Positions 1-64,000 of a DNA stretch of 64,000 bases are shown in pieces. Position numbers and translations under genes: made by a program. Location of the stretch: the NCBI RefSeq assembly GCF_004193175.1, contig NZ_SAUH01000001.1, positions 6,038,306 to 6,102,305 on the forward strand. Direction: 5' to 3'. This DNA comes from Streptomyces sp. RFCAC02. Its GTDB lineage: Bacteria > Actinomycetota > Actinomycetes > Streptomycetales > Streptomycetaceae. Position 1 is the first letter of the stretch; every line of letters begins with the position of its first letter. The notes under the pieces were generated by a model. It was not told the origin of the DNA, did no database searches, and saw nothing but the letters and a program-made list of their open reading frames with translations.

Positions 1-1202
1 AGGCGTTCATGTTCTACCTGCCGCGGATCTGTGAGCACTGCCTCAACCCGTCGTGCGTGGCGGCCTGCCCGTCGGGCGCGCTGTACAAGCGCGAGGAGGA
101 CGGCATCGTCCTGGTCGACCAGGACCGCTGCCGGGGCTGGCGCATGTGCGTCACCGGCTGCCCGTACAAGAAGGTGTACTTCAACCACCGCACCGGCAAG
201 GCCGAGAAGTGCACCTTCTGCTACCCGCGCATCGAGGTCGGCCTGCCCACCGTCTGCTCCGAGACGTGCGTGGGCCGCCTGCGCAACCTCGGCGTGCTGC
301 TGTACGACGCCGACCGCGTGCGCGAGGCGGCGGCCACCCCGCGGGAGCAGGACCTGTACGCCGCGCAGCGCGACCTGTTCCTCGACCCGCACGACCCGGA
401 CGTCGCCGCCGCTGCCGAGGCGGCCGGCATCCCGCACTCCTGGCTCGACGCCGCGCGCCGCTCCCCGGTCCGCGACCTCATCGTCACCCACCGCGTCGCC
501 CTGCCGCTGCATCCGGAGTACCGGACGATGCCGATGGTCTGGTACGTGCCGCCCCTCTCCCCGGTGGTCGAGGCGCTCGCCCGCACCGGACACGACGGGG
601 AGGACCCCGGCAACCTGTTCGGCGCCATCGACGCCCTGCGCATCCCCGTCGCGTACCTGGCGGAGCTGTTCACCGCGGGCGATCCGGCACCGGTGCGCGA
701 CGCGCTGCGGCGGCTCGCGGCCATGCGGGCGCACCGCAGGCGCCTGAACCTCGGTGACGACCCCGACCCGGGCATCGCCGCGTCCGTCGGCATGTCGGTG
801 GCGCAGATGGACGACATGTACCGGCTGCTCGCCCTCGCGCGGTACGAGGAGCGCTACGTCATCCCGACCGCCGCCGCCGGGGACGCTCGGGCGCTGGAGG
901 AGTCGCTCTCCGGGTGCAGTCTGGACGTCGCGGGCGGCCCCGGCATGGGCGGGGGCCGCGGGTCCGGCCCGTTCGGCGAGGCGTCCGGGCGGCCGGCGCC
1001 CGCCGCCGTGGAGGACTTCCACGCCCTGCGGTCGCGCGCCGCCGACGACAGGCCGGCCGACGTCTCGGGCCGCGGCCGCCTCAACCTCCTCAACTGGGAC
1101 GGCAACGGACGACCGCACGGCCTCTTCCCCGCCCGGCACCGGCCGGACGGCCGGGACGCGGAACCGGAGCGGACGGCCGGGGAGACGGAGCCGCCCCGAT
1201 GA
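1..1202 (+). CDS. narH: respiratory nitrate reductase beta subunit (NarH), 5' truncated by the window
   Basis: Iron-sulfur subunit that carries electrons from the NarI hemes to the NarG molybdenum site on the inner face of the membrane. The frame is open from the left edge (codon boundary at base 3), so the N-terminus and first cysteine group lie outside. Visible cluster motifs are CEHCLNPSCVAACP, then CRGWRMCVTGCPYKK, where Trp replaces a Cys as is usual for the 3Fe-4S cluster of NarH, then CTFCYPR and the following Cys residues. The rest matches the NarH C-terminal half (MPMVWYVPPLSPV). The stop overlaps the narJ start as ATGA, so the genes are one operon. Family assignment is secure; only the 5' end is unknown. 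Confidence 0.96.
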   Translation, partial: AFMFYLPRICEHCLNPSCVAACPSGALYKREEDGIVLVDQDRCRGWRMCVTGCPYKKVYFNHRTGKAEKCTFCYPRIEVGLPTVCSETCVGRLRNLGVLLYDADRVREAAATPREQDLYAAQRDLFLDPHDPDVAAAAEAAGIPHSWLDAARRSPVRDLIVTHRVALPLHPEYRTMPMVWYVPPLSPVVEALARTGHDGEDPGNLFGAIDALRIPVAYLAELFTAGDPAPVRDALRRLAAMRAHRRRLNLGDDPDPGIAASVGMSVAQMDDMYRLLALARYEERYVIPTAAAGDARALEESLSGCSLDVAGGPGMGGGRGSGPFGEASGRPAPAAVEDFHALRSRAADDRPADVSGRGRLNLLNWDGNGRPHGLFPARHRPDGRDAEPERTAGETEPPR

Positions 1203-1891
1203 GCCGCCTGCCCGGTGCCCTCACCCGCCGCGACCGCCGCGCTCCGGCCACCGGCACCCGCGCCCACCGGGTGGTGCGGCGGGCCGCCGGACTCTGCCTG
1301 GAGTACCCGGACAGCGCCGTCCTGGCACGCGTCCCGCTGGTACGGGCGGCGCTCGCCGAGATCCCGGAAGCCCCGGGCGCGGCCGAGGTCACCGAGTTCG
1401 CGCGGTACCTGGCGGAGGAGGACCCGCTGCGCGCGCAGCAGCACCACGTCGAGGTCTTCGACCTCCGCGCCCGGCGCGCCCTGCACCTCACCTGGTGGAG
1501 CGACGGCGACACCCGCCGCCGCGGCCTGTCGCTGGCCGCGCTGAAGGAGCGCTACCGCGCCCACGGACTCCACCCCGGCGACTCCGGCGAACTGCCGGAC
1601 CACCTCCCGGCCGTCCTCGAATACGCCGCCCTGCGCCCGGACGACGGGGCCGCCCTCCTCACCGAACACCGCGGGGCGATCGAACTGCTGCGGCTCGCCC
1701 TCGTCACGGCGGGCACGCCGTACGCCCTCCCGCTCACCGCGGTGTGCGCCACCCTGCCGGGCACCTCACCGTCCACGGAGGCGGATGCGCGGGCACTGTT
1801 GCGGCGCGACACCCTCGCCCCGGCCGATCTCGCGGGACCCGAACGCGTCGGTGTCGAACCCGGCCCGCTTCCCCCGGGTGCATCCGCGTGA
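1199..1891 (+). CDS. narJ: nitrate reductase assembly chaperone (NarJ)
   Basis: Cytoplasmic chaperone of the TorD/NarJ family that helps insert molybdenum cofactor into NarG before membrane docking; it is not part of the final enzyme. 230 residues, normal for the family. The N-terminal region reads VVRRAAGLCLEYPDSAVL, and the central segment QQHHVEVFDLRARRALHLTWWSDGD-type is a characteristic NarJ block (YVxxFDxxRRxxLYLTYYxxGDxRxRG). The start ATG overlaps the narH stop by four bases, indicating translational coupling. narI follows after 43 bases. Position between narH and narI is the standard narGHJI order. Confidence 0.95.
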   Translation: MSRLPGALTRRDRRAPATGTRAHRVVRRAAGLCLEYPDSAVLARVPLVRAALAEIPEAPGAAEVTEFARYLAEEDPLRAQQHHVEVFDLRARRALHLTWWSDGDTRRRGLSLAALKERYRAHGLHPGDSGELPDHLPAVLEYAALRPDDGAALLTEHRGAIELLRLALVTAGTPYALPLTAVCATLPGTSPSTEADARALLRRDTLAPADLAGPERVGVEPGPLPPGASA

Positions 1892-1934
1892 GCTCCGCCC
1901 GCACCGCGCGACCGACCCCCCACCGGAGGCCGAA

Positions 1935-2684
1935 GTGACCCTCACACCCACCGACGTCTTCCTGTGGGGCGCACTGCCCTACCTCGCCGTCGGCCTCCTG
2001 ATCACCGGAACGGTGTGGCGCTTCCGCTACGACCGCTTCGGCTGGACCACCCGCTCGTCCGAGCTGTACGAATCGCGGCTGCTGCGCGTCGGGAGCCCGC
2101 TGTTCCACTGCGGCCTCCTGCTGGTCGTCGCCGGCCACGTCATCGGCCTGCTCATCCCCGAGTCCTGGACGGACGCGGCCGGACTCGGCGAGGACGGCTA
2201 CCACATCATGGCCCTCACCCTCGGCATCGCGGCGGGCGTCATGACCCTCGGCGGCATCGCCCTCCTGATCTGGCGCCGGCGCACCCGCGGTCCCGTCTTC
2301 CTCGCCACCACCCGCAACGACAAACTGATGTACGTCGTCCTGGTGGCCGCGCTGGTCACCGGCTTGCTCACCACCTTCCTCAACGCCTCGGGAACGGGGG
2401 CGGCGGGCGACTACGACTACCGCGGCTCCGTGTCCCCCTGGGTGCGCAGCCTGTTCCTCCTGGCCCCCGAAGCCGATCTGATGGCCGACGCGCCCCTCGC
2501 GTACCGGGCACACGCGCTGGTCGCCTTCGCACTGATCGCCGTGTTCCCCTACACCCGGCTCGTGCACGCCTTCAGTGCCCCCGTCGGCTACCTCTTCCGC
2601 CCCTACATGGTCTACCGCTCCCGCGCCGCCACGGCCGGCGATCCCGGACGGCGTGCCACGACACGGGCCGGCGCCCCCCGATGA
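1935..2684 (+). CDS. narI: nitrate reductase gamma subunit, b-type cytochrome (NarI)
   Basis: Membrane subunit that oxidises menaquinol and passes electrons through two b hemes to NarH. 249 residues, with five hydrophobic segments expected for NarI. Likely heme-ligand histidines are in FHCGLLLVVAGHVIGL (helix 2) and in the last two helices (YRAHALVAFALIAVFPYTRLVHAFSAP). GTG at 1935 is chosen because CGGAGG lies just upstream and the protein then begins directly before the first membrane helix; the same frame is open further upstream but that part lies over the narJ 3' end. The stop overlaps the next ATG (ATGA). Confidence 0.95.
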   Translation: MTLTPTDVFLWGALPYLAVGLLITGTVWRFRYDRFGWTTRSSELYESRLLRVGSPLFHCGLLLVVAGHVIGLLIPESWTDAAGLGEDGYHIMALTLGIAAGVMTLGGIALLIWRRRTRGPVFLATTRNDKLMYVVLVAALVTGLLTTFLNASGTGAAGDYDYRGSVSPWVRSLFLLAPEADLMADAPLAYRAHALVAFALIAVFPYTRLVHAFSAPVGYLFRPYMVYRSRAATAGDPGRRATTRAGAPR

Positions 2685-3277
2685 CCGTCCCCACGCCCCG
2701 GGACCCGTGGGCACGACGCCTGCGCGCGCTGCGCCTGACGGCCCTGACGGAACGCTTCCCCCGCACCCCCGTGCGCGCCCTCTACTGCGGCCTCAACGGC
2801 TTCGTCGCACTCCTGGTGATGGCACTGCTCGCCCTCATCACCCACGCGCCGTTCCTCTTCCCCTCCCTGGGCCCCACCGCGTTCCTCCTCTTCCATACAC
2901 CCCAGGCCCCGGCCGCAGCGCCGCGCAACTCGGTCGGCGGCCACCTGATCGGGGTGGCGGCCGGCTGGCTCGCCCTCGCGGTCACCGGCCTGACCGGCAC
3001 CGAACCGAACCTGGAGGGCGTCACCTGGCGCCGCGCCCTGGCCGCCGCGCTGGCCCTCGGGCTGACCTGCGCCCTCATGCCGCCCCTGGGCCTGGCCCAC
3101 CCGCCCGCCGGAGCCACCACCCTGATCGTCGCCCTCGGCCTGCTGCGCACCCCGGCGGAACTCGCCGTCATGATGCTGGCCGTGGTCCTGCTGTGTGTCC
3201 AGGGCCTCACCATCAACCGGCTCGCCGGCATCCCCTACCCCCTGTGGCGCCCCGCCCGCGCCCCCGGTCCCTCCTGA
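2681..3277 (+). CDS. HPP family membrane protein, candidate nitrite/nitrate transport
   Basis: 198-residue integral membrane protein with about four hydrophobic segments. It carries the family's hallmark HPP triplet in LGLAHPPAGATTLIVALG, and the FPSLGPTAFLLF block that marks the HPP family. Established knowledge: HPP proteins from cyanobacteria and plant plastids have been linked to nitrite transport. Here the ATG overlaps the narI stop, so the gene is translationally coupled to the nitrate reductase operon, which fits export of toxic nitrite or movement of nitrate (inference). No NarK is visible in the window, but it could lie upstream of narG. The C-terminus faces the convergent hemerythrin gene. 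Confidence 0.85.
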   Translation: MTVPTPRDPWARRLRALRLTALTERFPRTPVRALYCGLNGFVALLVMALLALITHAPFLFPSLGPTAFLLFHTPQAPAAAPRNSVGGHLIGVAAGWLALAVTGLTGTEPNLEGVTWRRALAAALALGLTCALMPPLGLAHPPAGATTLIVALGLLRTPAELAVMMLAVVLLCVQGLTINRLAGIPYPLWRPARAPGPS

Positions 3278-3329
3278 TCCCGCCGCGCGGCACCCCCGGA
3301 CCGTCCGGCCCGGGAGCGCCGCCGCCGGA

Positions 3330-3914
3330 TCAGCCGTCGCTGCCCATCGCCCGGCGGATCGCGTCGCGCGTACGGTCGATCAGCGCCGCGACCGGCCCCG
3401 CCGCCAGGTTCGCCGCCGCGCCCTGCACCCGGGGGTGCGGCCGGGTCGGCGCCATGGCCTCCGCCGCCTTCACCCCGCGGGCGAGCGCCGCGAGCCGCTT
3501 CGGATCGGCACGCCGCCGGATCTGCGCGAACTCGTACCGCTCCTCCGCCCGCGCGTGCCGGGTGACGGCGGTGCGCAACTGCTTCAGCTCCGTCATGAAG
3601 CCCGGCGCCGCCGGATCCATGCCGTCCAGCCTGCTCAGCTGCTCCTTGGCCGCCCGCTCCTCGGCGAGCCGGTCGTCCACCACACCGTCCCCGCCGTCGA
3701 AGAGACCGCGCACATACGGGTGGACGACCTCCTGCTCGGCCGTCTCGTGCACCGCCAGGAGCTGCACCAGGCTGCGGAACGCCGACCGCCGGTCGTCGCC
3801 GGTCGAACGCTCCACCTCGTCGAACAGGTTCCGGATGTCGCCGTGCTGGCGCATGAGCAGCGCCACCACGTCCTCCTGCTCCGAGGTCTCGACCCTGCTG
3901 GCCATCTGTGTCAT
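3330..3914 (-). CDS. hemerythrin HHE-domain protein
   Basis: 194-residue cytoplasmic protein with an N-terminal hemerythrin/HHE four-helix bundle. Candidate di-iron ligands are in MRQHGDIRNLF (H in helix 1), LLAVHETAEQEVVHPYV (HxxxE and H in helix 2) and TRHARAEERYEFAQI (H and E later). Such domains bind a non-heme di-iron centre and may sense or bind O2 or NO. The ATG has GGAGG eleven bases upstream. It lies 18 bases after the ferritin-like gene and is probably co-transcribed with it. Sitting next to a nitrate reductase operon suggests a role in low-oxygen or NO conditions (inference). Confidence 0.88.
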   Translation of the reverse strand: MTQMASRVETSEQEDVVALLMRQHGDIRNLFDEVERSTGDDRRSAFRSLVQLLAVHETAEQEVVHPYVRGLFDGGDGVVDDRLAEERAAKEQLSRLDGMDPAAPGFMTELKQLRTAVTRHARAEERYEFAQIRRRADPKRLAALARGVKAAEAMAPTRPHPRVQGAAANLAAGPVAALIDRTRDAIRRAMGSDG

Positions 3915-3932
3915 CGCGTCAGCCTCCGCGGA

Positions 3933-5135
3933 TCAGCCGCGCGCACGGAACGCGGGGACGGGGTGCTCGCCCTCGGTCTCGACGCGGTAGTCGGTACCGA
4001 ACATCTCCCGGTGCCGCGCGAGGACCTCGTCGCTGGGGGCCGGGCCGTCCCCGTTCAGCTCCTGCTGCATGCGCTCGAACCGCTCGTGCGCCTCACGGAC
4101 GTACCCGGTGCCGAGCGTCGTCAGGTCGAGCTGTTCCGCGATCAGGTCCCGCAGGTACTGCTTGTTCGGCTCGAAGGTGAGGACGTTCGGCAGCTCGGGC
4201 GCCAGCACCTCGGCCGGCTCGCGCCCGTCGTGGCGCCGCATCAGGTCGCACGCGATCCGCAGGTGCTCCAGCTCCATGTTCAGGTGCAGCTCCCACAGGG
4301 CCTTCACCCGGCGGTCGCTCTCCTGCTCCATGAAGGAGTGGTACAGGTAGCACTCGTTGTACTCGTGGTGGACGAGCTGCTCCCACCAGGTCTCGCCCGG
4401 GTCGACGAGCGACTCGTAGTGAGTGACGTGCTCCTCCTCGATCAGCCCGATCTCCTGGTAGAGGCTGCGGGCGATCGGCTCCATGTACGTCGGGCCGACG
4501 TTCATGTAGAAGTTCATCGTCTGCTGCTCGGCCGACATGACCGTCAGCGCGTGCAGGCGTGACAGCGGCGACACGGTCGTGCGGTCGTACGGCTCGCGCA
4601 GGTTGTCCACCGGGTTCCGGTGGTGCAGCGGGGTCGGCCGGCCCGGCATGACCTCGGTGAGCTGGTCGACGATCTCCTCCGCCTTGCGGTGCTCGATCAT
4701 CTCGTACAGGTTGGCGTACCGGTACAGGTGGTCGAAGTCCTCCAGCACACCGAACTGGTAGGCCTGCGTCAGGTACGGGTCCGGCTCCATGCGGGCGACC
4801 CAGGCGGTGAGGTCCACCGCTACCTGCTCGTAGGCGATGGTCGTCTCCAGGACGGAGGAGACGCCGGGGAGCAGCCAGTTCACGGCCTTCTGCTGCTGCG
4901 CCTCGATGTAGCGGACCTCGGCGAGCTGCCGCTTCACCTCCATGTCGGGGCAGTGCCGCGTGAAGTGGTGGCTGAAGAGGAGCGCCTCGACCTCGATGCC
5001 GTTCATCGTGATGACACGGCAGCGGGTGTAGGGATCGCAGCGGTCCGGATCGATGGGGGTGACCGACAATTCCCGCCAGTTGCGCAATTGCCGGTCCAGG
5101 GGAATGCCCCGCTGCTCGAGCGGATTGAATGTCAC
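3933..5135 (-). CDS. ferritin-like superfamily protein, function unknown
   Basis: 400-residue soluble, helix-rich protein without signal peptide. Several helices carry Glu/His pairs of the kind that hold a di-iron centre: YEMIEHRKAEEI, LIEEEHVTHYESLV, HHEYNECYLYHSFMEQ and NMELEHLRIACDLM. This is the pattern of the ferritin-like fold, but the substrate is not known. GTG start at 5135 is preceded by AGGAGGACCC, a strong ribosome binding site. First gene of a likely two-gene unit with the hemerythrin gene. It could be an oxidase, an oxygenase or an iron/oxygen protection protein; the sequence alone does not decide. Confidence 0.72.
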   Translation of the reverse strand: MTFNPLEQRGIPLDRQLRNWRELSVTPIDPDRCDPYTRCRVITMNGIEVEALLFSHHFTRHCPDMEVKRQLAEVRYIEAQQQKAVNWLLPGVSSVLETTIAYEQVAVDLTAWVARMEPDPYLTQAYQFGVLEDFDHLYRYANLYEMIEHRKAEEIVDQLTEVMPGRPTPLHHRNPVDNLREPYDRTTVSPLSRLHALTVMSAEQQTMNFYMNVGPTYMEPIARSLYQEIGLIEEEHVTHYESLVDPGETWWEQLVHHEYNECYLYHSFMEQESDRRVKALWELHLNMELEHLRIACDLMRRHDGREPAEVLAPELPNVLTFEPNKQYLRDLIAEQLDLTTLGTGYVREAHERFERMQQELNGDGPAPSDEVLARHREMFGTDYRVETEGEHPVPAFRARG

Positions 5136-5322
5136 GGGTCCTCCTGGAAATGGGGCCCCTTCCTACGCGGGCGGCGCCACGATGGTCACGCGACGTGCCG
5201 GGACACCGCCTCATCCGGCCCGTTCGGGCGCGCCGCGACAGCACCCGTCCGGCTGGCCGCCCCCTGCGGAGGCACACCCTCGCCAAAACCCAGCGACATG
5301 GACATATCGTGATGAACTGGGT

Positions 5323-5339
5323 GTGACAGTCGGCGTCAC
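5323..5339. promoter_or_regulatory. inverted repeat upstream of ubiD-like gene, candidate operator
   Basis: GTGAC, seven bases, GTCAC, located 12 bases before the UbiD start and in the divergent gap that also serves the ferritin-like gene (5136-5350). Position between the ribosome binding site and the presumed promoter fits a repressor site. No cognate regulator gene is adjacent, so the binding protein is unknown. Confidence 0.35.
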
Positions 5340-5350
5340 GGAGGCGGAGC

Positions 5351-6877
5351 ATGGCAGGATCCTCACAGCAGCAGTCCGGAGTCCATGACCTGCGTTCGGC
5401 TCTGGACCGGTTGCGCCGGCATCCCGGGCAGCTCCTCGAAACCGACCGCGAGGTGGACCCGATCGCCGACCTCGCCGGGGTCTACCGCCGTGTCGGGGCG
5501 GGCGGCACGGTCCTCAGGCCGACCCGTATCGGCCCCGCCATGATGTTCAACAGGATCAGCGGGTACGCCGGCTCCCGCGTACTGGTGGGCCTGATGGCCA
5601 GTCGCGAGAGGGTCGGACTGCTCCTCGACGCGCCGCCGCGCCGTCTCACCCAGCGCATGGGCCAGGCCGTCAAGGACGCCATCGGCCCCGTCGACGTCGG
5701 CCGGGACAAGGCACTGTGCCAGGAGGTCGTGCACCGCGCGGGTGACCCTGGCTTCGATCTGCGCAAACTGCTGCCGGCCCCGACCAACACCGAGGAGGAC
5801 GCGGGCCCGTACTTCTGCCTGGGACTCGTGCTCGGCAGCGACCCGGACATGGGCACGGACGTGACGATCCACCGGCTGTGCGTGCAGAGCAAGGACGAAC
5901 TGACGATCTTCTTCGCCCCGGGCCGCCACATCGACAACTTCCGCCGGAGAGCGGAGGCACAGGGCAGGTCGCTTCCCGTGTCGGTCAACATGGGCCTCGA
6001 CCCGGCCATCCACATCGGCGCCACCTTCGAGGCACCCACCACCCCGTACGGCTACGACGAACTGGCCATCGCCGGCGGGCTGCGCGGCAGGCCGGTGGAG
6101 CTGGTGGACTGTCTCACCGTCCGGCAGAAGTGCATCGCCGCCGCCGAGGTCGTCATCGAGGGCGAGATCCTCCCCGACACCCGCATGGCGGAGGACCGCA
6201 ATACGCACTCCGGCCACGCGATGCCGGAGTTCCCCGGCTACAACGGCCCGGCCAACCCGGCCCTGCCGGTCATGAAGGTCACGGCCATCACCACGCGGAA
6301 GAACCCCATCCTCCAGACCCTGGTCGGGCCCGGCGAGGAGCACGTCAGCCTGGCCGGCATCCCCACCGAGGCCAGCATCTACAACGCCTGCGAAGCGGCC
6401 ATGCCCGGCTTCGTCACCGAGGTCTACTCCCACTCGGCCGGCGGCGGGAAGTTCCTGGCCGTCATGAAGGTCGACAAGTCGGCCGCGTTCGACGACGGCC
6501 GCGCCCGCCAGGCCGCCCTCGTGGCACTCGGGACCTACGCCGAGCTGAAGAACGTCATCCTCGTCGACGGGGATGTCGACATCTTCGACACGAACGACGT
6601 CCTGTGGGCGATGCAGACCCGGATGCAGGGCGACCGGGACATCCTCACCCTGCCCGGCATCGCCGGCCATGTACTGGATCCGTCCCAGACCCCGGAGTAC
6701 AACCCGCTGCTGCCGGCCAAGGGCGTCACCGCGAAGACGATCTTCGACGCCACCGTGCCGTGGGAGCACCGCGAGATGTTCGTCCGCGCGCCCTTCCGCG
6801 ACGTCGACCCGCACCCGTACGCGCCCGATCTCTTCCCCGAGCCGTCGGGCGACGGCGGGAGCGGTCACCGTGACTGA
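5351..6877 (+). CDS. UbiD family decarboxylase (aromatic acid decarboxylase subunit)
   Basis: 508-residue enzyme of the UbiD family, which uses prenylated FMN to decarboxylate unsaturated or aromatic acids reversibly. Diagnostic blocks: Glu-rich active-site stretch AAEVVIEGEILPDTR, the central VKVTAITTRKNPILQT region, and KNVILVDGDVDIFDTNDVLWAM near the C-terminus. Closest in build to the VdcC/LpdC/gallate-type hydroxyarylic acid decarboxylases rather than to bacterial ubiquinone UbiD (actinomycetes use menaquinone). ATG preceded by GGAGGCGGAG. Followed 45 bases later by a UbiX-type gene that would supply the cofactor. Likely substrate is a phenolic acid such as vanillate, protocatechuate or gallate; this is inference. 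Confidence 0.9.
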   Translation: MAGSSQQQSGVHDLRSALDRLRRHPGQLLETDREVDPIADLAGVYRRVGAGGTVLRPTRIGPAMMFNRISGYAGSRVLVGLMASRERVGLLLDAPPRRLTQRMGQAVKDAIGPVDVGRDKALCQEVVHRAGDPGFDLRKLLPAPTNTEEDAGPYFCLGLVLGSDPDMGTDVTIHRLCVQSKDELTIFFAPGRHIDNFRRRAEAQGRSLPVSVNMGLDPAIHIGATFEAPTTPYGYDELAIAGGLRGRPVELVDCLTVRQKCIAAAEVVIEGEILPDTRMAEDRNTHSGHAMPEFPGYNGPANPALPVMKVTAITTRKNPILQTLVGPGEEHVSLAGIPTEASIYNACEAAMPGFVTEVYSHSAGGGKFLAVMKVDKSAAFDDGRARQAALVALGTYAELKNVILVDGDVDIFDTNDVLWAMQTRMQGDRDILTLPGIAGHVLDPSQTPEYNPLLPAKGVTAKTIFDATVPWEHREMFVRAPFRDVDPHPYAPDLFPEPSGDGGSGHRD

Positions 6878-6922
6878 CTCCGCCCGTCGCGCACCCACCC
6901 TTTCCGAGCCGCAGGAGAATCC

Positions 6923-7531
6923 ATGCCCGAACAGCGTCGTGTCGTCCTCGCCGTGACCGGAGCCGGCGGTACCCGGCTGGCCGGCCGCACCCTCGGTGCC
7001 CTCGCGGCGTCGGACCGGGTCGGCCACGTCGACCTGCTCGTCTCGGCGAACGGGCGACGGCTCATGGCCCACGAATCCGGTGCCGACGCGGCGGCCGACC
7101 CGGTCCGCTGCCTGCTGGGCGCGCCGTCCCCGAAAGTGACCGTCCTGGACCCCGAGAAGGATTTCGCCGGGCCGCCGTCGTCCGGCAGCTACCGCACCTG
7201 GGGCATGATCGTCCTCCCCTGCGCGATGGGGGTGATGGGCCGCATCGCCCAGGGCCAGGCGGACACCCTCGTCGAACGGGCGGCGGACGTCTGTCTCAAG
7301 GAGCGGCGTCCCCTGATCCTGTGTGTCCGCGAGACCCCGTTCAACCTCATCCACCTGCGCAACATGACACAGGTCACCGAGGCGGGAGCGGTGGTCTACC
7401 CGATGATCCCGACGTACTACAACGTTCCGCGCACCGTGGAGGAGATGGACGAGGAATTCGCCTCCCGCCTGCTCGGCTTCATCGGTCTGCACGACGACGA
7501 CACGTACGAGTGGGGCCGCGGCGGACGGTGA
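6923..7531 (+). CDS. UbiX family flavin prenyltransferase
   Basis: 202 residues. Makes prenylated FMN, the cofactor of the preceding UbiD-type decarboxylase. Motifs: N-terminal VVLAVTGAGGTRLAGR flavin site, MIVLPCAMGVMGRIAQG, then ADVCLKERRPLILCVRETPFNLIHLRNM and VVYPMIPTYYNVPRT, all classical UbiX blocks. ATG preceded by CAGGAGAATCC. The usual small third subunit of hydroxyarylic acid decarboxylases (VdcD/LpdD type, about 75 residues) is not seen before or after it. The 3' end overlaps the convergent dioxygenase gene by 53 bases. Confidence 0.93.
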   Translation: MPEQRRVVLAVTGAGGTRLAGRTLGALAASDRVGHVDLLVSANGRRLMAHESGADAAADPVRCLLGAPSPKVTVLDPEKDFAGPPSSGSYRTWGMIVLPCAMGVMGRIAQGQADTLVERAADVCLKERRPLILCVRETPFNLIHLRNMTQVTEAGAVVYPMIPTYYNVPRTVEEMDEEFASRLLGFIGLHDDDTYEWGRGGR

Positions 7532-8408
7532 TGGGGAAGTCGGCGTGCCGGAACGGGTTCGCGATTCCCAGCTCCGCCGCCAGGGCCGGATCGTCCACCG
7601 TGGTGAACTCCCTGATCAGACCGGCCTTGACACCGAAGACGGCGTCCGAGTCCAGATGGGGCGAACCGGCGACGAACAGGTGGGTGGTCAGGGTCCGGAT
7701 CCCCGGTGAGCGGACCTGGAGGTGGATGTGCGCGGCCCGGTGCGGATGCCGGCCGGTCGCCGCCAGCAGCCGTCCGACCGGCCCGTCCGTGGGGATGGCG
7801 TAGTGGCGCGGCACGACGGTGCGGAACCGGAACCGGCCGTCCTCGTCGGCGGTGAACAGCCCGCGCAGATTGCGGTCGGGGACGTCGCCCGGCCGCTGGA
7901 CGTCGTAGCGGCCCTCCTCGTCGGCCTGCCACACGTCGACCAGTGCGCCCGCGACGGGCGCGCCGGCGGTGTCCACGACGCGCCCGGTGACGAGGCACGG
8001 CTCGCCGTCCGCCGCCTCGCGCTCGTCGATGCTGTCGCCTGTGGCGCGGCGCGGCGAGGGCACGAGGTGGAAGGGACCCTCCACCGTCGACTCGGTGCTG
8101 CCGTCGTCCGCCGGGTTGCCGAGCGTCTCGACCACCGAGGAGACGCCGAGCACGTCCGACAGCAGGACGAACTCCTGGCGCGTGGCGTCGGAGGCGTGGC
8201 CGGTCTCGGTGAGGAACCTGATGCCCGCCGCCCACTCGCCGGGGGTGAGCCCGACGTCCTTCACGAAGGCGTGCGCGTGCCGCACCAGCGAGGTGAGGAC
8301 GGCGCGCAGCCGGGCGTCGGGCGTACCGGCGAAGCTGCCTGCGACGATCTCGGCGGAGCGCTCCGCGTCGAACGGTCCGGTGGGCGGGGCGGGGGCGTGG
8401 TCGGTCAT
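7479..8408 (-). CDS. intradiol ring-cleavage dioxygenase (hydroxyquinol/catechol 1,2-dioxygenase type)
   Basis: 309-residue Fe(III) enzyme that opens catechol-type rings between the two hydroxyls. The helical N-terminal domain is followed by the beta-sandwich with the iron ligands: Tyr in DEEGRYDVQ, Tyr in VVPRHYAIP, and two His in PHRAAHIHLQV. DVWQADEEGRYD and LTTHLFVAGSPHLDSDAVF are family signatures; the long N-terminal domain favours the hydroxyquinol 1,2-dioxygenase branch. ATG at 8408 starts at the family's usual N-terminus; upstream in-frame codons belong to the leader. The last 17 codons overlap the convergent UbiX gene. Together with UbiD/UbiX it suggests decarboxylation then ring cleavage of a phenolic acid (inference). 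Confidence 0.92.
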   Translation of the reverse strand: MTDHAPAPPTGPFDAERSAEIVAGSFAGTPDARLRAVLTSLVRHAHAFVKDVGLTPGEWAAGIRFLTETGHASDATRQEFVLLSDVLGVSSVVETLGNPADDGSTESTVEGPFHLVPSPRRATGDSIDEREAADGEPCLVTGRVVDTAGAPVAGALVDVWQADEEGRYDVQRPGDVPDRNLRGLFTADEDGRFRFRTVVPRHYAIPTDGPVGRLLAATGRHPHRAAHIHLQVRSPGIRTLTTHLFVAGSPHLDSDAVFGVKAGLIREFTTVDDPALAAELGIANPFRHADFPITVRRGPTRTCRRRADR

Positions 8409-8535
8409 GGCTGTCTCCCGGCTCCCCGGCGGGCGACCGCCGGGGGAGTGGTGGTCGGTCGGCCGTGTCACACGGAGAACGCCGCCACACCCCCGCACGG
8501 CACGGCCCGCTCCTCACCGATGGCCCGGGCCGGGA

Positions 8536-9632
8536 TCAGGGACGGCCGGCGGCCAGCCAGGCCCACGTTCCGGTCCGTACGAAGTCCGCGAGCAGGGTCT
8601 CGTACGGCGCGGGATCCAGCCCTCGCGCGCGCACCCACGCCGGGTCCCCGTGGGTGCGTCGGTAGGGCACGCCGCCGTCTCCGACGAGCGTCACGATGCT
8701 GCCGCGCGTCCCGGATTCCCGCATGCGGGCCGCCAGATGGCACACGCCCCACAGACCGGTGCCGGCCGCGGGGCCGGCGTCTACGTCCGCCGCGTCGCGC
8801 AGCCACCGCATTGCCGCGACGGAGGCGGCGTCGGGCACCGGGATCACCAGGTCGATCACCGACGGGAGGAAGGCTGGCTCGGTCCTCGGGCGGCCGATGC
8901 CGGGGATGCGGGACGGCATGCCCGTCGCGTAGTCGGCGCAGTCGGTGGCCCAGGCGGGGAAGTACGCGGAGTTCTCGGGATCGACCACGGCGAGGCGGGT
9001 GGGCAGACCGTGACGCCGCAGGTGGCGCCCGACGGTGGCGGAGGTGGCTCCCGTACCGGCGCCGGTGACGATCCACGTCGGGAGGGGGTGGGGTTCCTCC
9101 CGGAGCTGGCCGATGATCTCCTCGGCGACGGACGGCGCGTCGTCACCGACCGTCGCGGCGGCGGCGCGCGCGAAGTGGTCGAGGAAGCAGCCGCCCGCGC
9201 GGTCCGCCACTTCCCGGGCCTCCTCCGCCACCGCGGCGGGCGGCCCCCGGCCACCTGCCACCCGCCTCCTGCCCGTTCGACCCGTTCCAGGACGGCCGGC
9301 GGGGTCTTCGCCGGCACGACGGCGGTGAATGGCAGTCCGAGCAGTGCGGCAAGCCGCGCCCCGGCGACGGCGACGGCCCCACCGGTGGCCACGTACACCG
9401 GCGTCCCCGGGCCGATCTCGCCCGCGGTGATCGCATGGGAGAAGATCGCGCGCATCAGGCGGTACTTCGAACTACCAGTGGGAAGCACCGACTCGTCCTT
9501 GAGATACACATCGACACCATCGGCACCGGGCAGAACGAGACGCCGCAGCGGCGTGGGGACGCTCCCGGAAGCATCGGCATACAGCCGCCGGACGGCTGCG
9601 CGAGCCCACGCGTCGTAACGCCTCTCACTCAT
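8536..9632 (-). pseudogene. PLP-dependent cysteine synthase family protein, frame broken
   Basis: Two adjacent frames give one protein of about 365 residues. The first (start ATG 9632) has ADGVDVYLKDESVLPTGSSKYR, with the PLP-binding Lys in SSKYR, and YVATGGAVAVAGARLAALLG. The second (from about 9260 down to the stop at 8536) continues with REVADRAGGCFLDHFARA, TWIVTGAGTGATSATVGRHLR and VVDPENSAYFPAW. The break lies between roughly 9233 and 9280, near a run of five C at 9244-9248; adding one base would restore the frame. Both halves keep good codon usage and intact motifs, so this may be a sequencing indel or a very recent mutation. Family role: cysteine synthase-like or related beta-replacing enzyme. 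Confidence 0.8.
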
Positions 9633-9686
9633 GGCACGAGCCCTCCCCCGGCACAGCTCGACGACAAGCCCCATACATCACATGTC

Positions 9687-9703
9687 TCCCTAGTAGACAG
9701 GGA
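9687..9703. promoter_or_regulatory. inverted repeat upstream of the PLP enzyme gene
   Basis: TCCCT, seven bases, AGGGA, 55 bases upstream of the PLP-enzyme start and between it and the kinase stop at 9751. Candidate operator for a sulfur/cysteine regulator (inference only); it could equally be part of a weak terminator for the kinase gene, but there is no T tract. Confidence 0.3.
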
Positions 9704-9750
9704 TTCGTACCCCAACGGGATGGTCGGGCTCGCGTGTTCGAGAACGCGGC

Positions 9751-12213
9751 TCACCCGACATCGGCCGCATCACCGATCTCCGTGGCCGCCTCGGCCGGTG
9801 TCGCCTCGCCCAGGATCACGCTCCGCGCGCTCTCCCCGACGGCGGCCGACAGGCCGGGGATCCCGAGCTGCTCCCAGTCGGGCTGGAAGCCGGTCGCCGC
9901 GGTCAGGACGCCGACCGGGGCCGCCAGCGGTTCGTCCGGGACCACGTCGGCCGCGTCCACCAGGATCGGCAGGGCACCCGTCCCGGTCACGCCGGACTGC
10001 TGGGGGCGTTCCGCGAGGAAGAGGGCGAAGGCGGCCGCCTCCGGCGGGGCACCGGCCGAGACGGCCATGCCCTCGGCGTACCCCAGGATCTCCGTGGCGG
10101 AGCCCGCACCGTCCTCGACGGCCGGGAAGGGGAAGAAGCCGATGCCGTCCGCCCCGCCGTCCTCCTCGGCGTAGTACCTCGGCGCCCACTGTCCCGTCAG
10201 CTCCATCGCGGCCTCACCGCGGGCGAACACCGGCACCTGCCCCGTCATGTAGTCGGCGCTTTCAGCCTGTGCGGGGAACGGATCGAGTGCCGCGAGTTCC
10301 TGGAGCAGCTCACCCGCCCGCGTGAAGGCGGGCGCGCTGAAGTCGGCCGTCCGGGCGGCGTTCGTCAACGCTTCCCCGCCTGCCGTGCGCAGCGCCAGGT
10401 ACGTCCAGTAGTAGGCGCTGGGCCAGGATTCGCCGAGGGCGAGTGCGATGGGTGTGACCCCCGCGTCCCTGAAGGTGCGCACGGCGTCGAGGAAGGCGGA
10501 CCACGTCTCCGGGACGGCGACTCCCCAATCCTCGAAGAGCGCCTGCCGGTACCAGAAACCGATCACACCCGCTTGCTGGGGCACGGCGTGGAGGGCGCCG
10601 CCGTCCTCCGCGCGGAAGACGTCGAGCAGGTGCGGGTTGAGCGCCTCGGCGGCCGGCTCCACCGCGACCGCGAGATCGGCCAGGTGGCCCATGCCCGCGA
10701 GTTCGGCGGCCAGCGCCGGGGAGACCCGGAGGACGTCGGGGCCGCTGCCCGCCGCGACACTCGTCGTCACCTGGGCGTCGTAGTTCGCCGCGTCGGGGAG
10801 GAACTTCTCGATGGTGACACCGGGGTGCTCGGCCATGAACTCGTCGGCCCAGCCGTCGTAGACGTCCTGATTCGCGTCGTCGGCGGGGTACGCCCACGTC
10901 AGGGTCACGGGCGCCGACTGCGCGGAATCGTCACCGGGCGTGGTGCTCGGGTCGTCCGCCTCACCGGGCGGGGTGGGGTCGTCGTCCGCCACCGCGCCGC
11001 CGCCGTCGTCACGCCCCAGCAGCCACCAGCCGCCGAGGGCGGCCGCGCCGGCGGCCCCGACCGCCGCACCGCCGAACAACGCCTGGCGCCGGGTGATGCG
11101 GGCGGTACGGGCCGGCGGTCCCGGGGCCTGGGTCAGCGGCAGCGGCGTGGGCAGGGGCGCGTACCAGTCCGGGCGTACGACACCCTGCGGAGTGGACGCG
11201 GCAGGAGGCGTCGCCGGCGGTGGCGGGACAGCGGGGGACGAGCCCGGGGGAGGCGATGCGGGCGGTGGCGGAACGACCGGCGGGGCCGCGCCCGGTGCGG
11301 GTTCGGCCGGCACGGCCGACACACGCTCCTGGATCGCGGCGGCCACGGGTGCGGGAAGCCAGCCGGCGCGCTGGAAATTCTCCGTGGTGGGCGGCGGCGG
11401 GGCGTCCCCGTCCGGCGCGGCGGCCAGCAGCCGCAGGATGCCGTCCAGCGTGGGCCGCCGCTCCGGCTCCTTCGCCAGGCACGCCTCGATCACGCCGCGC
11501 AACTCGCCGGGGACGGCCGCCAGATCGGGCTGCTCGTAGACGATCCGGAAGTTGACGCCGTGCGCCTCGCCCTCGCCGAAGGGCGCGGAGCCCGACGCGA
11601 CATGGGCCAGGAGGACGCCCAGCGCGAACACGTCCGCGGGCGGTCCGACGGCACGGCCCGTCAGTTGCTCGGGGGACATGAAGCCGGGTGTCCCGACGAG
11701 CGCGCCGGTGGACGTGAGGCGGCTGGCGTGGACGCTCATCGAGATGCCGAAGTCGATCACGCGCGGGCCGTCCGGGCCGAGCAGCACGTTCGACGGCTTG
11801 AGGTCCCGGTGGACGACACCGGCGGCGTGGATGGCCTGCAGCGCCTCGGCGATGGCCATGCCCAGCGCGCGGACGGCGTACGGCGGCCAGGCTCCGTACG
11901 CCGCGATCGCGTCGTCGAGCGGGATGCCGGCGACGAACGTCGTGGCGAGCCACGCGGGATCGCCCTCCGGATCCGCGTCGACGACGGCCGCGGTGAAAGC
12001 ACCGCCGACCCGGCGGGCCGTCTCCACCTCGCGGGCGAACCGCCGCAGGAACCCGGGCTCGTCGGCCAGCTCCGGGCGCACCACCTTGACCGCCACCCAG
12101 CGCCCGGCGGGTGAGCGCCCCAGGTAGACCTGCCCCATGCCACCAGCGCCGAGCCAGGCGACGATCCGGTACCGGCCGATCTGTCGTGGGTCTTGCGCTC
12201 TCAACTCCCGCAC
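9751..12213 (-). CDS. Ser/Thr protein kinase fused to an extracellular ABC-type solute-binding domain
   Basis: 820 residues in one uninterrupted frame, GTG start at 12213. Residues 14-265 are a complete Hanks-type kinase: Gly loop LGAGGMGQVY, Lys43 in VAVKVV, catalytic VVHRDLKPSN (Asp137), IDFG (Asp154), and GTPGFMSPEQ. Residues 270-370 are a Pro/Ala-rich juxtamembrane linker. About 378-400 is a single membrane segment preceded by RITRR. Residues 435-820 form an extracellular type-1 sugar-binding-protein-like domain (VTLTWAYPADDANQDV at its start, then SGPDVLRVSPALA, TWSAFLDAVRTF, FARGEAAMELTGQW). No transporter permeases are adjacent. Best read as a receptor kinase that senses an extracellular solute; ligand and targets are unknown. 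Divergent from the acetyltransferase gene. Confidence 0.9.
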   Translation of the reverse strand: MRELRAQDPRQIGRYRIVAWLGAGGMGQVYLGRSPAGRWVAVKVVRPELADEPGFLRRFAREVETARRVGGAFTAAVVDADPEGDPAWLATTFVAGIPLDDAIAAYGAWPPYAVRALGMAIAEALQAIHAAGVVHRDLKPSNVLLGPDGPRVIDFGISMSVHASRLTSTGALVGTPGFMSPEQLTGRAVGPPADVFALGVLLAHVASGSAPFGEGEAHGVNFRIVYEQPDLAAVPGELRGVIEACLAKEPERRPTLDGILRLLAAAPDGDAPPPPTTENFQRAGWLPAPVAAAIQERVSAVPAEPAPGAAPPVVPPPPASPPPGSSPAVPPPPATPPAASTPQGVVRPDWYAPLPTPLPLTQAPGPPARTARITRRQALFGGAAVGAAGAAALGGWWLLGRDDGGGAVADDDPTPPGEADDPSTTPGDDSAQSAPVTLTWAYPADDANQDVYDGWADEFMAEHPGVTIEKFLPDAANYDAQVTTSVAAGSGPDVLRVSPALAAELAGMGHLADLAVAVEPAAEALNPHLLDVFRAEDGGALHAVPQQAGVIGFWYRQALFEDWGVAVPETWSAFLDAVRTFRDAGVTPIALALGESWPSAYYWTYLALRTAGGEALTNAARTADFSAPAFTRAGELLQELAALDPFPAQAESADYMTGQVPVFARGEAAMELTGQWAPRYYAEEDGGADGIGFFPFPAVEDGAGSATEILGYAEGMAVSAGAPPEAAAFALFLAERPQQSGVTGTGALPILVDAADVVPDEPLAAPVGVLTAATGFQPDWEQLGIPGLSAAVGESARSVILGEATPAEAATEIGDAADVG

Positions 12214-12337
12214 GCGGCAAGCCTACTGATACGAACGTGATGGCGGTGGCGTCCGTTTGTCACACCGGTGCATCAGTGCTCCGCCGCCGACAGCCCACCA
12301 CCGGCGCACCCGCGTGCCGCGACGAAGGAGAGCAAGG

Positions 12338-12970
12338 ATGACCGATCCCGTACCCACCGCCGGCGGCCGCCTGCCCGGAGCCGTGAACATCACGGGTCTC
12401 GGCCTGCAGTTGCGGGAGTGGGACGATGCCGATGCGCCGGTGATGGTGGAGTTGTTCGACGAACCCCAGGTCGGCCGGTGGACGCCCCTGCGGCACCCGT
12501 TCGACCTGGCCGCCGCCCGCACCTATCTCGACCAGGCCCGCACCCGCCGTGCCGAGGGGCGCAGCATCCAGCTCGCCATCACCAGTGACGGGCGGACCGC
12601 GCTCGGCGAGATCCTGTTGTTCGTCGCGGGTCCCGACGGGCCTTCGAATGGCGGCCCGTACGCCGAACTCGCCTACGCCGTCGGCAGCCGTCATCGGCGG
12701 CAGCGCCTGGCAGCCCGCGCGGTACGGCTGATGACCGACTACGCCTACCACGCCCTGGCACTGCAGCAGGTCGTCCTGCGCATCGACCCCGACAACGCGG
12801 CCAGCACGGCTGTGGCCCGCGCCACCGGTTTCCACGTCACCGACGCCGCCCCGGTCACCAGGGGGCGCGGGCCACTGCTGACCTGGCGCCACCAGGCCCC
12901 CGCGTCCTTGCCCCGCCCCTCGTACGAAGACGGGCAGGAGAACGCCCCGAGGCCCTTTCCGGCCACCTGA
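12338..12970 (+). CDS. GNAT family N-acetyltransferase
   Basis: 210 residues. GNAT fold of the RimJ/ribosomal-alanine type: LQLREWDDADAPVMVELFDEP at the start, then the ELAYAVGSRHRRQRLAARAVRLM segment, which corresponds to the acetyl-CoA site (canonical R/Q-x-x-G-x-A appears here as RRQRLA), and VVLRIDPDNAASTAVARATGF. The missing Gly in the acetyl-CoA loop is slightly atypical. ATG at 12338 is chosen over an upstream in-frame codon because AAGGAG lies 10 bases upstream and the first residues then fit the family. Substrate unknown. The C-terminal 25 residues are low-complexity. Confidence 0.82.
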   Translation: MTDPVPTAGGRLPGAVNITGLGLQLREWDDADAPVMVELFDEPQVGRWTPLRHPFDLAAARTYLDQARTRRAEGRSIQLAITSDGRTALGEILLFVAGPDGPSNGGPYAELAYAVGSRHRRQRLAARAVRLMTDYAYHALALQQVVLRIDPDNAASTAVARATGFHVTDAAPVTRGRGPLLTWRHQAPASLPRPSYEDGQENAPRPFPAT

Positions 12971-13097
12971 ACCGCCACCGTCCGACGGCCCGGGCGACTG
13001 CGCCGGGCGGCGCGTGCCCCAAGGCCGACCGCCGTACTGTCAGGAGTACGGGACCCGCGGCGGCGCGACGCCGGGGCACGAGCACGTGGGGCGAGGA

Positions 13098-13763
13098 ATG
13101 CGAACCGGGGAACATCGAGGAGCCGCCGACGCGGCACTGCTGCGGGACCGGCTGCGGCACGTCCGCTGGATCGGCGGCGGGAGCGGCGGCGGCAAGTCGA
13201 CGGTCGCGCGTCGCCTGGCGGAACGGCACGGCCTGACCGTGTACGCGACGGACGACGTCATGCCGGACCACGCGCGCCGCAGCACACCGGAAGAAGCCCC
13301 GGAACTGGCCCGCTTCATGGCGATGGACATGGACGAGCGGTGGGCGCACCGCTCTCCCCGGACCATGCTGGACACCTTCCACTGGTACCGGGGCGAGTGC
13401 TTCGGGCTGATCGTGGAGGACCTGCTGCGGCTGCCGGCCGGCAGGGGAGTGGTCGCCGAGGGCTTCCGGCTCCTGCCGCACCTCGTCGCGCCGCTGCTGT
13501 CAGGACCGGAGCAGGCGGTGTGGCTGCTGCCGACGCCCCGGTTCCGCGAGGCGGCGTTCGAGAGCCGCGGCACGGCCTGGGACATCCCGGGCAGGACCAG
13601 CGACCCCGCGCGCGCGTCGCGCAACCTGCTGGAGCGCGACGGGATGTTCACCGACCGCCTCGCCGCCGGGACCGGGCGCCTCGGCCTGCGGTCGATCGAG
13701 GTGGACGCCCCGCTGAGCGAGGACGGACTCACCGGGCGGGTGGCACGCGCGCTCGGACTCTGA
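13098..13763 (+). CDS. P-loop NTPase, AAA/adenylate-kinase-like, function unknown
   Basis: 221 residues. A Walker A motif GGGSGGGKST sits near residue 30, followed by VARRLAERHGLTVYATDDVMP, as in small-molecule kinases where an Asp pair follows the first strand-helix unit. VVAEGFRLLPHLVAPLL is the Walker-B-like strand. The rest is helical with TMLDTFHWYRGECF. This pattern is common in uncharacterised actinomycete phosphotransferase-like proteins. ATG at 13098 is preferred over a GTG at 13014 because GCGAGGA precedes it. Transcribed alone and ends at a strong convergent hairpin with the terD-type gene. Confidence 0.75.
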   Translation: MRTGEHRGAADAALLRDRLRHVRWIGGGSGGGKSTVARRLAERHGLTVYATDDVMPDHARRSTPEEAPELARFMAMDMDERWAHRSPRTMLDTFHWYRGECFGLIVEDLLRLPAGRGVVAEGFRLLPHLVAPLLSGPEQAVWLLPTPRFREAAFESRGTAWDIPGRTSDPARASRNLLERDGMFTDRLAAGTGRLGLRSIEVDAPLSEDGLTGRVARALGL

Positions 13764-13776
13764 ACCGCCGGGCACC

Positions 13777-13814
13777 GCGCCGGTCCGCCCCCGCCGCGTG
13801 GGGCGGACCGGCGC
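13777..13814. terminator. hairpin between convergent genes
   Basis: Fifteen-base perfect stem (13777-13791 GCGCCGGTCCGCCCC, pairing with 13800-13814) and an eight-base loop. It stands between the P-loop protein stop and the TerD stop and can serve both strands. No long T tract, as is usual in high-GC actinomycetes. Confidence 0.8.
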
Positions 13815-13822
13815 ACGGGACC

Positions 13823-14407
13823 TCACTTGTTGACGGCGAAACGCATCAGGGAGATCTCGTCGCCCTGCTTGATCTTGCCGGTCTCGTTGATCACCTGGAG
13901 CTTCCAGCTCTGGCCGACCCGGATGGCCTTGGCGACGGCGCAGCCGTTGTCGTTCGTGAGCAGGCTCGGCCAGATGTCGGCGACCTGCTGGCTGCTGCCG
14001 CCCGTCGCGTCGTAGACCTTGATGCTGACGTTGCGCGCCTTCTGGAAGGAACTCATCTTCTTGAAGGCGGCCGCGACGAACACGATCGCGGTGATGTTCG
14101 GGGGCAGGCGGTCGAACTCGACGGTCACCGTCTCGTCGTCGCCCTCGCCGCGCCCCGACTGGTTGTCCCCGGAGTGGAGCAGCGCCCCGTTGCCCAGCGG
14201 GTCGGTGGAGTCGAGACCGGCGAGCCGCACCGGGTCGTCGCCCTGCATGGCGATGGCTATGAGGTCAAGGTCGGTGCCCATCTTGCGGCGGAGCTTGCCG
14301 ATCACGCCGCCGCTGCTGCCCGCGGTCGGGTCCCAGGAGACTCCGATGGACAGGTGGGTCACGCCGTCCAGGTCGGCGGGTCCGTCGTCCTTCGTCAAAG
14401 TGATCAT
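13823..14407 (-). CDS. TerD family protein
   Basis: 194-residue cytoplasmic protein of the TerD/TerZ/CABP family linked to tellurite resistance and calcium binding. Signatures are THLSIGVSWDPTAGSSGG, DLDLIAIAMQGDDP, the acidic loop GDNQSGRGEGDDETVTVEFDRLP that provides Ca2+ ligands, and VFVAAAFKKM. ATG at 14407 with GAGGATCACCC upstream gives the normal N-terminus (MITLTK). Actinomycetes typically carry many such paralogues; no other ter genes are adjacent here, so a role in a complete tellurite system is not supported by context. Confidence 0.92.
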   Translation of the reverse strand: MITLTKDDGPADLDGVTHLSIGVSWDPTAGSSGGVIGKLRRKMGTDLDLIAIAMQGDDPVRLAGLDSTDPLGNGALLHSGDNQSGRGEGDDETVTVEFDRLPPNITAIVFVAAAFKKMSSFQKARNVSIKVYDATGGSSQQVADIWPSLLTNDNGCAVAKAIRVGQSWKLQVINETGKIKQGDEISLMRFAVNK

Positions 14408-14597
14408 GGGTGATCCTCGTCTTCGGTGGCCGGGTAGGAGTGCCGTGTATGAGTGCAGTCTGCCTGGTCGTCTCCGGCTCCGGCGCATCAGGTCCGGTAT
14501 GGGACGTTCCGCGCCCGGTGTTCGTGTCGTGTGCGTACGTCCGCGCGGGGCCGGGTGGTTCACCGCCGTCCTGCGGCCGGTTCCGGCCCCTCAATTG

Positions 14598-14627
14598 TTT
14601 GCCCCTACAACTTAATCGTGGCACGAT
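14598..14627 (+). promoter_or_regulatory. candidate promoter/operator of the sugar dehydrogenase unit
   Basis: TTTGCCCCTACAAC (14598-14611) overlaps a -35-like TTGCCC, 17 bases before a weak -10 at 14622-14627 (CACGAT). It matches 11 of 14 bases of the element upstream of the importer operon at 20533-20546. Transcription would start at or near the ATG (14634), giving little or no leader. The ROK regulator encoded between the two sites is the obvious candidate to bind both (inference). Confidence 0.5.
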
Positions 14628-14633
14628 GAGCCC

Positions 14634-15797
14634 ATGTGGATAGCCGACTCGGGCACGGATTCCCTCACGGCCGGCGTGATCGGGGGAGGTTCCATCGCGG
14701 AGGTGCACAGCCGCGCGATCCGTGCCGCCGGCGGCACGCTGCGGGGCGTCGCCTCCAGTGCCCCGGAACGTGCGCGCGCGGCGGCACAGCGGTTCGAAGC
14801 GGCCCGCTGGTACCCCTCGCCGGACGACCTGATCGCGGACGACGCGATCGACATCGTGCACATCTGCAGCCCCAACGGCACGCACGCCGCGTACGCGGGC
14901 GCGGCCCTGGCGGCCGGCAAGCACGTCGTCTGCGAGAAGCCCCTCGCCACCACCCCGTCCGCCGCCGGGGAACTCACCGCGCTCGCCGAGCGCAGCGGCC
15001 TGGTGGCCGCCGTCCCCTTCGTCTACCGCTACCACCCGATGGCGGCCGAGGCCAGTGCGCGCGTCGCCGCCGGCGCGCTCGGCCCGCTCGTCGGCGTCCG
15101 CGGCTCCTACCTCCAGGAGTGGCGGCTCGCCTACGACGAGGACGGCTGGTGGAGCCTGCCGGCGGCGACGGGACCGTCCCGCGCCTTCGGCGACATCGGC
15201 TCCCACCTCGGCGACCTCGTCGAGTTCATCTCCGGCGACCGCGTCGTCCGGGTCGGGGCCGTCACCCGGACCGTGCGCGAGCACAGCCCCGGCGGCCGCA
15301 GGCTCACCACCGAGGACATCGCGGCGCTCACCGTCGAACTGGCCGGCGGCGCGGTGGGCACCCTGATGGTGTCCCAGATGGCCCTCGGCCGGAAGAACCG
15401 CCTCAGCGTCGAGATCTCGGGCACCGAGGCCAACCTCGCCTTCGACCAGGAGAATCCCGAGTCGCTCTGGTACGCCGACCGCGCCGCCGGCGCGCGGCAC
15501 ATCCCGCGCGACGCCCCCCGCCTGTCCCCGGAGGCCGCCCGGCTGTCCGTCCTGCCCGCAGGACACCCCATGGGCTACCAGGACGCGTTCAACGCCTTCG
15601 TCCGCGACGCCCACGACGCCGTGCGCGGCCGCGTCAGCCCCGCGCTGCCGACGTTCCGCGACGGACTGGCGATGGTCCGGCTCACCCAGGCCGTGATCGA
15701 GGCAGCGGCGACCGGCGCCCGCGTGCCGGTCGGCACCCCCGAGCCCCCACTGACCCCACCGACCCCACCGACCGAGGAGGTCCCCGCCCATGGGTGA
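14634..15797 (+). CDS. Gfo/Idh/MocA family oxidoreductase
   Basis: 387 residues. NAD(P)-dependent dehydrogenase of sugars or inositols. N-terminal Rossmann domain: AGVIGGGSIAEVHSRAI, DIVHICSPNGTHAAYA, and the family's catalytic Lys motif GKHVVCEKPLATT. C-terminal substrate domain includes FGDIGSHLGDLVEFISGD, with the GxHxxD-type motif (GSHLGD). First gene of a plus-strand unit: its stop overlaps the start of the isomerase gene by eight bases, and a ROK regulator follows. Likely reduces or oxidises a keto/hydroxy group of a sugar derivative imported by the CUT1 system encoded at 20.7-23.9 kb. Confidence 0.92.
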   Translation: MWIADSGTDSLTAGVIGGGSIAEVHSRAIRAAGGTLRGVASSAPERARAAAQRFEAARWYPSPDDLIADDAIDIVHICSPNGTHAAYAGAALAAGKHVVCEKPLATTPSAAGELTALAERSGLVAAVPFVYRYHPMAAEASARVAAGALGPLVGVRGSYLQEWRLAYDEDGWWSLPAATGPSRAFGDIGSHLGDLVEFISGDRVVRVGAVTRTVREHSPGGRRLTTEDIAALTVELAGGAVGTLMVSQMALGRKNRLSVEISGTEANLAFDQENPESLWYADRAAGARHIPRDAPRLSPEAARLSVLPAGHPMGYQDAFNAFVRDAHDAVRGRVSPALPTFRDGLAMVRLTQAVIEAAATGARVPVGTPEPPLTPPTPPTEEVPAHG

Positions 15798-16770
15798 GCC
15801 GAGCAACCGTCCCGTCACCCTGTTCACCGGCCAGTGGTACGACGTCCCGTTCGAGCGGATCGCCGCCGACGCGGCGGCCTGGGGCTACGACGGCGTCGAG
15901 GTCGACTGCGGCAACCACCTCGACCTCGTGCGCGCCGAGGAGGACCCGCGCTACCTGGACCGCTTCCGCGCCGTCCTCGACGAACACGGCCTCGGCGTAT
16001 GGGCGCTGTCCCACCACGCGGCGGGCAACGCGGTCGGCACCCCCGCCTTCGACTTCCGCCACGCCGGCCTCCTGCCGCCCCACATCTGGGGCGACGGCGA
16101 GGCGGAGGGCGTGCGGGCACGCGCCGCCGAGTCGATGAAGCGCGCCGCCAGGGTCGCCGGGAAGCTCGGCGTCCGGCGGATCGTCGGCTTCTCCGGCTCG
16201 TCGATCTGGCCCTACGCCATCGGCTTCCCCGGCGTCTCCGAGGACGTCATCGAGGCCGGCTACGAGGACTTCGCCGCCCGCTGGAACCCGATCCTCGACG
16301 TGTTCGACGCCGAGGGCGTCGTGTTCGCCCACGAACCGCACCCCGGCGAGATCGCCTACGACCACTGGACGGCGCGCCGCGCCCTGGAAGCGGTGGACCA
16401 CCGCCCCGCGTTCGGCTTCAACTGGGACCCGAGCCACCTGATGTGGCAGGGCATCGACCCGGTCGGCTTCATCACCGACTTCGCCGACCGCATCCACCAC
16501 GTCGACTGCAAGGACACCCGGCTGCGCCCGCGTGACGGCCGCGCCGGTATCCTCGGCTCGCATCTGCCGTGGGGGGATCCCAGGCGCGCGTGGAACTTCG
16601 TCACGATCGGGCACGGTGACGTCCCGTGGGAGGATGCCTTCCGGGCGCTGACGGCCATCGGGTACACCGGTCCCGTCTCCGTGGAGTGGGAGGACATGGG
16701 GATGGACCGCGCCCACGGTGCCGCCGCGGCCCTCGCACACATCCGTTCCCTGCAGTGGCCGTCGCCGTGA
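15790..16770 (+). CDS. sugar phosphate isomerase/epimerase-type TIM-barrel protein
   Basis: 326 residues, AP-endonuclease-2-like TIM barrel. Probable metal-ligand set typical of the family: Glu in VVFAHEPHPGEI, Asp in FNWDPSHLMWQG, His in RIHHVDCKDTR, and Glu in VSVEWEDMGMD. GAGGAGGT lies eight bases before the ATG, which is inside the end of the dehydrogenase gene, so translation is coupled. Members of this fold isomerise, epimerise or dehydrate keto sugars and inosose, and some act on 3-keto-glycosides. The precise reaction cannot be read from sequence. Confidence 0.88.
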   Translation: MGEPSNRPVTLFTGQWYDVPFERIAADAAAWGYDGVEVDCGNHLDLVRAEEDPRYLDRFRAVLDEHGLGVWALSHHAAGNAVGTPAFDFRHAGLLPPHIWGDGEAEGVRARAAESMKRAARVAGKLGVRRIVGFSGSSIWPYAIGFPGVSEDVIEAGYEDFAARWNPILDVFDAEGVVFAHEPHPGEIAYDHWTARRALEAVDHRPAFGFNWDPSHLMWQGIDPVGFITDFADRIHHVDCKDTRLRPRDGRAGILGSHLPWGDPRRAWNFVTIGHGDVPWEDAFRALTAIGYTGPVSVEWEDMGMDRAHGAAAALAHIRSLQWPSP

Positions 16771-16792
16771 CGGCGGACCGGAGGTCGACATC

Positions 16793-18013
16793 GTGGTGGT
16801 TCCCGTCTCCGCGGTGAACGGCGGGGCGCGCCCCGCGGCCGGCAGGACGGCGGACGACCTGCGCCGCGACAACCTCGCTCTGCTCATGGGGCTCGTGCAC
16901 CACAGCGGCGGGCTGTCCCGGGCCGAGCTGACCCGGCGCACCGGCCTCAACCGCTCGACCGTCGGCGCCTGTCTGGCCGACCTGGCGGCGCTGGGGCTCG
17001 TGGTCGAGGGGCAGCCCGAGGCCAGCCCGCGCAAGGGCCGCCCGAGCCCGGTCTTCCAGCCGTCGCCGGACACCGTGGCCGTCACCGTGAACCCCGAGGT
17101 GGACGCCCTCACGATCGGCCTCGTCGGACTCGGCGGCCGGGTCCTGGAACGCTGGCGCATCGAGATCTCGGCCGGCCTCACCGCCGGCGACGTCGTCACC
17201 CGCAGTGCGGCGGCGATCCGCGCGCTGCTCGCCGGCCGGTCGCTCGCCGTCGCCGGCGTGGCGATCGCCGTCCCGGGGCAGGTCAGGCAGCGCGACGGCC
17301 AGGTGCGGGACGCGGTGCACCTCGGCTGGCGCGAGGAACCCCTCGCGGCGCGGCTGGCCGAGGCGACGGGTCTGCCGACGAGGGCGGCGAACGCGGCCTC
17401 CCTCGGCATGACCGGTGAGAGCGCGTTCGGCGCCGGCCGGGGCGTGGACGACCTGGTGTACTTCATCGGCGGCGCCAGCGGCATCGGCGGCGGGGTGATC
17501 AGCGGCGGCCGTGTGGTGCGCGGCGCCTCCGGATACGGCGGCGAGCTGGGGCACTTCATGGTCCGCGGCGGCGGGCGGACCTGCCCGTGCGGTGCGCGGG
17601 GCTGCCTGGAGATCGAGGTCACCCAGCACGAGCTGCTGGACGCCGTCGGGCTCGCCGCGCACCGGGCGGACCGGCTGGACGAGGCCCTGGCCGCCACGCG
17701 CGACGCGGCGGTGCTCGACGTCGTCCGGCGCGACCTCGACCTGCTCGGCATCGCCGTCCGGAACGCGGTCAACGTGTTCAATCCCCGCCTGGTCGTGCTG
17801 GGCGGATTCCTGGCGGCGCTCTACCGCAACCGCCCGGACGACGCGGTCCTCGCCGGGGACGCGATCCGCTCCAGCCGGGAGTCGCTGACGATCGCCACCG
17901 CCGAACTGGGCGCCGACCAACTGACCATCGGCACGGCCGAGCTGGCGTTCTCCGACCTGCTCACCGACCCCGCCGGCCACACGCCCACGCGCACCGGGCC
18001 GACCGCGCCCTGA
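16793..18013 (+). CDS. ROK family transcriptional regulator
   Basis: 406 residues. N-terminal winged helix (residues about 20-75: LLMGLVHHSGGLSRAELTRRTG, then LNRSTVGACLADLAALGLV) followed by a sugar-kinase-like ROK domain. The zinc motif is GGGRTCPCGARGCLEIE. GTG at 16793 has CCGGAGG upstream; an earlier in-frame codon at 16718 would lie inside the isomerase gene. ROK repressors usually bind palindromes near sugar operons and release on sugar binding. It is the third gene of the Gfo/Idh/MocA unit and a good candidate for the matching sites at 14598 and 20533. Confidence 0.9.
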   Translation: MVVPVSAVNGGARPAAGRTADDLRRDNLALLMGLVHHSGGLSRAELTRRTGLNRSTVGACLADLAALGLVVEGQPEASPRKGRPSPVFQPSPDTVAVTVNPEVDALTIGLVGLGGRVLERWRIEISAGLTAGDVVTRSAAAIRALLAGRSLAVAGVAIAVPGQVRQRDGQVRDAVHLGWREEPLAARLAEATGLPTRAANAASLGMTGESAFGAGRGVDDLVYFIGGASGIGGGVISGGRVVRGASGYGGELGHFMVRGGGRTCPCGARGCLEIEVTQHELLDAVGLAAHRADRLDEALAATRDAAVLDVVRRDLDLLGIAVRNAVNVFNPRLVVLGGFLAALYRNRPDDAVLAGDAIRSSRESLTIATAELGADQLTIGTAELAFSDLLTDPAGHTPTRTGPTAP

Positions 18014-18036
18014 CGGCCCGGTGCGCGCGGGCCTGC

Positions 18037-18942
18037 TCAGACCGGTCCGGCGAGCGCGGCGTCCAGGGCGCGTACGGCACGCCCGCACACGGCCAGGCTC
18101 TCGCGGGGCGGCCTGGGGGAGTGGTCCACCTCGACGACGATCCAGCAGTCGCTCTCCGCGCCGAGCCCGGCGATCAGGCCGGCGAGCGGCAGGTCGCCGA
18201 GGCCCGGTTCGCGCCACAGGCCGCGCGCGACGGTGGCGCGGTAGTCGAGGCCCTCGTCGCGGGAGCGCGCGGCCACGTCGGTGGCGATGTCCTTCAGGTG
18301 GACGCCGGCGACGCGCGCCCGGTGGGTCCCGAGCAGCCGTTCCAGGTCGGCCCCGGCCCAGGCGAGGTGCCCGAGGTCGGGGCCGAAGTCCAGGGCGGGG
18401 CCGGCCCCCTCCAGGACGGCGTCCGTCTCCCGCTCGGTCTCGATCCACGTGCCCACGTGCGGGTGGAGCGCGGGCACGGTGCCCTCGGCGCGCACGAGTC
18501 CGGCGGCCTCCCGCACGTCCGCCGTGATGCGGGCGAGGCGTTCGGCCGTGAACTCCCGGCCGAGCGCCGGCCGGCGCAGCCGCGGGTTGCCGGCGTCCAG
18601 GTCGAGCCCGAGGAAGACGACGGTCGCGCCGCACGCGGCGGCGGTGGCCGCCTGGGCGCGGACGTGGTCGAGGGCCGCGCGCCGTCCGGCGGCCCCGCTG
18701 TGCCGGCCGAGCGCCGCGTACCCGGGGCCGGCGGTCAGCCCGGCGCCGGCGAGCGCCCGCCGGTAGGACGCCGCGGACTGCCCCTCGGGTGGTGCGGGCT
18801 GCACGGCGTCGAAGCCTGCGGCGGCGACCGCGTCCAGCATCTCGCCGAGCGGTGGCGGGGACGTGAAGTCGAACCAGCCGTCCGCCGTGGCGAAGTACTG
18901 CAGCGGGTTGACGGCGACGGGGTGCCGTCCGATGCGCGTCAC
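18037..18942 (-). CDS. sugar phosphate isomerase/epimerase, inosose dehydratase (IolE)-like
   Basis: 301 residues, TIM-barrel of the IolE/xylose-isomerase-like family. Family pattern: PALHPHVGTWIETERETDAVL, ALDFGPDLGHLAWAGAD (Asp/His metal ligands), VAGVHLKDI, and CWIVVEVDHSPRPP with the last Glu ligand. GTG start at 18942 overlaps the stop expected for the upstream GMC gene as GTGA. Both are on the minus strand and convergent with the ROK gene, 23 bases apart. The second barrel protein of the island probably acts on a product of the GMC oxidase or of the dehydrogenase (inference). Confidence 0.87.
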   Translation of the reverse strand: MTRIGRHPVAVNPLQYFATADGWFDFTSPPPLGEMLDAVAAAGFDAVQPAPPEGQSAASYRRALAGAGLTAGPGYAALGRHSGAAGRRAALDHVRAQAATAAACGATVVFLGLDLDAGNPRLRRPALGREFTAERLARITADVREAAGLVRAEGTVPALHPHVGTWIETERETDAVLEGAGPALDFGPDLGHLAWAGADLERLLGTHRARVAGVHLKDIATDVAARSRDEGLDYRATVARGLWREPGLGDLPLAGLIAGLGAESDCWIVVEVDHSPRPPRESLAVCGRAVRALDAALAGPV

Positions 18943-20413
18943 ACCGCCGCCCGGGGGCGGGGGCGGCCGTGCCGGTGATGGCCCGCGCGGTGCGCAGGGC
19001 GAGGGCGACGACGTTCAGCGTGGGATTGGTCGTCGTGCGGGTGCTGACGACGCCGTTGCCCGCGACATGGAGATTGTCGGTGCCCCAGACCTTTCCGTGG
19101 CTGTCGGCGACCCCTGTCTCCTCCGTGCCGAGGCGGGTCGACCCCATCAGGTGCAGGCTGCCGCCGGGCGGCGCGACCGACAGGGCGAGCCCGTACGTCG
19201 TGTCCCGGACGGCGTCCGCGACGGCGGCGTGGTCGGCGACCGCGGCGTGCAGCCGGGCGCGGTCCTCATCGCCGAGGACGAAGCGGGCCGTGACCAGCGG
19301 CAGGCCCCAGCCGTCGCGCCGTTCGCCGTCGAAGACCAGCCGGTTGCCGGGGTCGGGGTCGACCCCGACGAACTGGCCGATGTCGGCGGTCTCGCGGACC
19401 GGCACGCCGGCGGGGAACCCGGGGACCTCCGTCCAGGGCGGCACGATCTGCGTGTGGGGGCCGCGCATACGGCTCGACGGGATCCATACGCCGAACGACT
19501 CGTCGTCGCCCGCCCCGTCGAGCAGGTGGTCCGCGAGCCGTACGCGCGAGCTGACCATCGTGTGATCGGTCAGGTACCGGCCGAGCGCGGGGGGCCGTAC
19601 GCCCGAGGCGTGGAGGATGAGGGGGGAGCCGAGTGCCCCTGCGGCCACGACGATCTCGCCGGCCTCGACGCGCAGCCCGCGCCGTCCGGCGGCGTCCCCC
19701 GCGATCACGGCCGTCGCGCGGCTGCCCGCCATCTCGACGCGCCGGACGGCCAGGCCGGGAACGATGGTCACCCGGCCCGCGGTTCCGCCGCCCGGCGCTG
19801 ACAGCAGCGCGTCGATGCCGGCGTACTCGATGACGCCGGCGGGTGTGCGGCGCATGCCGATGGGCAGCGGCTGGACCCCGCGCCCCGGCGGCAGGCCGGG
19901 GAAGCGTTCGGCGAGCGCGGCGAGCAGCCGGCGCTGCCGCACTCCGCCCGCGCCCACCTGCTCGTTGGACCACAGGAGGGCGGCGGCCTCGGACCACAGC
20001 GCGCGCATCTCCTCCTCGGGGACGGACGGTTCGGCCTCCGTCGCGTGGTCGGGGGGCGCGCAGACGTGCGACCAGAGGGTCATCATGCCGCCGATGCCAT
20101 GGGCGAACCGTTGCCCGCGCAGCCCGGGCAGCGGGCGCTCGGCGTTCCCGTAGGGCACGAGACCGGCGAGGACGCGGGGGCCGAACTCGGTGAGGAGCTG
20201 TTCCTCGCGCGGGTAGGCGTTGCGCAGGTGGGTGCCGAGACCGGAGTCGTGCGGCCGGTCGCCCGCCTCCAGGACGACGGCGGTGAGGCCCGCGCGGGCG
20301 ACCTCGCCGGCCACGGCGGCACCACCGGCGCCCGAGCCGATGACGGCCACGTCAGCCCGCAGGACTGCGCCGTCACTGGGGTCGCGCCGCACCTCGACGT
20401 GCTGGAGAGGCAT
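18939..20413 (-). CDS. GMC family FAD-dependent oxidoreductase, frame broken at the extreme 3' end
   Basis: About 491 residues. N-terminal FAD site VAVIGSGAGGAAVAGEVARAG with the distal acidic residue in VLEAGDRP, and a GMC C-terminal block with HLMGSTRLG, NLHVAGNGVVSTRTTTNPTLN and ALRTARAI. Members oxidise sugar or glycoside hydroxyls (pyranose 2-oxidase and C-glycoside 3-oxidase types). ATG 20413. In the given sequence no stop follows: the frame runs through the next gene to 16601. One additional base in the G/C runs at 18950-18963 would end it at TGA 18939-18941, overlapping the next GTG. So the end given here assumes that repair. Divergent from the importer operon. Confidence 0.85.
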
Positions 20414-20530
20414 TCCCGGTCCCTTCTCGCCGTGCTCCGGGCACGGGAGCTGCCCCGGCGGGGGCGCGCGGGCCGGCCCGGATGGATTCCACACGGATGC
20501 TTGCGTCGCCGCGCACCCGACTGCTAGACA

Positions 20531-20561
20531 TGTTGGCACCAACAACAAAGTATTTCAATAC
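20531..20561 (+). promoter_or_regulatory. candidate promoter with palindromic operator of the importer operon
   Basis: Perfect 14-base palindrome TGTTGGCACCAACA (20531-20544) covers a -35-like TTGGCA (20533-20538). A weak -10 (CAATAC, 20556-20561) follows at 17 bases. TTGGCACCAACAAC resembles the element at 14598-14611. Placement over the -35 fits repression by the ROK protein encoded nearby (inference). The same 117-bp gap must also hold the promoter for the GMC gene on the other strand. Confidence 0.55.
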
Positions 20562-20609
20562 GACTTGCCCGCAGATGGTGCTTATTCAACGGTGAAAGGA
20601 CTCTGCGTC

Positions 20610-20708
20610 ATGGTGCAGTTGGACGACCGCACAACGCTACGGTCCCCCGGAACAGCCGGGGAGCATGTGGAGTGCTTCTTCATGCACAGCGCGGAACCGG
20701 TCGGATGA
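20610..20708 (+). CDS. possible 32-residue leader peptide, coupled to permease
   Basis: Short open frame with a good ribosome binding site (AAAGGA, nine bases before ATG 20610). Its stop overlaps the permease ATG as ATGA at 20705-20708. The permease itself has no clear binding site, so translation coming from this small frame could load it. The peptide is soluble, with a Cys-Phe-Phe near its C-terminus, and matches no family I know. It contains a small hairpin (CCCCGG/CCGGGG, 20645-20661). Alternatives: it may be unused, or the permease may start upstream at GTG 20672. Confidence 0.45.
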   Translation: MVQLDDRTTLRSPGTAGEHVECFFMHSAEPVG

Positions 20709-21646
20709 CCTCCGTCCCGACCACGGCCCCCGCGCGGACCCCCGCGGCGACACGGGTCCCGGCCCGCCCGTCCCGGAAACGGCGCAGCTGGACGGGGCTC
20801 TGGTTCGTCGCGCCCTTCCTGTGCGTCTTCCTCGTCGTGATCGTGGCGCCGATCCTGTACGCGGTCTACCTCAGTCTCTTCCGCGACCGGCTGATCGGCG
20901 GCACGATCTTCGTCGGCGCCGACAACTACCTCAAGGCCCTGCAGGACCCCGAGTTCTGGTCATCGCTGGGACGCGTGGGCGGCTACATGCTGGTCCAGGT
21001 CCCCGTGATGCTGGCCCTGTCCGTCTTCGCCGCACTGGCCCTCGACAGCGCGCGCCTCCACTTCCGGCCGCTCTACCGGATAGCCCTCTTCCTGCCGTAC
21101 GCCGTGCCCGCCGTGGTCGCCGCGCTCATGTGGGGCTTCATGTACGGCTCCCAGTCCGGCCTCGTCGGCGACCTGAACGACCTCCTCGGCGTCGTCCTGC
21201 CCGACCCGCTCTCCAGCAGCTGGGTGCTCGTCGCGATCGGCAATGTCGCCACCTGGGAGTTCGTCGGCTTCAACATGCTGATCCTCTACTCCGCCCTGCA
21301 GCTCGTACCCAGGGAGCGCTATGAGGCGGCGACGCTCGACGGCGCGGGTCGCGTCCGGATCGTCCGGCACATCAAGCTCCCGGCGATGAAGCAGTCGCTC
21401 GTCCTGGCCGTCGTCTTCTCCGTCATCGGCAGCTTCCAGCTCTTCAACGAACCGAGCGTCCTCAAGTCCCTCGCGCCGAACACCATCTCGTCGGCCTACA
21501 CCCCAAATCTCTATGCCTACAACCTTTCCTTCGCCGGCCAGCAGTTCAACTACGCCGCCGCCATCTCCATCCTCATCGGCCTGATCACCATGATCGTGGC
21601 CTATGTGATCCAGTACTTCGGCACTCGCCGGGAGGGGGCACGATGA
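20705..21646 (+). CDS. carbohydrate ABC transporter permease, CUT1 (UgpA/MalF-like)
   Basis: 313 residues with six hydrophobic segments after a positively charged N-terminus. Begins LWFVAPFLCVFLVVIVAPILYAVYLSLF; the cytoplasmic EAA loop is YEAATLDGAGRVRIVRHIKLP. Forms the membrane pore with the next gene product. ATG at 20705 overlaps the stop of a small upstream frame; an in-frame GTG at 20672 is an alternative. The 3' end overlaps the next ATG by four bases. As in many actinomycetes no ATPase gene is in the operon; a shared MsiK-type ATPase elsewhere is expected. Confidence 0.93.
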   Translation: MTSVPTTAPARTPAATRVPARPSRKRRSWTGLWFVAPFLCVFLVVIVAPILYAVYLSLFRDRLIGGTIFVGADNYLKALQDPEFWSSLGRVGGYMLVQVPVMLALSVFAALALDSARLHFRPLYRIALFLPYAVPAVVAALMWGFMYGSQSGLVGDLNDLLGVVLPDPLSSSWVLVAIGNVATWEFVGFNMLILYSALQLVPRERYEAATLDGAGRVRIVRHIKLPAMKQSLVLAVVFSVIGSFQLFNEPSVLKSLAPNTISSAYTPNLYAYNLSFAGQQFNYAAAISILIGLITMIVAYVIQYFGTRREGAR

Positions 21647-22527
21647 GACGTCCGCACGCTCTGCCCGGACAGCCGGGAGGACGCAAGTCGATCCTGCTCA
21701 CCCTGATGATGGGCCTGCTGCTGCTCTACACCGTGGTGCCCATCCTGTGGCTGGTCATCAACGCGACGAAGACCCAGGATTCGCTGCTGTCGTCCTTCGG
21801 CCTGTGGTTCTCCGGCGACTTCGCGCTGTGGGACAACATCGTCGACACCTTCACCTACGCGGACGGCCAGTTCGGCCGCTGGCTGCTGAACACTCTGCTG
21901 TACGTCGTCGTCGGCGCGGGCGGGGGCACCGTCCTGGCCACCCTGGCCGGCTACGGGCTCGCGCGTTTCGACTTCCCGGGCAAGCGCGCGTTCCTGCCCG
22001 TCCTGCTCGGCGCCATCGCGATCCCCGCCACCGCCCTCGCCGTGCCGACGTTCCTGCTCTTCAGCAACATGGCGCTCACGAACACCCCGTGGGCGGTGAT
22101 CATCCCGTCGCTCATCAACCCGCTGGGCCTGTACCTGGTGTGGTTCTTCACCGAGGACGCCGTCCCCGAGCAACTGCTGGAGGCCGCGCGCATCGACGGC
22201 GCCGGCGAGTTCCGCATCTTCCGGACCATCGCCCTGCGGCTCCTGATGCCGGCCCTCGTGCCCGTCCTGCTCTTCAGCTTCGTCACGGCGTGGAACAACT
22301 ACTTCCTGCCGCTGATCATGCTGAACGACGCCGACTGGCTGCCCCTCACGGTCGGCCTGAACAACTGGAGCATGCAGAACCAGCAGGCGGTGACGGCCAC
22401 CGGGCACGCGATCGACAGCATCATCGTCACCGGCTCCCTCCTGTCGGTCGTCCCGACGATCGTGCTGTTCCTCGGACTGCAGCGCTACTGGGAGTCCGGC
22501 CTCGTCGCCGGCAGCGTCAAGGAATAG
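21643..22527 (+). CDS. carbohydrate ABC transporter permease, CUT1 (UgpE/MalG-like)
   Basis: 294 residues, six membrane segments, second permease of the importer. EAA loop LEAARIDGAGEFRIFRTIAL; VPTFLLFSNMALTNTPWAVII and FVTAWNNYFLPLIML are typical MalG-side blocks. The start overlaps the first permease stop (ATGA). The binding lipoprotein follows after 12 bases. The pair imports an oligosaccharide or glycoside; specificity comes from the binding protein. Confidence 0.93.
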   Translation: MRRPHALPGQPGGRKSILLTLMMGLLLLYTVVPILWLVINATKTQDSLLSSFGLWFSGDFALWDNIVDTFTYADGQFGRWLLNTLLYVVVGAGGGTVLATLAGYGLARFDFPGKRAFLPVLLGAIAIPATALAVPTFLLFSNMALTNTPWAVIIPSLINPLGLYLVWFFTEDAVPEQLLEAARIDGAGEFRIFRTIALRLLMPALVPVLLFSFVTAWNNYFLPLIMLNDADWLPLTVGLNNWSMQNQQAVTATGHAIDSIIVTGSLLSVVPTIVLFLGLQRYWESGLVAGSVKE

Positions 22528-22539
22528 GAACCGAGCCGC

Positions 22540-23895
22540 ATGCACCTCTCCACCAGGCCCGTACGCAGGGCGCTTCCCCGTGCGGCACTCGCCGCCACCG
22601 CCGCGGCCACGCTGGCCCTGACGGGCTGCTCGGCCGGGGACTTCGACACCGGATTCACCGCCACCGCCGCCGAGATCGACCGGGCGCTGCACACCGAGAC
22701 CTCGATCGACTTCTGGTCCTGGTCGCCGCAGGCGGCGCAGATGGCCGAGGCGTTCGAGGAGGAGTACCCGGACATCACCGTCAACGTGACGAACGTCGGC
22801 GGCAGCGATGTCGCCTACACCAAGCTGCAGAACGCCATGAAGGCCGAGTCCGGCATCCCGGACGTCGTCTACATGGAGTACCTGGCGATGCCGCAGTTCG
22901 CCCTCCAGGGATCGCTCACCAACCTGGAGGAGTACACGCGGGACACGCTGGAGGACGAGTTCTCCGACGAGATCTGGTCGCAGGTCGCCACCCGCGACGG
23001 CGTCTACGGCGTCCCTCTCGACTCCGGCCCGCTCGTCCTGTACTACCGGCCCGACGTCTTCGAGGCCCACGGGCTCGACGTCCCGACCACCTGGGACGAA
23101 TACGCCGCGGCCGCCCGGACCCTGCACGAGGAGGACCCGAGCGCGTACATCACCGCCGACGCGGGGGACGGCAACGGTGCCCTGGCCATGATCTGGCAGG
23201 CCGGTGGGCGCCCGTTCGCCTCCTCGGGCGGCGACCTGTCGGTGGACCTCCAGGACTCCGGCAGCGCCGCGTGGGCCGACATGTGGGGCGGCCTGCTGGA
23301 CGAGGGGCTGATCGCCGACCGGGTGGCGCAGTGGTCGAACGAGTGGCTGCGCGGCATGGCGGACGGCACGTACGCCACCTGGGTCGCCGGGGCCTGGGGC
23401 GGTTCGGCCCTGGAGAGCCATGTGCCGAGCGCCGCCGGGAAGTGGCGCGTCGCGCCGATCCCCCAGTACGCCCCCGGGGAGGACGCGGGGTCGGAGAGCG
23501 GCGGCTCGGGGCTGACGATCCCGGCCGGCAGCGACGACAAACTCGCCGCCATGGGCTTCGTCCAGTGGATGACGACCAGCGAACGGGCCAACGGCATCTG
23601 GACCGACGCCGGACAGGTCCCGGCCGTCTCCGACGTCCTCGCCTCGGACGCCTGGCTCGACGCCGAAGCCCCCTACTTCGGGGGCCAGCAGGTGAACCGC
23701 GTGTACGCCCGGGCGTCCGCCTCCGTGCTGCCCGGCTGGCAGTACCTGCCGTTCGAGCCGTACGCCAACAGCGTCTTCAGCGACACGGTCGGCCAGGCGT
23801 ACGCGGGCGCTGTGTCTTTGAGCGAGGGCCTGCGGAACTGGGAGGAGAAGATCCGCTCCTACGGCGAGGAGCAGGGGTTCACCCTCCGGGAATGA
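22540..23895 (+). CDS. extracellular sugar-binding lipoprotein of the CUT1 importer
   Basis: 451 residues, family 1 solute-binding protein. Lipoprotein signal with the lipobox LALTGC, so Cys30 is lipidated. Mature domain starts SIDFWSWSPQAAQMAEAFEEEYP, with GIPDVVYMEYLAMPQFA, GVYGVPLDSGPLVLYYRPDVF and TTWDEYAAAARTL. Captures the substrate outside the cell for the two permeases. It is placed third, after the permeases, an order less usual than binding-protein-first. A strong terminator follows, closing the operon. Confidence 0.93.
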   Translation: MHLSTRPVRRALPRAALAATAAATLALTGCSAGDFDTGFTATAAEIDRALHTETSIDFWSWSPQAAQMAEAFEEEYPDITVNVTNVGGSDVAYTKLQNAMKAESGIPDVVYMEYLAMPQFALQGSLTNLEEYTRDTLEDEFSDEIWSQVATRDGVYGVPLDSGPLVLYYRPDVFEAHGLDVPTTWDEYAAAARTLHEEDPSAYITADAGDGNGALAMIWQAGGRPFASSGGDLSVDLQDSGSAAWADMWGGLLDEGLIADRVAQWSNEWLRGMADGTYATWVAGAWGGSALESHVPSAAGKWRVAPIPQYAPGEDAGSESGGSGLTIPAGSDDKLAAMGFVQWMTTSERANGIWTDAGQVPAVSDVLASDAWLDAEAPYFGGQQVNRVYARASASVLPGWQYLPFEPYANSVFSDTVGQAYAGAVSLSEGLRNWEEKIRSYGEEQGFTLRE

Positions 23896-23898
23896 CAC

Positions 23899-23926
23899 GG
23901 CGGGCGGGGGGAGACCCCCGCCCGCC
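23899..23926 (+). terminator. strong hairpin closing the importer operon
   Basis: Twelve-base perfect stem around GGGCGGGGG (23902-23910) and CCCCCGCCC (23915-23923), extended by three further pairs, with a GAGA loop. It lies three bases after the lipoprotein stop and just before the convergent dehydrogenase stop, so it can act for both. Confidence 0.85.
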
Positions 23927-23933
23927 CGGCGTC

Positions 23934-24962
23934 TCAGGGCCGCAGCACCAGCCGGATCGGCGACCCCTCCTTGGTGTGCATCCGCTCGACCGCCCGGTGC
24001 ACGTCCTCCAGCGGCAGCACGTCCGTGACCGAGCGCGAGAAGTCCAGCCGCCCGCCCGCGGTCAGCCCCACGAGCTGCCCCACGGCGTCGTCCCCCGACC
24101 CGTAGTGGCCGAGCACCTGCTGCCGCAGGAAGCTGAGGCCGGTGCTGTCCTCGATGTGCAGTGGGCGTCCGGTGAGCCCGACCAGCACGAGCCGGCCGCC
24201 GACCCCCAGCACGCGCAGCGCCTGCGCGCGCACCGCCTCGACACCGGCGAAGTCGAACGCCGCGCGCAGCCCCTGCCCGCCGGTCAGGCCGGCCACCCGC
24301 GCGGCGAAGTCCGGATCGCCGGGGTCGAGGGCCTCGTCGGCACCGAAGGCGATGGCGCGCTCGCGCGCCACCGGCTCCGGGTCCACGGCGATGACGGGGT
24401 ACGCGCCGACCGCCCGCAGCAACTGCACCCCGTGCGCCCCGAGACCGCCGACGCCCCACACTCCGACGGCCTCCGCGGGACGGACGGCGCCCGTCTCCGT
24501 GATCGCTCCCCACGGCGTCGAGACCGCGTCCGGGATGATCGCGGCCTGCTCGAAGGGGATCGACCCGGGCAGCGCGGTGAGCGTGCCCACCGAGGCGAGG
24601 GCGTACTCGGCCCAGCCGCCGTCGTAGTCCACGCCGCGCGTCCACAGCTGCTCACCGCGGTGCTCCCCGGCCTGGAGGACCACCCGGTCGCCCTCCTGCC
24701 ATCCGGCGACCCCGGGGCCGAGGGCGGCCACCGTGCCGGCGACCTCGTGCCCGAGCACGACGCTGTCGCCCGTGCGGTAGCGGCCCCCGGTCAGCGTGCC
24801 GTCGATCAGGTGCACGTCCGAGAGGCAGACCCCGGCCGCCGCCACGCGCACCAGCACCTCGCCCGCGCCCGGCACCGGCTTCGGCACGTCCTCCACGCGC
24901 AGCACGCGGTCGGGGTAGTGCAGCCGTGCCGCGCGCATCGTCTCCCCGGTGGTCTCTCCCAT
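23934..24962 (-). CDS. zinc-type medium-chain alcohol dehydrogenase
   Basis: 342 residues, MDR superfamily. Catalytic zinc ligands are present: Cys in AAGVCLSDVHLIDG and His-Glu in VVLGHEVAGTV. Rossmann motif VGVWGVGGLGAHGVQLL. The four-cysteine structural-zinc loop normally found at residues 90-110 is absent (the region reads AGEHRGEQLWTRGVDYDGG), so this is a structural-zinc-free member. ATG 24962 is taken as start; ATG 24938 with GGGGAGACG upstream is an alternative. Divergent from a TetR gene, with overlapping promoters between them; probably the regulator's target. Substrate alcohol unknown. Confidence 0.9.
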   Translation of the reverse strand: MGETTGETMRAARLHYPDRVLRVEDVPKPVPGAGEVLVRVAAAGVCLSDVHLIDGTLTGGRYRTGDSVVLGHEVAGTVAALGPGVAGWQEGDRVVLQAGEHRGEQLWTRGVDYDGGWAEYALASVGTLTALPGSIPFEQAAIIPDAVSTPWGAITETGAVRPAEAVGVWGVGGLGAHGVQLLRAVGAYPVIAVDPEPVARERAIAFGADEALDPGDPDFAARVAGLTGGQGLRAAFDFAGVEAVRAQALRVLGVGGRLVLVGLTGRPLHIEDSTGLSFLRQQVLGHYGSGDDAVGQLVGLTAGGRLDFSRSVTDVLPLEDVHRAVERMHTKEGSPIRLVLRP

Positions 24963-25040
24963 GGCGGTCTTCTCTCGTCCGGTCCGGAGCCGCGGCCCCG
25001 GATCGTCCCCCGGCGGACCCGGCCGCGCCCCAACGCAAGT

Positions 25041-25086
25041 CTTCCTGCATTGGACGGTACGACCCGCTCGCGAGCAATGCAAGGAG
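25041..25086. promoter_or_regulatory. divergent promoters framed by an inverted repeat, likely TetR operator
   Basis: On the minus strand TTGCAT (25077-25082), 17 bases, TACCGT (25054-25059) is a good promoter for the dehydrogenase. On the plus strand TTGGAC (25050-25055) with AGCAAT 17 bases later is a weaker one for the TetR gene. The arms CTTCCTGCATTG (25041-25052) and CAATGCAAGGAG (25075-25086) are inverted repeats (10 of 12) covering both promoters. Confidence 0.6.
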
Positions 25087-25106
25087 CCTGGCGTTAGCCT
25101 GGTGCC

Positions 25107-25715
25107 GTGGACGAACGCACCGGGCACACAGCGGCGGCACCCCTGCGGCGGCGGGGCGAGCCGATGCGGCGGGCCGTCCTCGCCGCCACCGTCCGGCTCC
25201 TCGTCTCCCGGCCCTACGGCGACGTCACGGTCGCGGCCGTCGCGCAGGCCGCAGGCGTGCACGAGACCACCGTCTACCGGCACTGGCGCACCCGCGAGAA
25301 CCTCATCCACGACGCGGCGCGCGCCTGTGCCGACCGGGCACTCCCGCTGCCCGACACCGGTGACGTCCGCACCGACCTGCGGACGCTCGCCGCATCGCTC
25401 GTGCGGCTGCTCGCCTCGCCGGAGGGCCGGGCGCTGCTGCGCATCGCCGTCCGGCCCGCCGACGAGGCCCCGGGCACGAAGGCCGACGCTCAGCGCCGCG
25501 CCGCCTTCTGGGCGGACCGTCTGGCCAGGGCCGAGACGCTCGTCCACCGGGGCAAGGAGCGCGGCGAGATCGGCGCGGACCGCGACGCCGCCCTCGTCAT
25601 CGAGGCGCTCTGCGCGCCGCTCCTGACACGCGCGCTCCTCGCCGGCGGCACGATGGACGACGGTTTCGTCGCCCGCCTCGTGGACCAGGTGGTGGACGGC
25701 GCCGCCCCGCGGTGA
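25107..25715 (+). CDS. TetR family transcriptional regulator
   Basis: 202 residues. N-terminal helix-turn-helix: RRAVLAATVRLLVSRPYGDVTVAAVAQAAGVHETTVYRHWRTRENLI-type TetR block, with the recognition helix VHETTVYRHW. The C-terminal ligand domain is helical with no identifiable ligand. GTG at 25107; AAGGAG lies unusually far upstream (about 20 bases), so a short-leader or leaderless transcript is possible. Most likely controls the divergent alcohol dehydrogenase and itself through the inverted repeat between them. Confidence 0.9.
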   Translation: MDERTGHTAAAPLRRRGEPMRRAVLAATVRLLVSRPYGDVTVAAVAQAAGVHETTVYRHWRTRENLIHDAARACADRALPLPDTGDVRTDLRTLAASLVRLLASPEGRALLRIAVRPADEAPGTKADAQRRAAFWADRLARAETLVHRGKERGEIGADRDAALVIEALCAPLLTRALLAGGTMDDGFVARLVDQVVDGAAPR

Positions 25716-25816
25716 CCGGCGGCCGCGCACCGGACGCCTCGACCGCACCGGGAGTACACCCGCGCATCACCTGCACGACGCCTCGCCCTCACCCGCCGGG
25801 GCGAGAGTCCCACGAC

Positions 25817-26338
25817 ATGAACTCCCTCACACGCCACAGGCGTTCCGTCATCGTGGCCGGTCTCGCGGCACTGCTGCTGGCCCTGTCCGGCACGCTGTCG
25901 ACGGCATCGGCCGCCACCACCTACTGGACCTTCAAGAGTTCCCACAACGGCAGATGCCTCACGGGGTCATCCAGCGGCGCCGTGTGGGTCGCGTCCTGCA
26001 ACGGCGGGTCGTCGCAGCAGTGGGACTGGGTCGGAACGGGCAGGTCGTACCTCGGCCAGTCGTACCACATGCTGAAGAACCGGGCCGCCGGCGAATGCCT
26101 GATGACCGACTTCAAGACCGACCGCAACTCCGTCTGGCTGAGCGCCTGCGACGGTGACGAGGTCGGCCTGTGGTGGTCGAACGACGTCCCCAACCAGCTC
26201 GACCTCTACTCCAGCACGAACAGTCTGCGGGTGTCGCCCTCGGGGAGCGACGCCGTCTACACGTCGGACTGGCTGGTCGACGAGAACGCCTACGGCATCC
26301 CCTACTCCTCGCACTCCTGGAGCCGGTCCCACACCTGA
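25817..26338 (+). CDS. secreted ricin-like (beta-trefoil lectin type) small protein
   Basis: 173 residues. Clear signal peptide (RRSVIVAGLAALLLALSGTLSTASA, cleaved near residue 32). The mature part has the ricin-lectin features NGRCLTGSSSGAVWVASCNG and SSQQWDWVG (the QxW motif), repeated more weakly as AGECLMTDF. About 140 mature residues is one beta-trefoil with no attached catalytic domain, so it may bind carbohydrate outside the cell or be a degenerate member. ATG 25817 is the start that opens the signal peptide. Stands alone, ending at a convergent terminator with the sulfatase operon. Confidence 0.72.
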   Translation: MNSLTRHRRSVIVAGLAALLLALSGTLSTASAATTYWTFKSSHNGRCLTGSSSGAVWVASCNGGSSQQWDWVGTGRSYLGQSYHMLKNRAAGECLMTDFKTDRNSVWLSACDGDEVGLWWSNDVPNQLDLYSSTNSLRVSPSGSDAVYTSDWLVDENAYGIPYSSHSWSRSHT

Positions 26339-26347
26339 CGCGCGCGA

Positions 26348-26389
26348 GGGCCGGCCGCTCCGTCCTCCCCGGGGCGGAACGGCCGGCCC
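26348..26389. terminator. bidirectional hairpin between ricin-like gene and sulfatase
   Basis: Ten-base perfect stem GGGCCGGCCG (26348-26357) and its complement (26380-26389), with further pairing inside. Located between the two convergent stops, 10 and 8 bases from them. Confidence 0.75.
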
Positions 26390-26396
26390 CGCGGCA

Positions 26397-28214
26397 TCAG
26401 CGCCGCCCCGCGGCCCGCGCCACCGACCCGGTCCCGGACACGGCGGGCGGTGGGAACAGGCGGGCCAGGTCCTCGGCGAGGGCGGTCAGCCCCTCGTGGT
26501 CGACAGCCCGTGTCGTCGCGGCCAGTTGCAGCAGGGAGCCGCCCGAGCGGAGCGTGAGGAGTTCGGAGTCGAGCAGCCCGGGCAGGTGGCGGCGCACCGC
26601 GTCGGCGGCGAGCGGGTGACGCAGCAGTTCGGCGAGCGGCGTCCGCAGGTTGACGGTGCCCTCGGGGAAGTCACCGACACGGGGCGTGGGGCGGCTCGCG
26701 GCGTCGGCGCGGGCGCGCTGCGCGGCGACCAGCAGGTGCTCGTCGCCGACCTCGTCCGGCTCCCAGGGGATGCCGAGGCGTTCGAACTGGCTGATGGGCG
26801 CGTCGTTCGCCCGCAGCGCCGTGACCAGCAGGCGGATCATCCGCAGTTCGGTCGCGTCGTCGACGACGGGCCGTTCCTGTGCCGGGTCGGTGGCCAGGTC
26901 GAACAGCAGCGTCCCGAAGTGGGCCGGGCCGAGCAGCGCGGAGGTGCGGGCCGCGACGCGGAGGGTCCGGACTCCCTTCGTGAAGGAGAACGGCTCGGCG
27001 AGCGTGACGTCGGCGAGTTCCTCGGGCGTGAACCGGCCGCGGATGCGCGTCGGCATGAGGGTGTGCTCGTACAGCGGCCGGTTGTCGTCGTCCACGCAGG
27101 CCCGCATGTAGACGTGACGGCCGTCGGTGATGTTGACGTGGCCGCCGAAGATGCCGAACAGCGCGGCCTCCCGCGTCGCCTCGGCCAGGGGCCGGCCCTG
27201 CATGTCGGGCGTCCGTTCGACCCCGAAGAACTCCAGCAGCGTCGGGGCTATGTCGACGGTCTGCACCAGCCCCGCGTGCCGCGTGCCGGCGAGCCGGGGA
27301 CGACGCGGGTCGTGGAGGAACAGCGGCGTGTGGACCAGCTCGTTGTACCAGGGCTGGACCACCTTGGCCCACCAGCCCTTCTCGCCCAGCAGGAACCCGT
27401 GGTCGGTGCAGACGATCAGGAGCGTGTCCTCCCACAGGCCGTACGCGTCCATGGCGTCGAGGACCCGGCCGAGGGAGTGGTCGCACATGGACAGGAGCGC
27501 CGCGTACTCGTACCGCGCGTGCGCGACCTGCTCGTCGGTCTCGGTGACCCGCGTGTAGTCGGGCCAGTCGAAGTGCGGGCCGTCGTAGTCGTGCGGATAC
27601 AGGTCCTTGTACTTCTGATGGGTGAAGAACGGCTCGTGCGGGTCGAACGTCTCGATCTGCACGAACCAGCCGTCATCGGCGTGGTTGTCGCGCAGGAACT
27701 CGAGGCCCGCGTCGAACGTGAGGGTCTGCGGCTGCTTCGCCTCCGTGTCGAGGTACTGCCGGTTGACCCAGTCCTGGCGCCAGGTCTCCCCGCGGGACGA
27801 GTGCAGGTCCGCGGGGACCGCGGGATCGGCCACCCGGCCCTTCCACGGGTCGCCCTCCTGCCCGCGGAAGAACTCCCAGCTGCTGTAGCGCGTGTGGTAC
27901 GTGGCGCCGCCGTCTTCGAAGTAGTGCTGGTGATCGCTGACGAGATGCGTGTACACGCCGCTGCGCTTCAGCAGTTCGGGCATCGAGTCGTCGAACGGTT
28001 CCAGGGGTCCCCAGCCGCGGTGCAGGAAGTTGTGGCGGCCGGTGTGCAGTTCGCGGCGCGCCGGCATGCACGGCATCGACCCGGCGTAGCAGTTGTCGAA
28101 CGTGACGGTCCGTGCCGCGAGACGCGCGAAGTTGAGCGCGTGGGTCCACTCGGCGCCGTAGGGCGGCAGCAGATGCCGGTTGAGGCTGTCGAACATGACC
28201 ATGATGGCCTTCAC
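26397..28214 (-). CDS. type I sulfatase, cytoplasmic
   Basis: 605 residues of the alkaline-phosphatase/sulfatase superfamily. The formylglycine site is SMPCMPARRELHTGR (CxPxR then TGR); other metal or active-site blocks are AIMVMFDSLNRHLLPPYGAEW, LIVCTDHGFLLGEKGWW, and TFDPHEPFF. There is no signal peptide, so it works inside the cell. GTG 28214 is preceded by GAAGGAG; it overlaps the expected stop of the formylglycine-generating enzyme gene as GTGA. The Cys form of the site requires activation by that enzyme. Last gene of a six-gene operon with an oligopeptide-type importer. The sulfated substrate is not deducible. Confidence 0.93.
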   Translation of the reverse strand: MKAIMVMFDSLNRHLLPPYGAEWTHALNFARLAARTVTFDNCYAGSMPCMPARRELHTGRHNFLHRGWGPLEPFDDSMPELLKRSGVYTHLVSDHQHYFEDGGATYHTRYSSWEFFRGQEGDPWKGRVADPAVPADLHSSRGETWRQDWVNRQYLDTEAKQPQTLTFDAGLEFLRDNHADDGWFVQIETFDPHEPFFTHQKYKDLYPHDYDGPHFDWPDYTRVTETDEQVAHARYEYAALLSMCDHSLGRVLDAMDAYGLWEDTLLIVCTDHGFLLGEKGWWAKVVQPWYNELVHTPLFLHDPRRPRLAGTRHAGLVQTVDIAPTLLEFFGVERTPDMQGRPLAEATREAALFGIFGGHVNITDGRHVYMRACVDDDNRPLYEHTLMPTRIRGRFTPEELADVTLAEPFSFTKGVRTLRVAARTSALLGPAHFGTLLFDLATDPAQERPVVDDATELRMIRLLVTALRANDAPISQFERLGIPWEPDEVGDEHLLVAAQRARADAASRPTPRVGDFPEGTVNLRTPLAELLRHPLAADAVRRHLPGLLDSELLTLRSGGSLLQLAATTRAVDHEGLTALAEDLARLFPPPAVSGTGSVARAAGRR

Positions 28215-29157
28215 GATGCGGCTCCTTCGGGGGCGCGGGGGTGACGGGGTCGGCGGCGCAGCGGAAACCGCCGTGGCCGGTGGAGGAGTCGGGGGTGTTG
28301 TGGGACCGCGCGGCGACGCGGTAGCGGTTGCAGTACGACGCGTGGCACAGGTACGAGCCGCCGCGGATGACGCGTTCACCCGGTCCCCAGGCGTCGGCGC
28401 ACCACTCCCACACGTTCCCCGACGTGTTGAACAGCCCGAAGGCGTTCGCCCCGTACGCGGTGACGGGCACCGTGCCGGGCCGTCCGCCCGGCCGGGTCGG
28501 GCGGTAGCGGTGCGGGAAGTCGCCCCGCCAGATGTTGCACTTCTCCTCACCGCCCGGGTCGAGCTCGTCGCCCCACGGGTACCGCAGGCCCTCGGCGCCG
28601 CCGCGCGCCGCGTACTCCCACTCCGCCTCCGTGGGGAGGCGGGCGCAGGCCCACGCGCAGTAGGCGAGGGCGTCGGCGTGGGAGACGTGGACGACGGGAT
28701 GGTCGGCGCGGTCGTCGATCCCCGAGCCGGGACCCTCGGGGGCGCGCCATGTCGCGCCCTCGACGGCGAGCCACCACGGCGCCCCGGGGACGCGGCCGAG
28801 CACATGGCGGTCGCCGCCGGGGGCGAGCAGGAGGTGGAAGACGTACGAACTGCCGTACCGCTCGGCGTCCGTCACATATCCGGTGGCCCCGGCGAACGCG
28901 GCGAAGGCGGCGTTCGTCACGGCGGTCGTGTCGATGCGGAACGGGTCCACCCGCACCGCGCGCACCGGCCCCTCGCGGTCGGCGTGGTAGCCCTCGCCGA
29001 ACGCGTCACCCATGAGGAACGTGCCGCCGGGCAGCGCCACCTGGTCCCCGCGCGGCGGCACCGCGCCACGCGGCGGGGGAGGCGCGAGCGCGAGCAGCTC
29101 CGTGTCGTCCCGGCCGTGTCCGTGTCCGTCGCGGGCTGGACCGCAGCAGGCGCTCAC
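28211..29157 (-). CDS. formylglycine-generating enzyme (SUMF1 family), frame broken at the 3' end
   Basis: About 315 residues, the family's usual length. Oxidises the sulfatase CxPxR cysteine to formylglycine using copper and O2. Signature blocks: PGGTFLMGDAFGEGYHAD, HPVVHVSHADALAYCAWA, RLPTEAEWEYAARGG, FNTSGNVWEWCADAW, and GGSYLCHASYCNRYRVAARS, which holds the two catalytic cysteines; then NTPDSSTGHGGFRCAAD. GTG 29157 overlaps the ATPase stop. As given, the frame has no stop and runs on to 27673; one additional base in the G runs at 28229-28249 would end it at TGA 28211-28213, overlapping the sulfatase start. All catalytic residues lie before the break. Confidence 0.9.
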
Positions 29158-31094
29158 GGGGCCACGGCCTCGGACTCGGCGCCGCGCGCGGCGGCGGGGG
29201 ACGTGCGGCGGGCCGCCTCGACGGCGGGGTCGGGCACGGGCGCGGCGGCCAGCAGTTCGCGCGTGTAGGGGTGGCGGGGCCGCTCGCAGACCTCGTCGGC
29301 CGGTCCGGTCTCGACGATGCGTCCCTGCCGCATCACGGCGATGCGGTGGCTGATCCGGCGGACCACCGCCAGGTCGTGCGCGATGAAGACCATGGCCAGG
29401 CCGAGCCTGCCCTGCAGGTCGGTGAGGAGGTTGACGATCTGCGCCTGCACGGACACGTCGAGGGCGGAGACCGGCTCGTCGCAGATCAGGACGGACGGTT
29501 CGGGCGCGAGGGCACGGGCGATCCCGATGCGCTGGCGCTGTCCGCCGGAGAAGTCGCGCGGGTGCCGGTCCGCGGCGTCCGGGGCGAGCCCCACGGCCGT
29601 CAGCAGCCCGGCGACGCGTTCGGCCCGCTCGGCCCGGTCGCCGATGCCGTGCGCGACGAGCGGCTCGGCGACGATCGCGCCGACGGTCAGGCGCGGGTTG
29701 AGGGAGGCGTAGGGGTCCTGGAACACCATCTGGACCTCCCGCCGCAGCTCCTTGAGCTGCCGCCCGGTGACGGAGGTGACGTCACGGCCGCGCAGCAGCA
29801 CACGGCCGCCGGTGGCGGGGTGGATCCGTACGAGGGTGCGGGCCAGGGTGGATTTGCCCGAGCCTGACTCGCCGACGATGCCCAGCGTCTCCCCGGCGGC
29901 CAGTGTCAGGTCGACACCGTCCAGCGCCGTGAACGGCGTGCGCCGCAGGGCACGCGTCCCGCGCCCGGGGAACGTCTTGCGCAGCCCCGAGACCACGAGC
30001 AGCGGCCCGGACCGGTCCGCCGGACTCTCCGCGCCGGTCCGGGCGGTGACGGTGGGCACCTCCTCCGGACGCGCGGGCGCCGGGATGTGCGGCGCGCGCA
30101 GGAGCCTGCCGGGCGGGAGCGGCGAGCCGTCGCCCGCCACCCAGCACGCGGTGCGCCCGTCGCCCGTGGGACGCAGCGGCGGCGCGGCCTCCCGGCACCG
30201 CTCCTCGGCGAGGGGGCAGCGCGGGGCGAAGGCGCAGCCCGCGGGCGGGTCGGCCGGGTCGGGCGGGGTGCCCGGAATGCTGTGCAGGCGGGTTCCGGAC
30301 GGCGCGTCCAGCCTGGGCACGGCGGCGAGGAGACCGGCGGTGTAGGGGTGGCGCGGGTGGGTGAGGACCTGCTCGGTCGGGCCGTCCTCGACGATCGTGC
30401 CGCCGTACATGACCACGACGCGGCGGCAGGTCCGTGCGACGACGCCCATGTTGTGCGTGATGACGACGAGGGACGTGCCCGTCTCGCGGTTGAGGCGCTC
30501 CAGCAGGCCGAGGATCTGGTCCTGGACGGTGGCGTCGAGCGCGGTGGTCGGCTCGTCGGCGAACAGCACGTCGGGCTCGTTGGCCAGCGCCAGGGCGATC
30601 ACGATCCGCTGCCGCTGCCCGCCGGAGAACTGGTGGGGATGGTCGTCCAGGCGCCGCGCGGGTTCGGGGATGCCGACGAGGCCGAGGAGTTCCTCGGCGC
30701 GGCGGGCCCGCGCGGCGCGGTCGCCGCCGCCGTGCGCGCGCAGGGCCTCGTCCAGGTGGCGGCGGACGGTCAGCACCGGGTTGAGCGCGGTCATCGGGTC
30801 CTGGAAGACCATGGCGACGCGGGCGCCCCGCACGGCGCGCAGCTCGTCCTCGCCAGCGGCCGTGAGGTCCGTCCCGCCCAGCCGTACGGCCCCGCCGGTG
30901 ATACGGCCCGAGCCGGGCAGCATCCGCATGACCGCGAGGGCGGTCGTGGACTTCCCCGAACCGGACTCGCCGACGATGCCGAGCGTCTCGCCGGGCCGCA
31001 CCGTGAGGCTGACGCCGCCCACGGCGCGCACGGGACGGCCGCCGGGGCCGGCGAACTCGACGCGCAGGTCGGTGACGTCGAGGGACGCGGTCAT
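29154..31094 (-). CDS. fused double ATPase of oligopeptide-type ABC importer (DppD-DppF-like)
   Basis: 646 residues with two complete nucleotide-binding domains. First: Walker A GIVGESGSGKSTTALAV, signature FSGGQRQRIVIALAL, Walker B VLFADEPTTALD, followed by the oligopeptide-type C-terminal cysteine tail CAFAPRCPLAEERC. Second: GIVGESGSGKSTLARTL, DFSGGQRQRIGIARAL, VLICDEPVSALD. The fusion supplies both ATPases of the importer in one chain and energises the permeases encoded upstream. Start overlaps the permease stop, and the end overlaps the formylglycine enzyme start, both by four bases. Confidence 0.95.
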   Translation of the reverse strand: MTASLDVTDLRVEFAGPGGRPVRAVGGVSLTVRPGETLGIVGESGSGKSTTALAVMRMLPGSGRITGGAVRLGGTDLTAAGEDELRAVRGARVAMVFQDPMTALNPVLTVRRHLDEALRAHGGGDRAARARRAEELLGLVGIPEPARRLDDHPHQFSGGQRQRIVIALALANEPDVLFADEPTTALDATVQDQILGLLERLNRETGTSLVVITHNMGVVARTCRRVVVMYGGTIVEDGPTEQVLTHPRHPYTAGLLAAVPRLDAPSGTRLHSIPGTPPDPADPPAGCAFAPRCPLAEERCREAAPPLRPTGDGRTACWVAGDGSPLPPGRLLRAPHIPAPARPEEVPTVTARTGAESPADRSGPLLVVSGLRKTFPGRGTRALRRTPFTALDGVDLTLAAGETLGIVGESGSGKSTLARTLVRIHPATGGRVLLRGRDVTSVTGRQLKELRREVQMVFQDPYASLNPRLTVGAIVAEPLVAHGIGDRAERAERVAGLLTAVGLAPDAADRHPRDFSGGQRQRIGIARALAPEPSVLICDEPVSALDVSVQAQIVNLLTDLQGRLGLAMVFIAHDLAVVRRISHRIAVMRQGRIVETGPADEVCERPRHPYTRELLAAAPVPDPAVEAARRTSPAAARGAESEAVAP

Positions 31095-31951
31095 CGGCGG
31101 ACTCCCTTGTTCAGGGCCTCGGCGATCAGCGTGAAGCCGAGCACGAGGGCGGTCACCGCGACCAGGGGCGGCACGGCGATGTGGGGGTGGGTCGAGAGGT
31201 AGGGCATGGCCTGGCTGAGAACGCTGCCGAGGGTCGGGTCCGGTGGCTTCACCCCGATGCCGAGGAAGCTCATGGCTCCCTCGATGAACACGGCGGCCGG
31301 CAGGGAGACGGCGAGCTGGACGACGACGGGGTCGACGGCGTTCGGCAGGACATGCCGCAGCAGGACCCGCACGGGCCCCGCCCCGCCGGCCCGCGCGGCG
31401 ACGGCGTACTCGCGCTCCCGCTGGAGGAGGACGGAGCCGCGCAGGACGCGGCCGAAGCCCGGTGCCTCCGCGAGGGCGATGACGAGGATGACGGGCCAGT
31501 AGCCGGGACCGAGGACGGCGGTGATGGCGAGCCCGAGGATCAGCCCGGGGAACGCCAGCACGAGGTCGAACAGGCGCTGCACCACCACGTCGGCGGGGCG
31601 CCAGGCCGTGGCGGCCAGCGCGAGGACGCTGCCGCCGACGGCGGCGACGGGCACCCCCACCAGGATGATGCCGAGGTCCGTGCGGATGCCGTACAGCACC
31701 CGGCTGAGCAGGTCGCGGCCCACCTCGTCGGTGCCGAGGAGGTGGGCCGCTCCCGGGCCGGTGAGCGCGTCGGCGCTCTGTTCGGTGGGCGCCGGGCCGG
31801 CGATCACCGGGGCGAGGAGCCCTGCGGCGGCGACCAGGCCGACGAGGACGAGTCCGGCGATCCCGCGGGGCGTGCGGAGACCGGCGATGTAGGGGTTGCG
31901 GACGCGCCGACGGGCGGGCGCGGGGATGTCGGGGGCGAGCAGTGCGGTCAT
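31091..31951 (-). CDS. oligopeptide-type ABC importer permease (DppC-like)
   Basis: 286 residues. N-terminal helix GIAGLVLVGLVAAAGLLAPVI and the DppC hallmark HLLGTDEVGRDLLSRVLYGIRTDL; inner-membrane loop EYAVAARAGGAGPVRVLLRHVLPN interacts with the ATPase. ATG 31951 is chosen because GGTGGGAG sits eight bases upstream; a GTG nine bases earlier (31960) would overlap the upstream stop. Its 3' end overlaps the ATPase gene. Confidence 0.93.
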   Translation of the reverse strand: MTALLAPDIPAPARRRVRNPYIAGLRTPRGIAGLVLVGLVAAAGLLAPVIAGPAPTEQSADALTGPGAAHLLGTDEVGRDLLSRVLYGIRTDLGIILVGVPVAAVGGSVLALAATAWRPADVVVQRLFDLVLAFPGLILGLAITAVLGPGYWPVILVIALAEAPGFGRVLRGSVLLQREREYAVAARAGGAGPVRVLLRHVLPNAVDPVVVQLAVSLPAAVFIEGAMSFLGIGVKPPDPTLGSVLSQAMPYLSTHPHIAVPPLVAVTALVLGFTLIAEALNKGVRR

Positions 31952-31956
31952 CGTGG

Positions 31957-32901
31957 TCACTCCCACCTGATCCGGGGGTCGAGCCAGGCGTAGGCGATGT
32001 CGGTGAGGAGCTGGACGGCGACGAAGATCGCCACCAGCAGGAGCAGGAGTGCCTGGACGACGGGGTAGTCCCGCACGACGACGCCCTGCTGGGCGAGCTG
32101 GCCGAGGCCCGGCCAGGCGAACACGGCCTCGACCAGGATCGCGCCGCCGAGGAGGTGCCCGATCTGCATGCCGAGCACGGTGACGGCGTTCGGCAGGGCG
32201 TTCGGCAGCGCGTGCCGCCACAGGATGCGGCGGCGCGGGACGCCCAGCGCGACGGCGGTGCGCACGTAGTCCTCGGCGAGGGCGCGCTCCAGCCCGTCCT
32301 TCAGATAGCGGGCGAGGACGGCGGCGCTCGGCAGAGCCAGGCACAGGGACGGCAGCAGGAGGAACTGCACCCCGAGGTCCGGGGCCTCCAGGACGGAGAG
32401 GCGGCCCCCGGAGGGCAGCCACCGCAGCGTCACGGCGAACACGAGGACCAGCAGCACGCCCGTGACGAACGGCGGCACGGCCAGGGCGCCGGTGGTCAGA
32501 GCGCGGACGGCGGCGCGGACCGGACGGCGGCGGGCGGTGGCACCTGCCACACCGAGGACGAGCCCGAGCCCGACCACGAGGAGCAGCGCCCCGAGGGCGA
32601 GTTCGATGGTGGCGCCGAAGCCGTTGCCGATGAGTTCGGCGACGTCGCCGCCGATGGCGTAGGAGGGGCCGAGGTCGCCGCGCAGCAGGTCGCCGAGCCA
32701 GGACGCGTACTGCGTGGCCAGCGGCTCGCCGAGGCCGAGGCGGTCACGGATCGCGGCGACCGTCTCGGGCCCCGCGTCGGGTCCCGCCAGCGCGGTGGCC
32801 GCGTCGCCCGGTATCAGGCGCAGGATGAGGAAGACGGCGAAGGAGGCGAGCAGCAGGGTGAGGAGGGCGGTGGGGACACGTTTGATGAGATAACCGGTCA
32901 T
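31957..32901 (-). CDS. oligopeptide-type ABC importer permease (DppB-like)
   Basis: 314 residues, six membrane segments. DppB features: N-terminal GYLIKRVPTALLTLLLASFAVF and LRLIPGDAA, LGLGEPLATQYASWLGDLLRGDLG, and the EAA-like loop EDYVRTAVALGVPRRRILWRHALPN. Pairs with the following DppC-like protein. Ten bases separate it from the binding-protein stop. Confidence 0.93.
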   Translation of the reverse strand: MTGYLIKRVPTALLTLLLASFAVFLILRLIPGDAATALAGPDAGPETVAAIRDRLGLGEPLATQYASWLGDLLRGDLGPSYAIGGDVAELIGNGFGATIELALGALLLVVGLGLVLGVAGATARRRPVRAAVRALTTGALAVPPFVTGVLLVLVFAVTLRWLPSGGRLSVLEAPDLGVQFLLLPSLCLALPSAAVLARYLKDGLERALAEDYVRTAVALGVPRRRILWRHALPNALPNAVTVLGMQIGHLLGGAILVEAVFAWPGLGQLAQQGVVVRDYPVVQALLLLLVAIFVAVQLLTDIAYAWLDPRIRWE

Positions 32902-32911
32902 GGCCGTTCCG

Positions 32912-34492
32912 TCATGCCAGATAGGCGTTGTCGAGGGTGAGGTAGCCGAACTTGTTCACGGTCACGTCCCGGACGTCCGCCCGGGCCACCTGGAGCTGCG
33001 CGCGCACGACCAGGTCGATGATGAACGCCTCCTCCAGCAGCGTGTCCGAGATCCGCCGGTAGAGGGCGAGCGCCTCGTCATCACGCGGATCGGTGCGCCG
33101 CCACGCTTCCTGGACGGCCTCCGTGTACGCGTCGGAGCTGAACCGCGAGGTGTTGTGCGCCTCGTTGAAGGGGTAGGCGCTGACGGCGAGCGTGGAGGGG
33201 GTGACCTGCGCGAACCCGTGGTTCATGGTCCACAGGGCAGGCATGTCCTGGGAGATGAGGCGGCGCTGCGCGTTGGCCGGGTCGTAGGGCTGGAGTTCGA
33301 CGTCGATGCCGACCTGCTGGAGGTCGTACTGCACCATTTCCGCGATGACCTGGTCACCGGGCGTCGCGGAGTATCCGAGCGGCACGTGGAGGCCGCGCGC
33401 CCCGGCGGAGCGCAGCAGGTCGCGGGCGCGCTCGGGGTCGTGGCCGTAGTGGGTGCGGCCGGCCTCACTGAAGGCGGGGGAGGAGCGCGGCCACGGCGCG
33501 GAGCTCGCCAGTCCGTAGCCGCCGAGGGCCTGGTCGACGATGCGGTCCCGGTCCACGGCCCAGGCGATGGCCTGGCGGACGGTGCGGTCGTCGGTCGGCG
33601 CGACCGCGACGTTGGCGCCGACGTAGGCCGCTCCCGAGCCGATGTCGTAGCTGGTGACGGTGAACTGCGGATCGCTCGTCAGCGTCCGCACGTCGCGGCC
33701 CGAGAGCCCGAGGGACAGGTGCGACTGCCCCGTCCGCAGCGACGCCATGAGGGAGTCGGCCTGGGCGATGATCCGTATCTCGACACCGTCGAGGTACGGC
33801 CGCCCGCGCAGCCAGTACGCGTCGTTGCGCGCCAGGGTGAGTCCGGAGCCGGGGCGCCGGTCGGTGAGCCGGAACGGCCCGGTGCCGTTCAGGTGTTCTC
33901 CCGTGACGGCCTGCTCGACGGTCTCCCGGTCGGCGATGATCATGAACTCGAAGAGGTCGAACAGGTTGCTCACCGGATGGTCGAGCGTGAGGACCAGCTC
34001 ATGGTCACCGCGCCGGTCGAAGCCGGTGACGGCCTCCGCGGTGGACCGCAACTGGGCGGAACGCTCCGGGTTCTGGAGGTTCTGCACGGCGAAGATCACA
34101 TCATCGGCCGTGAAGGGCCGGCCGTCGTGGTACGTGACGTCCTGGCGCAGCAGCAGCCGTACGGTCCTGCCGTCCTCCGACACCTCCCACGACTCGGCCA
34201 GCTCGGGCTGCGGGACGAGGTCGTCGTCGTAGCGCGTGAGCGTGTTGAAGACCAGACGGTGCAGGAGATTCATCGACGCCTGGGTGAACAGTAGCCCCGG
34301 GGTGAAGTCCACGCCGTGCGCGACGGTGAGGACACCGCCGCGGCGCGGGCCGCCGGCGGCGGACGAACTCTCGTTCATGCGGGCCGCCGACCGGCAGGCG
34401 CCGACCGCGAGCAGCGCGGAGCCGGCGCCCAGGGCGCGCAGCAGCCGGCGCCTGGTCGGCCCGTGGGGGACGGCGGATGTCGAAGGGTGCAT
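32912..34492 (-). CDS. oligopeptide-type solute-binding lipoprotein (family 5)
   Basis: 526 residues. Signal RRRLLRALGAGSALLAVGAC combines a twin-arginine-like stretch with a lipobox (Cys33), so export may be by Tat. Mature protein shows the SBP family 5 pattern: ESWEVSEDGRTVRLLLRQDV, YHDGRPFTADDVIFAVQN, GTGPFRL, and QAIAWAVDRDRIV. Such proteins bind peptides, but also nickel, opines and oligosaccharides; coupling to sulfatase genes suggests a sulfated small molecule here (inference). First gene of the operon; ATG 34492 has only a weak binding site. Confidence 0.92.
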   Translation of the reverse strand: MHPSTSAVPHGPTRRRLLRALGAGSALLAVGACRSAARMNESSSAAGGPRRGGVLTVAHGVDFTPGLLFTQASMNLLHRLVFNTLTRYDDDLVPQPELAESWEVSEDGRTVRLLLRQDVTYHDGRPFTADDVIFAVQNLQNPERSAQLRSTAEAVTGFDRRGDHELVLTLDHPVSNLFDLFEFMIIADRETVEQAVTGEHLNGTGPFRLTDRRPGSGLTLARNDAYWLRGRPYLDGVEIRIIAQADSLMASLRTGQSHLSLGLSGRDVRTLTSDPQFTVTSYDIGSGAAYVGANVAVAPTDDRTVRQAIAWAVDRDRIVDQALGGYGLASSAPWPRSSPAFSEAGRTHYGHDPERARDLLRSAGARGLHVPLGYSATPGDQVIAEMVQYDLQQVGIDVELQPYDPANAQRRLISQDMPALWTMNHGFAQVTPSTLAVSAYPFNEAHNTSRFSSDAYTEAVQEAWRRTDPRDDEALALYRRISDTLLEEAFIIDLVVRAQLQVARADVRDVTVNKFGYLTLDNAYLA

Positions 34493-34847
34493 GGAGGCCT
34501 ACCGGTTGCGAGGGGAGCGGAACCCGCCCGCTCGGCGCGGGGAACGGCAGCCGTTCCTGATTGATTGCTTGCCGAGGGGAAGGAATCCCGCGCGGCGCCG
34601 GGTCGCGGTCAGCGGGCGCGTGGATGCGCGACGGAGCGCCATCCGGCGCGGGCGCGCGGGGGCGACGGCGGGAGATGGAAAAGGCGGGGGAGTGGTGGCG
34701 CGGCGGAGAGCCCGGTCAGCGGAGCAGCGCGCGCACCGGCCCGGCACAGATCGCGCTGGCCTGCCGACGGAGGTCGACATGCCTGCGGGACACGAGGCGC
34801 AGAACCGGATTCACGGGAAGCAGAGTGACAGGACCGATCGCGATCGG
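34493..34847. other. gene-free stretch upstream of the importer-sulfatase operon
   Basis: No convincing gene: short frames here lack family features. It must hold the promoter of the six-gene minus-strand operon, because the ROK gene ends just upstream. No clear -35/-10 pair close to 34492 was found. Confidence 0.5.
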
Positions 34848-34849
34848 TC
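34832..34849. promoter_or_regulatory. 18-base perfect palindrome at the ROK stop
   Basis: GACCGATCGCGATCGGTC, a perfect inverted repeat that overlaps the first bases of the ROK stop codon region, 340 bases upstream of the importer operon. On the minus strand it overlaps a -35-like TTGACC (34846-34851). It could be an operator for the operon or a stem at the end of the ROK transcript; there is no loop, which argues for a protein-binding site. Confidence 0.45.
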
Positions 34850-36056
34850 AACACGCGCCCACCTGACGGAGCGTTAGGTCAGACCGCTCCGCCCCCGCAC
34901 GCAGCGGATCCCGGTACAGCGCCGCCAGCGCCGGCGTACCGCCCGCGACCGGCAGGACGGCCGGCCCGGCGTGCGGCGGCACCAGCCGCGACGGGTCGTC
35001 GCAGATGTGCGAACGGGCCGCCAACTCCTCCGCCATCACCGCGTGGTACTCCGGATTGAGCAGGCTGGAGATCTCCGTGACGATGACCACGTCCGGGTTG
35101 AGCACATCGGTCAGCAGCGCGGCGGCCCGCCCGACCATCCGCGCACGGTCCCGCAGCAGCCGGTCGGCACGTCCGTCCCCCGCGGCCGCCGCGTCCACCA
35201 GCAGCCGCACGTCCGGCTCCGGGACGACACCGTCCCGCACCGCCCGTGCGGCCAGCGCCGTGTCGGAGGCGACCGCGTGCAGACAGCCGGCCCGGCCGCA
35301 GTGACAGCGCTCGCCCCGGACACCGATCGGCAGATGCGCCACGTCCCCGGCGGCGGACCGCGGCCCGTGGTGCACCACACCGGCTATGCCGAACGCCGCG
35401 TCCACCACATTGCCGATGAACAGGTGCGCCACGCTGCGCCGCGCGGCAGGGCGGCCGAAGAGGATCTCCGAAAGGGCGATGGCCCGCGCGTGGTTGTCCA
35501 CATGCACCGGCAGGCCCAGGGCGCGCTCCAACGGTGCCCGCAGCGGAGTCCCGCACATGCCGAGCGCCTCGTGCCGCACCACCGTCCCCGCCCCCGGGTC
35601 CACCCAGCCGCCGACGATCGCCCCGAAACCGAGCACCGGACGTCCCGCCGCGTGCCGTTCCAGGAATCCCGGCAGCACATCGAGGGCCGGCCCGAGCGCC
35701 GCGTCCCCCGAAAGACCGGTGAACACGGTGGTGCCCCGTGCCACCACACCGCCCCGCAGGTCCAGCAGGCAGTACGTCGCCGCGCTGACACCGAGGTGCA
35801 GCCCTCCGACGAGGGGACCGTCCGTGTCGATGTCGACGGGCACCTGCGGACGCCCCACCGCGCCGGCGACCGACAGCTCCGGACGCTCACGGACCAGCCC
35901 CAGCCGCGCGAGCCCCACGAACTGCCGGGACACGGCGGCCGGACTCAGCCCGGACAGGCGGGCGATCGCGCCACGTGCGACCGGCCCGTGGTCGAGGGCC
36001 GCCCGCAGCACGGCGGCGGCATTGGCATCGCGGCGTCCGTCGCCCGGCCGGGACAT
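34848..36056 (-). CDS. ROK family transcriptional regulator
   Basis: 402 residues. N-terminal winged helix (AAAVLRAALDHGPVARGAIARLSG, then LSPAAVSRQFVGLARLGLVRE), then a ROK sugar-kinase-like domain with HVDNHARAIALSE and the zinc motif RGERCHCGRAGCLHAV. ATG 36056 has GAGGAGG nine bases upstream; the in-frame start at 36113 does not. It sits between the importer-sulfatase operon (same strand, downstream) and the divergent dioxygenase-sulfatase unit, so it is the natural regulator of both (inference). A ROK effector would usually be a sugar, which hints at a sulfated carbohydrate. Confidence 0.9.
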   Translation of the reverse strand: MSRPGDGRRDANAAAVLRAALDHGPVARGAIARLSGLSPAAVSRQFVGLARLGLVRERPELSVAGAVGRPQVPVDIDTDGPLVGGLHLGVSAATYCLLDLRGGVVARGTTVFTGLSGDAALGPALDVLPGFLERHAAGRPVLGFGAIVGGWVDPGAGTVVRHEALGMCGTPLRAPLERALGLPVHVDNHARAIALSEILFGRPAARRSVAHLFIGNVVDAAFGIAGVVHHGPRSAAGDVAHLPIGVRGERCHCGRAGCLHAVASDTALAARAVRDGVVPEPDVRLLVDAAAAGDGRADRLLRDRARMVGRAAALLTDVLNPDVVIVTEISSLLNPEYHAVMAEELAARSHICDDPSRLVPPHAGPAVLPVAGGTPALAALYRDPLRAGAERSDLTLRQVGAC

Positions 36057-36162
36057 GGGATGGCCTCCTCGCTGTCGATGTGGCGGTCGATGTACCGGCC
36101 CGTTGCGCCGCATTGCGGTCGGGTGAAATATCCACCGGCGCGACCCTCCAGGACGCAGGCCA

Positions 36163-36188
36163 TCACCTCACGTGATCACCGCAGGTGA
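36163..36188. promoter_or_regulatory. inverted repeats in the divergent gap, candidate ROK operator
   Basis: TCACCT (36163-36168) and AGGTGA (36183-36188) are inverted around a second, perfect palindrome TCACGTGA (36168-36175). They lie in the 343-base gap (36057-36399) between the ROK gene and the dioxygenase gene. Confidence 0.45.
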
Positions 36189-36270
36189 GCCACGCACCTG
36201 CCGGGCGAACCAGTCGCCGTGGCGCCGATTCAACCATCACCGGGCGCCCTCCGCGCCGCCCGGGAGGGGA

Positions 36271-36299
36271 TTGACCGGGACCGCCCGCCGCGCTTTATT
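36271..36299 (+). promoter_or_regulatory. promoter of the dioxygenase-sulfatase unit
   Basis: TTGACC (36271-36276), 17 bases, TTTATT (36294-36299). The AT-rich -10 stands out in very GC-rich surroundings and has optimal spacing. Predicted leader is about 95 bases to ATG 36400. Confidence 0.6.
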
Positions 36300-36399
36300 T
36301 CCGCTGCGAGACGAATCCACCGCCGGCGCGGCCCCCGACGCCCGCGCCACCGCACCCACCGCCGGCCGACCGCCCGGCCCGCCCGAGAGGTTCGCAACC

Positions 36400-37380
36400 A
36401 TGACCACCGCACCCGAGACCACCGCCACCGCGACCGGACACGACGACAGCACCCCGATCACCGTGACCCGCCTCAACGGCCGCATAGGAGCCGTCATCTC
36501 CGGCGCCCGCCTCGGCGGCGACCTGCCGGCCGCGACCGTCGCCGCCGTCCGCGCGGCAGTCCTCGCCCACAAGGTCGTCTTCTTCCGCGACCAGCACCAC
36601 CTCGACGAGGAGAGCCACGAGGCGTTCGGCCGCCTCCTCGGCGCCCCGGTCGCCCACCCCACCGTCCCCTCGGCCGACGGCCGGTACGCCCTGCCGATCG
36701 ACTCCGACTTCGGCGGCCGCGCCAACCAGTGGCACACGGACGTCACCTTCGTCCCCGCCTACCCCGCCTTCTCCATCCTCCGCGCCGTCACCATCCCGCC
36801 CTACGGCGGCAACACCCTGTGGTCCAACACCGCCGCCGCGTACGCCGACCTCGCCGAGCCACTGCGCACCCTCGCGGACAGCCTCCGCGCCGTGCACTCC
36901 AACGCCTACGACTACGTCGCCGCCCACCCCGAGGCCGACGGCGAACAACTCCGCCGCTACCGCGAGATCTTCACCGCGGTCCGCTTCCGCACCGAGCACC
37001 CGGTGGTGCGCGTCCACCCCGAGACCGGCGAACGCGTCCTGCTCCTCGGCAACTTCGTCCAGCACATCACCGGCCTGCCCAGCAAGGACTCCCGCCTCCT
37101 CATCGACCTGTTCCAGGCCCACGTCGAGCGCCCGGAGAACACCGTCCGCTGGCAGTGGCGCGAGGGCGACGTCGCCCTGTGGGACAACCGCGCCACCCAG
37201 CACTACGGCGTCGACGACTCCGACGACCACCGCCGCTCGCTGCGCCGTGTGACCATCGACGGCGACGTGCCCGTCGGCCCCGACGGCCGCCCCAGCGAGC
37301 TGCTGGTCCCCGAGGAAGTCCCCGCCCCCGCCTTCGGCCCGGCCTCCGGGGCCGCCGGGAAGGACACGACCGCACCGTGA
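36400..37380 (+). CDS. TauD/AtsK-type alpha-ketoglutarate-dependent dioxygenase, probable alkylsulfatase
   Basis: 326 residues, Fe(II)/2-oxoglutarate dioxygenase. Iron ligands His-x-Asp in [13 protein letters not shown] and the distal His in [12 protein letters not shown]; the 2-oxoglutarate Arg in [16 protein letters not shown]. The blocks [17 protein letters not shown] and ATQHYGVDD resemble AtsK of Pseudomonas and Rv3406 of Mycobacterium, which release sulfate from alkyl sulfate esters, rather than taurine-specific TauD (family knowledge from memory). ATG 36400 with GAGAGG upstream. Overlaps the sulfatase start by four bases (GTGA), supporting a shared sulfur-scavenging task. Confidence 0.9.
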
Positions 37381-38816
37381 GCACCGAGCCGCACCGGCCA
37401 CCGAACGTCATCGTCGTCCTCACCGACCAGCAGCGCTGGGACACCACCGGCGTGGCGGGCAACCCCGCGGGCGTCACACCCGAGTTCGACCGGATCGCCC
37501 GCACGGGCACCTGGGCAGGGACGGCCGTCACGCCGAACCCGGTGTGCGCCCCCGCACGCGCCGCGCTCCAGACCGGCCGGTTCCCCACCGCGGCCGGCGT
37601 CCACCGCAACGGACTGCCCCTCCCGCAGGACGTACCGACCCTGGCCGGCGCCTTCGCCGCCGCCGGCTGGACGACGGGCTACCTCGGCAAGTGGCACCTC
37701 GCGGGAGCGCCGGCCGGCGCAGGACCCGTCCCGCCCGACCGGCGCGCCGGGTACCGCCACTGGCTCGCCGCCGAACTGCTGGAGTTCACCTCCGACGCCT
37801 ACCGGACGGTGCTGTACGACGAGGACCAGCGGCCGGTGCGGCTCCCCGGATACCGCTCCGACGCCCTGGTCGACGCCGCGATCCGCTTCGTGGCCGACCA
37901 CCACGACCAGCCGTTCCTCCTGTTCCTGTCCCTGCTCGAACCCCACCACCAGAACGCCACCGACGACTACCCCGCCCCCCACGGATACCGCGAGCGCTAC
38001 GAGGGAACCTGGCTGCCGCCGGACCTCGCGGCCCTCGGCCCCGGCGCGCCGGGCGGCGGCGCCCACCGTCACATCGGCGGCTACCTCGGCCAGCTCAAAC
38101 GCGTCGACGAGGGCGTGGGCCGGCTCCGCGACGCGCTGCACAGCCTCGGCATCGAGGACCGCACCATCCTCGCCTGGACCGCCGACCACGGCTCCCACTT
38201 CCGCACCCGCAACGACGAGTACAAACGCTCGGCGCACGACGCGTCGGTCCGCGTCCCGCTCGCACTGACCGGCCCCGGCTTCACCGGCGGCGGCCTGATC
38301 CGCCGGCCCGTCAGCACCGTCGACCTCGTGCCGACCCTGCTGGAGGCGGCCGGGCTGCCGGTGCCCGCCGGCGTGCAGGGACGCTCGTTCCTGCCGCTGG
38401 TGGGCGGAGGTGCCGACCCCGGGCGGCCGGACGGCGTCCTCGTCCAGATCAGCGAATCGCACGTCGGCCGCGCCCTGCGCACCGGCCGCTGGAAGTACGC
38501 CGTGGCCGCCCCGGACGCGGACGCCTGGAACGACCCGGCCGCCGACCGGTACGTGGAGACCGAGCTGTACGACCTGGCAGCCGACCCCTACGAGCTGGAC
38601 AACCTGGCGGGCCTCACCTCCCACCGATCCGTGGCCGACGGCCTGCGCGCCCAGTTGCTCGCCTGGCTCGAACGCGCGGGGGAGCGGCCCCCCGAGATCC
38701 TGCCGGCCCCGCCACGGACCCTGCCGCAGCGGCGCCCCGACCCCGAGGCGCGCGACCTGCCCTGGGACGGACTCCCGTTCGGCCACCGGCGCGGCGACGG
38801 GGGGAACCCGCCCTGA
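37377..38816 (+). CDS. type I sulfatase, cytoplasmic (second)
   Basis: 479 residues. Starts [20 protein letters not shown] with the metal Asp, then the formylglycine site [16 protein letters not shown] (CxPxR and TGR), [21 protein letters not shown] and [18 protein letters not shown], all classical choline/aryl-sulfatase blocks. No signal peptide. GTG 37377 overlaps the dioxygenase stop. It needs the formylglycine-generating enzyme encoded 9 kb away on the other strand. The C-terminal 40 residues are Pro/Arg-rich. Substrate not deducible. Confidence 0.93.
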
Positions 38817-38844
38817 CGCCGGCCCGCCGGCACCGCCGGAGGGC

Positions 38845-39489
38845 TCAGGCCACCGCCCCCTCCGGACGGGAGGGCGGTGCCAGGGCCAGCAGCTCACCGA
38901 GACGGGCGCACAGATCCGTCCCGGCCGCGGCGTGCACGGTCGTGATGCCCAGCGCCGCGGCGGGCGGCAGATTGACCTCCTGGTCGTCCACGAACACGCA
39001 CTGATCACCCCGCAGACCCATCCGCTCCAGCGTGCGCCGGTAGATCTCCGGATCGGGCTTGGCGAGCCCCTCCCGTTCGGAGATCACGGCCACGTCGAAC
39101 AGGTCCCACACCCCGAGGTGCCCGTACGGGTCGTAGGGCTCGACGCCGAAGGAGTTGGACAGCATCGCCACCCGCATCCCGGCCTCCCGGGCGGCGACGG
39201 CCAGCGCCACCACGTCCTCCGCCCGCCGGATACCGGCCCAGGCCCGCCCCATGAGGTTCTCCGACCGGTCCACCCCCAGCGCCCGCGCGGTGGTCGCGTT
39301 CCACTCCTCCTGCGACAGACGCCCGGCCTCCAGCGCCAGATACAGCTCCCGCCCCGCCGGGTCACGCTCCAGCGCGTGGCTCCACGCGTCGGCGGCCAGC
39401 CCCTCGCGCAGACACCAACCGCGGACCGACTCCCCGATCCCCGTCGCCAGCACACCCGCGAAATCGAGAATGAGCCCCCTGTAGCGCAC
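38845..39489 (-). CDS. HAD superfamily hydrolase
   Basis: 214 residues, HAD subfamily IA. Motif I is LILDFAGVLATG, in which the usual second Asp of DxD is Ala; the nucleophile Asp is kept. Motif II AMLSNSFG, motif III Lys in LAKPDPEIYRRTL, motif IV VFVDDQEVNLPPA. The changed motif I is typical of DFGGVL-type members and argues against a simple phosphatase, since the second Asp is the acid/base there. GTG 39489 has GGGGAAC upstream. Convergent with the sulfatase; 118 bases after the TetR gene. Confidence 0.85.
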   Translation of the reverse strand: MRYRGLILDFAGVLATGIGESVRGWCLREGLAADAWSHALERDPAGRELYLALEAGRLSQEEWNATTARALGVDRSENLMGRAWAGIRRAEDVVALAVAAREAGMRVAMLSNSFGVEPYDPYGHLGVWDLFDVAVISEREGLAKPDPEIYRRTLERMGLRGDQCVFVDDQEVNLPPAAALGITTVHAAAGTDLCARLGELLALAPPSRPEGAVA

Positions 39490-39607
39490 GCCGTTCCCCT
39501 TCCCGCCGACCCACGTACGGTCCTCAGAATCGCCACCGCACGGCAACCGGGCAAGGGCGCACGGACGCTTCGCCCCGAACGGCCTCAGCGGGAGACGGCG
39601 GGCACGC

Positions 39608-40231
39608 TCACCGCGGCCACCAGCCGGGCAGCTGCGCGGTGATCGCCCGCGCCGCCGCCTCGACACCGGTCGCCCCGCCCACCGCCCATGCCTCGAACGC
39701 GGCGACGACCCCGCCCGCGATGAACGCCGCCGGATACGCCGACGCGCGCCCGGGGACCTCGGCCCCCGCGCGCGCGAGCTGCGTGACGGCCGCCTCGGCC
39801 CGCTCCTGCTGCGCGGCGAGCAGACGCCGCCGGAATCCGGCGTCAGAACCGGAGGCGAACAGCGTCCGGTACACGTCCCTGCGCTCAAGGATCTCCCGGA
39901 GCTGGTCGCGGAGTGCCCGCTCGTACGCCGCCGCCAGCTCCGCGGGACCCGCGGCCTCACTGATCACGTCCTCCGGCACCCGCGCGAGACGGTCGACCTC
40001 CTCCGCGAACACATCCGCCGCCAGCGTCCGGATGTCGGGCCAGTGCCCGTAGAACGTCACCCGGTGCACCCCCGCGTCGCGGCAGAGCCTCGCGACCGTC
40101 AGTTCTTCGAGGGGCGCTGCCGCCAGCGCGTCGAACAGAGCACGCACCACGCGTTCCCTGGTCCGCACGGCGCGCGGCTCGGCGCGGTCGGCGGCGAGGG
40201 CGCTTCCGCGCCGGGGCGGGCTGCCGGACAT
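39608..40231 (-). CDS. TetR family transcriptional regulator
   Basis: 207 residues. Helix-turn-helix: RERVVRALFDALAAAPLEE then LTVARLCRDAGVHRVTFYGHW. C-terminal part is helical with a TetR_C-type region (RDVYRTLFASGSDAGFRRRL). ATG 40231 has GGAGGGAAGC upstream. Follows the SDR gene by 50 bases on the same strand; it may regulate that gene through the palindrome at 41103. Confidence 0.9.
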   Translation of the reverse strand: MSGSPPRRGSALAADRAEPRAVRTRERVVRALFDALAAAPLEELTVARLCRDAGVHRVTFYGHWPDIRTLAADVFAEEVDRLARVPEDVISEAAGPAELAAAYERALRDQLREILERRDVYRTLFASGSDAGFRRRLLAAQQERAEAAVTQLARAGAEVPGRASAYPAAFIAGGVVAAFEAWAVGGATGVEAAARAITAQLPGWWPR

Positions 40232-40281
40232 GCGCTTCCCTCCGGGGAGTGGGGACCGAAGAGACGTGCCCCCGGCCCGGG

Positions 40282-41058
40282 TCAGCGTACGGACGTCTGG
40301 CCGCCGTCGACCGGAATGAGCTGTCCCGTGATGAAGCGCGAGGCGTCGGAGGCGAGGAAGACCATCACCGGTCCGAGGTCACGGTCCGGGTCGCCGTACT
40401 TCTGGCCCAGGGCGATCGACTGCTCATTCTGCCAGTAGTTCGCGGTGAGCTGGTCCTCGGTCATGCGTGCCCGCGCCTCCTGGTACATCGGCGTGGCGAT
40501 CGCGGGGAGGATGGCGTTGACCCGGACGCCGTCCGCGCCCCAGGCACCCGCCGCGGTCCGGGTCCAGGAGTGCACCGCGCCCTTGGAGGCGGAGTAGGCG
40601 GGCGCCACGGGCTCGGCGCGCAGGCCGGACACCGAACCGAAGTTGATGATGGAGCCGCGCTTGTTCGGAGCCATCAGCCGGTGCGCCGCCTGGTTCACCA
40701 GCATCGTGCCGCGCACGTTGACGGCCATCATCATGTCCCAGTCGGCGGGGGTGACGGTGGCGGCGTCGCCGGGGCGCTGGATCGCGGCGGGGTGCGCGAG
40801 GACGTCGAGCCCGCCCAGTGTCCGCGCCGCTGCGTCGAAGGCGCGTGTCACGTCCTCGGGGTCCGATATGTCGGCGACCATGAAGGACGCCGAGCCGGGG
40901 CCGGCCCGGCGCGCGTCCTCGGCGACCTTCTCGCCGCCGTCCTTGTCGAGATCCATGCCGACGACCCGGGCGCCGGCGCCGACGTAGGCGCGCAGTGTGG
41001 CGGCGCCCATGCCGCGGGCGCTGCCCGTGACGATGATCCGGTGGCCGTTCAGGTCCAT
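40282..41058 (-). CDS. short-chain dehydrogenase/reductase
   Basis: 258 residues, classical SDR. Cofactor motif IIVTGSARGMGAATLRAY; Asp following the second strand (VGMDLDKDG) favours NAD(H); active-site Ser in INFGSVSG and the YSASK catalytic Tyr/Lys in PAYSASKGAVHSW. LAHPAAIQ takes the place of the common NNAG. Substrate unknown. First gene of an apparent SDR-TetR unit. Confidence 0.93.
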   Translation of the reverse strand: MDLNGHRIIVTGSARGMGAATLRAYVGAGARVVGMDLDKDGGEKVAEDARRAGPGSASFMVADISDPEDVTRAFDAAARTLGGLDVLAHPAAIQRPGDAATVTPADWDMMMAVNVRGTMLVNQAAHRLMAPNKRGSIINFGSVSGLRAEPVAPAYSASKGAVHSWTRTAAGAWGADGVRVNAILPAIATPMYQEARARMTEDQLTANYWQNEQSIALGQKYGDPDRDLGPVMVFLASDASRFITGQLIPVDGGQTSVR

Positions 41059-41102
41059 GGTGATGACTCCTTCGTCGATTCCGGCGTCTGCCGTCTCTAA
41101 TT

Positions 41103-41112
41103 TACATCTGTA
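41103..41112. promoter_or_regulatory. short palindrome upstream of the SDR gene, candidate TetR site
   Basis: TACATCTGTA (TACA, two bases, TGTA), 45 bases upstream of the SDR start. On the minus strand it overlaps TAAATT, a good -10. TACA/TGTA half-sites are frequent in TetR operators near SDR genes. Confidence 0.45.
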
Positions 41113-41313
41113 GCGCAGTGTCCCTTCGGGGCGGCGAGGCTTCCGGAAAACGTTCCAGCCATACCGGAAAGTGTCCGGAAATTTGCAGGAGGAATGGCTG
41201 CGGAGCCGACGGCCGACGTGGGATTCGGGCGCTTATGTGGCTATCCGACGAGGGCTGGGGTGGGCGATGGGCGTGGGAGAACGGCCAACCTGCGAGGGGG
41301 TGTGTCCGGCGTG

Positions 41314-41355
41314 TTGTCATGTCCGGACCCCCTTCCTAGTCTGGGAGCGCTCCCA
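41314..41355 (+). promoter_or_regulatory. promoter with perfect CebR-type operator
   Basis: TTGTCA (41314-41319), 17 bases, TAGTCT (41337-41342) is a good promoter. Directly over the predicted start point lies TGGGAGCGCTCCCA (41342-41355), the perfect palindrome recognised by CebR, the cellobiose-responsive repressor of cellulose use in Streptomyces. The CE15 gene start is 195 bases downstream. Confidence 0.85.
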
Positions 41356-41550
41356 AAGCCCTGGTCCCGCTCGCGCGGCATGTCCACCGGGAAGTCGACA
41401 TGTCGTTTGCCGCCCTCCGCTGCTCCGCGGTGCCCTCCGCGGGCCGGGCCGGCACCCCCCTGTCCCGCCTTCCGGCGTGCGCCGCCGGGTGGACGGCCTC
41501 CGCGACGCCGCCGCCCGCCCGGGGCGGACGCCGTCCTCAGGAGGTCCCTC

Positions 41551-43236
41551 ATGCGTGTCCACCGATATCGGCCCCGGGTATGGGCGGTGGCGGTCTTCGT
41601 CGCCGTCGTCGGCCTGGTCGCCACCTTTTTCAACCCGCCCTCCGGCACGGCCGCGCCCGTCCCCGCCGCCGCGGCGGCGGCGGCCGTCGAGGACGACGGG
41701 GCCGACTGCCCGGTCCCGGACCCGGGGCCGTCGCCGTCCACCTCTCTCCTGCCCGACCCCTTCACGCGGCTGGACGGCACCCGCATCTCCGACACGTCCG
41801 ACTGGCGATGCCGGCGGGCGGAGATCAGGGAACTGGCGGAGAGGACCATCTACGGGCAGAAGCCCGGCAGGCCGGACAGCGTGACGGGCAGTGTCTCCCG
41901 CACCGGCATCACCGTGAACGTGTCGCACCAGGGCAGGAGCGCGAGCTTCTCCGCGAGCGTCGACCTGCCGAGCGGCTCCGGCCCGTTCCCCGCGGTCATC
42001 GTCCTCGGCGGGCTCGGCGCGGACACCGCCACCATCAAGGCATCGGGGGCGGCCGTCATCAACTTCGATCCCTACTCGGTGGGGCAGGAGGGCACGTCCC
42101 GCAGCAACAAGCAGGGTGCCTTCTACAGCGTCTACGGCTCGTCGAGCAGCACCGGCCTGCTCATGGCCTGGTCCTGGGGCGTGAGCCGGATCATCGACGT
42201 CATCGAGCAGTCGGACGGCAGCGTGCTGCGCACCGACGCGGCGGGCGTCACGGGGTGCTCCCGGTTCGGGAAGGGCGCCTTCGTGGCCGGCGCGTTCGAC
42301 CAGCGCATCGACCTCACGATGCCGATCGAGTCGGGTACCGGCGGCGCGCCCGTCCTCCGGGGCATCGCGGGGGAGAGCGGCTCGCAGCCCCTCAGCAGCG
42401 CCTACTCGGAGCAGCCGTGGCTCGGTGACGCGTTCAGCGCCTACACGGGCAACCCGAACGCCCTGCCGGTGGACACGCACGAGATCGTGGCGATGGTCGC
42501 GCCGCGTGGTCTGTTCATCATGGAGAACCCGCACATCGACTGGCTGGGCGCCCGCTCCGGAAGCGTGTCGGCGCTGGGCGGCGCCGAGGTGTACAACGCG
42601 CTCGGTGCCGGCGACGACATCACGTACTGGTCCGCCGTCCAGGACGGCACCCACTGCGCCGCCAGGTCGGAGTGGCGGACGCCGCTCCAGCAGAACATCC
42701 AGAAGTTCCTGCTGGGGACGGGCGATCAGCCCGGCGTCTTCCGGATCGCCGCGAACAAGTCGGGAAACCTGTCCGCCTGGCGGAACTGGCAGACCCCGGT
42801 GCTGACCGACGACGGCGGCGGCGACGCGGACGGCGATTCCGACGGTGACGCCGGCGGCGACGAAGGAAGCGCGGAGGGTGACTCCGACGGCGACGCGGAG
42901 GGTGATGCGGACGGTGGCCCGGGCGGCGGCGACGGTGCCTGCGCCGCCACCTACCGTACGGTCAACAGCTGGTCCGGCGGCTTCCAGGGCGAGGTGACGA
43001 TCAGCAACGACGGCGCCACCGCCATCGACGGCTGGAGCGTCGGCATGACGCTGGCGTCCGGGCAGTCCATCACCAACCTCTGGAACGGCCGGAACACCGG
43101 CACCAGCGGCACCGTCACCGTGCGGAACACCGCGTGGAACGGGACCGTCCCGTCCGGCGGCAGCGTGACCTTCGGGTTCGTCGGCAGCGGCAGTCCGTCC
43201 ACCGCCCCCGGCGGCATGACCTGCACGAGCCCCTGA
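41551..43236 (+). CDS. secreted CE15 glucuronoyl esterase with C-terminal CBM2
   Basis: 561 residues. Signal peptide in the first 35 residues (VWAVAVFVAVVGLVATFF). Residues 60-410 form an alpha/beta hydrolase of CE15: nucleophile in GVTGCSRFGKGA (Ser237), acid Glu260 in MPIESGTGG, and His368 in DGTHCAA. An acidic Gly/Asp/Ser linker (about 419-462) leads to a CBM2 cellulose-binding module (CAATYRTVNSWSGGFQGEV to the final Cys). CE15 enzymes cut the ester between glucuronoxylan and lignin. ATG 41551 with AGGAGG upstream. Promoter and CebR box show coupling to cellulose use. Confidence 0.93.
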   Translation: MRVHRYRPRVWAVAVFVAVVGLVATFFNPPSGTAAPVPAAAAAAAVEDDGADCPVPDPGPSPSTSLLPDPFTRLDGTRISDTSDWRCRRAEIRELAERTIYGQKPGRPDSVTGSVSRTGITVNVSHQGRSASFSASVDLPSGSGPFPAVIVLGGLGADTATIKASGAAVINFDPYSVGQEGTSRSNKQGAFYSVYGSSSSTGLLMAWSWGVSRIIDVIEQSDGSVLRTDAAGVTGCSRFGKGAFVAGAFDQRIDLTMPIESGTGGAPVLRGIAGESGSQPLSSAYSEQPWLGDAFSAYTGNPNALPVDTHEIVAMVAPRGLFIMENPHIDWLGARSGSVSALGGAEVYNALGAGDDITYWSAVQDGTHCAARSEWRTPLQQNIQKFLLGTGDQPGVFRIAANKSGNLSAWRNWQTPVLTDDGGGDADGDSDGDAGGDEGSAEGDSDGDAEGDADGGPGGGDGACAATYRTVNSWSGGFQGEVTISNDGATAIDGWSVGMTLASGQSITNLWNGRNTGTSGTVTVRNTAWNGTVPSGGSVTFGFVGSGSPSTAPGGMTCTSP

Positions 43237-43385
43237 AGCGGACGCGCCTGACCGCCCCCGCCCGGGCGCCGTACCGGCCGCCGGGGCGGGATCCGCACGC
43301 CAGACCCCGCCACCGGGCCGGCCCGCCCCCGCAGAGGGCGCGATAGTGCACACGCAGGCCCATATCGTCCACAGCCGCGGCCCTA

Positions 43386-43397
43386 GCATGGCCATGC
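43386..43397. promoter_or_regulatory. palindrome in the gap before the pectate lyase gene
   Basis: GCATGGCCATGC, a perfect 12-base inverted repeat in the 355-base gene-free stretch 43237-43591. It may be a LacI-type operator. No clear promoter hexamers were recognised; TATCGT lies about 20 bases upstream. The rest of the gap shows nothing further that can be supported. Confidence 0.35.
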
Positions 43398-43591
43398 CCG
43401 AGCCGCACGGCATCAGCGGGGACCCCCGCCCACGCCGCCCTCTGCCCCGCGCACCCTCACGCCACCTCACGGATCGCCCTGGACGAGGCACGTCATCACC
43501 CGGTGAGGCGGTACCCCGACCCCGGCCGGCGCCGGGGCGCGCGCCGGTGCCGGATGGCCGGCGGGACGTCTCCTCGGAAGAAGGGAAGGGC

Positions 43592-45196
43592 ATGCCTCGA
43601 AAGAGAAGTGCGAGAACGGCGGTGGCGGTGTGGTTCACCGGTCTCCTGACCGCCGCGGCCACCCTCGTGACGTTCGACGCGGCACACGCCGCGACGATCC
43701 GGTACGAGGCGGAGGACTCCCCCGCCTCCTGCGACGGTTCGATCGAGACGGAGCACGCGGGCTGGTCCGGCTCCGGATTCTGCGACTCCGACAACAGCAC
43801 CGGCGCCTACGTCCAGTTCACGGTCGACGCCCCCGCCTCCGGCACGGCGACACTCGCCGTGCGCTTCGCCAACGGCGGCTCCGGAGCACGCCCCACCGAC
43901 ATCCGGGTCAACGGGTCGGGTACGCAGTCGACGTCGTTCGAGTCCACGGGAGCCTGGACGGCCTGGACCACGAAGACGCTCACCGTCGACCTCACGGCCG
44001 GCACCAACACGGTCCGCCTCACCGCCACGGGCTCCAGCGGCCTGCCCAACGTCGACTACATAGAGATCACGGCGGACGGCGACGACACCACCAACCCGCC
44101 CGGGACACCGGCCGGCACCCTCTACGTGGCGCCCGGCGGCAGCGCGGACGCCACCGGCACCGAGGCCGATCCCACCACACTCACCTCGGCGATCAGCCGC
44201 GTCACCCCCGGCGGCACCATCTATCTGAGCGGCGGCACGTACCACTTCTCGGAGACGGTCACCATCCCGCCCGGCAACAACGGGACGGCGAGCGCCCGCA
44301 CGCTGCTCACCGCCGAGCCCGGCGAGACCCCGGTGCTGGACTTCTCCGCGCAGAGCGAGGACACGGCCAATCGCGGGCTCGCCGTCAACGGCTCGTTCTG
44401 GCACGTCTACGGCATCGTCGTCGAGCACGCCGGCGACAACGGCATCTTCGTCGGCGGCAGCGACAACATCATCGAGCGCACCGTGACCCGCTACAACCAC
44501 GACACCGGCCTCCAGCTCTCCCGCATCTCCTCCACCACGCCACGCGACCAGTGGCCGGCCGACAACCTCATCCTGAGCGCCGAGTCGCACGACAACGCCG
44601 ACTCCGACGGTGAGGACGCCGACGGATTCGCGGCCAAGCTGACCGTCGGCCCCGGCAACGTCTTCCGCCACGCCGTGTCCCACAACAACATCGACGACGG
44701 CTGGGACCTCTACACCAAGACCGACACGGGCGCCATCGGAGCGGTGACCATCGAGGACTCCCTCTCCTACGGGAACGGGACCCTCAGCGACGGCACGCAG
44801 AACTCCAGCGGCGACCGCAACGGCTTCAAGCTCGGCGGCGAGGACATCTCCGTCGACCACGTCATCCGCGGCAACATCGCCTACGACAACGGGAAGCACG
44901 GCTTCACCTACAACCGGAACCTCGGCACGATGCAGGTGACGGACAACGTCAGCATCGACAACGAGGAGCGCAACTACTCGTTCGACGGCGGCACCTCGGT
45001 GTTCCGCGGCAACCTCTCCTGCCGCAGCGACGACGGCTCGAACGACAGGATCATCGGCGACGCCGACGGCACCAACCAGTTCTGGTCCGGCACGAACGGC
45101 TCCGGGTGCGCCGCGTACACCGGCGCCCTCGACTGGTCCTACACCGCCGACGGCACCCTCGTCGTGACGTTCGGCGGCAACCAGGTCATGCCGTAA
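43592..45196 (+). CDS. secreted pectate lyase, PL9-like, with N-terminal CBM35-like module
   Basis: 534 residues. Signal peptide ends at AHA (about residue 33). Residues 34-160 are a CBM35/CBM6-like beta-sandwich starting ATIRYEAEDSPASCDGS, with GFCDSDNSTGAYVQFTV and TNTVRLTATGSSGLPNVDYIEI. After a short Thr/Pro linker comes a right-handed parallel beta-helix (residues 175-534: LYVAPGGSADATGTEADP, GGTIYLSGGTYHFSETV, ADGFAAKLTVGPGNVFRHAV, DDGWDLYTK, RNGFKLGGED), matching PL9 pectate lyases. Needs Ca2+ and cuts polygalacturonate. ATG 43592 after AAGGGAAGGG. Ends at a strong hairpin. Confidence 0.9.
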   Translation: MPRKRSARTAVAVWFTGLLTAAATLVTFDAAHAATIRYEAEDSPASCDGSIETEHAGWSGSGFCDSDNSTGAYVQFTVDAPASGTATLAVRFANGGSGARPTDIRVNGSGTQSTSFESTGAWTAWTTKTLTVDLTAGTNTVRLTATGSSGLPNVDYIEITADGDDTTNPPGTPAGTLYVAPGGSADATGTEADPTTLTSAISRVTPGGTIYLSGGTYHFSETVTIPPGNNGTASARTLLTAEPGETPVLDFSAQSEDTANRGLAVNGSFWHVYGIVVEHAGDNGIFVGGSDNIIERTVTRYNHDTGLQLSRISSTTPRDQWPADNLILSAESHDNADSDGEDADGFAAKLTVGPGNVFRHAVSHNNIDDGWDLYTKTDTGAIGAVTIEDSLSYGNGTLSDGTQNSSGDRNGFKLGGEDISVDHVIRGNIAYDNGKHGFTYNRNLGTMQVTDNVSIDNEERNYSFDGGTSVFRGNLSCRSDDGSNDRIIGDADGTNQFWSGTNGSGCAAYTGALDWSYTADGTLVVTFGGNQVMP

Positions 45197-45211
45197 CGGA
45201 CGGCCGGCCGC

Positions 45212-45250
45212 CCGGCCGGTCCGTCCACCCCACACGGACGGACCGGCCGG
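45212..45250. terminator. hairpin between pectate lyase and the convergent small gene
   Basis: Fifteen-base perfect stem CCGGCCGGTCCGTCC (45212-45226) with its complement at 45236-45250 and a nine-base loop. It serves both convergent genes. Confidence 0.82.
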
Positions 45251-45255
45251 CATCC

Positions 45256-45720
45256 TCACGCGCGGCGCGGACGCCTGACAGCACGGGCACGAGCACCGGC
45301 CAGCAGCGACCGGGCCTGCTCCCCGGTGTTCCGCGCCGGGTTGAGGACGCACACCCAGCCCTGCGCGGCATAGCAGGGGTGGGGGAGCAGCAGGTCCGTG
45401 ACGGTGTAGTCGAACCGGGCGTGCCGGCCCTGGTGCGCCGCGGGCGGGTAGCCCATGAGCTGCTCGAACACCGTGCGGCCGACTGCCACGTTCAGCCGGA
45501 AGACACCGGGACGGTCGAGATCGGACTCCGTGTCGAAGCCCGGGTAGTCCTTGGTCACGAGCGTGGCGAACGGCATACGGCGCGGTGAGTCACCGTCCGG
45601 ATCGTGGAAGAAGAACGTGTCCCCCCACGCGATCTCGGGCGCGCCGCCACCGGCGTCGGCGGTGTACGCGACGACGCCCGGCAGCGCACCGGTGAAGGCG
45701 ATGATCTCGTCCTCGGACAT
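45256..45720 (-). CDS. DUF6194-like protein
   Basis: 154 residues, soluble, no signal peptide. The pattern EIIAFTGALPGVVAYTADAGGGAPEIAWGDTFFF-type start, MPFATLVTKDYPGFDTESDLDRPGVFRLN and VLNPARNTGEQARSLL is a common conserved actinomycete protein that I recall as DUF6194; role unknown. ATG 45720 has GAGGAGG about nine bases upstream. Transcribed away from the small acidic protein gene, with a candidate operator in between. Confidence 0.75.
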   Translation of the reverse strand: MSEDEIIAFTGALPGVVAYTADAGGGAPEIAWGDTFFFHDPDGDSPRRMPFATLVTKDYPGFDTESDLDRPGVFRLNVAVGRTVFEQLMGYPPAAHQGRHARFDYTVTDLLLPHPCYAAQGWVCVLNPARNTGEQARSLLAGARARAVRRPRRA

Positions 45721-45804
45721 GGCGGGGTCTCCTCCTCGAAGGGACGGACATGGGCCGGGATCGCTGCGATCCGCACCTTCGAGTCTTTCATTGAGCTTCC
45801 CAGT

Positions 45805-45818
45805 GAGACTTTTGTCTC
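45805..45818. promoter_or_regulatory. inverted repeat upstream of the DUF6194-like gene
   Basis: GAGAC, TTTT, GTCTC in a relatively AT-rich stretch (45721-45940) ahead of the gene. TetR-like operator geometry is possible; no cognate regulator is adjacent. Confidence 0.35.
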
Positions 45819-45940
45819 GACTACCGTGCCCTGCCAGGACACTGATGCTGACAACCCTCAATCCGCTATGAGGGCGATCCCTCCACGGAGAAGTGAAGGA
45901 CGGCACCCCGCCCGGCGCCTACACGCCCGGACCGCCCCCC

Positions 45941-46150
45941 TCAGCCCTTCTCCTCCGCGGACTCCTCGGGCAGGTCCTCCGCGTCTCCCTCGCCGACCTG
46001 TACGCCCCGCAGCGGGTCCCCCTGCGCGGTGGCGCTCTCGGTGTACCCCTCCGCCGCGCTCGCGGTCCCGGGGACGACCCGGTCGTGGGCCTCGTCCTCG
46101 TGCCCGGAATGGGCGCCCGGTCCCCGGCCCTCGTCGTTCGGCTGCCGCAT
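45941..46150 (-). CDS. small acidic hypothetical protein
   Basis: 69 residues, very hydrophilic, acidic C-terminus (EDLPEESAEEKG), probably disordered. Not recognised as a family. ATG 46150 is preceded by GAGGGAAGTC, a good ribosome binding site, which favours this frame over an opposite-strand open frame at 45893-46213. Located between the DUF6194-like gene and an MBL-fold gene on the same strand. Confidence 0.55.
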   Translation of the reverse strand: MRQPNDEGRGPGAHSGHEDEAHDRVVPGTASAAEGYTESATAQGDPLRGVQVGEGDAEDLPEESAEEKG

Positions 46151-46249
46151 GACTTCCCTCACTTCCTGTCGAACCTGTTCCGATGCCCGCCGCAGGTACC
46201 CATCGGCCGATGAGCGAAACGGACACCGCGGATCCGCGGGGCACACCGC

Positions 46250-47116
46250 TCAGACCACGGCGTCCGCCCCCACCGTGACCCGCTCGCCCGGAGCACACCG
46301 CACCAGCCGGGCACCGTGCCCCCGCCGCCCGGCCTCGGCCAGGAAATCGTCCAGCGGCGAACGGAACACCGTGTAGTCGTCGTAGTGGACCGGCAGCGCC
46401 CGCCGCGGCCGCAGCATGTCGAGCAGCCCCGCGCCCTGCGCGGCGTCCATGGTGACGACCAGGCCCCCCGGCAGCGTCGTCCCGCCGAGATGCAGAACGG
46501 CCAGATGGATCCCGGGGCAGCGCTCGGCGATCTCGCGCAGACCGTCGTACAGCACCGTGTCGCCAGAGATGTACAGCACCAGCCGCACCTCACCGGAGCG
46601 GTCGCCGAACTCCAGGAGGCTGCCCATCACCGGCGGAAGCAGCAGCCGGGCCGGACCGGGCGCGTGCCGGCCCGGCAGCGCGGTGATCCGCACGGAGGAG
46701 TCCCCGTGCCGCAGCGTCCTGCTCTGCCAGGTACGCAGCCCCGCCGCGCGGCGGAAGCCGTGCAGACCTTTCAGGAAGCGGGCGGCGTGGGGCGTGGTGA
46801 CGAACGGCAGTCCCCGGTCCAGGCCGCGCCGCGCCACCCGGTCGAAGTGGTCGCCGTGCAGGTGGGACAGGAGCACGGCGTCCAGGTCCTCGTGCGGCAG
46901 ATCCGCCACGTCGACGGCCGGCTCGGTCAGCCGCCGGGACACCAGCCCGTAGCCGAGGTGGGCGGCCTGTCCACGGTGCAGGAAGTTCGGGTCGGTCAGC
47001 AGGGTCAGTTCTCCGTAGCGGATCAGCATGGTGGCGTTGCCGATGAACTGGATCTCCGCCGCGCCCTCGGGCGGTTCGTGCCGCACAGCCGGGCTCCCTC
47101 CGTCGCCTCGGGACAT
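46250..47116 (-). CDS. MBL-fold metallo-hydrolase
   Basis: 288 residues. Metallo-beta-lactamase fold: IQFIGNATMLIRYGELTLLTDP, metal motif LLSHLHGDHFDRVA (HxHxDH), His in ALPGRHAPGP, Asp in YISGDTVLYD and the last His in ALPVHYDDYTVF. The build, with DPNFLHRG and SGDT, resembles UlaG/NAPE-PLD-like hydrolases of phosphodiesters or lactones. Substrate unknown. Divergent from the Cof-type phosphatase gene. Confidence 0.9.
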   Translation of the reverse strand: MSRGDGGSPAVRHEPPEGAAEIQFIGNATMLIRYGELTLLTDPNFLHRGQAAHLGYGLVSRRLTEPAVDVADLPHEDLDAVLLSHLHGDHFDRVARRGLDRGLPFVTTPHAARFLKGLHGFRRAAGLRTWQSRTLRHGDSSVRITALPGRHAPGPARLLLPPVMGSLLEFGDRSGEVRLVLYISGDTVLYDGLREIAERCPGIHLAVLHLGGTTLPGGLVVTMDAAQGAGLLDMLRPRRALPVHYDDYTVFRSPLDDFLAEAGRRGHGARLVRCAPGERVTVGADAVV

Positions 47117-47351
47117 CCCCCGCGTCCGGGACCGGGTGATCCGGCGACCGGCGTTTTACACCCGTCGGCGAGACCGGGCCGCCGCTCCGCGCCCACGGCT
47201 GATCCGCCGGGCGTCACGCACGGTTCGCCGACATGCGGGTTGCGTAACCCCCCCGGCGGCCGTACCGCGTACCGCAAGCAATCGACCACACGGACGAGCG
47301 GAAGTCCCGCCGCACACCGGCGGAGCGCGCAGCACAGCCGAGTATCATCCG

Positions 47352-48188
47352 ATGATGCTCAGCCTGCGCGCGCGCACCGTGATCTTCGACATCGACGGAA
47401 CCCTCTGCTTCGACGGACGGACGATCGACGACCGGATCCGCACGGCGATCCACGCCTGCGAACGCGCCGGACTGACGCCGGTGTTCGCCTCCGCACGCCC
47501 CGTCCGGGACCTCCTGCCCGTACTCGGCGGCGCCTTCCCGGCCGCCACACTGATCGGCGGCAACGGGAGCCTCGTATCGGTGGACGGCCAGGTTCGGGCA
47601 CGCGCCGCCTTCGACCCCGCCGGATTCGCCGCGCTGATGGAGGCGGTCGCCCGCTACGGGGCGACCTACCTCGCCGACGGCCCCTGGGACTACGCCTACA
47701 CCGGCCCCGCGGACCACCCGATCCTGAACCGTGTCGACCAGGGCCGCCTCGCCAGCAGGATCGACCTCGCGGACCTCCCCGAGGTCGTCAAGTTCCTCGT
47801 CGTCGGGGCGTCGGACATGACCGGACTCGCCGAGGCCGGCCGAGCGCTCGGCCTGACGGTCAACCACCACCTCGACGAGGCCGTCATCGACATCGCCCCC
47901 GGAGCGACGACCAAATGGGAAGCCGTGTCGTCGCTCGGCATCGGCGACTACGTGGCGTTCGGCAACGACATCAACGACGTCGAACTGCTGCGGCACGCCG
48001 AGCGAGCGGTACGCGTCGGCGCGCACCCGAGCCTCGACCACGTCGCCCGCATCACCGTCGCGGCCGACCCGGTGGCGGTCGCGGCCGAGATCTCCCGGCT
48101 GGCCCGGGCCGCCGAATCCGGACCGCCCGCGACGACCGCCACCGCCGGAGCAGCCCGGGAACCCGGCACCCTGGCCGACACCGTCTGA
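47352..48188 (+). CDS. HAD-IIB (Cof-type) phosphatase
   Basis: 278 residues. Motif I VIFDIDGTLCFDG, motif II in PVFASARPVRDL, a C2-type cap, and motif IV VAFGNDINDVELLRHA. These are the marks of Cof/YidA sugar-phosphate phosphatases. ATG 47352 is the start giving the canonical N-terminus; the frame is open further upstream without family similarity. Eleven bases before the FMN-binding protein gene, so likely co-transcribed. Confidence 0.9.
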   Translation: MMLSLRARTVIFDIDGTLCFDGRTIDDRIRTAIHACERAGLTPVFASARPVRDLLPVLGGAFPAATLIGGNGSLVSVDGQVRARAAFDPAGFAALMEAVARYGATYLADGPWDYAYTGPADHPILNRVDQGRLASRIDLADLPEVVKFLVVGASDMTGLAEAGRALGLTVNHHLDEAVIDIAPGATTKWEAVSSLGIGDYVAFGNDINDVELLRHAERAVRVGAHPSLDHVARITVAADPVAVAAEISRLARAAESGPPATTATAGAAREPGTLADTV

Positions 48189-48199
48189 CCCGCACGAGG

Positions 48200-48673
48200 A
48201 TGGCCCACGTGCCCTCCTCCCCGTTCGACCTCGACGCCTTCCTCGCCCGGCCCCTCACCGCACGCATCGCGACGGACGGGCCGACGGTCCGCCCGGTGTG
48301 GTTCCTGTGGGAGGAAAGGGCCTTCTGGGTCCTGACCGGCCCCTGGACCAGACTGTTCCACCGGGTGCGCGACGACCCCCGCGTCGCCCTCGCCGTCGAC
48401 GTGTGCGACACCGGGACGGGCCTCGTCCGCCAGGTCACCGCCAGGGGACGCGCCGAACTCCTGCCCTTCGACGTACCGCGCGGGCGCCGCAAGCTCGTCC
48501 GCTACCTCGGCCCGGACGAAACCTCCTGGGACCCCCGTTTCGTGCACTACCTGCACGACGACCCGGCGGAACGCGGCACGGCGTGGCTGCGCCTGGCCCC
48601 GGCGAGCCTGACGGCACTGGACCTGAGCTACTCCGCCGCACCCGGAGCACAGCCCGCCGGCATCCACGGATGA
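48200..48673 (+). CDS. pyridoxamine 5'-phosphate oxidase-like FMN-binding protein
   Basis: 157 residues, split-barrel flavin-binding fold: FLARPLTARIATDGPTVRPVWFLWEERAFWVLTG is the usual first hairpin (here broken by a short variant), followed by LFHRVRDDPRVALAVDV and VTARGRAEL. Such actinomycete proteins bind FMN or F420 and reduce small molecules. ATG 48200 with CACGAGG immediately upstream. Confidence 0.85.
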   Translation: MAHVPSSPFDLDAFLARPLTARIATDGPTVRPVWFLWEERAFWVLTGPWTRLFHRVRDDPRVALAVDVCDTGTGLVRQVTARGRAELLPFDVPRGRRKLVRYLGPDETSWDPRFVHYLHDDPAERGTAWLRLAPASLTALDLSYSAAPGAQPAGIHG

Positions 48674-48736
48674 ACCGACCCGTCCGTCTGCCCCATCCGA
48701 GCCCGAACGCGCGGTGGGACGGCACCGGCTGAGCCC

Positions 48737-49636
48737 TCAGCCGGCTCCCGGCCCGTCGTGGGAGAACGCGTATCCCACGAACTCGCCGAGCGGCACGTAA
48801 CCGATGCGCCGGTACAGCGCGTTGCTGGTCGCGTTGCCCGGGTCCGTGAACAGGACGACGTCCGTCGCCCCGGCGGCGAGCGCCGCGCGGCTCACCTCGA
48901 CCGTCACCGCACCGGCGTAGCCGCGCCCCCGGAGATGAGCCGGGGTGTAGACGGGATCCACCCTGACCATGCCGCCCACCATCGGCGTCGCCCCCGCCAT
49001 GGAGACGGGCGTACCGTCCTCGCACTCCCAGAACGTGAAGCGCTTGTCCGCGAACCGCGTGTCGGCCCAGGAACCGGCCGCTATGGCGTCCACCACGCCC
49101 TGCTCCCCGACGTCCACGCAGAAATCACGGCACCAATCCACCAGTCGTTCCCGGTCCTGCTCCGCCGCGACGCGCCCCCGCCCCCCGGCGAACGGCACCG
49201 GCGGGGTGAGAGTGCCCAGACGGTGGAGCCGCGCCCGCCAGAAGGGCGCCGGCGCCGCGCCCGTGCACCGCTGCCACGCCCCGGCGAAAGCGGATGCCGT
49301 GTCCTCATCCGCGACGACACCGGTGAGACGGTGATCGAGGCCGGTCAGGCGGGCGGCGAGAGCGTCGGCACGCTCGGGGGACAGGGAAGTGACCGTCAGA
49401 CGACGGGTCGGGAGGCGATAGCAGACGGCACGGACCTCGCCGTTCTCCGCCAGCCGGCCGAACAGCGTGGGACCGGCGCCGAGCGCGTCCGCGCGTGCCC
49501 GCAGCTTCTCGATCGTCGTGAGGGGAGTGTTGTGCAGGGCGGGACGCGAGCGCAGGAAATCCCCGGCCCGGTCGAGGAAGTCGTCGATGTCCTCGGTGAA
49601 CCACCAGCCGTCGGAGAGCATGCGGCATGATCCCAT
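48737..49636 (-). CDS. GNAT family N-acetyltransferase
   Basis: 299 residues. The C-terminal third is a GNAT domain: GTPVSMAGATPMVGGMVRVDPVYTP, acetyl-CoA loop HLRGRGYAGAVTVEVS (RGRGYA), and FTDPGNATSNALYRRIGY. The N-terminal two thirds form a second, degenerate domain with LFGRLAENGEVRAVCYR and RLTGVVADEDTASAFAGAW, as in two-domain members. Start uncertain: ATG 49636 or ATG 49621, neither with a good binding site. Substrate unknown. Confidence 0.87.
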   Translation of the reverse strand: MGSCRMLSDGWWFTEDIDDFLDRAGDFLRSRPALHNTPLTTIEKLRARADALGAGPTLFGRLAENGEVRAVCYRLPTRRLTVTSLSPERADALAARLTGLDHRLTGVVADEDTASAFAGAWQRCTGAAPAPFWRARLHRLGTLTPPVPFAGGRGRVAAEQDRERLVDWCRDFCVDVGEQGVVDAIAAGSWADTRFADKRFTFWECEDGTPVSMAGATPMVGGMVRVDPVYTPAHLRGRGYAGAVTVEVSRAALAAGATDVVLFTDPGNATSNALYRRIGYVPLGEFVGYAFSHDGPGAG

Positions 49637-49702
49637 GCCCGCCGGCGGGGGAGCCCCCGTGCCCGGGGCGCATCACGCACCGGGTGCACGGGAGCTGCCC
49701 GG

Positions 49703-50137
49703 TCAGCACTCGCTTGCGGCCGCGCGCTGGAGCGCTGCCTGTGTGTCCGGCCCGGCGATTCCATCGATCTCCCCGGTGTAGCCCCAATCCCGCAGCGAAC
49801 GCTGGAGGGCCGACACCGTGCCGCTTCCGACGATGCCGTCGATGGGGCCGGTGTAGCCCCAGTACGCCTTGAGCCAGCGCTGCATCGCCTTCCAGCTGTC
49901 GGTCCCCAGCAGGCCGTCGATGGGGCCGGTGTAGCCGTAGTACTCCGCCAGCCAGGTCTGGACACATTTCGCCTCGGGGACGGAGAGGCCGAGATTGACG
50001 GTCGCGAGCGGGGCGACGGTGGAGCTCTGTGCGGCCGTCGCGGCCTGCGCCGCACCGGGGATGCCGAGGCCGGCGCAGGCGACGCCGGCGATGATCGCGA
50101 ACTTGACGGACGTGGTGATACGGCTCTTCGGACGCAA
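49703..50137 (-). CDS. secreted peptidoglycan-binding-like protein with three tandem repeats
   Basis: 144 residues starting at TTG 50137, supported by GAGGAGG eight bases upstream. Signal peptide (FAIIAGVACAGLGIPGAAQA). The mature part consists of three copies of a 25-residue unit, GYTGPIDGLLG, GYTGPIDGIVG and GYTGEIDGIAG, each followed by an Ala/Leu-Gln-Arg helix; this is the core of the PG_binding_1 fold. No catalytic domain is present. It probably binds cell wall. A 11-base direct repeat resembling a PHO box lies 82 bases upstream. Confidence 0.8.
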   Translation of the reverse strand: MRPKSRITTSVKFAIIAGVACAGLGIPGAAQAATAAQSSTVAPLATVNLGLSVPEAKCVQTWLAEYYGYTGPIDGLLGTDSWKAMQRWLKAYWGYTGPIDGIVGSGTVSALQRSLRDWGYTGEIDGIAGPDTQAALQRAAASEC

Positions 50138-50218
50138 CGGTCCTCCTCGTGGACGTGATCGGCGTGGAGCGCGGCCCGTGTCGACCGCCTCCCCTCACGC
50201 CGAGGATGGCGGCGACCG

Positions 50219-50239
50219 CTTTCATCGCGCTTTCACCGC
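50219..50239 (-). promoter_or_regulatory. 11-bp direct repeat, PHO-box-like
   Basis: CTTTCATCGCG followed by CTTTCACCGCG (plus-strand reading): two units of 11 bases with the core TTTCAYC. Streptomyces PhoP sites are 11-base direct repeats with a GTTCACC core, so this is a near match. An almost identical pair is at 51847. Confidence 0.5.
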
Positions 50240-50328
50240 GGGACACTGCGCCGAGCCCGCCCTCGGCCGGCCGCGCGACCGGGAGCGGGGGGACGCCGCA
50301 CCGCGACGTCCCCCCGGCCATCGCTGCC

Positions 50329-51702
50329 TCAGCCCGCCATCGCCGTGAGCAGCAGCGACAGATCAGCGACCATCTCCTCCTCGGTCAGCGCCCGGGTGTC
50401 GAAGTCGCCGGCGTTGTAGAAGCCCCCGAGAGTGATGTCGACGTAGTGGTCACCGACCACATAGCCGGCCCGGAGATTCCCATGGCCGCTCCCGTCGTCC
50501 TCGTATACCAGGTAGCCCGACGTACCCGCCGGCAGGATGCGGAGCGGGCCGGCGCCGGGCGAGTCCCTGAGTTCCTCCATGGCGAACCGCAGGTCCGCTC
50601 CGAGTTCCCCCGCCGGATACATCGCGTCGGAGCGGGACAGATCCTCCACATGGATCCGGATGTTGCGGATCCCCACATCGACACGCCCGTAGGCCGCCTC
50701 CGACGGTTCGTAGACGCAGTCGGTCTGCGGAACGATGTCGTCGGGTTCCTCGGAGACCGAAGCGCCCTGCAACTGGACATCGAGCTGATCGACGGCCACC
50801 GCCGTCACGGCGGCGCAGCGCTCCTCGGCCGTGCCCGTCACCGGCAGCAGGGGGTCGCCGAAATCCTCAAGACCCGGATACTCGACGGCGGGGGACGGAC
50901 TGATCTGCGGTTCACCGGCCGGTGACGCGCCGCCGAGGGACCGCACGATGTCGGTGATCTCCCGGAAGGTGATCTCCTCGGTCAGCGGCTCGTTGGCGCC
51001 GTCCGGGTGCCCGATCCAGCCGTAGACGACGATGTGGAAAGCGGTGTCCCCCTGCCGGAACGAAGCGGTGCCGTCACCGCGTTCCATGTCGGTCTGCAGA
51101 TTCTGGTTGTGGACGATCCACCCCTCGTCGCCCACGGGGAACTCGTACAGCGGACTCCAGGTCATGTTCTCCCCGCCGCCGCCCACGCTGGAACGGATGA
51201 CGGAGGAGAACCGGTCGTACACCTCGTCCGCCTGGTCCCCGACCGCCATGTGCACGTTGGTCATGATGCTGTAGTCGCCGTCCTCGAGCGTGCTCGCCCC
51301 CGGAGTGTTGTAGTGGCATTCGATGCCACCCTCGTCCGTCTCCGCGCTCTGGAACTCGTAATTGCGGGCCAGCATGGTCTGCGAGACGGCCGAGCACGCG
51401 GCCTCCGGTCCCGCCTCGTAGCCGAGCGCCCGGGCGTCGGGGAAATCGACCGGCTCCAGGGTCGGATGAGGCGTCAGCGCGACCTCGTCCGCCGGGTCCT
51501 CCCCGCCCCCGTCTCCACCGAGGAACAGCACGCCCCCCACGGCGAGCGCTGCGGCGACGACCGCGGCCACGATCCACAGCGCCCGCGAACGACGCGCCGG
51601 CGGTGGGGGAGGCCCCGGGAGATAGCCGCCCTGCGGTGGCGGAGCACCGTAGGCGTACGGGCGCGGCTGCCCCGGGGACTGGGGCGGAAAACTGTCGGAC
51701 AT
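50329..51702 (-). CDS. membrane-anchored protein with duplicated extracellular domain
   Basis: 457 residues. Pro/Gly/Tyr-rich cytoplasmic N-terminus, one membrane helix (ALWIVAAVVAAALAVGGVLFL), then an extracellular region of two similar halves: ACSAVSQTMLARNYEF with ECHYNTPG, and RCAAVTAVAVDQLDVQ with DCVYEPS. Each half keeps a cysteine pair, probably a disulfide. This resembles the DUF3558-type lipoprotein domains of actinomycetes, but I am not certain. ATG 51702. The same direct-repeat site as at the neighbouring secreted-protein gene lies 145 bases upstream. Confidence 0.7.
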   Translation of the reverse strand: MSDSFPPQSPGQPRPYAYGAPPPQGGYLPGPPPPPARRSRALWIVAAVVAAALAVGGVLFLGGDGGGEDPADEVALTPHPTLEPVDFPDARALGYEAGPEAACSAVSQTMLARNYEFQSAETDEGGIECHYNTPGASTLEDGDYSIMTNVHMAVGDQADEVYDRFSSVIRSSVGGGGENMTWSPLYEFPVGDEGWIVHNQNLQTDMERGDGTASFRQGDTAFHIVVYGWIGHPDGANEPLTEEITFREITDIVRSLGGASPAGEPQISPSPAVEYPGLEDFGDPLLPVTGTAEERCAAVTAVAVDQLDVQLQGASVSEEPDDIVPQTDCVYEPSEAAYGRVDVGIRNIRIHVEDLSRSDAMYPAGELGADLRFAMEELRDSPGAGPLRILPAGTSGYLVYEDDGSGHGNLRAGYVVGDHYVDITLGGFYNAGDFDTRALTEEEMVADLSLLLTAMAG

Positions 51703-52148
51703 GCTCTCACTCTCGGTACGTTCGATTCCCGGGCGCGGGGGCGGCCGCGAACCAGCGGCCCTGTCCCGGAGCGGCGGACATCCACCGCACCGTCCCCCGT
51801 CGGCGGCGCACTCGGCGCTCCACCGCGTCACAGCCTGCCGACGGCACTTTCATCCCGCTTTCATGCCGGGCGCACGGCATCAGCCCCGGCCGCGCGCAAT
51901 TCACGAGGTGTTGACATGATGACGCTGCCCCAGTCCGCGCGCCTCTCCGGCGTGCTCATTCATGGCCCAGTGTTACGGGAATGTGGCGGGCGGCACCGTG
52001 AGGTCCTTCTCGTGGTCGGCACCCCTTTCCGCAGTGGCTACTCTGAGGACATGCGGATCTCCCTGCACAACACATCCTGTCGCGCGTCCGGCCACTCCTT
52101 TCGCTGACCGTTCCTGCACGCTCCGACCGGTATTCCTGGGGTTCCGTC
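51703..52148. other. divergent gene-free stretch
   Basis: 446 bases between the membrane-protein gene and the 824-residue protein gene. It contains the direct repeat at 51847-51868, a TTGACA at 51911 without a convincing -10, and TACTCT (52037-52042) that could be a -10 for the plus-strand gene. No further gene is supported. Confidence 0.5.
51847..51868 (-). promoter_or_regulatory. 11-bp direct repeat, PHO-box-like (second copy)
   Basis: CTTTCATCCCG followed by CTTTCATGCCG, 11-base spacing, same orientation relative to its gene as the copy at 50219. The first 17 bases of the two sites differ at one position. Two successive genes sharing it suggests one response regulator, perhaps PhoP. Confidence 0.5.
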
Positions 52149-54623
52149 GTGTCCGACGTCCTTTTCACCCGCGATGATGTCGAGAAAGAAGCAGGGGGAA
52201 ATCCGTGGACCCGCGCACGGGATTTCTCCGCCGAGATCGACCCCGACGACATGGCGGACACCGCCGCCGCCTACACGCGTGCCGCGGCCGAGGCGCACGG
52301 CGCCCACGACCTCGCACGTGACGCCGGCGCGATCGCCGCGGCCGCCGGAGAACTCGACGGCGACGCGCTGGTGGACGCCGAGGGCCGCCTCGACGAGACC
52401 GCCACCGCGCTGCGCGGCGGCGGTGACGACATGGACGAGGCGGTCCGGTACCTCGTACGCGCGATGAACTCGGCGCTCGACGCCGAGGGCGAGGTACGCG
52501 ACGCCGTGTTCGCCCCGGGCGGGCTCGAGGAGACCTACCTGCGGCACACCGAGGCGGCCGAGGCGGAATGGAACGAGTGGCGGGCGACGGCCGCCGCCGG
52601 TCCCCCGGCCGGTACCGGGATGATGGGCGGACCGACCGGGAACGGCACGCTGACCGCGCTCCGCCCGCCCCTCGGACACACGGGCCTCGATCCGTGGCCC
52701 GAGGGAGCCGCGCTGCGGATCCGGTACAAGCACCTGCGGGCCGTCGCCGACGCCGCCGCGACGGCTCACGAGGACATCACCGGCGTGATCGACGCCTACC
52801 GGGGCAAGCTCGCCCAGTACGGCCAGGAGCTCCGCGAACTCGGCTACGACGTCGCCGACGGGCCGCTTCAGCTGTGGACCACCGAGGAGATGGCGACGTA
52901 CACGGCACGGCGGCTCGCCGCGGAACTCGCCGAGGAAGACCCCGATCCGGCCCTCCTGCTGCTGTACACCGAAGGCCTCGGAGCCATCGTGGACGGCGGC
53001 TTCGGGAACACGGCCGGCGCGGCTGCCCAGCAGCCCCTCACCCCCGCCGAACGCGCCTACCTGCGAGCGTTCCTCGGAGAACTCGGCGCCGCCGACCTGG
53101 CCGCGCTCGGCGCGTTGAAGGACGACACTGCTGACCTCGAGCCGGGTCAGGCCGGCAACCAGTACGCGAGCATCCAGCGCGTCGCCAACAGCATCACCCT
53201 GCTGATGAACCCGGAACTCGGCGGCCTCGACCCCCGCGTCCCGGCCGACCTGGCCCGGGTACCGGCGGGCATTCGGCCGTTCGTTCTCGGCTACGGGGCG
53301 GACGACCTCACCGACGCGCTCGCCGACGCCGTCACCGTGTCGGTCCGCAACCCGCCGAGCGACGCGTACGCGGACACGCTCAGGGACTTCAACGGCTTCG
53401 GCGACCTGATGTCCACGGCGACCGTGGCACCGGGAGACGCGTTCGGCCGGGACCTGGCGCACACCGCGGTCACCGTACAGGGCGCCACCCAATACCAGTA
53501 CATGGACGGCGGGTACGGCGACACCGCCAACACCGGCAGCAGCGGCCTGCTCCACGCCGTCGCGCTGAACAGCGGCTTGAGCGCGGAACTGCTGCACGAG
53601 CGGCCCTTCCGGGAGAGCCTGCTCGGCGTGCACTGGGAGGACAGCACAGGAGCGGCGGCGGTGGTCACCAGCGGCGTCACCATCCCCCAGGGCACGGACC
53701 ACAACGACCCGGCGGCGCGACCGTACATCGAGGCGGCGTACGACGTCCTGTCGTACGCCGCCAACCACACCGACGACATCCTCGGGACGGCAAACCACAC
53801 CATCGCCCGGTACGGCCCGATCGACCACTCGGCCCTCCAGGGCGCGGTGGGCGACACCATGCTGCGCTACATGAACGTCGTCTCCCAGATGTCGGGCGAC
53901 GGCGCATCGGGCTTCCTGGCGGCGAAGGACGACGATGTGCCCTTCCGCAATCTCTTCGGCACGGAATACCGCTACGCCTTCGAACTCAGCGGCGCCGAAC
54001 AGCGCGACCTCTTCGGCCTCATGGGCGAGGCGGACGAGGAGGTCGGGAACGAGTTCCGGCGCGGCGTCGCCGCCTGGCAGACGGCCACGGCGTACGAGGC
54101 GTTCCAGCACGACCGCCATGCGCCCTCCGCCCTCCAGTCCGTGGGCCGGGTGTCGGGCTTCATGGACCACGCGGAACGGGAGAACGACTCGGCCGGTCTC
54201 GCGGCCAAACAGCGCATCTCGGCGATGAGCGGCATCAGCACCGCCTTCTGGGTGGCCGGCGGACTCGCGAGCGTCTCAGGCCCGGTCAGCGCGGGGATCT
54301 CGGTCGGCGCCTACGGCCTGGTCGAGGGCCTGCGCTACGCCCTGCCGGATCCCGGGGACGGCGGAGTGCGGGCCGCGCAGTGGAACTCGATCGAACGCGG
54401 CGACTGGGAAGCACGCTCGATCGTCGCCTATGCCGCCCGGGCAGCCGGCTACGGGAACCCGCAGCGCGGCGAGGACGCGGGGGACTACCCCCTGCCGGAC
54501 CCGCACGGCGCCAACGAGAGCGACGTGATGAACGGCGTCCTCGACCTTGAGGGCAACATCTACCCGGGCTACTGGGGCTACGTCGTCGAGGGCTTCGATC
54601 AGGGATCGCTGCGCGAGGACTGA
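52149..54623 (+). CDS. large helical protein with WXG/LXG-like N-terminus, function unknown
   Basis: 824 residues, no signal peptide. The first 130 residues are amphipathic helices (MADTAAAYTRAAAEAHGAHDLARDAGAIA, ALVDAEGRLDETATALRGGG, EWNEWRA), reminiscent of ESX/type VII substrates. The middle is Ala/Gly-rich and acidic with several His (VIDAYRGKLAQYGQELRELGYD, VSQMSGDGASGFLAAKDDD). Near residues 695-730 there is a hydrophobic stretch (GISTAFWVAGGLASVSGPVSAG) that may insert in a membrane. GTG 52149 has a weak binding site. No known catalytic motif and no neighbouring immunity gene or T7SS component; a toxin role is not supported. Confidence 0.6.
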   Translation: MSDVLFTRDDVEKEAGGNPWTRARDFSAEIDPDDMADTAAAYTRAAAEAHGAHDLARDAGAIAAAAGELDGDALVDAEGRLDETATALRGGGDDMDEAVRYLVRAMNSALDAEGEVRDAVFAPGGLEETYLRHTEAAEAEWNEWRATAAAGPPAGTGMMGGPTGNGTLTALRPPLGHTGLDPWPEGAALRIRYKHLRAVADAAATAHEDITGVIDAYRGKLAQYGQELRELGYDVADGPLQLWTTEEMATYTARRLAAELAEEDPDPALLLLYTEGLGAIVDGGFGNTAGAAAQQPLTPAERAYLRAFLGELGAADLAALGALKDDTADLEPGQAGNQYASIQRVANSITLLMNPELGGLDPRVPADLARVPAGIRPFVLGYGADDLTDALADAVTVSVRNPPSDAYADTLRDFNGFGDLMSTATVAPGDAFGRDLAHTAVTVQGATQYQYMDGGYGDTANTGSSGLLHAVALNSGLSAELLHERPFRESLLGVHWEDSTGAAAVVTSGVTIPQGTDHNDPAARPYIEAAYDVLSYAANHTDDILGTANHTIARYGPIDHSALQGAVGDTMLRYMNVVSQMSGDGASGFLAAKDDDVPFRNLFGTEYRYAFELSGAEQRDLFGLMGEADEEVGNEFRRGVAAWQTATAYEAFQHDRHAPSALQSVGRVSGFMDHAERENDSAGLAAKQRISAMSGISTAFWVAGGLASVSGPVSAGISVGAYGLVEGLRYALPDPGDGGVRAAQWNSIERGDWEARSIVAYAARAAGYGNPQRGEDAGDYPLPDPHGANESDVMNGVLDLEGNIYPGYWGYVVEGFDQGSLRED

Positions 54624-54675
54624 TGTCCGCCTCGGCCGCGACACCCGTCCCCGGAGGGCGTCGGTGCTGTGGGGC

Positions 54676-56265
54676 TCAGCGGTCGCCGCCCAGCAGCTCG
54701 CGCGCGACGATGTATCCCGAAGCCCCGTTGACGCCGTGGCCGGGCCAGGTGGCGGCGCCGAGCGTGTAGAGGTTGGGCACGACAGTGCGGTGCGAGGGCT
54801 GGGCGGGCAGCGATCGCAGCAGGTAGCTCTGCGACAGGTCGTGACTGCCCCCGTAGGGGTCCCCCGGCCCACAGTTCGGGTTGAAGCGGGCCAGGTCGTC
54901 CGGCCCGATCACATACCGGCCGAGAACGGCGCCCGGGAGGTTCGGCACGTGCCGGCCGGCCAGCGCGATCACCCGGTCCGCGAACGCCTCCTTCACCCCG
55001 GCCGTCCAGCCCGAACCGTCCACCTCGATCACACCCGCCGCATCGCCGCGCGGTCGCAGCGGCACGTCGAGGATCTGCAGGCGCGCCACGGCCGTCCCCG
55101 GCGGACACCGCGACGGATCGGCCGCGGACGGGACGTCGAAGGAGATGGTCGGCTCGGCGGGCAGCAGCCCGCGGACGGCCTCGTTGACCGAGCGCGACAC
55201 CGCGTCCAGCCCGCCGGTCAGGTGGCTGAGGCCGGTAGCGGCGAGCCGCTCGTCGTCGAACCGGGGCGGCTCGGACAGCGCCAGGTGCAGCTGCACACAG
55301 CCACGGCCGTACCGGAACTCACTCGCCTGCCGCCGGAGCAGCGGCGGTACGACGTCCGCCTCGTGCGAGAGGAGCCCGAGATACAGCTGATCCGGGTTGA
55401 CCGACGCGATGACCGCCCGGCCGGCCGTCACCACCTCCCCGTCCGCCGTCCGCACGCCGGCCGCCCGGCCGTTCCGCAGCAGGATCCGGTCGACGCGCCG
55501 CCCGGTCTCCACACGACCGCCGTGCGCCTCGATCAGCGCGACCAGCGCCCGCACCAGACGCTCGCCACCGCCCTCGGGCGTGGGCGACCCGGCCGTGGTC
55601 TCCGCGATCAGCGCGAGCACCACCCAAAAAGCGCTGTTCACCTCGTCCGGACCACGGCCGAGATGCAGCGCCCACGGGGCCAGCAGGGCGCGCAGCACGG
55701 GAGAGCTGAAACGGTGTTCCAGCAGATCGCGCGCGGTGCGCAGGAAGTCGCGGGCGAACGTCGAGTACGTGCTGCCGTCGTGCATCAGGTCGCGGATGAC
55801 GCGAGCCGATGCCCGGCTGGCCAGCTCGGCGCCGAACAGACCGAACACCGGACCGGCATGGGGCTCGAAGTCGGCCAACAGGGCGGCGAGCGCGGCCCCG
55901 TCGCCGGGCGCGAGCCGCTCGGCCTCCGCCACGTTCTCGGCCGCGTCCGTGGAGAAGACGGCGCTGCCGCTCCCACCGGGCAGCGAAACACCGAAGCTGT
56001 AGCGGAACCCGCGATAGACGAGCCCGAACCCGACCAGCTCGGCGCCCAGTTCGGCGTAGGCCGGGCCGGACACGAACAGCGGGTGCAGTGAGGAGTACGT
56101 GTCATGCAGGAAACCGGGCAAGGTCAGCTCATCGGTGCGCACCAGGCCGCCGGCCCGGTCGTTCCGCTCCAGGACGACGACACCCCAGCCGGCCCTGGCC
56201 AGGAAGGCCGCCGCGACCAGCGCGTTGTGGCCACTGCCGATCACCACCACGTCTCCGCGTCCCAT
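54676..56265 (-). CDS. phytoene-desaturase-like FAD-dependent oxidoreductase
   Basis: 529 residues. N-terminal FAD motif VVVIGSGHNALVAAAFLARAG with the dinucleotide tail VLERNDRAGGLVRTDELTLPGFLHDTY-type start, typical of the CrtI/amine-oxidase-like carotenoid desaturase and all-trans-retinol saturase relatives. The C-terminal FAD block is NLYTLGAATWPGHGVNGASGYIVAREL. No other carotenoid genes are near, so the substrate may be unrelated. ATG 56265 gives the canonical N-terminus although it lacks a clear binding site. Divergent from a Ser/Thr kinase gene. Confidence 0.9.
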   Translation of the reverse strand: MGRGDVVVIGSGHNALVAAAFLARAGWGVVVLERNDRAGGLVRTDELTLPGFLHDTYSSLHPLFVSGPAYAELGAELVGFGLVYRGFRYSFGVSLPGGSGSAVFSTDAAENVAEAERLAPGDGAALAALLADFEPHAGPVFGLFGAELASRASARVIRDLMHDGSTYSTFARDFLRTARDLLEHRFSSPVLRALLAPWALHLGRGPDEVNSAFWVVLALIAETTAGSPTPEGGGERLVRALVALIEAHGGRVETGRRVDRILLRNGRAAGVRTADGEVVTAGRAVIASVNPDQLYLGLLSHEADVVPPLLRRQASEFRYGRGCVQLHLALSEPPRFDDERLAATGLSHLTGGLDAVSRSVNEAVRGLLPAEPTISFDVPSAADPSRCPPGTAVARLQILDVPLRPRGDAAGVIEVDGSGWTAGVKEAFADRVIALAGRHVPNLPGAVLGRYVIGPDDLARFNPNCGPGDPYGGSHDLSQSYLLRSLPAQPSHRTVVPNLYTLGAATWPGHGVNGASGYIVARELLGGDR

Positions 56266-56423
56266 GGTCCGGAGTGTGACACGACTCGCCACCTCACGAA
56301 ATGGCGTGAACACGCACGGCGAACACCATTCGTGCGCCCCCGGAACCGGTCCGCGCAGCCGTCGGGGGCCGGTCGTTACGGGTGGCCCCGCCCTGCGCCG
56401 ACCGGCCCGTCTAGTCTCCCCGC

Positions 56424-57806
56424 ATGGACCACGAACACGGGCAACTGCTCGCGGACAGATACCGGTTGACGAGTCTGCTCGGCCAGGGCGGGATGGGCGC
56501 GGTCTGGCGTGCGTACGATGAACAGTTGGGGCGGGACGTGGCCCTGAAAGAACTGCGCCTGCCCGAACATCTGAGGGGCGAGGAGCGGGCGACGTGGATC
56601 GCCCGGATGGATCGCGAAGCGCGGGCGGCAGCACGGCTGAAGCACCCGGGGATCGTGACTGTCCACGACCGGATCACCGGTGCGGACGGGCGGCCGTGGA
56701 TCGTCATGGAGCTGGTGACCGGAGGGTCGTTGGAAGACCTGTTGCGCCGGCAGGGACCCCTCTCTCCACAGCATGTCGCTGCCATAGGACGACAGGTGGC
56801 CGCCGCGCTGAATGCCGCGCACCGGAAGGGAATCACCCATCGGGACATCAAGCCGGCCAACATCCTCCTCGAGGACGGGCGGGCCGTCCTGACCGACTTC
56901 GGGATCGCAGCCCTGGACGGCGACGTCACCCTCACGGCCACCGGCTCGATCATGGGTACACCCGCGTTCATGGCGCCGGAGCAGGTGCGGGGCCTGCCGG
57001 CCACCGCCGCCTCCGACCTCTGGTCACTCGGGGCCACGCTCTACACGGCTGTGGAAGGGCACCCGCCCTTCGCCGGGTCAGCCCCGAGCGCCGTACTGGT
57101 CGCCGTCGCGACCGAGCCTCCTGACCCTCCCGTACAGGCCGGGCCTCTCACCCCCACACTGGCGGGCCTGCTCCGCAAGGAACCGGCCGAGCGCCTGACC
57201 ATGGAGCAGCTCCACGACCAGTTGGACAGGGTGGTCGGCACACCGCCGACTCCCAAAGCGGCGCCCGTCGACCCGGCCCACTGGCCCACGGCCCCCGCAC
57301 AGGCGCCCGCCGTCCCGGCGCGGCCCGCGGCCCTCGGCGGAACACCCACCGCCCGCCGCCGCATACCCCGCTGGGCCGGATGGAGCGCCGCGGCAGTGCT
57401 GGCCCTGGTGGTGTCCTCCGTCCTGGCCTCCCACGGAGGGGACGCGGCCTACCAGCGCAATCGCCAGGCTGCCGAGGAGATGGGCCACCCGCCGACCTTC
57501 ACCGTTCAATCCGAAAACCGTGCCGACGGCGACAGGGCGCGGATCGTCTACGCAGGAGGACCTATCACCGGCGAGCCGAGTTCCACACAGTGGCAGGACA
57601 TGGCGGGGTGGCTGGAGGCTGCGCCGGGCGTCGAATTGGTCGGGATGCCGACCATCAACCCCTCCTGCATGACCGACGGGATCGGGTGCGTCTGGGCCGT
57701 CGACCTCCAGGACGGCTACACCGAACCGACCATCCTCCTCGCCCTGACCGAGAGCCAGGACGGCGAGCTGGTTCTCCAGGTCGACGTCGGCTCCTGGGAG
57801 TCGTGA
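56424..57806 (+). CDS. Ser/Thr protein kinase with extracellular C-terminal domain
   Basis: 460 residues. Kinase domain 13-275: LLGQGGMGAVWRAYD, Lys42 in VALKEL, GITHRDIKPANILL with Asp141, LTDFGIA with Asp158 and MGTPAFMAPEQV. A Pro/Ala-rich linker leads to a membrane helix near residues 320-340 (GWSAAAVLALVVSSVLA) and a 110-residue extracellular part ending at CMTDGIGCVWAVDLQDG. No PASTA repeats. Possible sensor of an outside signal; ligand unknown. ATG 56424. Confidence 0.93.
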   Translation: MDHEHGQLLADRYRLTSLLGQGGMGAVWRAYDEQLGRDVALKELRLPEHLRGEERATWIARMDREARAAARLKHPGIVTVHDRITGADGRPWIVMELVTGGSLEDLLRRQGPLSPQHVAAIGRQVAAALNAAHRKGITHRDIKPANILLEDGRAVLTDFGIAALDGDVTLTATGSIMGTPAFMAPEQVRGLPATAASDLWSLGATLYTAVEGHPPFAGSAPSAVLVAVATEPPDPPVQAGPLTPTLAGLLRKEPAERLTMEQLHDQLDRVVGTPPTPKAAPVDPAHWPTAPAQAPAVPARPAALGGTPTARRRIPRWAGWSAAAVLALVVSSVLASHGGDAAYQRNRQAAEEMGHPPTFTVQSENRADGDRARIVYAGGPITGEPSSTQWQDMAGWLEAAPGVELVGMPTINPSCMTDGIGCVWAVDLQDGYTEPTILLALTESQDGELVLQVDVGSWES

Positions 57807-57861
57807 CACGGCCGGAGCCGGCAGCTCCCGAGGCGCGGCGGCGGGGGAGTGGCGTTCCGGC

Positions 57862-58320
57862 ATGACACCAGAGTCGCTGCGGTTCCCGCCGCGACCGATC
57901 CGCGGCGTACGGGTGCTGCACCGGCGGCAGAACTGCGCGCCGCACTTCGCGGAGACCGAAGTCGATTTCGAGCCCGCGGCCGAGGACCTCGCCTTCGAGG
58001 TGACTCAGGAGCTGACGGTCGTCCACGAACCCGCCGAGGCCCTGCCGCGCTTCTTCGCGGCCGCCGCCGCGGGAATCGAGGAGCGGCTGAGCCTGCTCGG
58101 GCACGGAATCGTGATCGCGGAGTCGTGCGCGAGCCGTTCAGGACCGAGAGGGTGGCTCAGGACGCTGCGGTCCGCTCCTGAAAGCGGAAACCGACCAATC
58201 CCGGGCGGACACCGAAACCGTGGCTGCAGCCGGCCCACCGAACAGAACCACGCCCGGCCACCGCAGCCGCCCCTCCCACCACCGGGATCGGCAGAGGCCG
58301 GAGTTCACTCTCCCGGGTGA
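57862..58320 (+). CDS. hypothetical protein, possibly truncated or decayed
   Basis: 152-residue frame. The first 90 codons have G/C-rich third positions and protein-like sequence (VDFEPAAEDLAFEVTQELTVV, ALPRFFAAAAAGIEERLSLL). After about 58137 codon use changes abruptly to Arg/Pro-rich, AGA/AGG- and CCA-containing codons, which suggests the true gene ended or was cut there. ATG 57862 lies 55 bases after the kinase stop. Family not recognised. The rest of the gap to 58406 shows no gene. Confidence 0.35.
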   Translation: MTPESLRFPPRPIRGVRVLHRRQNCAPHFAETEVDFEPAAEDLAFEVTQELTVVHEPAEALPRFFAAAAAGIEERLSLLGHGIVIAESCASRSGPRGWLRTLRSAPESGNRPIPGGHRNRGCSRPTEQNHARPPQPPLPPPGSAEAGVHSPG

Positions 58321-58406
58321 TCTCCAGCCGATCGCCCCGCCGCGGCGCCCTCCATCGGCAGACTGCGGGTGGCAGATGATCCACCGATCAAGATCAGAGG
58401 AGCTAA

Positions 58407-59453
58407 GTGGCACGCGGAGCAGGCGAGTTCGTCACCGTCCTGGTGGACACCCGGAACAACATCGTGAACGCCGTAGGTGAACTCAGCAGCGGTTTCGACG
58501 GGGCGTTCAGCAGCCTCCAGGATCGGCTCGGCCAGACTGAGGAAGCGCTGAAGGCCGACGCGCGGGAAACCCGCAACCGGGTCGTCACTGCGGTCACCAA
58601 GGCCACCGAAGCGACCAACGAGGCCGCCTCGCTGCGCCGGGAGATCACGGCGCTGCGAGAGACGGTCCAGGAACTCGCGGACATCGTCCGCAAGACCGCG
58701 AGCGACGCCCAGACCGTCGCGCACGTCCACCAGGCATGCACCACGCTCACCGGGCCGCACCCCCACCCCGCGGCCGCCGCCCCGCATGCCGATCCCGAAG
58801 CGCCGGCCGTCGACGTCACGCTGCCCGCGCCCCGCCAGGCCGACCACGACGCCACCGGCCACGCCGCACCGGAGAGCCGGCCGGCCGAGCCGCCCCTGGA
58901 GGGCGCCGCCGAAGAGGAACGGGACACCGTCACGGACCAGGACGATTCCGACATCGACGTCCTCGACGAGGCGGAGCTCACCCGCCTCCTCACCCACGAG
59001 GACACACACCCCGGCAGCGAGCCGCCCGTCTACAGCAGCGCCGGCCACGCCCGCCACCTGCTGCGCGCAGCAGGCGTCTCCCGCATCACGCTCACCTGCC
59101 ACCGCGACACCTGGGAGTTCCTGGCCTCCGTCGCCGAAGCACACTCCCACTTCCGCACACCTCCGCAGTTCACGGATGCCGGGGACGGCCGGGTCGCCGT
59201 CGAGCTGTCGGGCCGGTCGGTCGTCGCCTCCCTGATCGCGCTGCGCAACCGCTGGGAGACGGCGTACGACGGCGACACCGACCGTATGGCGGCCCAGGCC
59301 GACTGGATGCTCGCCAGCACGATCTACGCGCGGATCGCCGAGACCCTCCGCGGACTGCGCGCCGAGGGCGCCCCGGTCACGGTTCTCCTCGACGACCGCG
59401 TGCCCGCGCAGGAGTCGGCCAGCGGCTGCGCCGCGGGCGAGGGACCGTCCTGA
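58407..59453 (+). CDS. coiled-coil protein with unassigned C-terminal domain
   Basis: 348 residues, no signal or membrane segment. Residues 15-100 predict a long coiled coil (DGAFSSLQDRLGQTEEALKAD, EAASLRREITALRETVQELAD). Residues 115-205 are a His/Pro/Glu-rich linker. Residues 210-330 are a compact domain (HARHLLRAAGVSRITLTCHRDTWEFL, VAVELSGRSVVASLIALRNRW, RMAAQADWMLASTIYARIAETL). Not recognised. GTG 58407 has GAGGAGC eight bases upstream. Monocistronic as far as can be seen. An adaptor or scaffolding role is only a guess. Confidence 0.65.
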   Translation: MARGAGEFVTVLVDTRNNIVNAVGELSSGFDGAFSSLQDRLGQTEEALKADARETRNRVVTAVTKATEATNEAASLRREITALRETVQELADIVRKTASDAQTVAHVHQACTTLTGPHPHPAAAAPHADPEAPAVDVTLPAPRQADHDATGHAAPESRPAEPPLEGAAEEERDTVTDQDDSDIDVLDEAELTRLLTHEDTHPGSEPPVYSSAGHARHLLRAAGVSRITLTCHRDTWEFLASVAEAHSHFRTPPQFTDAGDGRVAVELSGRSVVASLIALRNRWETAYDGDTDRMAAQADWMLASTIYARIAETLRGLRAEGAPVTVLLDDRVPAQESASGCAAGEGPS

Positions 59454-59654
59454 GGAGACCGGCAGCCGGGCCGACCCGCCGGACCGCAGCCGGTCGGCCC
59501 GCTCCTCCTCATCGACATCTCCGCGCCTGCCGGAAGCCGACCGTCCGCGCCGCCCGCCCAGGCCGTGAAGCCGTCTCGAGGCACGAAGCCCAGCCCGCGG
59601 CGTCCCCTCGGGGGCGCCGGCCGGTGGGCCGGGCACGGCTGTCCGCACCAGTGT

Positions 59655-61138
<1,484 letters not shown>

Positions 61139-61161
61139 GCACACCACCCGAGGAACCACAA

Positions 61162-61200
61162 GCCTTGTGCGCAGACCACGGGTCGGTCTGCGCACAAGGC
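61162..61200 (+). terminator. terminator after argG
   Basis: Sixteen-base perfect stem GCCTTGTGCGCAGACC (61162-61177), loop of seven, and its complement (61185-61200). Lies 24 bases after the stop. The remaining 240 bases to the next gene end hold nothing I can support. Confidence 0.88.
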
Positions 61201-61440
61201 CGAGGCGATCCCGGGCCACTGCCTCGGCCGCGACGTCGCGGAGACGGGCCGAACATGGCACCGACGACTGCCTTGGGACCGCACACCGGGCAAGATCAGC
61301 CTGCCGCCGGGTCCTCGACCGATCCGGACCGCCCCGGCCGCCTCGCACGCCTTCTCCGCCCAGCCGACTCCGACCCCCGAACCAGCTTCTCCCACCGTGC
61401 GGCTGGCCGAAGGCATCGTGGATGAGTCAGACGGCTGCTA

Positions 61441-62394
61441 TTACATCTCCTGCTCCCACCAGCCGCGCGTGTCGACGTCCGTGGCATCCGCCAGCGCTTC
61501 GAGTTCCGCGATCTCCGCGTCAGCGAGCTGCATGCCGCCGGCCCGGACCAACCCGTCGACGTGACCCGCCTTCGTGACCCCGATGATCGGTGTGGTCCCC
61601 TTGGCGATGGCCCAAGCCGTGGCGACATCAGCGGCGGACGCGCCGCGATCCTCGCCGATCGCCCCCATCCGGTCCGTCAGGGCCTGCAGCCGGTGCAGGA
61701 TGCCGTTGTACACCGCCGCCCGGCTGCTGCCCTCCGGCAACGGATCGGCCGGACCGTACCTGCCGGTCAGCGCCCCCTGCTCGAGAACCATGTAGGAGAA
61801 GAACCGCACGTCGTGCTCGCGGCAGTAATCGAGGATTCCCGCGCGCTCAGACCGACGGTACAAAAGACTGAAATGGTTCTGGACCGCCTCCACGCGGAAA
61901 CCGGCCTCGCCGAGAATACGATCGGCGAGAGCAATTTCCTCCATATTGTGGTTCGAGACGCCGACATGCTTGATTCTGCCGCTCTTGAGAAGCGGGATCA
62001 GAAACGGCGTCCACCGCGCCACGTCAGCAGGATTATGGATCCAAAAAATATCCACATAGTCCGTACGCATCCGGTCGAGGCTCTGCTCCAGCATGTCCGC
62101 GACCGGATCGTCGCCGTCACCCGCGATCTGCGGAGTGAACTTCGTCGACAGCTGATACTCGCTGCGGTGGTAGCCCGCCAGTGCCTTGGCGAGGGCGCTC
62201 TCCGAGCGGCCCATGCCGTATGCCACCGCGGTGTCCCACAGGGTGAACCCGTTCGACTGCGCCTTCTCGACGACCTCTCGCAGGCCGGACTCGCTCATCT
62301 CGCTGCCGAAGTAGCCGTCGCCCGCCTCGCCGCTGTCTCCCCAGGCCCACGTGCCCAACGCCACCGCCGGCACAGTGAGCGCCTTGCTCGTCAT
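61441..62394 (-). CDS. aldo/keto reductase
   Basis: 317 residues, AKR TIM-barrel. Active-site Asp and Tyr in FTLWDTAVAYGMGRSESAL, Lys in QLSTKFTPQ, His in YVDIFWIHNP, and the NADP-binding WAIAKGTTPIIGVTKAGHVDG. VQNHFSLLYRRSE is the usual substrate loop. Likely NADPH-dependent reduction of a carbonyl compound; substrate unknown. Divergent from an XRE regulator with an operator-like repeat in between, a common regulator-reductase pairing in Streptomyces. Confidence 0.93.
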   Translation of the reverse strand: MTSKALTVPAVALGTWAWGDSGEAGDGYFGSEMSESGLREVVEKAQSNGFTLWDTAVAYGMGRSESALAKALAGYHRSEYQLSTKFTPQIAGDGDDPVADMLEQSLDRMRTDYVDIFWIHNPADVARWTPFLIPLLKSGRIKHVGVSNHNMEEIALADRILGEAGFRVEAVQNHFSLLYRRSERAGILDYCREHDVRFFSYMVLEQGALTGRYGPADPLPEGSSRAAVYNGILHRLQALTDRMGAIGEDRGASAADVATAWAIAKGTTPIIGVTKAGHVDGLVRAGGMQLADAEIAELEALADATDVDTRGWWEQEM

Positions 62395-62486
62395 GTCCTA
62401 CCTCCATTGCCCGTTCCCGGGATCGTGTCGGGACGTTCGCACCCCAGAAGACCGCGATCGCCGCCACCGGAGAAGGTCGCGTCTAT

Positions 62487-62509
62487 GGGGGGTACAACCT
62501 CGACCCCCC
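62487..62509. promoter_or_regulatory. inverted repeat between reductase and XRE regulator
   Basis: GGGGGGT (62487-62493) and ACCCCCC (62503-62509), perfect arms with a nine-base gap, in the divergent intergenic stretch. Likely operator of the adjacent MmyB-type regulator. Confidence 0.55.
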
Positions 62510-62541
62510 TCACGCTGTGACCGGCGGCTACCATCGATGAC

Positions 62542-63456
62542 ATGGACCAGCAGCCCGGAAACCGCGGCGAGATCCGGGATTTCCTTGCGAGCCGACGCGC
62601 CAGAATCACCCCGGGGCAGGTCGGACTGCCGACCAGCACCCGCCGCCGGGTCGCCGGGCTGCGGCGCGAAGAGGTCGCCGTCCTTGCCGGCGTGAGCACG
62701 GAGTGGTACACGCGACTGGAGAAGGGGCACATCGGTGGCGTTTCCGAAGACGTCCTCGACGCGGTCGCCCGTGCCCTGCGACTGGACGACGACGAACGCA
62801 CCTACCTGTTCGACCTGGCCCGGTCATCGCGGCACGCACGTCGCACGCCGTCGCGGCGCAGGGACGTCGAGGTCCCGCCCCAGGTCCAGTGGATGCTCGA
62901 CTCCATGACGATGTCCTCGGCGTTCGTACGCAACGGCCGCACGGACATCGTCGCCGGCAACCCCCTGGCCCGAGCCCTGCTCGCGCCGATGTTCGACAGC
63001 GTCACCGTCGACAAGCGCGGCCGCCCCAACATCGCCCGCTACGTCTTCCTCGACCCGGGTGCCCGCGGCTTCTTCGTCGACTGGGGCGCCGCCGGCGTCG
63101 CCACCGCCGCCCTGCTGCGCGCTGAGGTCGGGCGCGAGCCCCGCGACCGGGCACTGCGCGAACTCGTCGGCGAGCTGTCCACGCTCAGCCCGGAGTTTCG
63201 CAGCCAATGGGCTGCGCACGACGTCCTGATGCGCCACGACGGCGTCAAACGGCTCCAGCACCCCGACGTCGGCCCCTTGGAAGTGACCTTCCAGTCCCTC
63301 GTCCTACCTTTGCCGGGCCGAGCCGTGCACGACCTGATCATCTATACCGCCGAGCCCGGCACCGCATCCGAGGACCGGCTCAAACTCCTCACCATGTGGG
63401 CAGCTACGCATCCCCGAACAACACACCCCACCCACTCCCCTCAGCCCGGGCACTGA
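62542..63456 (+). CDS. XRE family regulator with MmyB-like ligand domain
   Basis: 304 residues. Helix-turn-helix at residues 10-80: RRVAGLRREEVAVLAGVSTEWYTRLEKGHI, as in MmyB/ClgR-like XRE proteins. The C-terminal MmyB-like domain has SSAFVRNGRTDIVAGNPLARALLAPMF, RYVFLDPGARGFFVDW and FQSLVLPLPGRAVHDLIIYTAEPGT, a PAS-like fold thought to bind a fatty-acid-like ligand. ATG 62542. Most probably represses the divergent aldo/keto reductase. Confidence 0.92.
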   Translation: MDQQPGNRGEIRDFLASRRARITPGQVGLPTSTRRRVAGLRREEVAVLAGVSTEWYTRLEKGHIGGVSEDVLDAVARALRLDDDERTYLFDLARSSRHARRTPSRRRDVEVPPQVQWMLDSMTMSSAFVRNGRTDIVAGNPLARALLAPMFDSVTVDKRGRPNIARYVFLDPGARGFFVDWGAAGVATAALLRAEVGREPRDRALRELVGELSTLSPEFRSQWAAHDVLMRHDGVKRLQHPDVGPLEVTFQSLVLPLPGRAVHDLIIYTAEPGTASEDRLKLLTMWAATHPRTTHPTHSPQPGH

Positions 63457-63582
63457 AGCACGGCCCAGCCCATTCCCGCCGAGGATCGAGGCAACGGCGG
63501 CATCGCCCGACTGATCAGTGTGACGCCTTCCTGTTCTGCACCACGGATTCCCACAGTTCTGCGCACCCCTCATGTGCGGTCT

Positions 63583-63609
63583 GGGCGGGCCGGGAGTTCC
63601 GGCCCGCCC
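63583..63609. terminator. hairpin between XRE gene and epimerase
   Basis: Eleven-base perfect stem GGGCGGGCCGG (63583-63593) with complement at 63599-63609 and a GAGTT loop; ten bases before the epimerase stop, between convergent genes. Confidence 0.82.
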
Positions 63610-63618
63610 ACTGCCGCA

Positions 63619-64000
63619 TCAGGCCGCCAGCGCTTCGCGGAGCGTTGAAGGCTTGATACCGAAGGTCTCGCGGATATCACTGTCGTCCACGATGAACGGC
63701 CGCTCGGACATGTAGCTCATCTCGGCGAACTCCCGCCACAGTGGATCGGTGAAGGACAGCAGGGTCAGGTCCCGTTCGGTGAGCGGCTCCAACCGGGGTT
63801 CGGGCGCTCCGAGAAGTTCGGCGAGGCCGGTTGCGGCATGACGCACGGTCGTGGTGATCACCGGGGCGTGCCAGGCCCGGCCCCAGGCTCGCTCGTCGTT
63901 GCCGACCGCCACCAGCGCCGCCGCGACGTCCTCCGTGTAGGAGAGCGAATGCGCCGCATCGGGGTTGCCGTGGACAAGAGCCAGTTGACCGTCGCGGACC
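63619..64000 (-). CDS. NAD-dependent epimerase/dehydratase family protein, 5' end beyond the window
   Basis: C-terminal 127 residues of an extended SDR. Reading continues without stop to the right edge; visible blocks are AHSLSYTEDVAAALVAVG followed by ERAWGRAWHAP, which match the end of NAD(P)-binding epimerases/nucleoside-diphosphate-sugar-like proteins, then the helical tail (DSDIRETFGIKPSTLREAL). The cofactor site is outside. Family reliable, substrate unknown. Confidence 0.82.
   Translation of the reverse strand, partial: VRDGQLALVHGNPDAAHSLSYTEDVAAALVAVGNDERAWGRAWHAPVITTTVRHAATGLAELLGAPEPRLEPLTERDLTLLSFTDPLWREFAEMSYMSERPFIVDDSDIRETFGIKPSTLREALAA

Follow-up and report, generated by a model that had tools for sequence, protein, structure and literature searches.

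The locus lies within a window of 64,000 nucleotides from Streptomyces sp. RFCAC02 and comprises nine genes (eight plus that of a ROK regulator) at 26397-38816, each of which scored at or above the threshold of its principal Pfam family (Table 1). These matches confirmed the gene content given in the first-pass annotation of this DNA, namely an importer with a double ATPase, a formylglycine-generating enzyme (FGE), two sulfatases, a dioxygenase and a ROK regulator. A leader-peptide ORF was added to that list. The minus-strand block encodes a substrate-binding protein (SBP), DppB-like and DppC-like permeases, a fused ATPase, the FGE and sulfatase A, and the divergent plus-strand block encodes the AtsK-type dioxygenase followed by sulfatase B, with the ROK gene between the blocks. 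Gaps of 10 nt and 5 nt separate the SBP gene from the DppB-like gene and the latter from the DppC-like gene, while the DppC-like and ATPase genes, the ATPase and FGE genes and, on the plus strand, the AtsK and sulfatase B genes overlap by 4 nt each. The gene order recurs in relatives, indicating that it did not arise by chance.

Table 1. Genes and sequence features of the locus (window positions)
Feature	Position	Strand	Evidence and remarks
Sulfatase A, FGly type I (CMPAR)	26397..28214	-	PF00884, 102 bits; GTG start at 28214
FGE catalytic domain	28222..29157	-	PF03781, 251 bits; open frame runs on to 27673
Fused DppD-DppF type ATPase	29154..31094	-	Two ABC_tran and two oligo_HPY stretches
DppC/NikC type permease	31091..31951	-	PF00528, 82 bits
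DppB/NikB type permease	31957..32901	-	PF00528, 127 bits; PF19300
Predicted substrate-binding lipoprotein, SBP_bac_5 family	32912..34492	-	PF00496, 259 bits; lipobox by eye
Leader peptide, 32 codons, GTG start, contains RRHVDLRRQASAIC	34716..34814	-	NCBIfam NF042934
Element TGTCATATTGCTCCC (consensus of relatives)	34815..34832	-	Abuts leader GTG; alignment of 22 loci
ROK-family transcriptional regulator	34848..36056	-	PF00480, 100 bits; start possibly at 36113
Operator-like inverted repeat TTCCGCT-GCG-AGACGAA	36299..36315	+	Upstream of AtsK
Predicted AtsK-type Fe(II)/2-oxoglutarate alkyl sulfate dioxygenase	36400..37380	+	Matches AtsK 1oih and Rv3406 4ffa
Sulfatase B, FGly type I (CAPAR)	37377..38816	+	PF00884, 155 bits

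The importer belongs to the PepT (Opp/Dpp/Nik) class, with an SBP_bac_5 binding protein, two BPD_transp_1 permeases and ATPases with oligo_HPY tails; its SBP, permeases and ATPase all share the superfamily of the Opp/Dpp/Nik importers. The SBP and both permeases fall into the SBP_bac_5/Opp class and not into the Ssu/Tau/Ats class, to which AtsRBC, the different importer of Pseudomonas ats clusters, belongs. The N-terminus of the SBP shows by eye an RR...LLAVGAC lipobox, so the protein looks like a lipoprotein. Its score with the DppA equivalog model was 92 bits against a cut-off of 1005, which does not identify it as a dipeptide binder. In DppA, Asp408 binds the amine of the peptide. In the alignment, the window SBP has WTMNHGFAQVTP where DppA has its loop WTGDNGDPDNFF (TMNHGFAQV versus TGDNGDPDN), and the aspartate pattern was absent from the window SBP and from the 39 relatives displayed. 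A W-xxx-H loop replaces the aspartate loop in the SBP relatives.

The dioxygenase matched AtsK (1oih, E 9e-106) and Rv3406 (4ffa, E 1e-102) better than TauD of the E. coli type (1gqw, 5e-49), and its taurine dioxygenase equivalog score of 220 bits fell below the cut-off of 313. The structures 3swt, 3r1j and 4j5i, which were deposited under taurine-type names, matched at 1e-94 or better. The HxD motif and distal histidine of the iron site and the distal arginine, including LRRVT, were conserved (motif as given in the available text of PMC3675115). The enzyme is therefore of the AtsK type and is predicted to cleave alkyl sulfates in a 2-oxoglutarate-dependent manner.

Both sulfatases retain CxPxR, and neither showed a signal peptide by eye, each protein starting straight into the fold. 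In sulfatase A, C48, P50, R52, H192, D270, H271 and K283 (numbered without the start residue) were invariant in 28 aligned sequences and match Cys54, His201, Asp296, His297 and Lys309 of choline sulfatase, whereas Gln15 of that enzyme is replaced by Ser/Thr. Sulfatase B contains, by eye, ADHG in addition to CAPAR. The best PDB match of the FGE was chain 6muj (E 1.9e-103), which we take to be the FGE from S. coelicolor. LCHxSYCNRYR is conserved, and GGSYLCHASYCNRYR aligns to identical residues of that chain, so that the paired cysteines, which are functional in aerobic FGE, are present. The window FGE frame has no stop ahead of sulfatase A, unlike in six relatives (11 of the 15 stretches compared gave output, with no line for L038, L099, L181 or L186). 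The system had been called self-contained. This holds in part: two more FGE-domain genes lie elsewhere in the genome, and several core loci (defined below) have a sulfatase with no FGE copy nearby.

Among 295 genomes of the genus, 28 had an SBP match at E 1e-80, and 25 of these, with at least 58% identity, were taken as core loci. The three matches left out (G105, G186 and G267) had 41-43% identity, and AtsK was not found in the 20 kb examined of their loci (L194, L195 and L197). All 25 core genomes fall within the 59 of 295 that have AtsK (hypergeometric 2.4e-20, ignoring kinship). AtsK, ROK, the SBP and both permeases lie in a single locus in 24 of the 25, which, together with the W-xxx-H loop, distinguishes this importer from Opp/Dpp/Nik systems. 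The exception is L035, whose contig begins just before the SBP and whose AtsK and sulfatase B are on a different contig. Outside the genus, 7 out of 10 loci have AtsK next to an importer whose SBP is 35-43% identical, and AtsK was not found in the 20 kb examined of L237-L239. The named record L060, from S. seoulensis A01, lies outside the 25 core loci and the 295 genomes; L061 was dropped as a duplicate of L037, yet was the source of its sulfatase B. Contig ends hide possible parts of L035, L177 and L178, which, like L232 and L249, were shorter than sought; matches came in pieces in L196 and for single genes in L182 and L192.

Sulfatase A was present in only 7 of the 25 core loci, although 2 of the other 18 are truncated by contig ends, and none of the sulfatases searched for was found in the core loci L191-L193. 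The co-occurrence of all eight genes, on which the first-pass annotation had staked its reading, thus survives in part: AtsK, ROK and the importer stay together, whereas a fixed eight-gene unit was rejected, as sulfatase A is infrequent and its relatives accompany other importers. What is conserved is the combination of AtsK, ROK and importer, to which hydrolytic sulfatases are added as exchangeable parts, sulfatase A being an optional passenger. We had expected an AtsRBC-like importer at AtsK loci without the present importer (L240-L249; 10 of 34 such genomes were sampled). This idea was dropped because in L240, the only annotated one, the ABC gene adjoins an FtsX-type permease and a histidine kinase.

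The leader peptide scored 35.0 bits with NF042934 (cut-off 27) and 33.8 bits in a genome scan. It was present in 21 of the 25 core loci and absent by pattern from the other four (L190-L193) and from all ten loci outside the genus. The genome scan found six sites over the cut-off, this locus among them. Downstream of the other five lie a ThiS-family gene with cysteine synthase behind it; a cysteine dioxygenase gene; the gene of an OmpR-type regulator, which is divergent from that dioxygenase gene; a sulfite/nitrite reductase gene, after which come cysH, cysC, cysD and the gene of a CysN-like GTPase; and a rhodanese gene. The position of this family before sulfate-assimilation and cysteine genes indicates sulfur rather than sugar carbon. 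However, the OmpR-type regulator behind one leader is not a sulfur enzyme, and of two sites scoring under the cut-off, one lies before a GST-domain gene and the other before the gene of a DctA-like symporter, neither with a clear part in sulfur metabolism.

In the window and in L177 the leader has one Cys codon instead of two. The terminal Cys codon is TGT in each of the 22 leaders aligned for this locus type (an alignment that takes in L060) and in 8 of 8 leaders counted in this genome, against 28 TGC to 3 TGT codons in the nine locus genes. Element TGTCATATTGCTCCC may be the -10 box of a leaderless transcript, although a sigma-70 promoter scan placed no promoter there. A scan found no terminator between the leader and the SBP, and this stretch was poorly conserved in the alignment of 22 loci; thus, no attenuation mechanism is seen in it.

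The inverted repeat upstream of AtsK in the window agrees with the operator consensus at 12 of 14 arm positions, a value reached by 0.13% of shuffled upstream sequences. Repeats with at least 11 of 14 positions precede AtsK in 12 of 25 importer-linked loci (L060 included, L035 missing) compared to 1.8% of shuffles. No such repeat occurred in the 10 AtsK loci that lack the importer or in the 7 outside the genus. The consensus was derived from the SBP side, which therefore provides no test; the SBP-side site is weak in the window.

The components have published counterparts. AtsK and Rv3406, from P. putida and M. tuberculosis, belong to the same dioxygenase family, with a role in alkyl-sulfate sulfur scavenging, and Rv3406 is reported to enable M. 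tuberculosis to obtain its sulfur from 2-ethylhexyl sulfate alone (PMC3675115, available text). Unlike in those systems, AtsK is tied here to ROK, a PepT-type importer and FGly sulfatases. In the available part of a proteome study of R. qingshengii IGTS8, only the dibenzothiophene culture yielded the sulfatase AtsA1 and a dioxygenase of the TauD family, the adjacent ROK regulator was 18- to 33-fold up, and the set is reported as induced without sulfate (PMC8557817). Those genes, peg5938-5940, carry the same three annotations with a divergent ROK, a likeness of annotation and arrangement alone, and that part mentions no adjoining peptide-type importer or leader (PMC8557817). For mycobacteria, candidate uORFs, one of them before cysA2, were proposed as attenuators, likewise short Cys-containing ORFs opening a sulfur-linked transcript (PMC4633059, in part), and experimental work on them (Canestrari 2020) is cited in the available text of PMC9094748 and PMC13236596. 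The NF042934 leaders differ in having mostly one or two Cys instead of a Cys run. Excerpts of a Gordonia study mention an alkyl sulfatase and contain no matching locus (PMC7661421). Our literature search, which covered few subscription journals, found no account of a sulfate-ester importer of actinobacteria. Within the reach of that search, the label "undescribed" fits the importer pairing and not the general idea, since scavenging by AtsK relatives has been published (PMC3675115, in the part available).

Gene identities and order, the leader family with its genomic sites, the operator-like repeats and the missing aspartate loop, all read directly from the DNA, make it likely that the locus is a sulfur-scavenging system for organic sulfate esters. 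From them we infer the transport substrate, induction, attenuation and sulfate as the product. Under cysteine shortage, ribosomes would slow or stall at the leader Cys codon(s), releasing the importer operon, and the ROK regulator may in addition, through related operators, switch the two divergent operons in response to a specific substrate or metabolite. Outside the membrane, the lipoprotein would capture sulfate esters, which the PepT-type ABC importer would then take in. Inside the cell, alkyl sulfates would be oxidised by the AtsK dioxygenase, other sulfate esters would be hydrolysed by the FGly sulfatases after activation by the locus FGE, and the freed sulfate would enter the cys pathway. 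The exchangeable sulfatases would determine the substrate range. Import followed by intracellular desulfation, as originally envisaged, is supported by the conserved gene set, the apparent lack of signal peptides in the sulfatases and the lipoprotein-like SBP.

A role in carbon catabolism, in which ROK senses a sugar and the sulfatases free it from an imported sulfated oligosaccharide or glycoside, appears rather unlikely. It draws on the family of the regulator and on the neighbours of sulfatase A relatives, for which counts are rough because the hand-made gene caller miscalled strands in several loci. Relatives in other actinobacteria adjoin GH38/GH2 or GH3 genes, in L062-L064 GH38 and GH2 are accompanied by a ROK gene and an ABC importer of the SBP_bac_1 type, and in R. 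leguminosarum WSM2304 one lies with an FGE in an annotated sugar ABC operon. Other relatives neighbour MFS, sugar-type ABC or other importers, and the neighbours in Caldilineaceae gave no clue to the substrate (mostly one representative per cluster was compared with Pfam, and the caller found almost nothing in Lokiarchaeota contigs). However, the part common to the 25 loci showed no recognisable gene for a glycosidase or for sugar catabolism, the leader belongs to a cys-linked family, and the enzyme that stays constant is an AtsK-type one, whose studied relatives use medium-chain alkyl sulfates (PMC3675115, available text). The ROK gene had been taken to hint at a carbohydrate inducer; we consider this weak evidence, as sulfur scavenging is favoured by the family to which the leader belongs and by the proteome from Rhodococcus (PMC8557817, in part). 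That sulfatase A relatives do adjoin glycosidase genes runs against this correction.

Import of sulfated peptides or tyrosine-O-sulfate by a true peptide importer, followed by desulfation, would suit the PepT-type family but is very unlikely: the binding-protein loop lacks the DppA aspartates, and the part common to the loci showed no recognisable peptidase gene. We give still less credence to detoxification of alkyl sulfate surfactants or natural-product desulfation with sulfur supply as a secondary effect. AtsK relatives do act on alkyl sulfates (PMC3675115, available text), yet a dedicated importer would presumably raise exposure rather than lower it, and the leader family is linked to cys genes. 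Choline-O-sulfate uptake for betaine synthesis is extremely improbable. Choline sulfatases are the nearest solved structures to sulfatase A, but the two sulfatases scored 111.5 and 133.8 bits with the choline-sulfatase equivalog TIGR03417, far below its cut-off of 433.45, which led us to discard this route, and no bet genes were among the locus genes identified.

Within the sulfur-scavenging reading, we tentatively propose, at somewhat less than even chances, a dedicated, so far undescribed actinobacterial PepT branch for sulfate esters, marked by the W-xxx-H loop of the binding protein and locked to AtsK, mostly with ROK and with swappable FGly sulfatases, whose Streptomyces leader would read cysteine through one slow TGT codon. 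Organic compounds hold more than 95% of the sulfur in soil, and sulfate esters and sulfonates are prominent among them (PMC4267179, available text). The enzymes of the locus are of known kinds; in the literature we found no description of their being paired with a peptide-style importer and a cysteine-linked leader. The analysis puts forward a candidate importer family, the enzymes that accompany it and a regulatory switch that can be tested, all in bacteria that can be cultured. Where an importer next to AtsK or a sulfatase is annotated as a "peptide" or "nickel" importer, that name may be wrong, and the combination of leader, importer and AtsK is offered as a genome marker for sulfur scavenging.

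The source genome measures 6.1 Mb, and the window's end is the end of its main contig. Its nearest named proteins come mostly from Streptomyces, which we take as the genus. A Pfam scan placed every one of the nine locus genes above the cut-off of its own main family. The minus-strand genes encode, in order, the SBP_bac_5 substrate-binding lipoprotein (SBP), permeases B and C, a fused ATPase, a formylglycine-generating enzyme (FGE) and sulfatase A; neighbouring genes are no more than 10 nt apart or overlap by 4 nt. The dioxygenase AtsK and sulfatase B form a plus-strand pair with a 4-nt overlap, and the ROK regulator gene lies on the minus strand between both operons. A HAD-family hydrolase gene converges on sulfatase B.

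Features of the locus and its borders
Feature	Position in the window	Strand
Locus of interest	26397..38816	
Extended FGE frame	27673-28222	-
SBP	32912-34492	-
Leader ORF	34716-34814	-
Last leader Cys codon	34746-34748	-
ROK regulator	34848..36056	-
AtsK	36400-37380	+
Sulfatase B	37377-38816	+
HAD-family hydrolase	38845-39546	-

Inspection by eye showed a Tat-like lipobox in the SBP, whose loop WTMNHGFAQV aligned to the DppA loop WTGDNGDPDN, and the histidine of this loop was retained in the displayed relatives. The dioxygenase best matched AtsK (1oih, E 9e-106) and Rv3406 (4ffa, 1e-102), TauD (1gqw) being far weaker at 5e-49; it also matched three chains with taurine-type deposit names, each at 1e-94 or better, and the alignment showed that its iron and 2-oxoglutarate residues were retained. 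The top match of FGE was the FGE chain 6muj, which we take to be from S. coelicolor, and the two-cysteine segment was retained. The FGE frame of the window is stop-free before sulfatase A and open to the end listed in the table, giving a 494-codon ORF that overlaps sulfatase A out of frame, unlike six sulfatase A relatives, in which the FGE stop overlaps the sulfatase GTG start. This extended frame may be a sequencing error or a real frame change past the catalytic domain.

We surveyed 295 genomes of the genus, the source genome included. The SBP was found in 28 of them at E 1e-80, with at least 58% identity in 25 (the core loci), sulfatase A in 28 (one a fragment), sulfatase B in 21 and AtsK in 59. 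All 25 SBP genomes were also on the AtsK list (hypergeometric 2.4e-20, uncorrected for relatedness). Every core locus carried the SBP and both permeases; the ATPase was present in 24/25, as the stretch of L177 stops short of it, and ROK and AtsK likewise in 24/25, as L035 begins past them. The L035 genome holds AtsK and sulfatase B together on a separate contig. FGE occurred in 14 of the 25 core loci, sulfatase A in seven, and a third sulfatase, "C" (~770 residues, PF00884), in 15 plus one fragment. Sulfatase B was counted in 13, namely ten core loci, L037 (whole), L178 (cut by the contig end) and L035 (on the other contig), and L034 kept a short remnant only. The core loci L191-L193 showed none of these. 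Of the gene set whose co-occurrence the first-pass annotation proposed to check, AtsK and the importer were constant and FGE was optional; the sulfatases are thus exchangeable.

An SBP match was found in 12 genomes of a class-wide sample of 345; ten of these genomes belong to other genera, and their matches have 35-43% identity. AtsK adjoined the importer in seven of these ten loci (L230-L236), several also with ROK, FGE or a sulfatase C relative, and was absent beside the importer in L237-L239. Three in-genus loci with an SBP of 41-43% (L194, L195, L197) showed no AtsK within the 20 kb fetched; L197 has a sulfatase B relative. A Streptomyces plasmid encodes SBP (44%), two permeases, ATPase, sulfatase, ROK and FGE consecutively; the part inspected has no annotated AtsK. 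On a plasmid of Neorhizobium petrolearium, an importer annotated for peptide/nickel is followed by a 57% sulfatase A homologue and another sulfatase, and the Neorhizobium locus L099 carries an oligo_HPY ATPase, FGE and a sulfatase A homologue consecutively. These loci show the pairing of a peptide-type importer with sulfatases to be recurrent. Ten Streptomyces loci (L240-L249) represent a second AtsK context, in which matches to peptide-type binding proteins and permeases were absent; a related ROK gene lay near AtsK on the opposite strand in five.

Sulfatase A aligned with choline sulfatase across residues 3-332. Counterparts of the nucleophile, His201, Lys309 and Asp296/His297 were present and Gln15 was replaced by Ser/Thr, the residue roles being those given in PMC5870055. 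Identity as a choline sulfatase was rejected, since sulfatases A and B both scored far under the choline-sulfatase model. Its core of ~480 residues is retained at 59-69% identity in contigs assigned to Chloroflexota, rhizobia, Armatimonadetes, Planctomycetota and Lokiarchaeota; contigs binned as Lokiarchaeia/Lokiarchaeota (L128, L133, L136) carry homologues of 58-60% identity. Recurrent neighbours, stated for actinobacterial relatives but counted over 80 loci of all phyla from cluster representatives with rough gene calls, were an MFS transporter (24/80), a PadR regulator (20/80), FGE (19/80) and GH3 (18/80). In three Streptomyces (L062-L064), a close relative (71-72%) is accompanied by GH38, GH2, a ROK gene and an ABC importer of the SBP_bac_1 type, a possible sulfated-mannoside pathway. 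A sulfated sugar or glycoside is a possible substrate of sulfatase A, so that alkyl sulfates may not be all that the locus serves.

Between ROK and the SBP lies a 32-codon ORF, VNPVLRLVSRRHVDLRRQASAICAGPVRALLR, that matches the NCBIfam model NF042934 "putative leader peptide" (35.0 bits, cut-off 27). It occupies the same position in 21 of the 25 core loci, often as NPDMRLISRRHVDLCRQASAVCAVR, and was absent by search in L190-L193. A search of the whole source genome with NF042934 gave nine places, six over the cut-off, while 14 well-known genomes searched as a control gave zero matches over it. Besides the importer locus, the sites over the cut-off precede a ThiS-family gene with cysteine synthase (PF02597, TIGR01136), a cysteine dioxygenase (PF05995), an OmpR-type regulator (PF00486) divergent from cysteine dioxygenase, a sulfite/nitrite reductase with cysH, cysC, cysD and a CysN-like GTPase, and a rhodanese. 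Two sites fall below the cut-off, one ahead of a GST-domain gene and one ahead of a DctA-like symporter, and the ninth (13.9 bits, within a long frame) looks like noise. The last leader Cys codon is TGT in 22/22 aligned leaders and in all eight source-genome leaders counted (seven others and the window's), opposite to the preference of the nine locus genes (TGC 28, TGT 3). Read in frame, the variable leader codons comprised 4 synonymous and 9 residue-changing ones; the corresponding counts for the other frames were 4/11 and 0/15, so that frame conservation by itself faintly suggests translation. In relatives, CATATT lies inside TGTCATATTGCTCCC-GTG and ends 6 nt before the leader GTG, and we infer that it may be the -10 box of a leaderless transcript; a sigma-70 scan saw no promoter at this element. 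Leader-like motifs, RLHIDLGRLASAAC and RRHLDLGRLSSAAC, were also seen on the AtsK strand between ROK and AtsK in L188 (~6.8 kb) and L193 (~6.3 kb), both minus strand.

A repeat, TTCCGCT-NNN-AGCGGAA, was the best match 45-115 nt upstream of the SBP in 20 of the 24 core loci whose SBP upstream region was readable, and was not found at that position in the window, L185, L187 or L192. The consensus was derived from these SBP-side sites, which are therefore no test of it. Among 25 AtsK upstreams (24 core loci and L060, the S. seoulensis A01 locus), scored on 14 arm positions, at least 11 matched in 12 (1.8% in shuffles by simple first-order resampling) and at least 10 in 20 (14.6% in such shuffles). 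Two of the 12 (L183, L188) sit further upstream. None of the ten AtsK loci without importer and none of the seven outside the genus reached 11/14. The repeats are candidate operators, and their placement fits control of both operons by a single regulator, presumably ROK.

Published parallels come from three papers. In R. qingshengii IGTS8, dibenzothiophene-grown culture, but not the culture on sulfate, contained the sulfatase AtsA1 and a dioxygenase of the TauD family, and the divergent ROK regulator rose 18- to 33-fold on dibenzothiophene replacing sulfate (PMC8557817). The resemblance of this set to that of the locus was judged from annotation and gene arrangement. M. tuberculosis requires Rv3406, which is inactive on taurine, for 2-ethylhexyl sulfate as the sole sulfur source (PMC3675115). 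Mycobacterial Cys-rich uORFs, one upstream of cysA2, were proposed as attenuators (PMC4633059).

The genome anatomy gives good support to import followed by desulfation as the predicted function of the locus, in line with the first-pass annotation, and sulfur scavenging would most likely be its purpose. As for the suggestion that the route might be undescribed, the enzymes are of known types; what is new is the combination of this importer class with predicted leader control.
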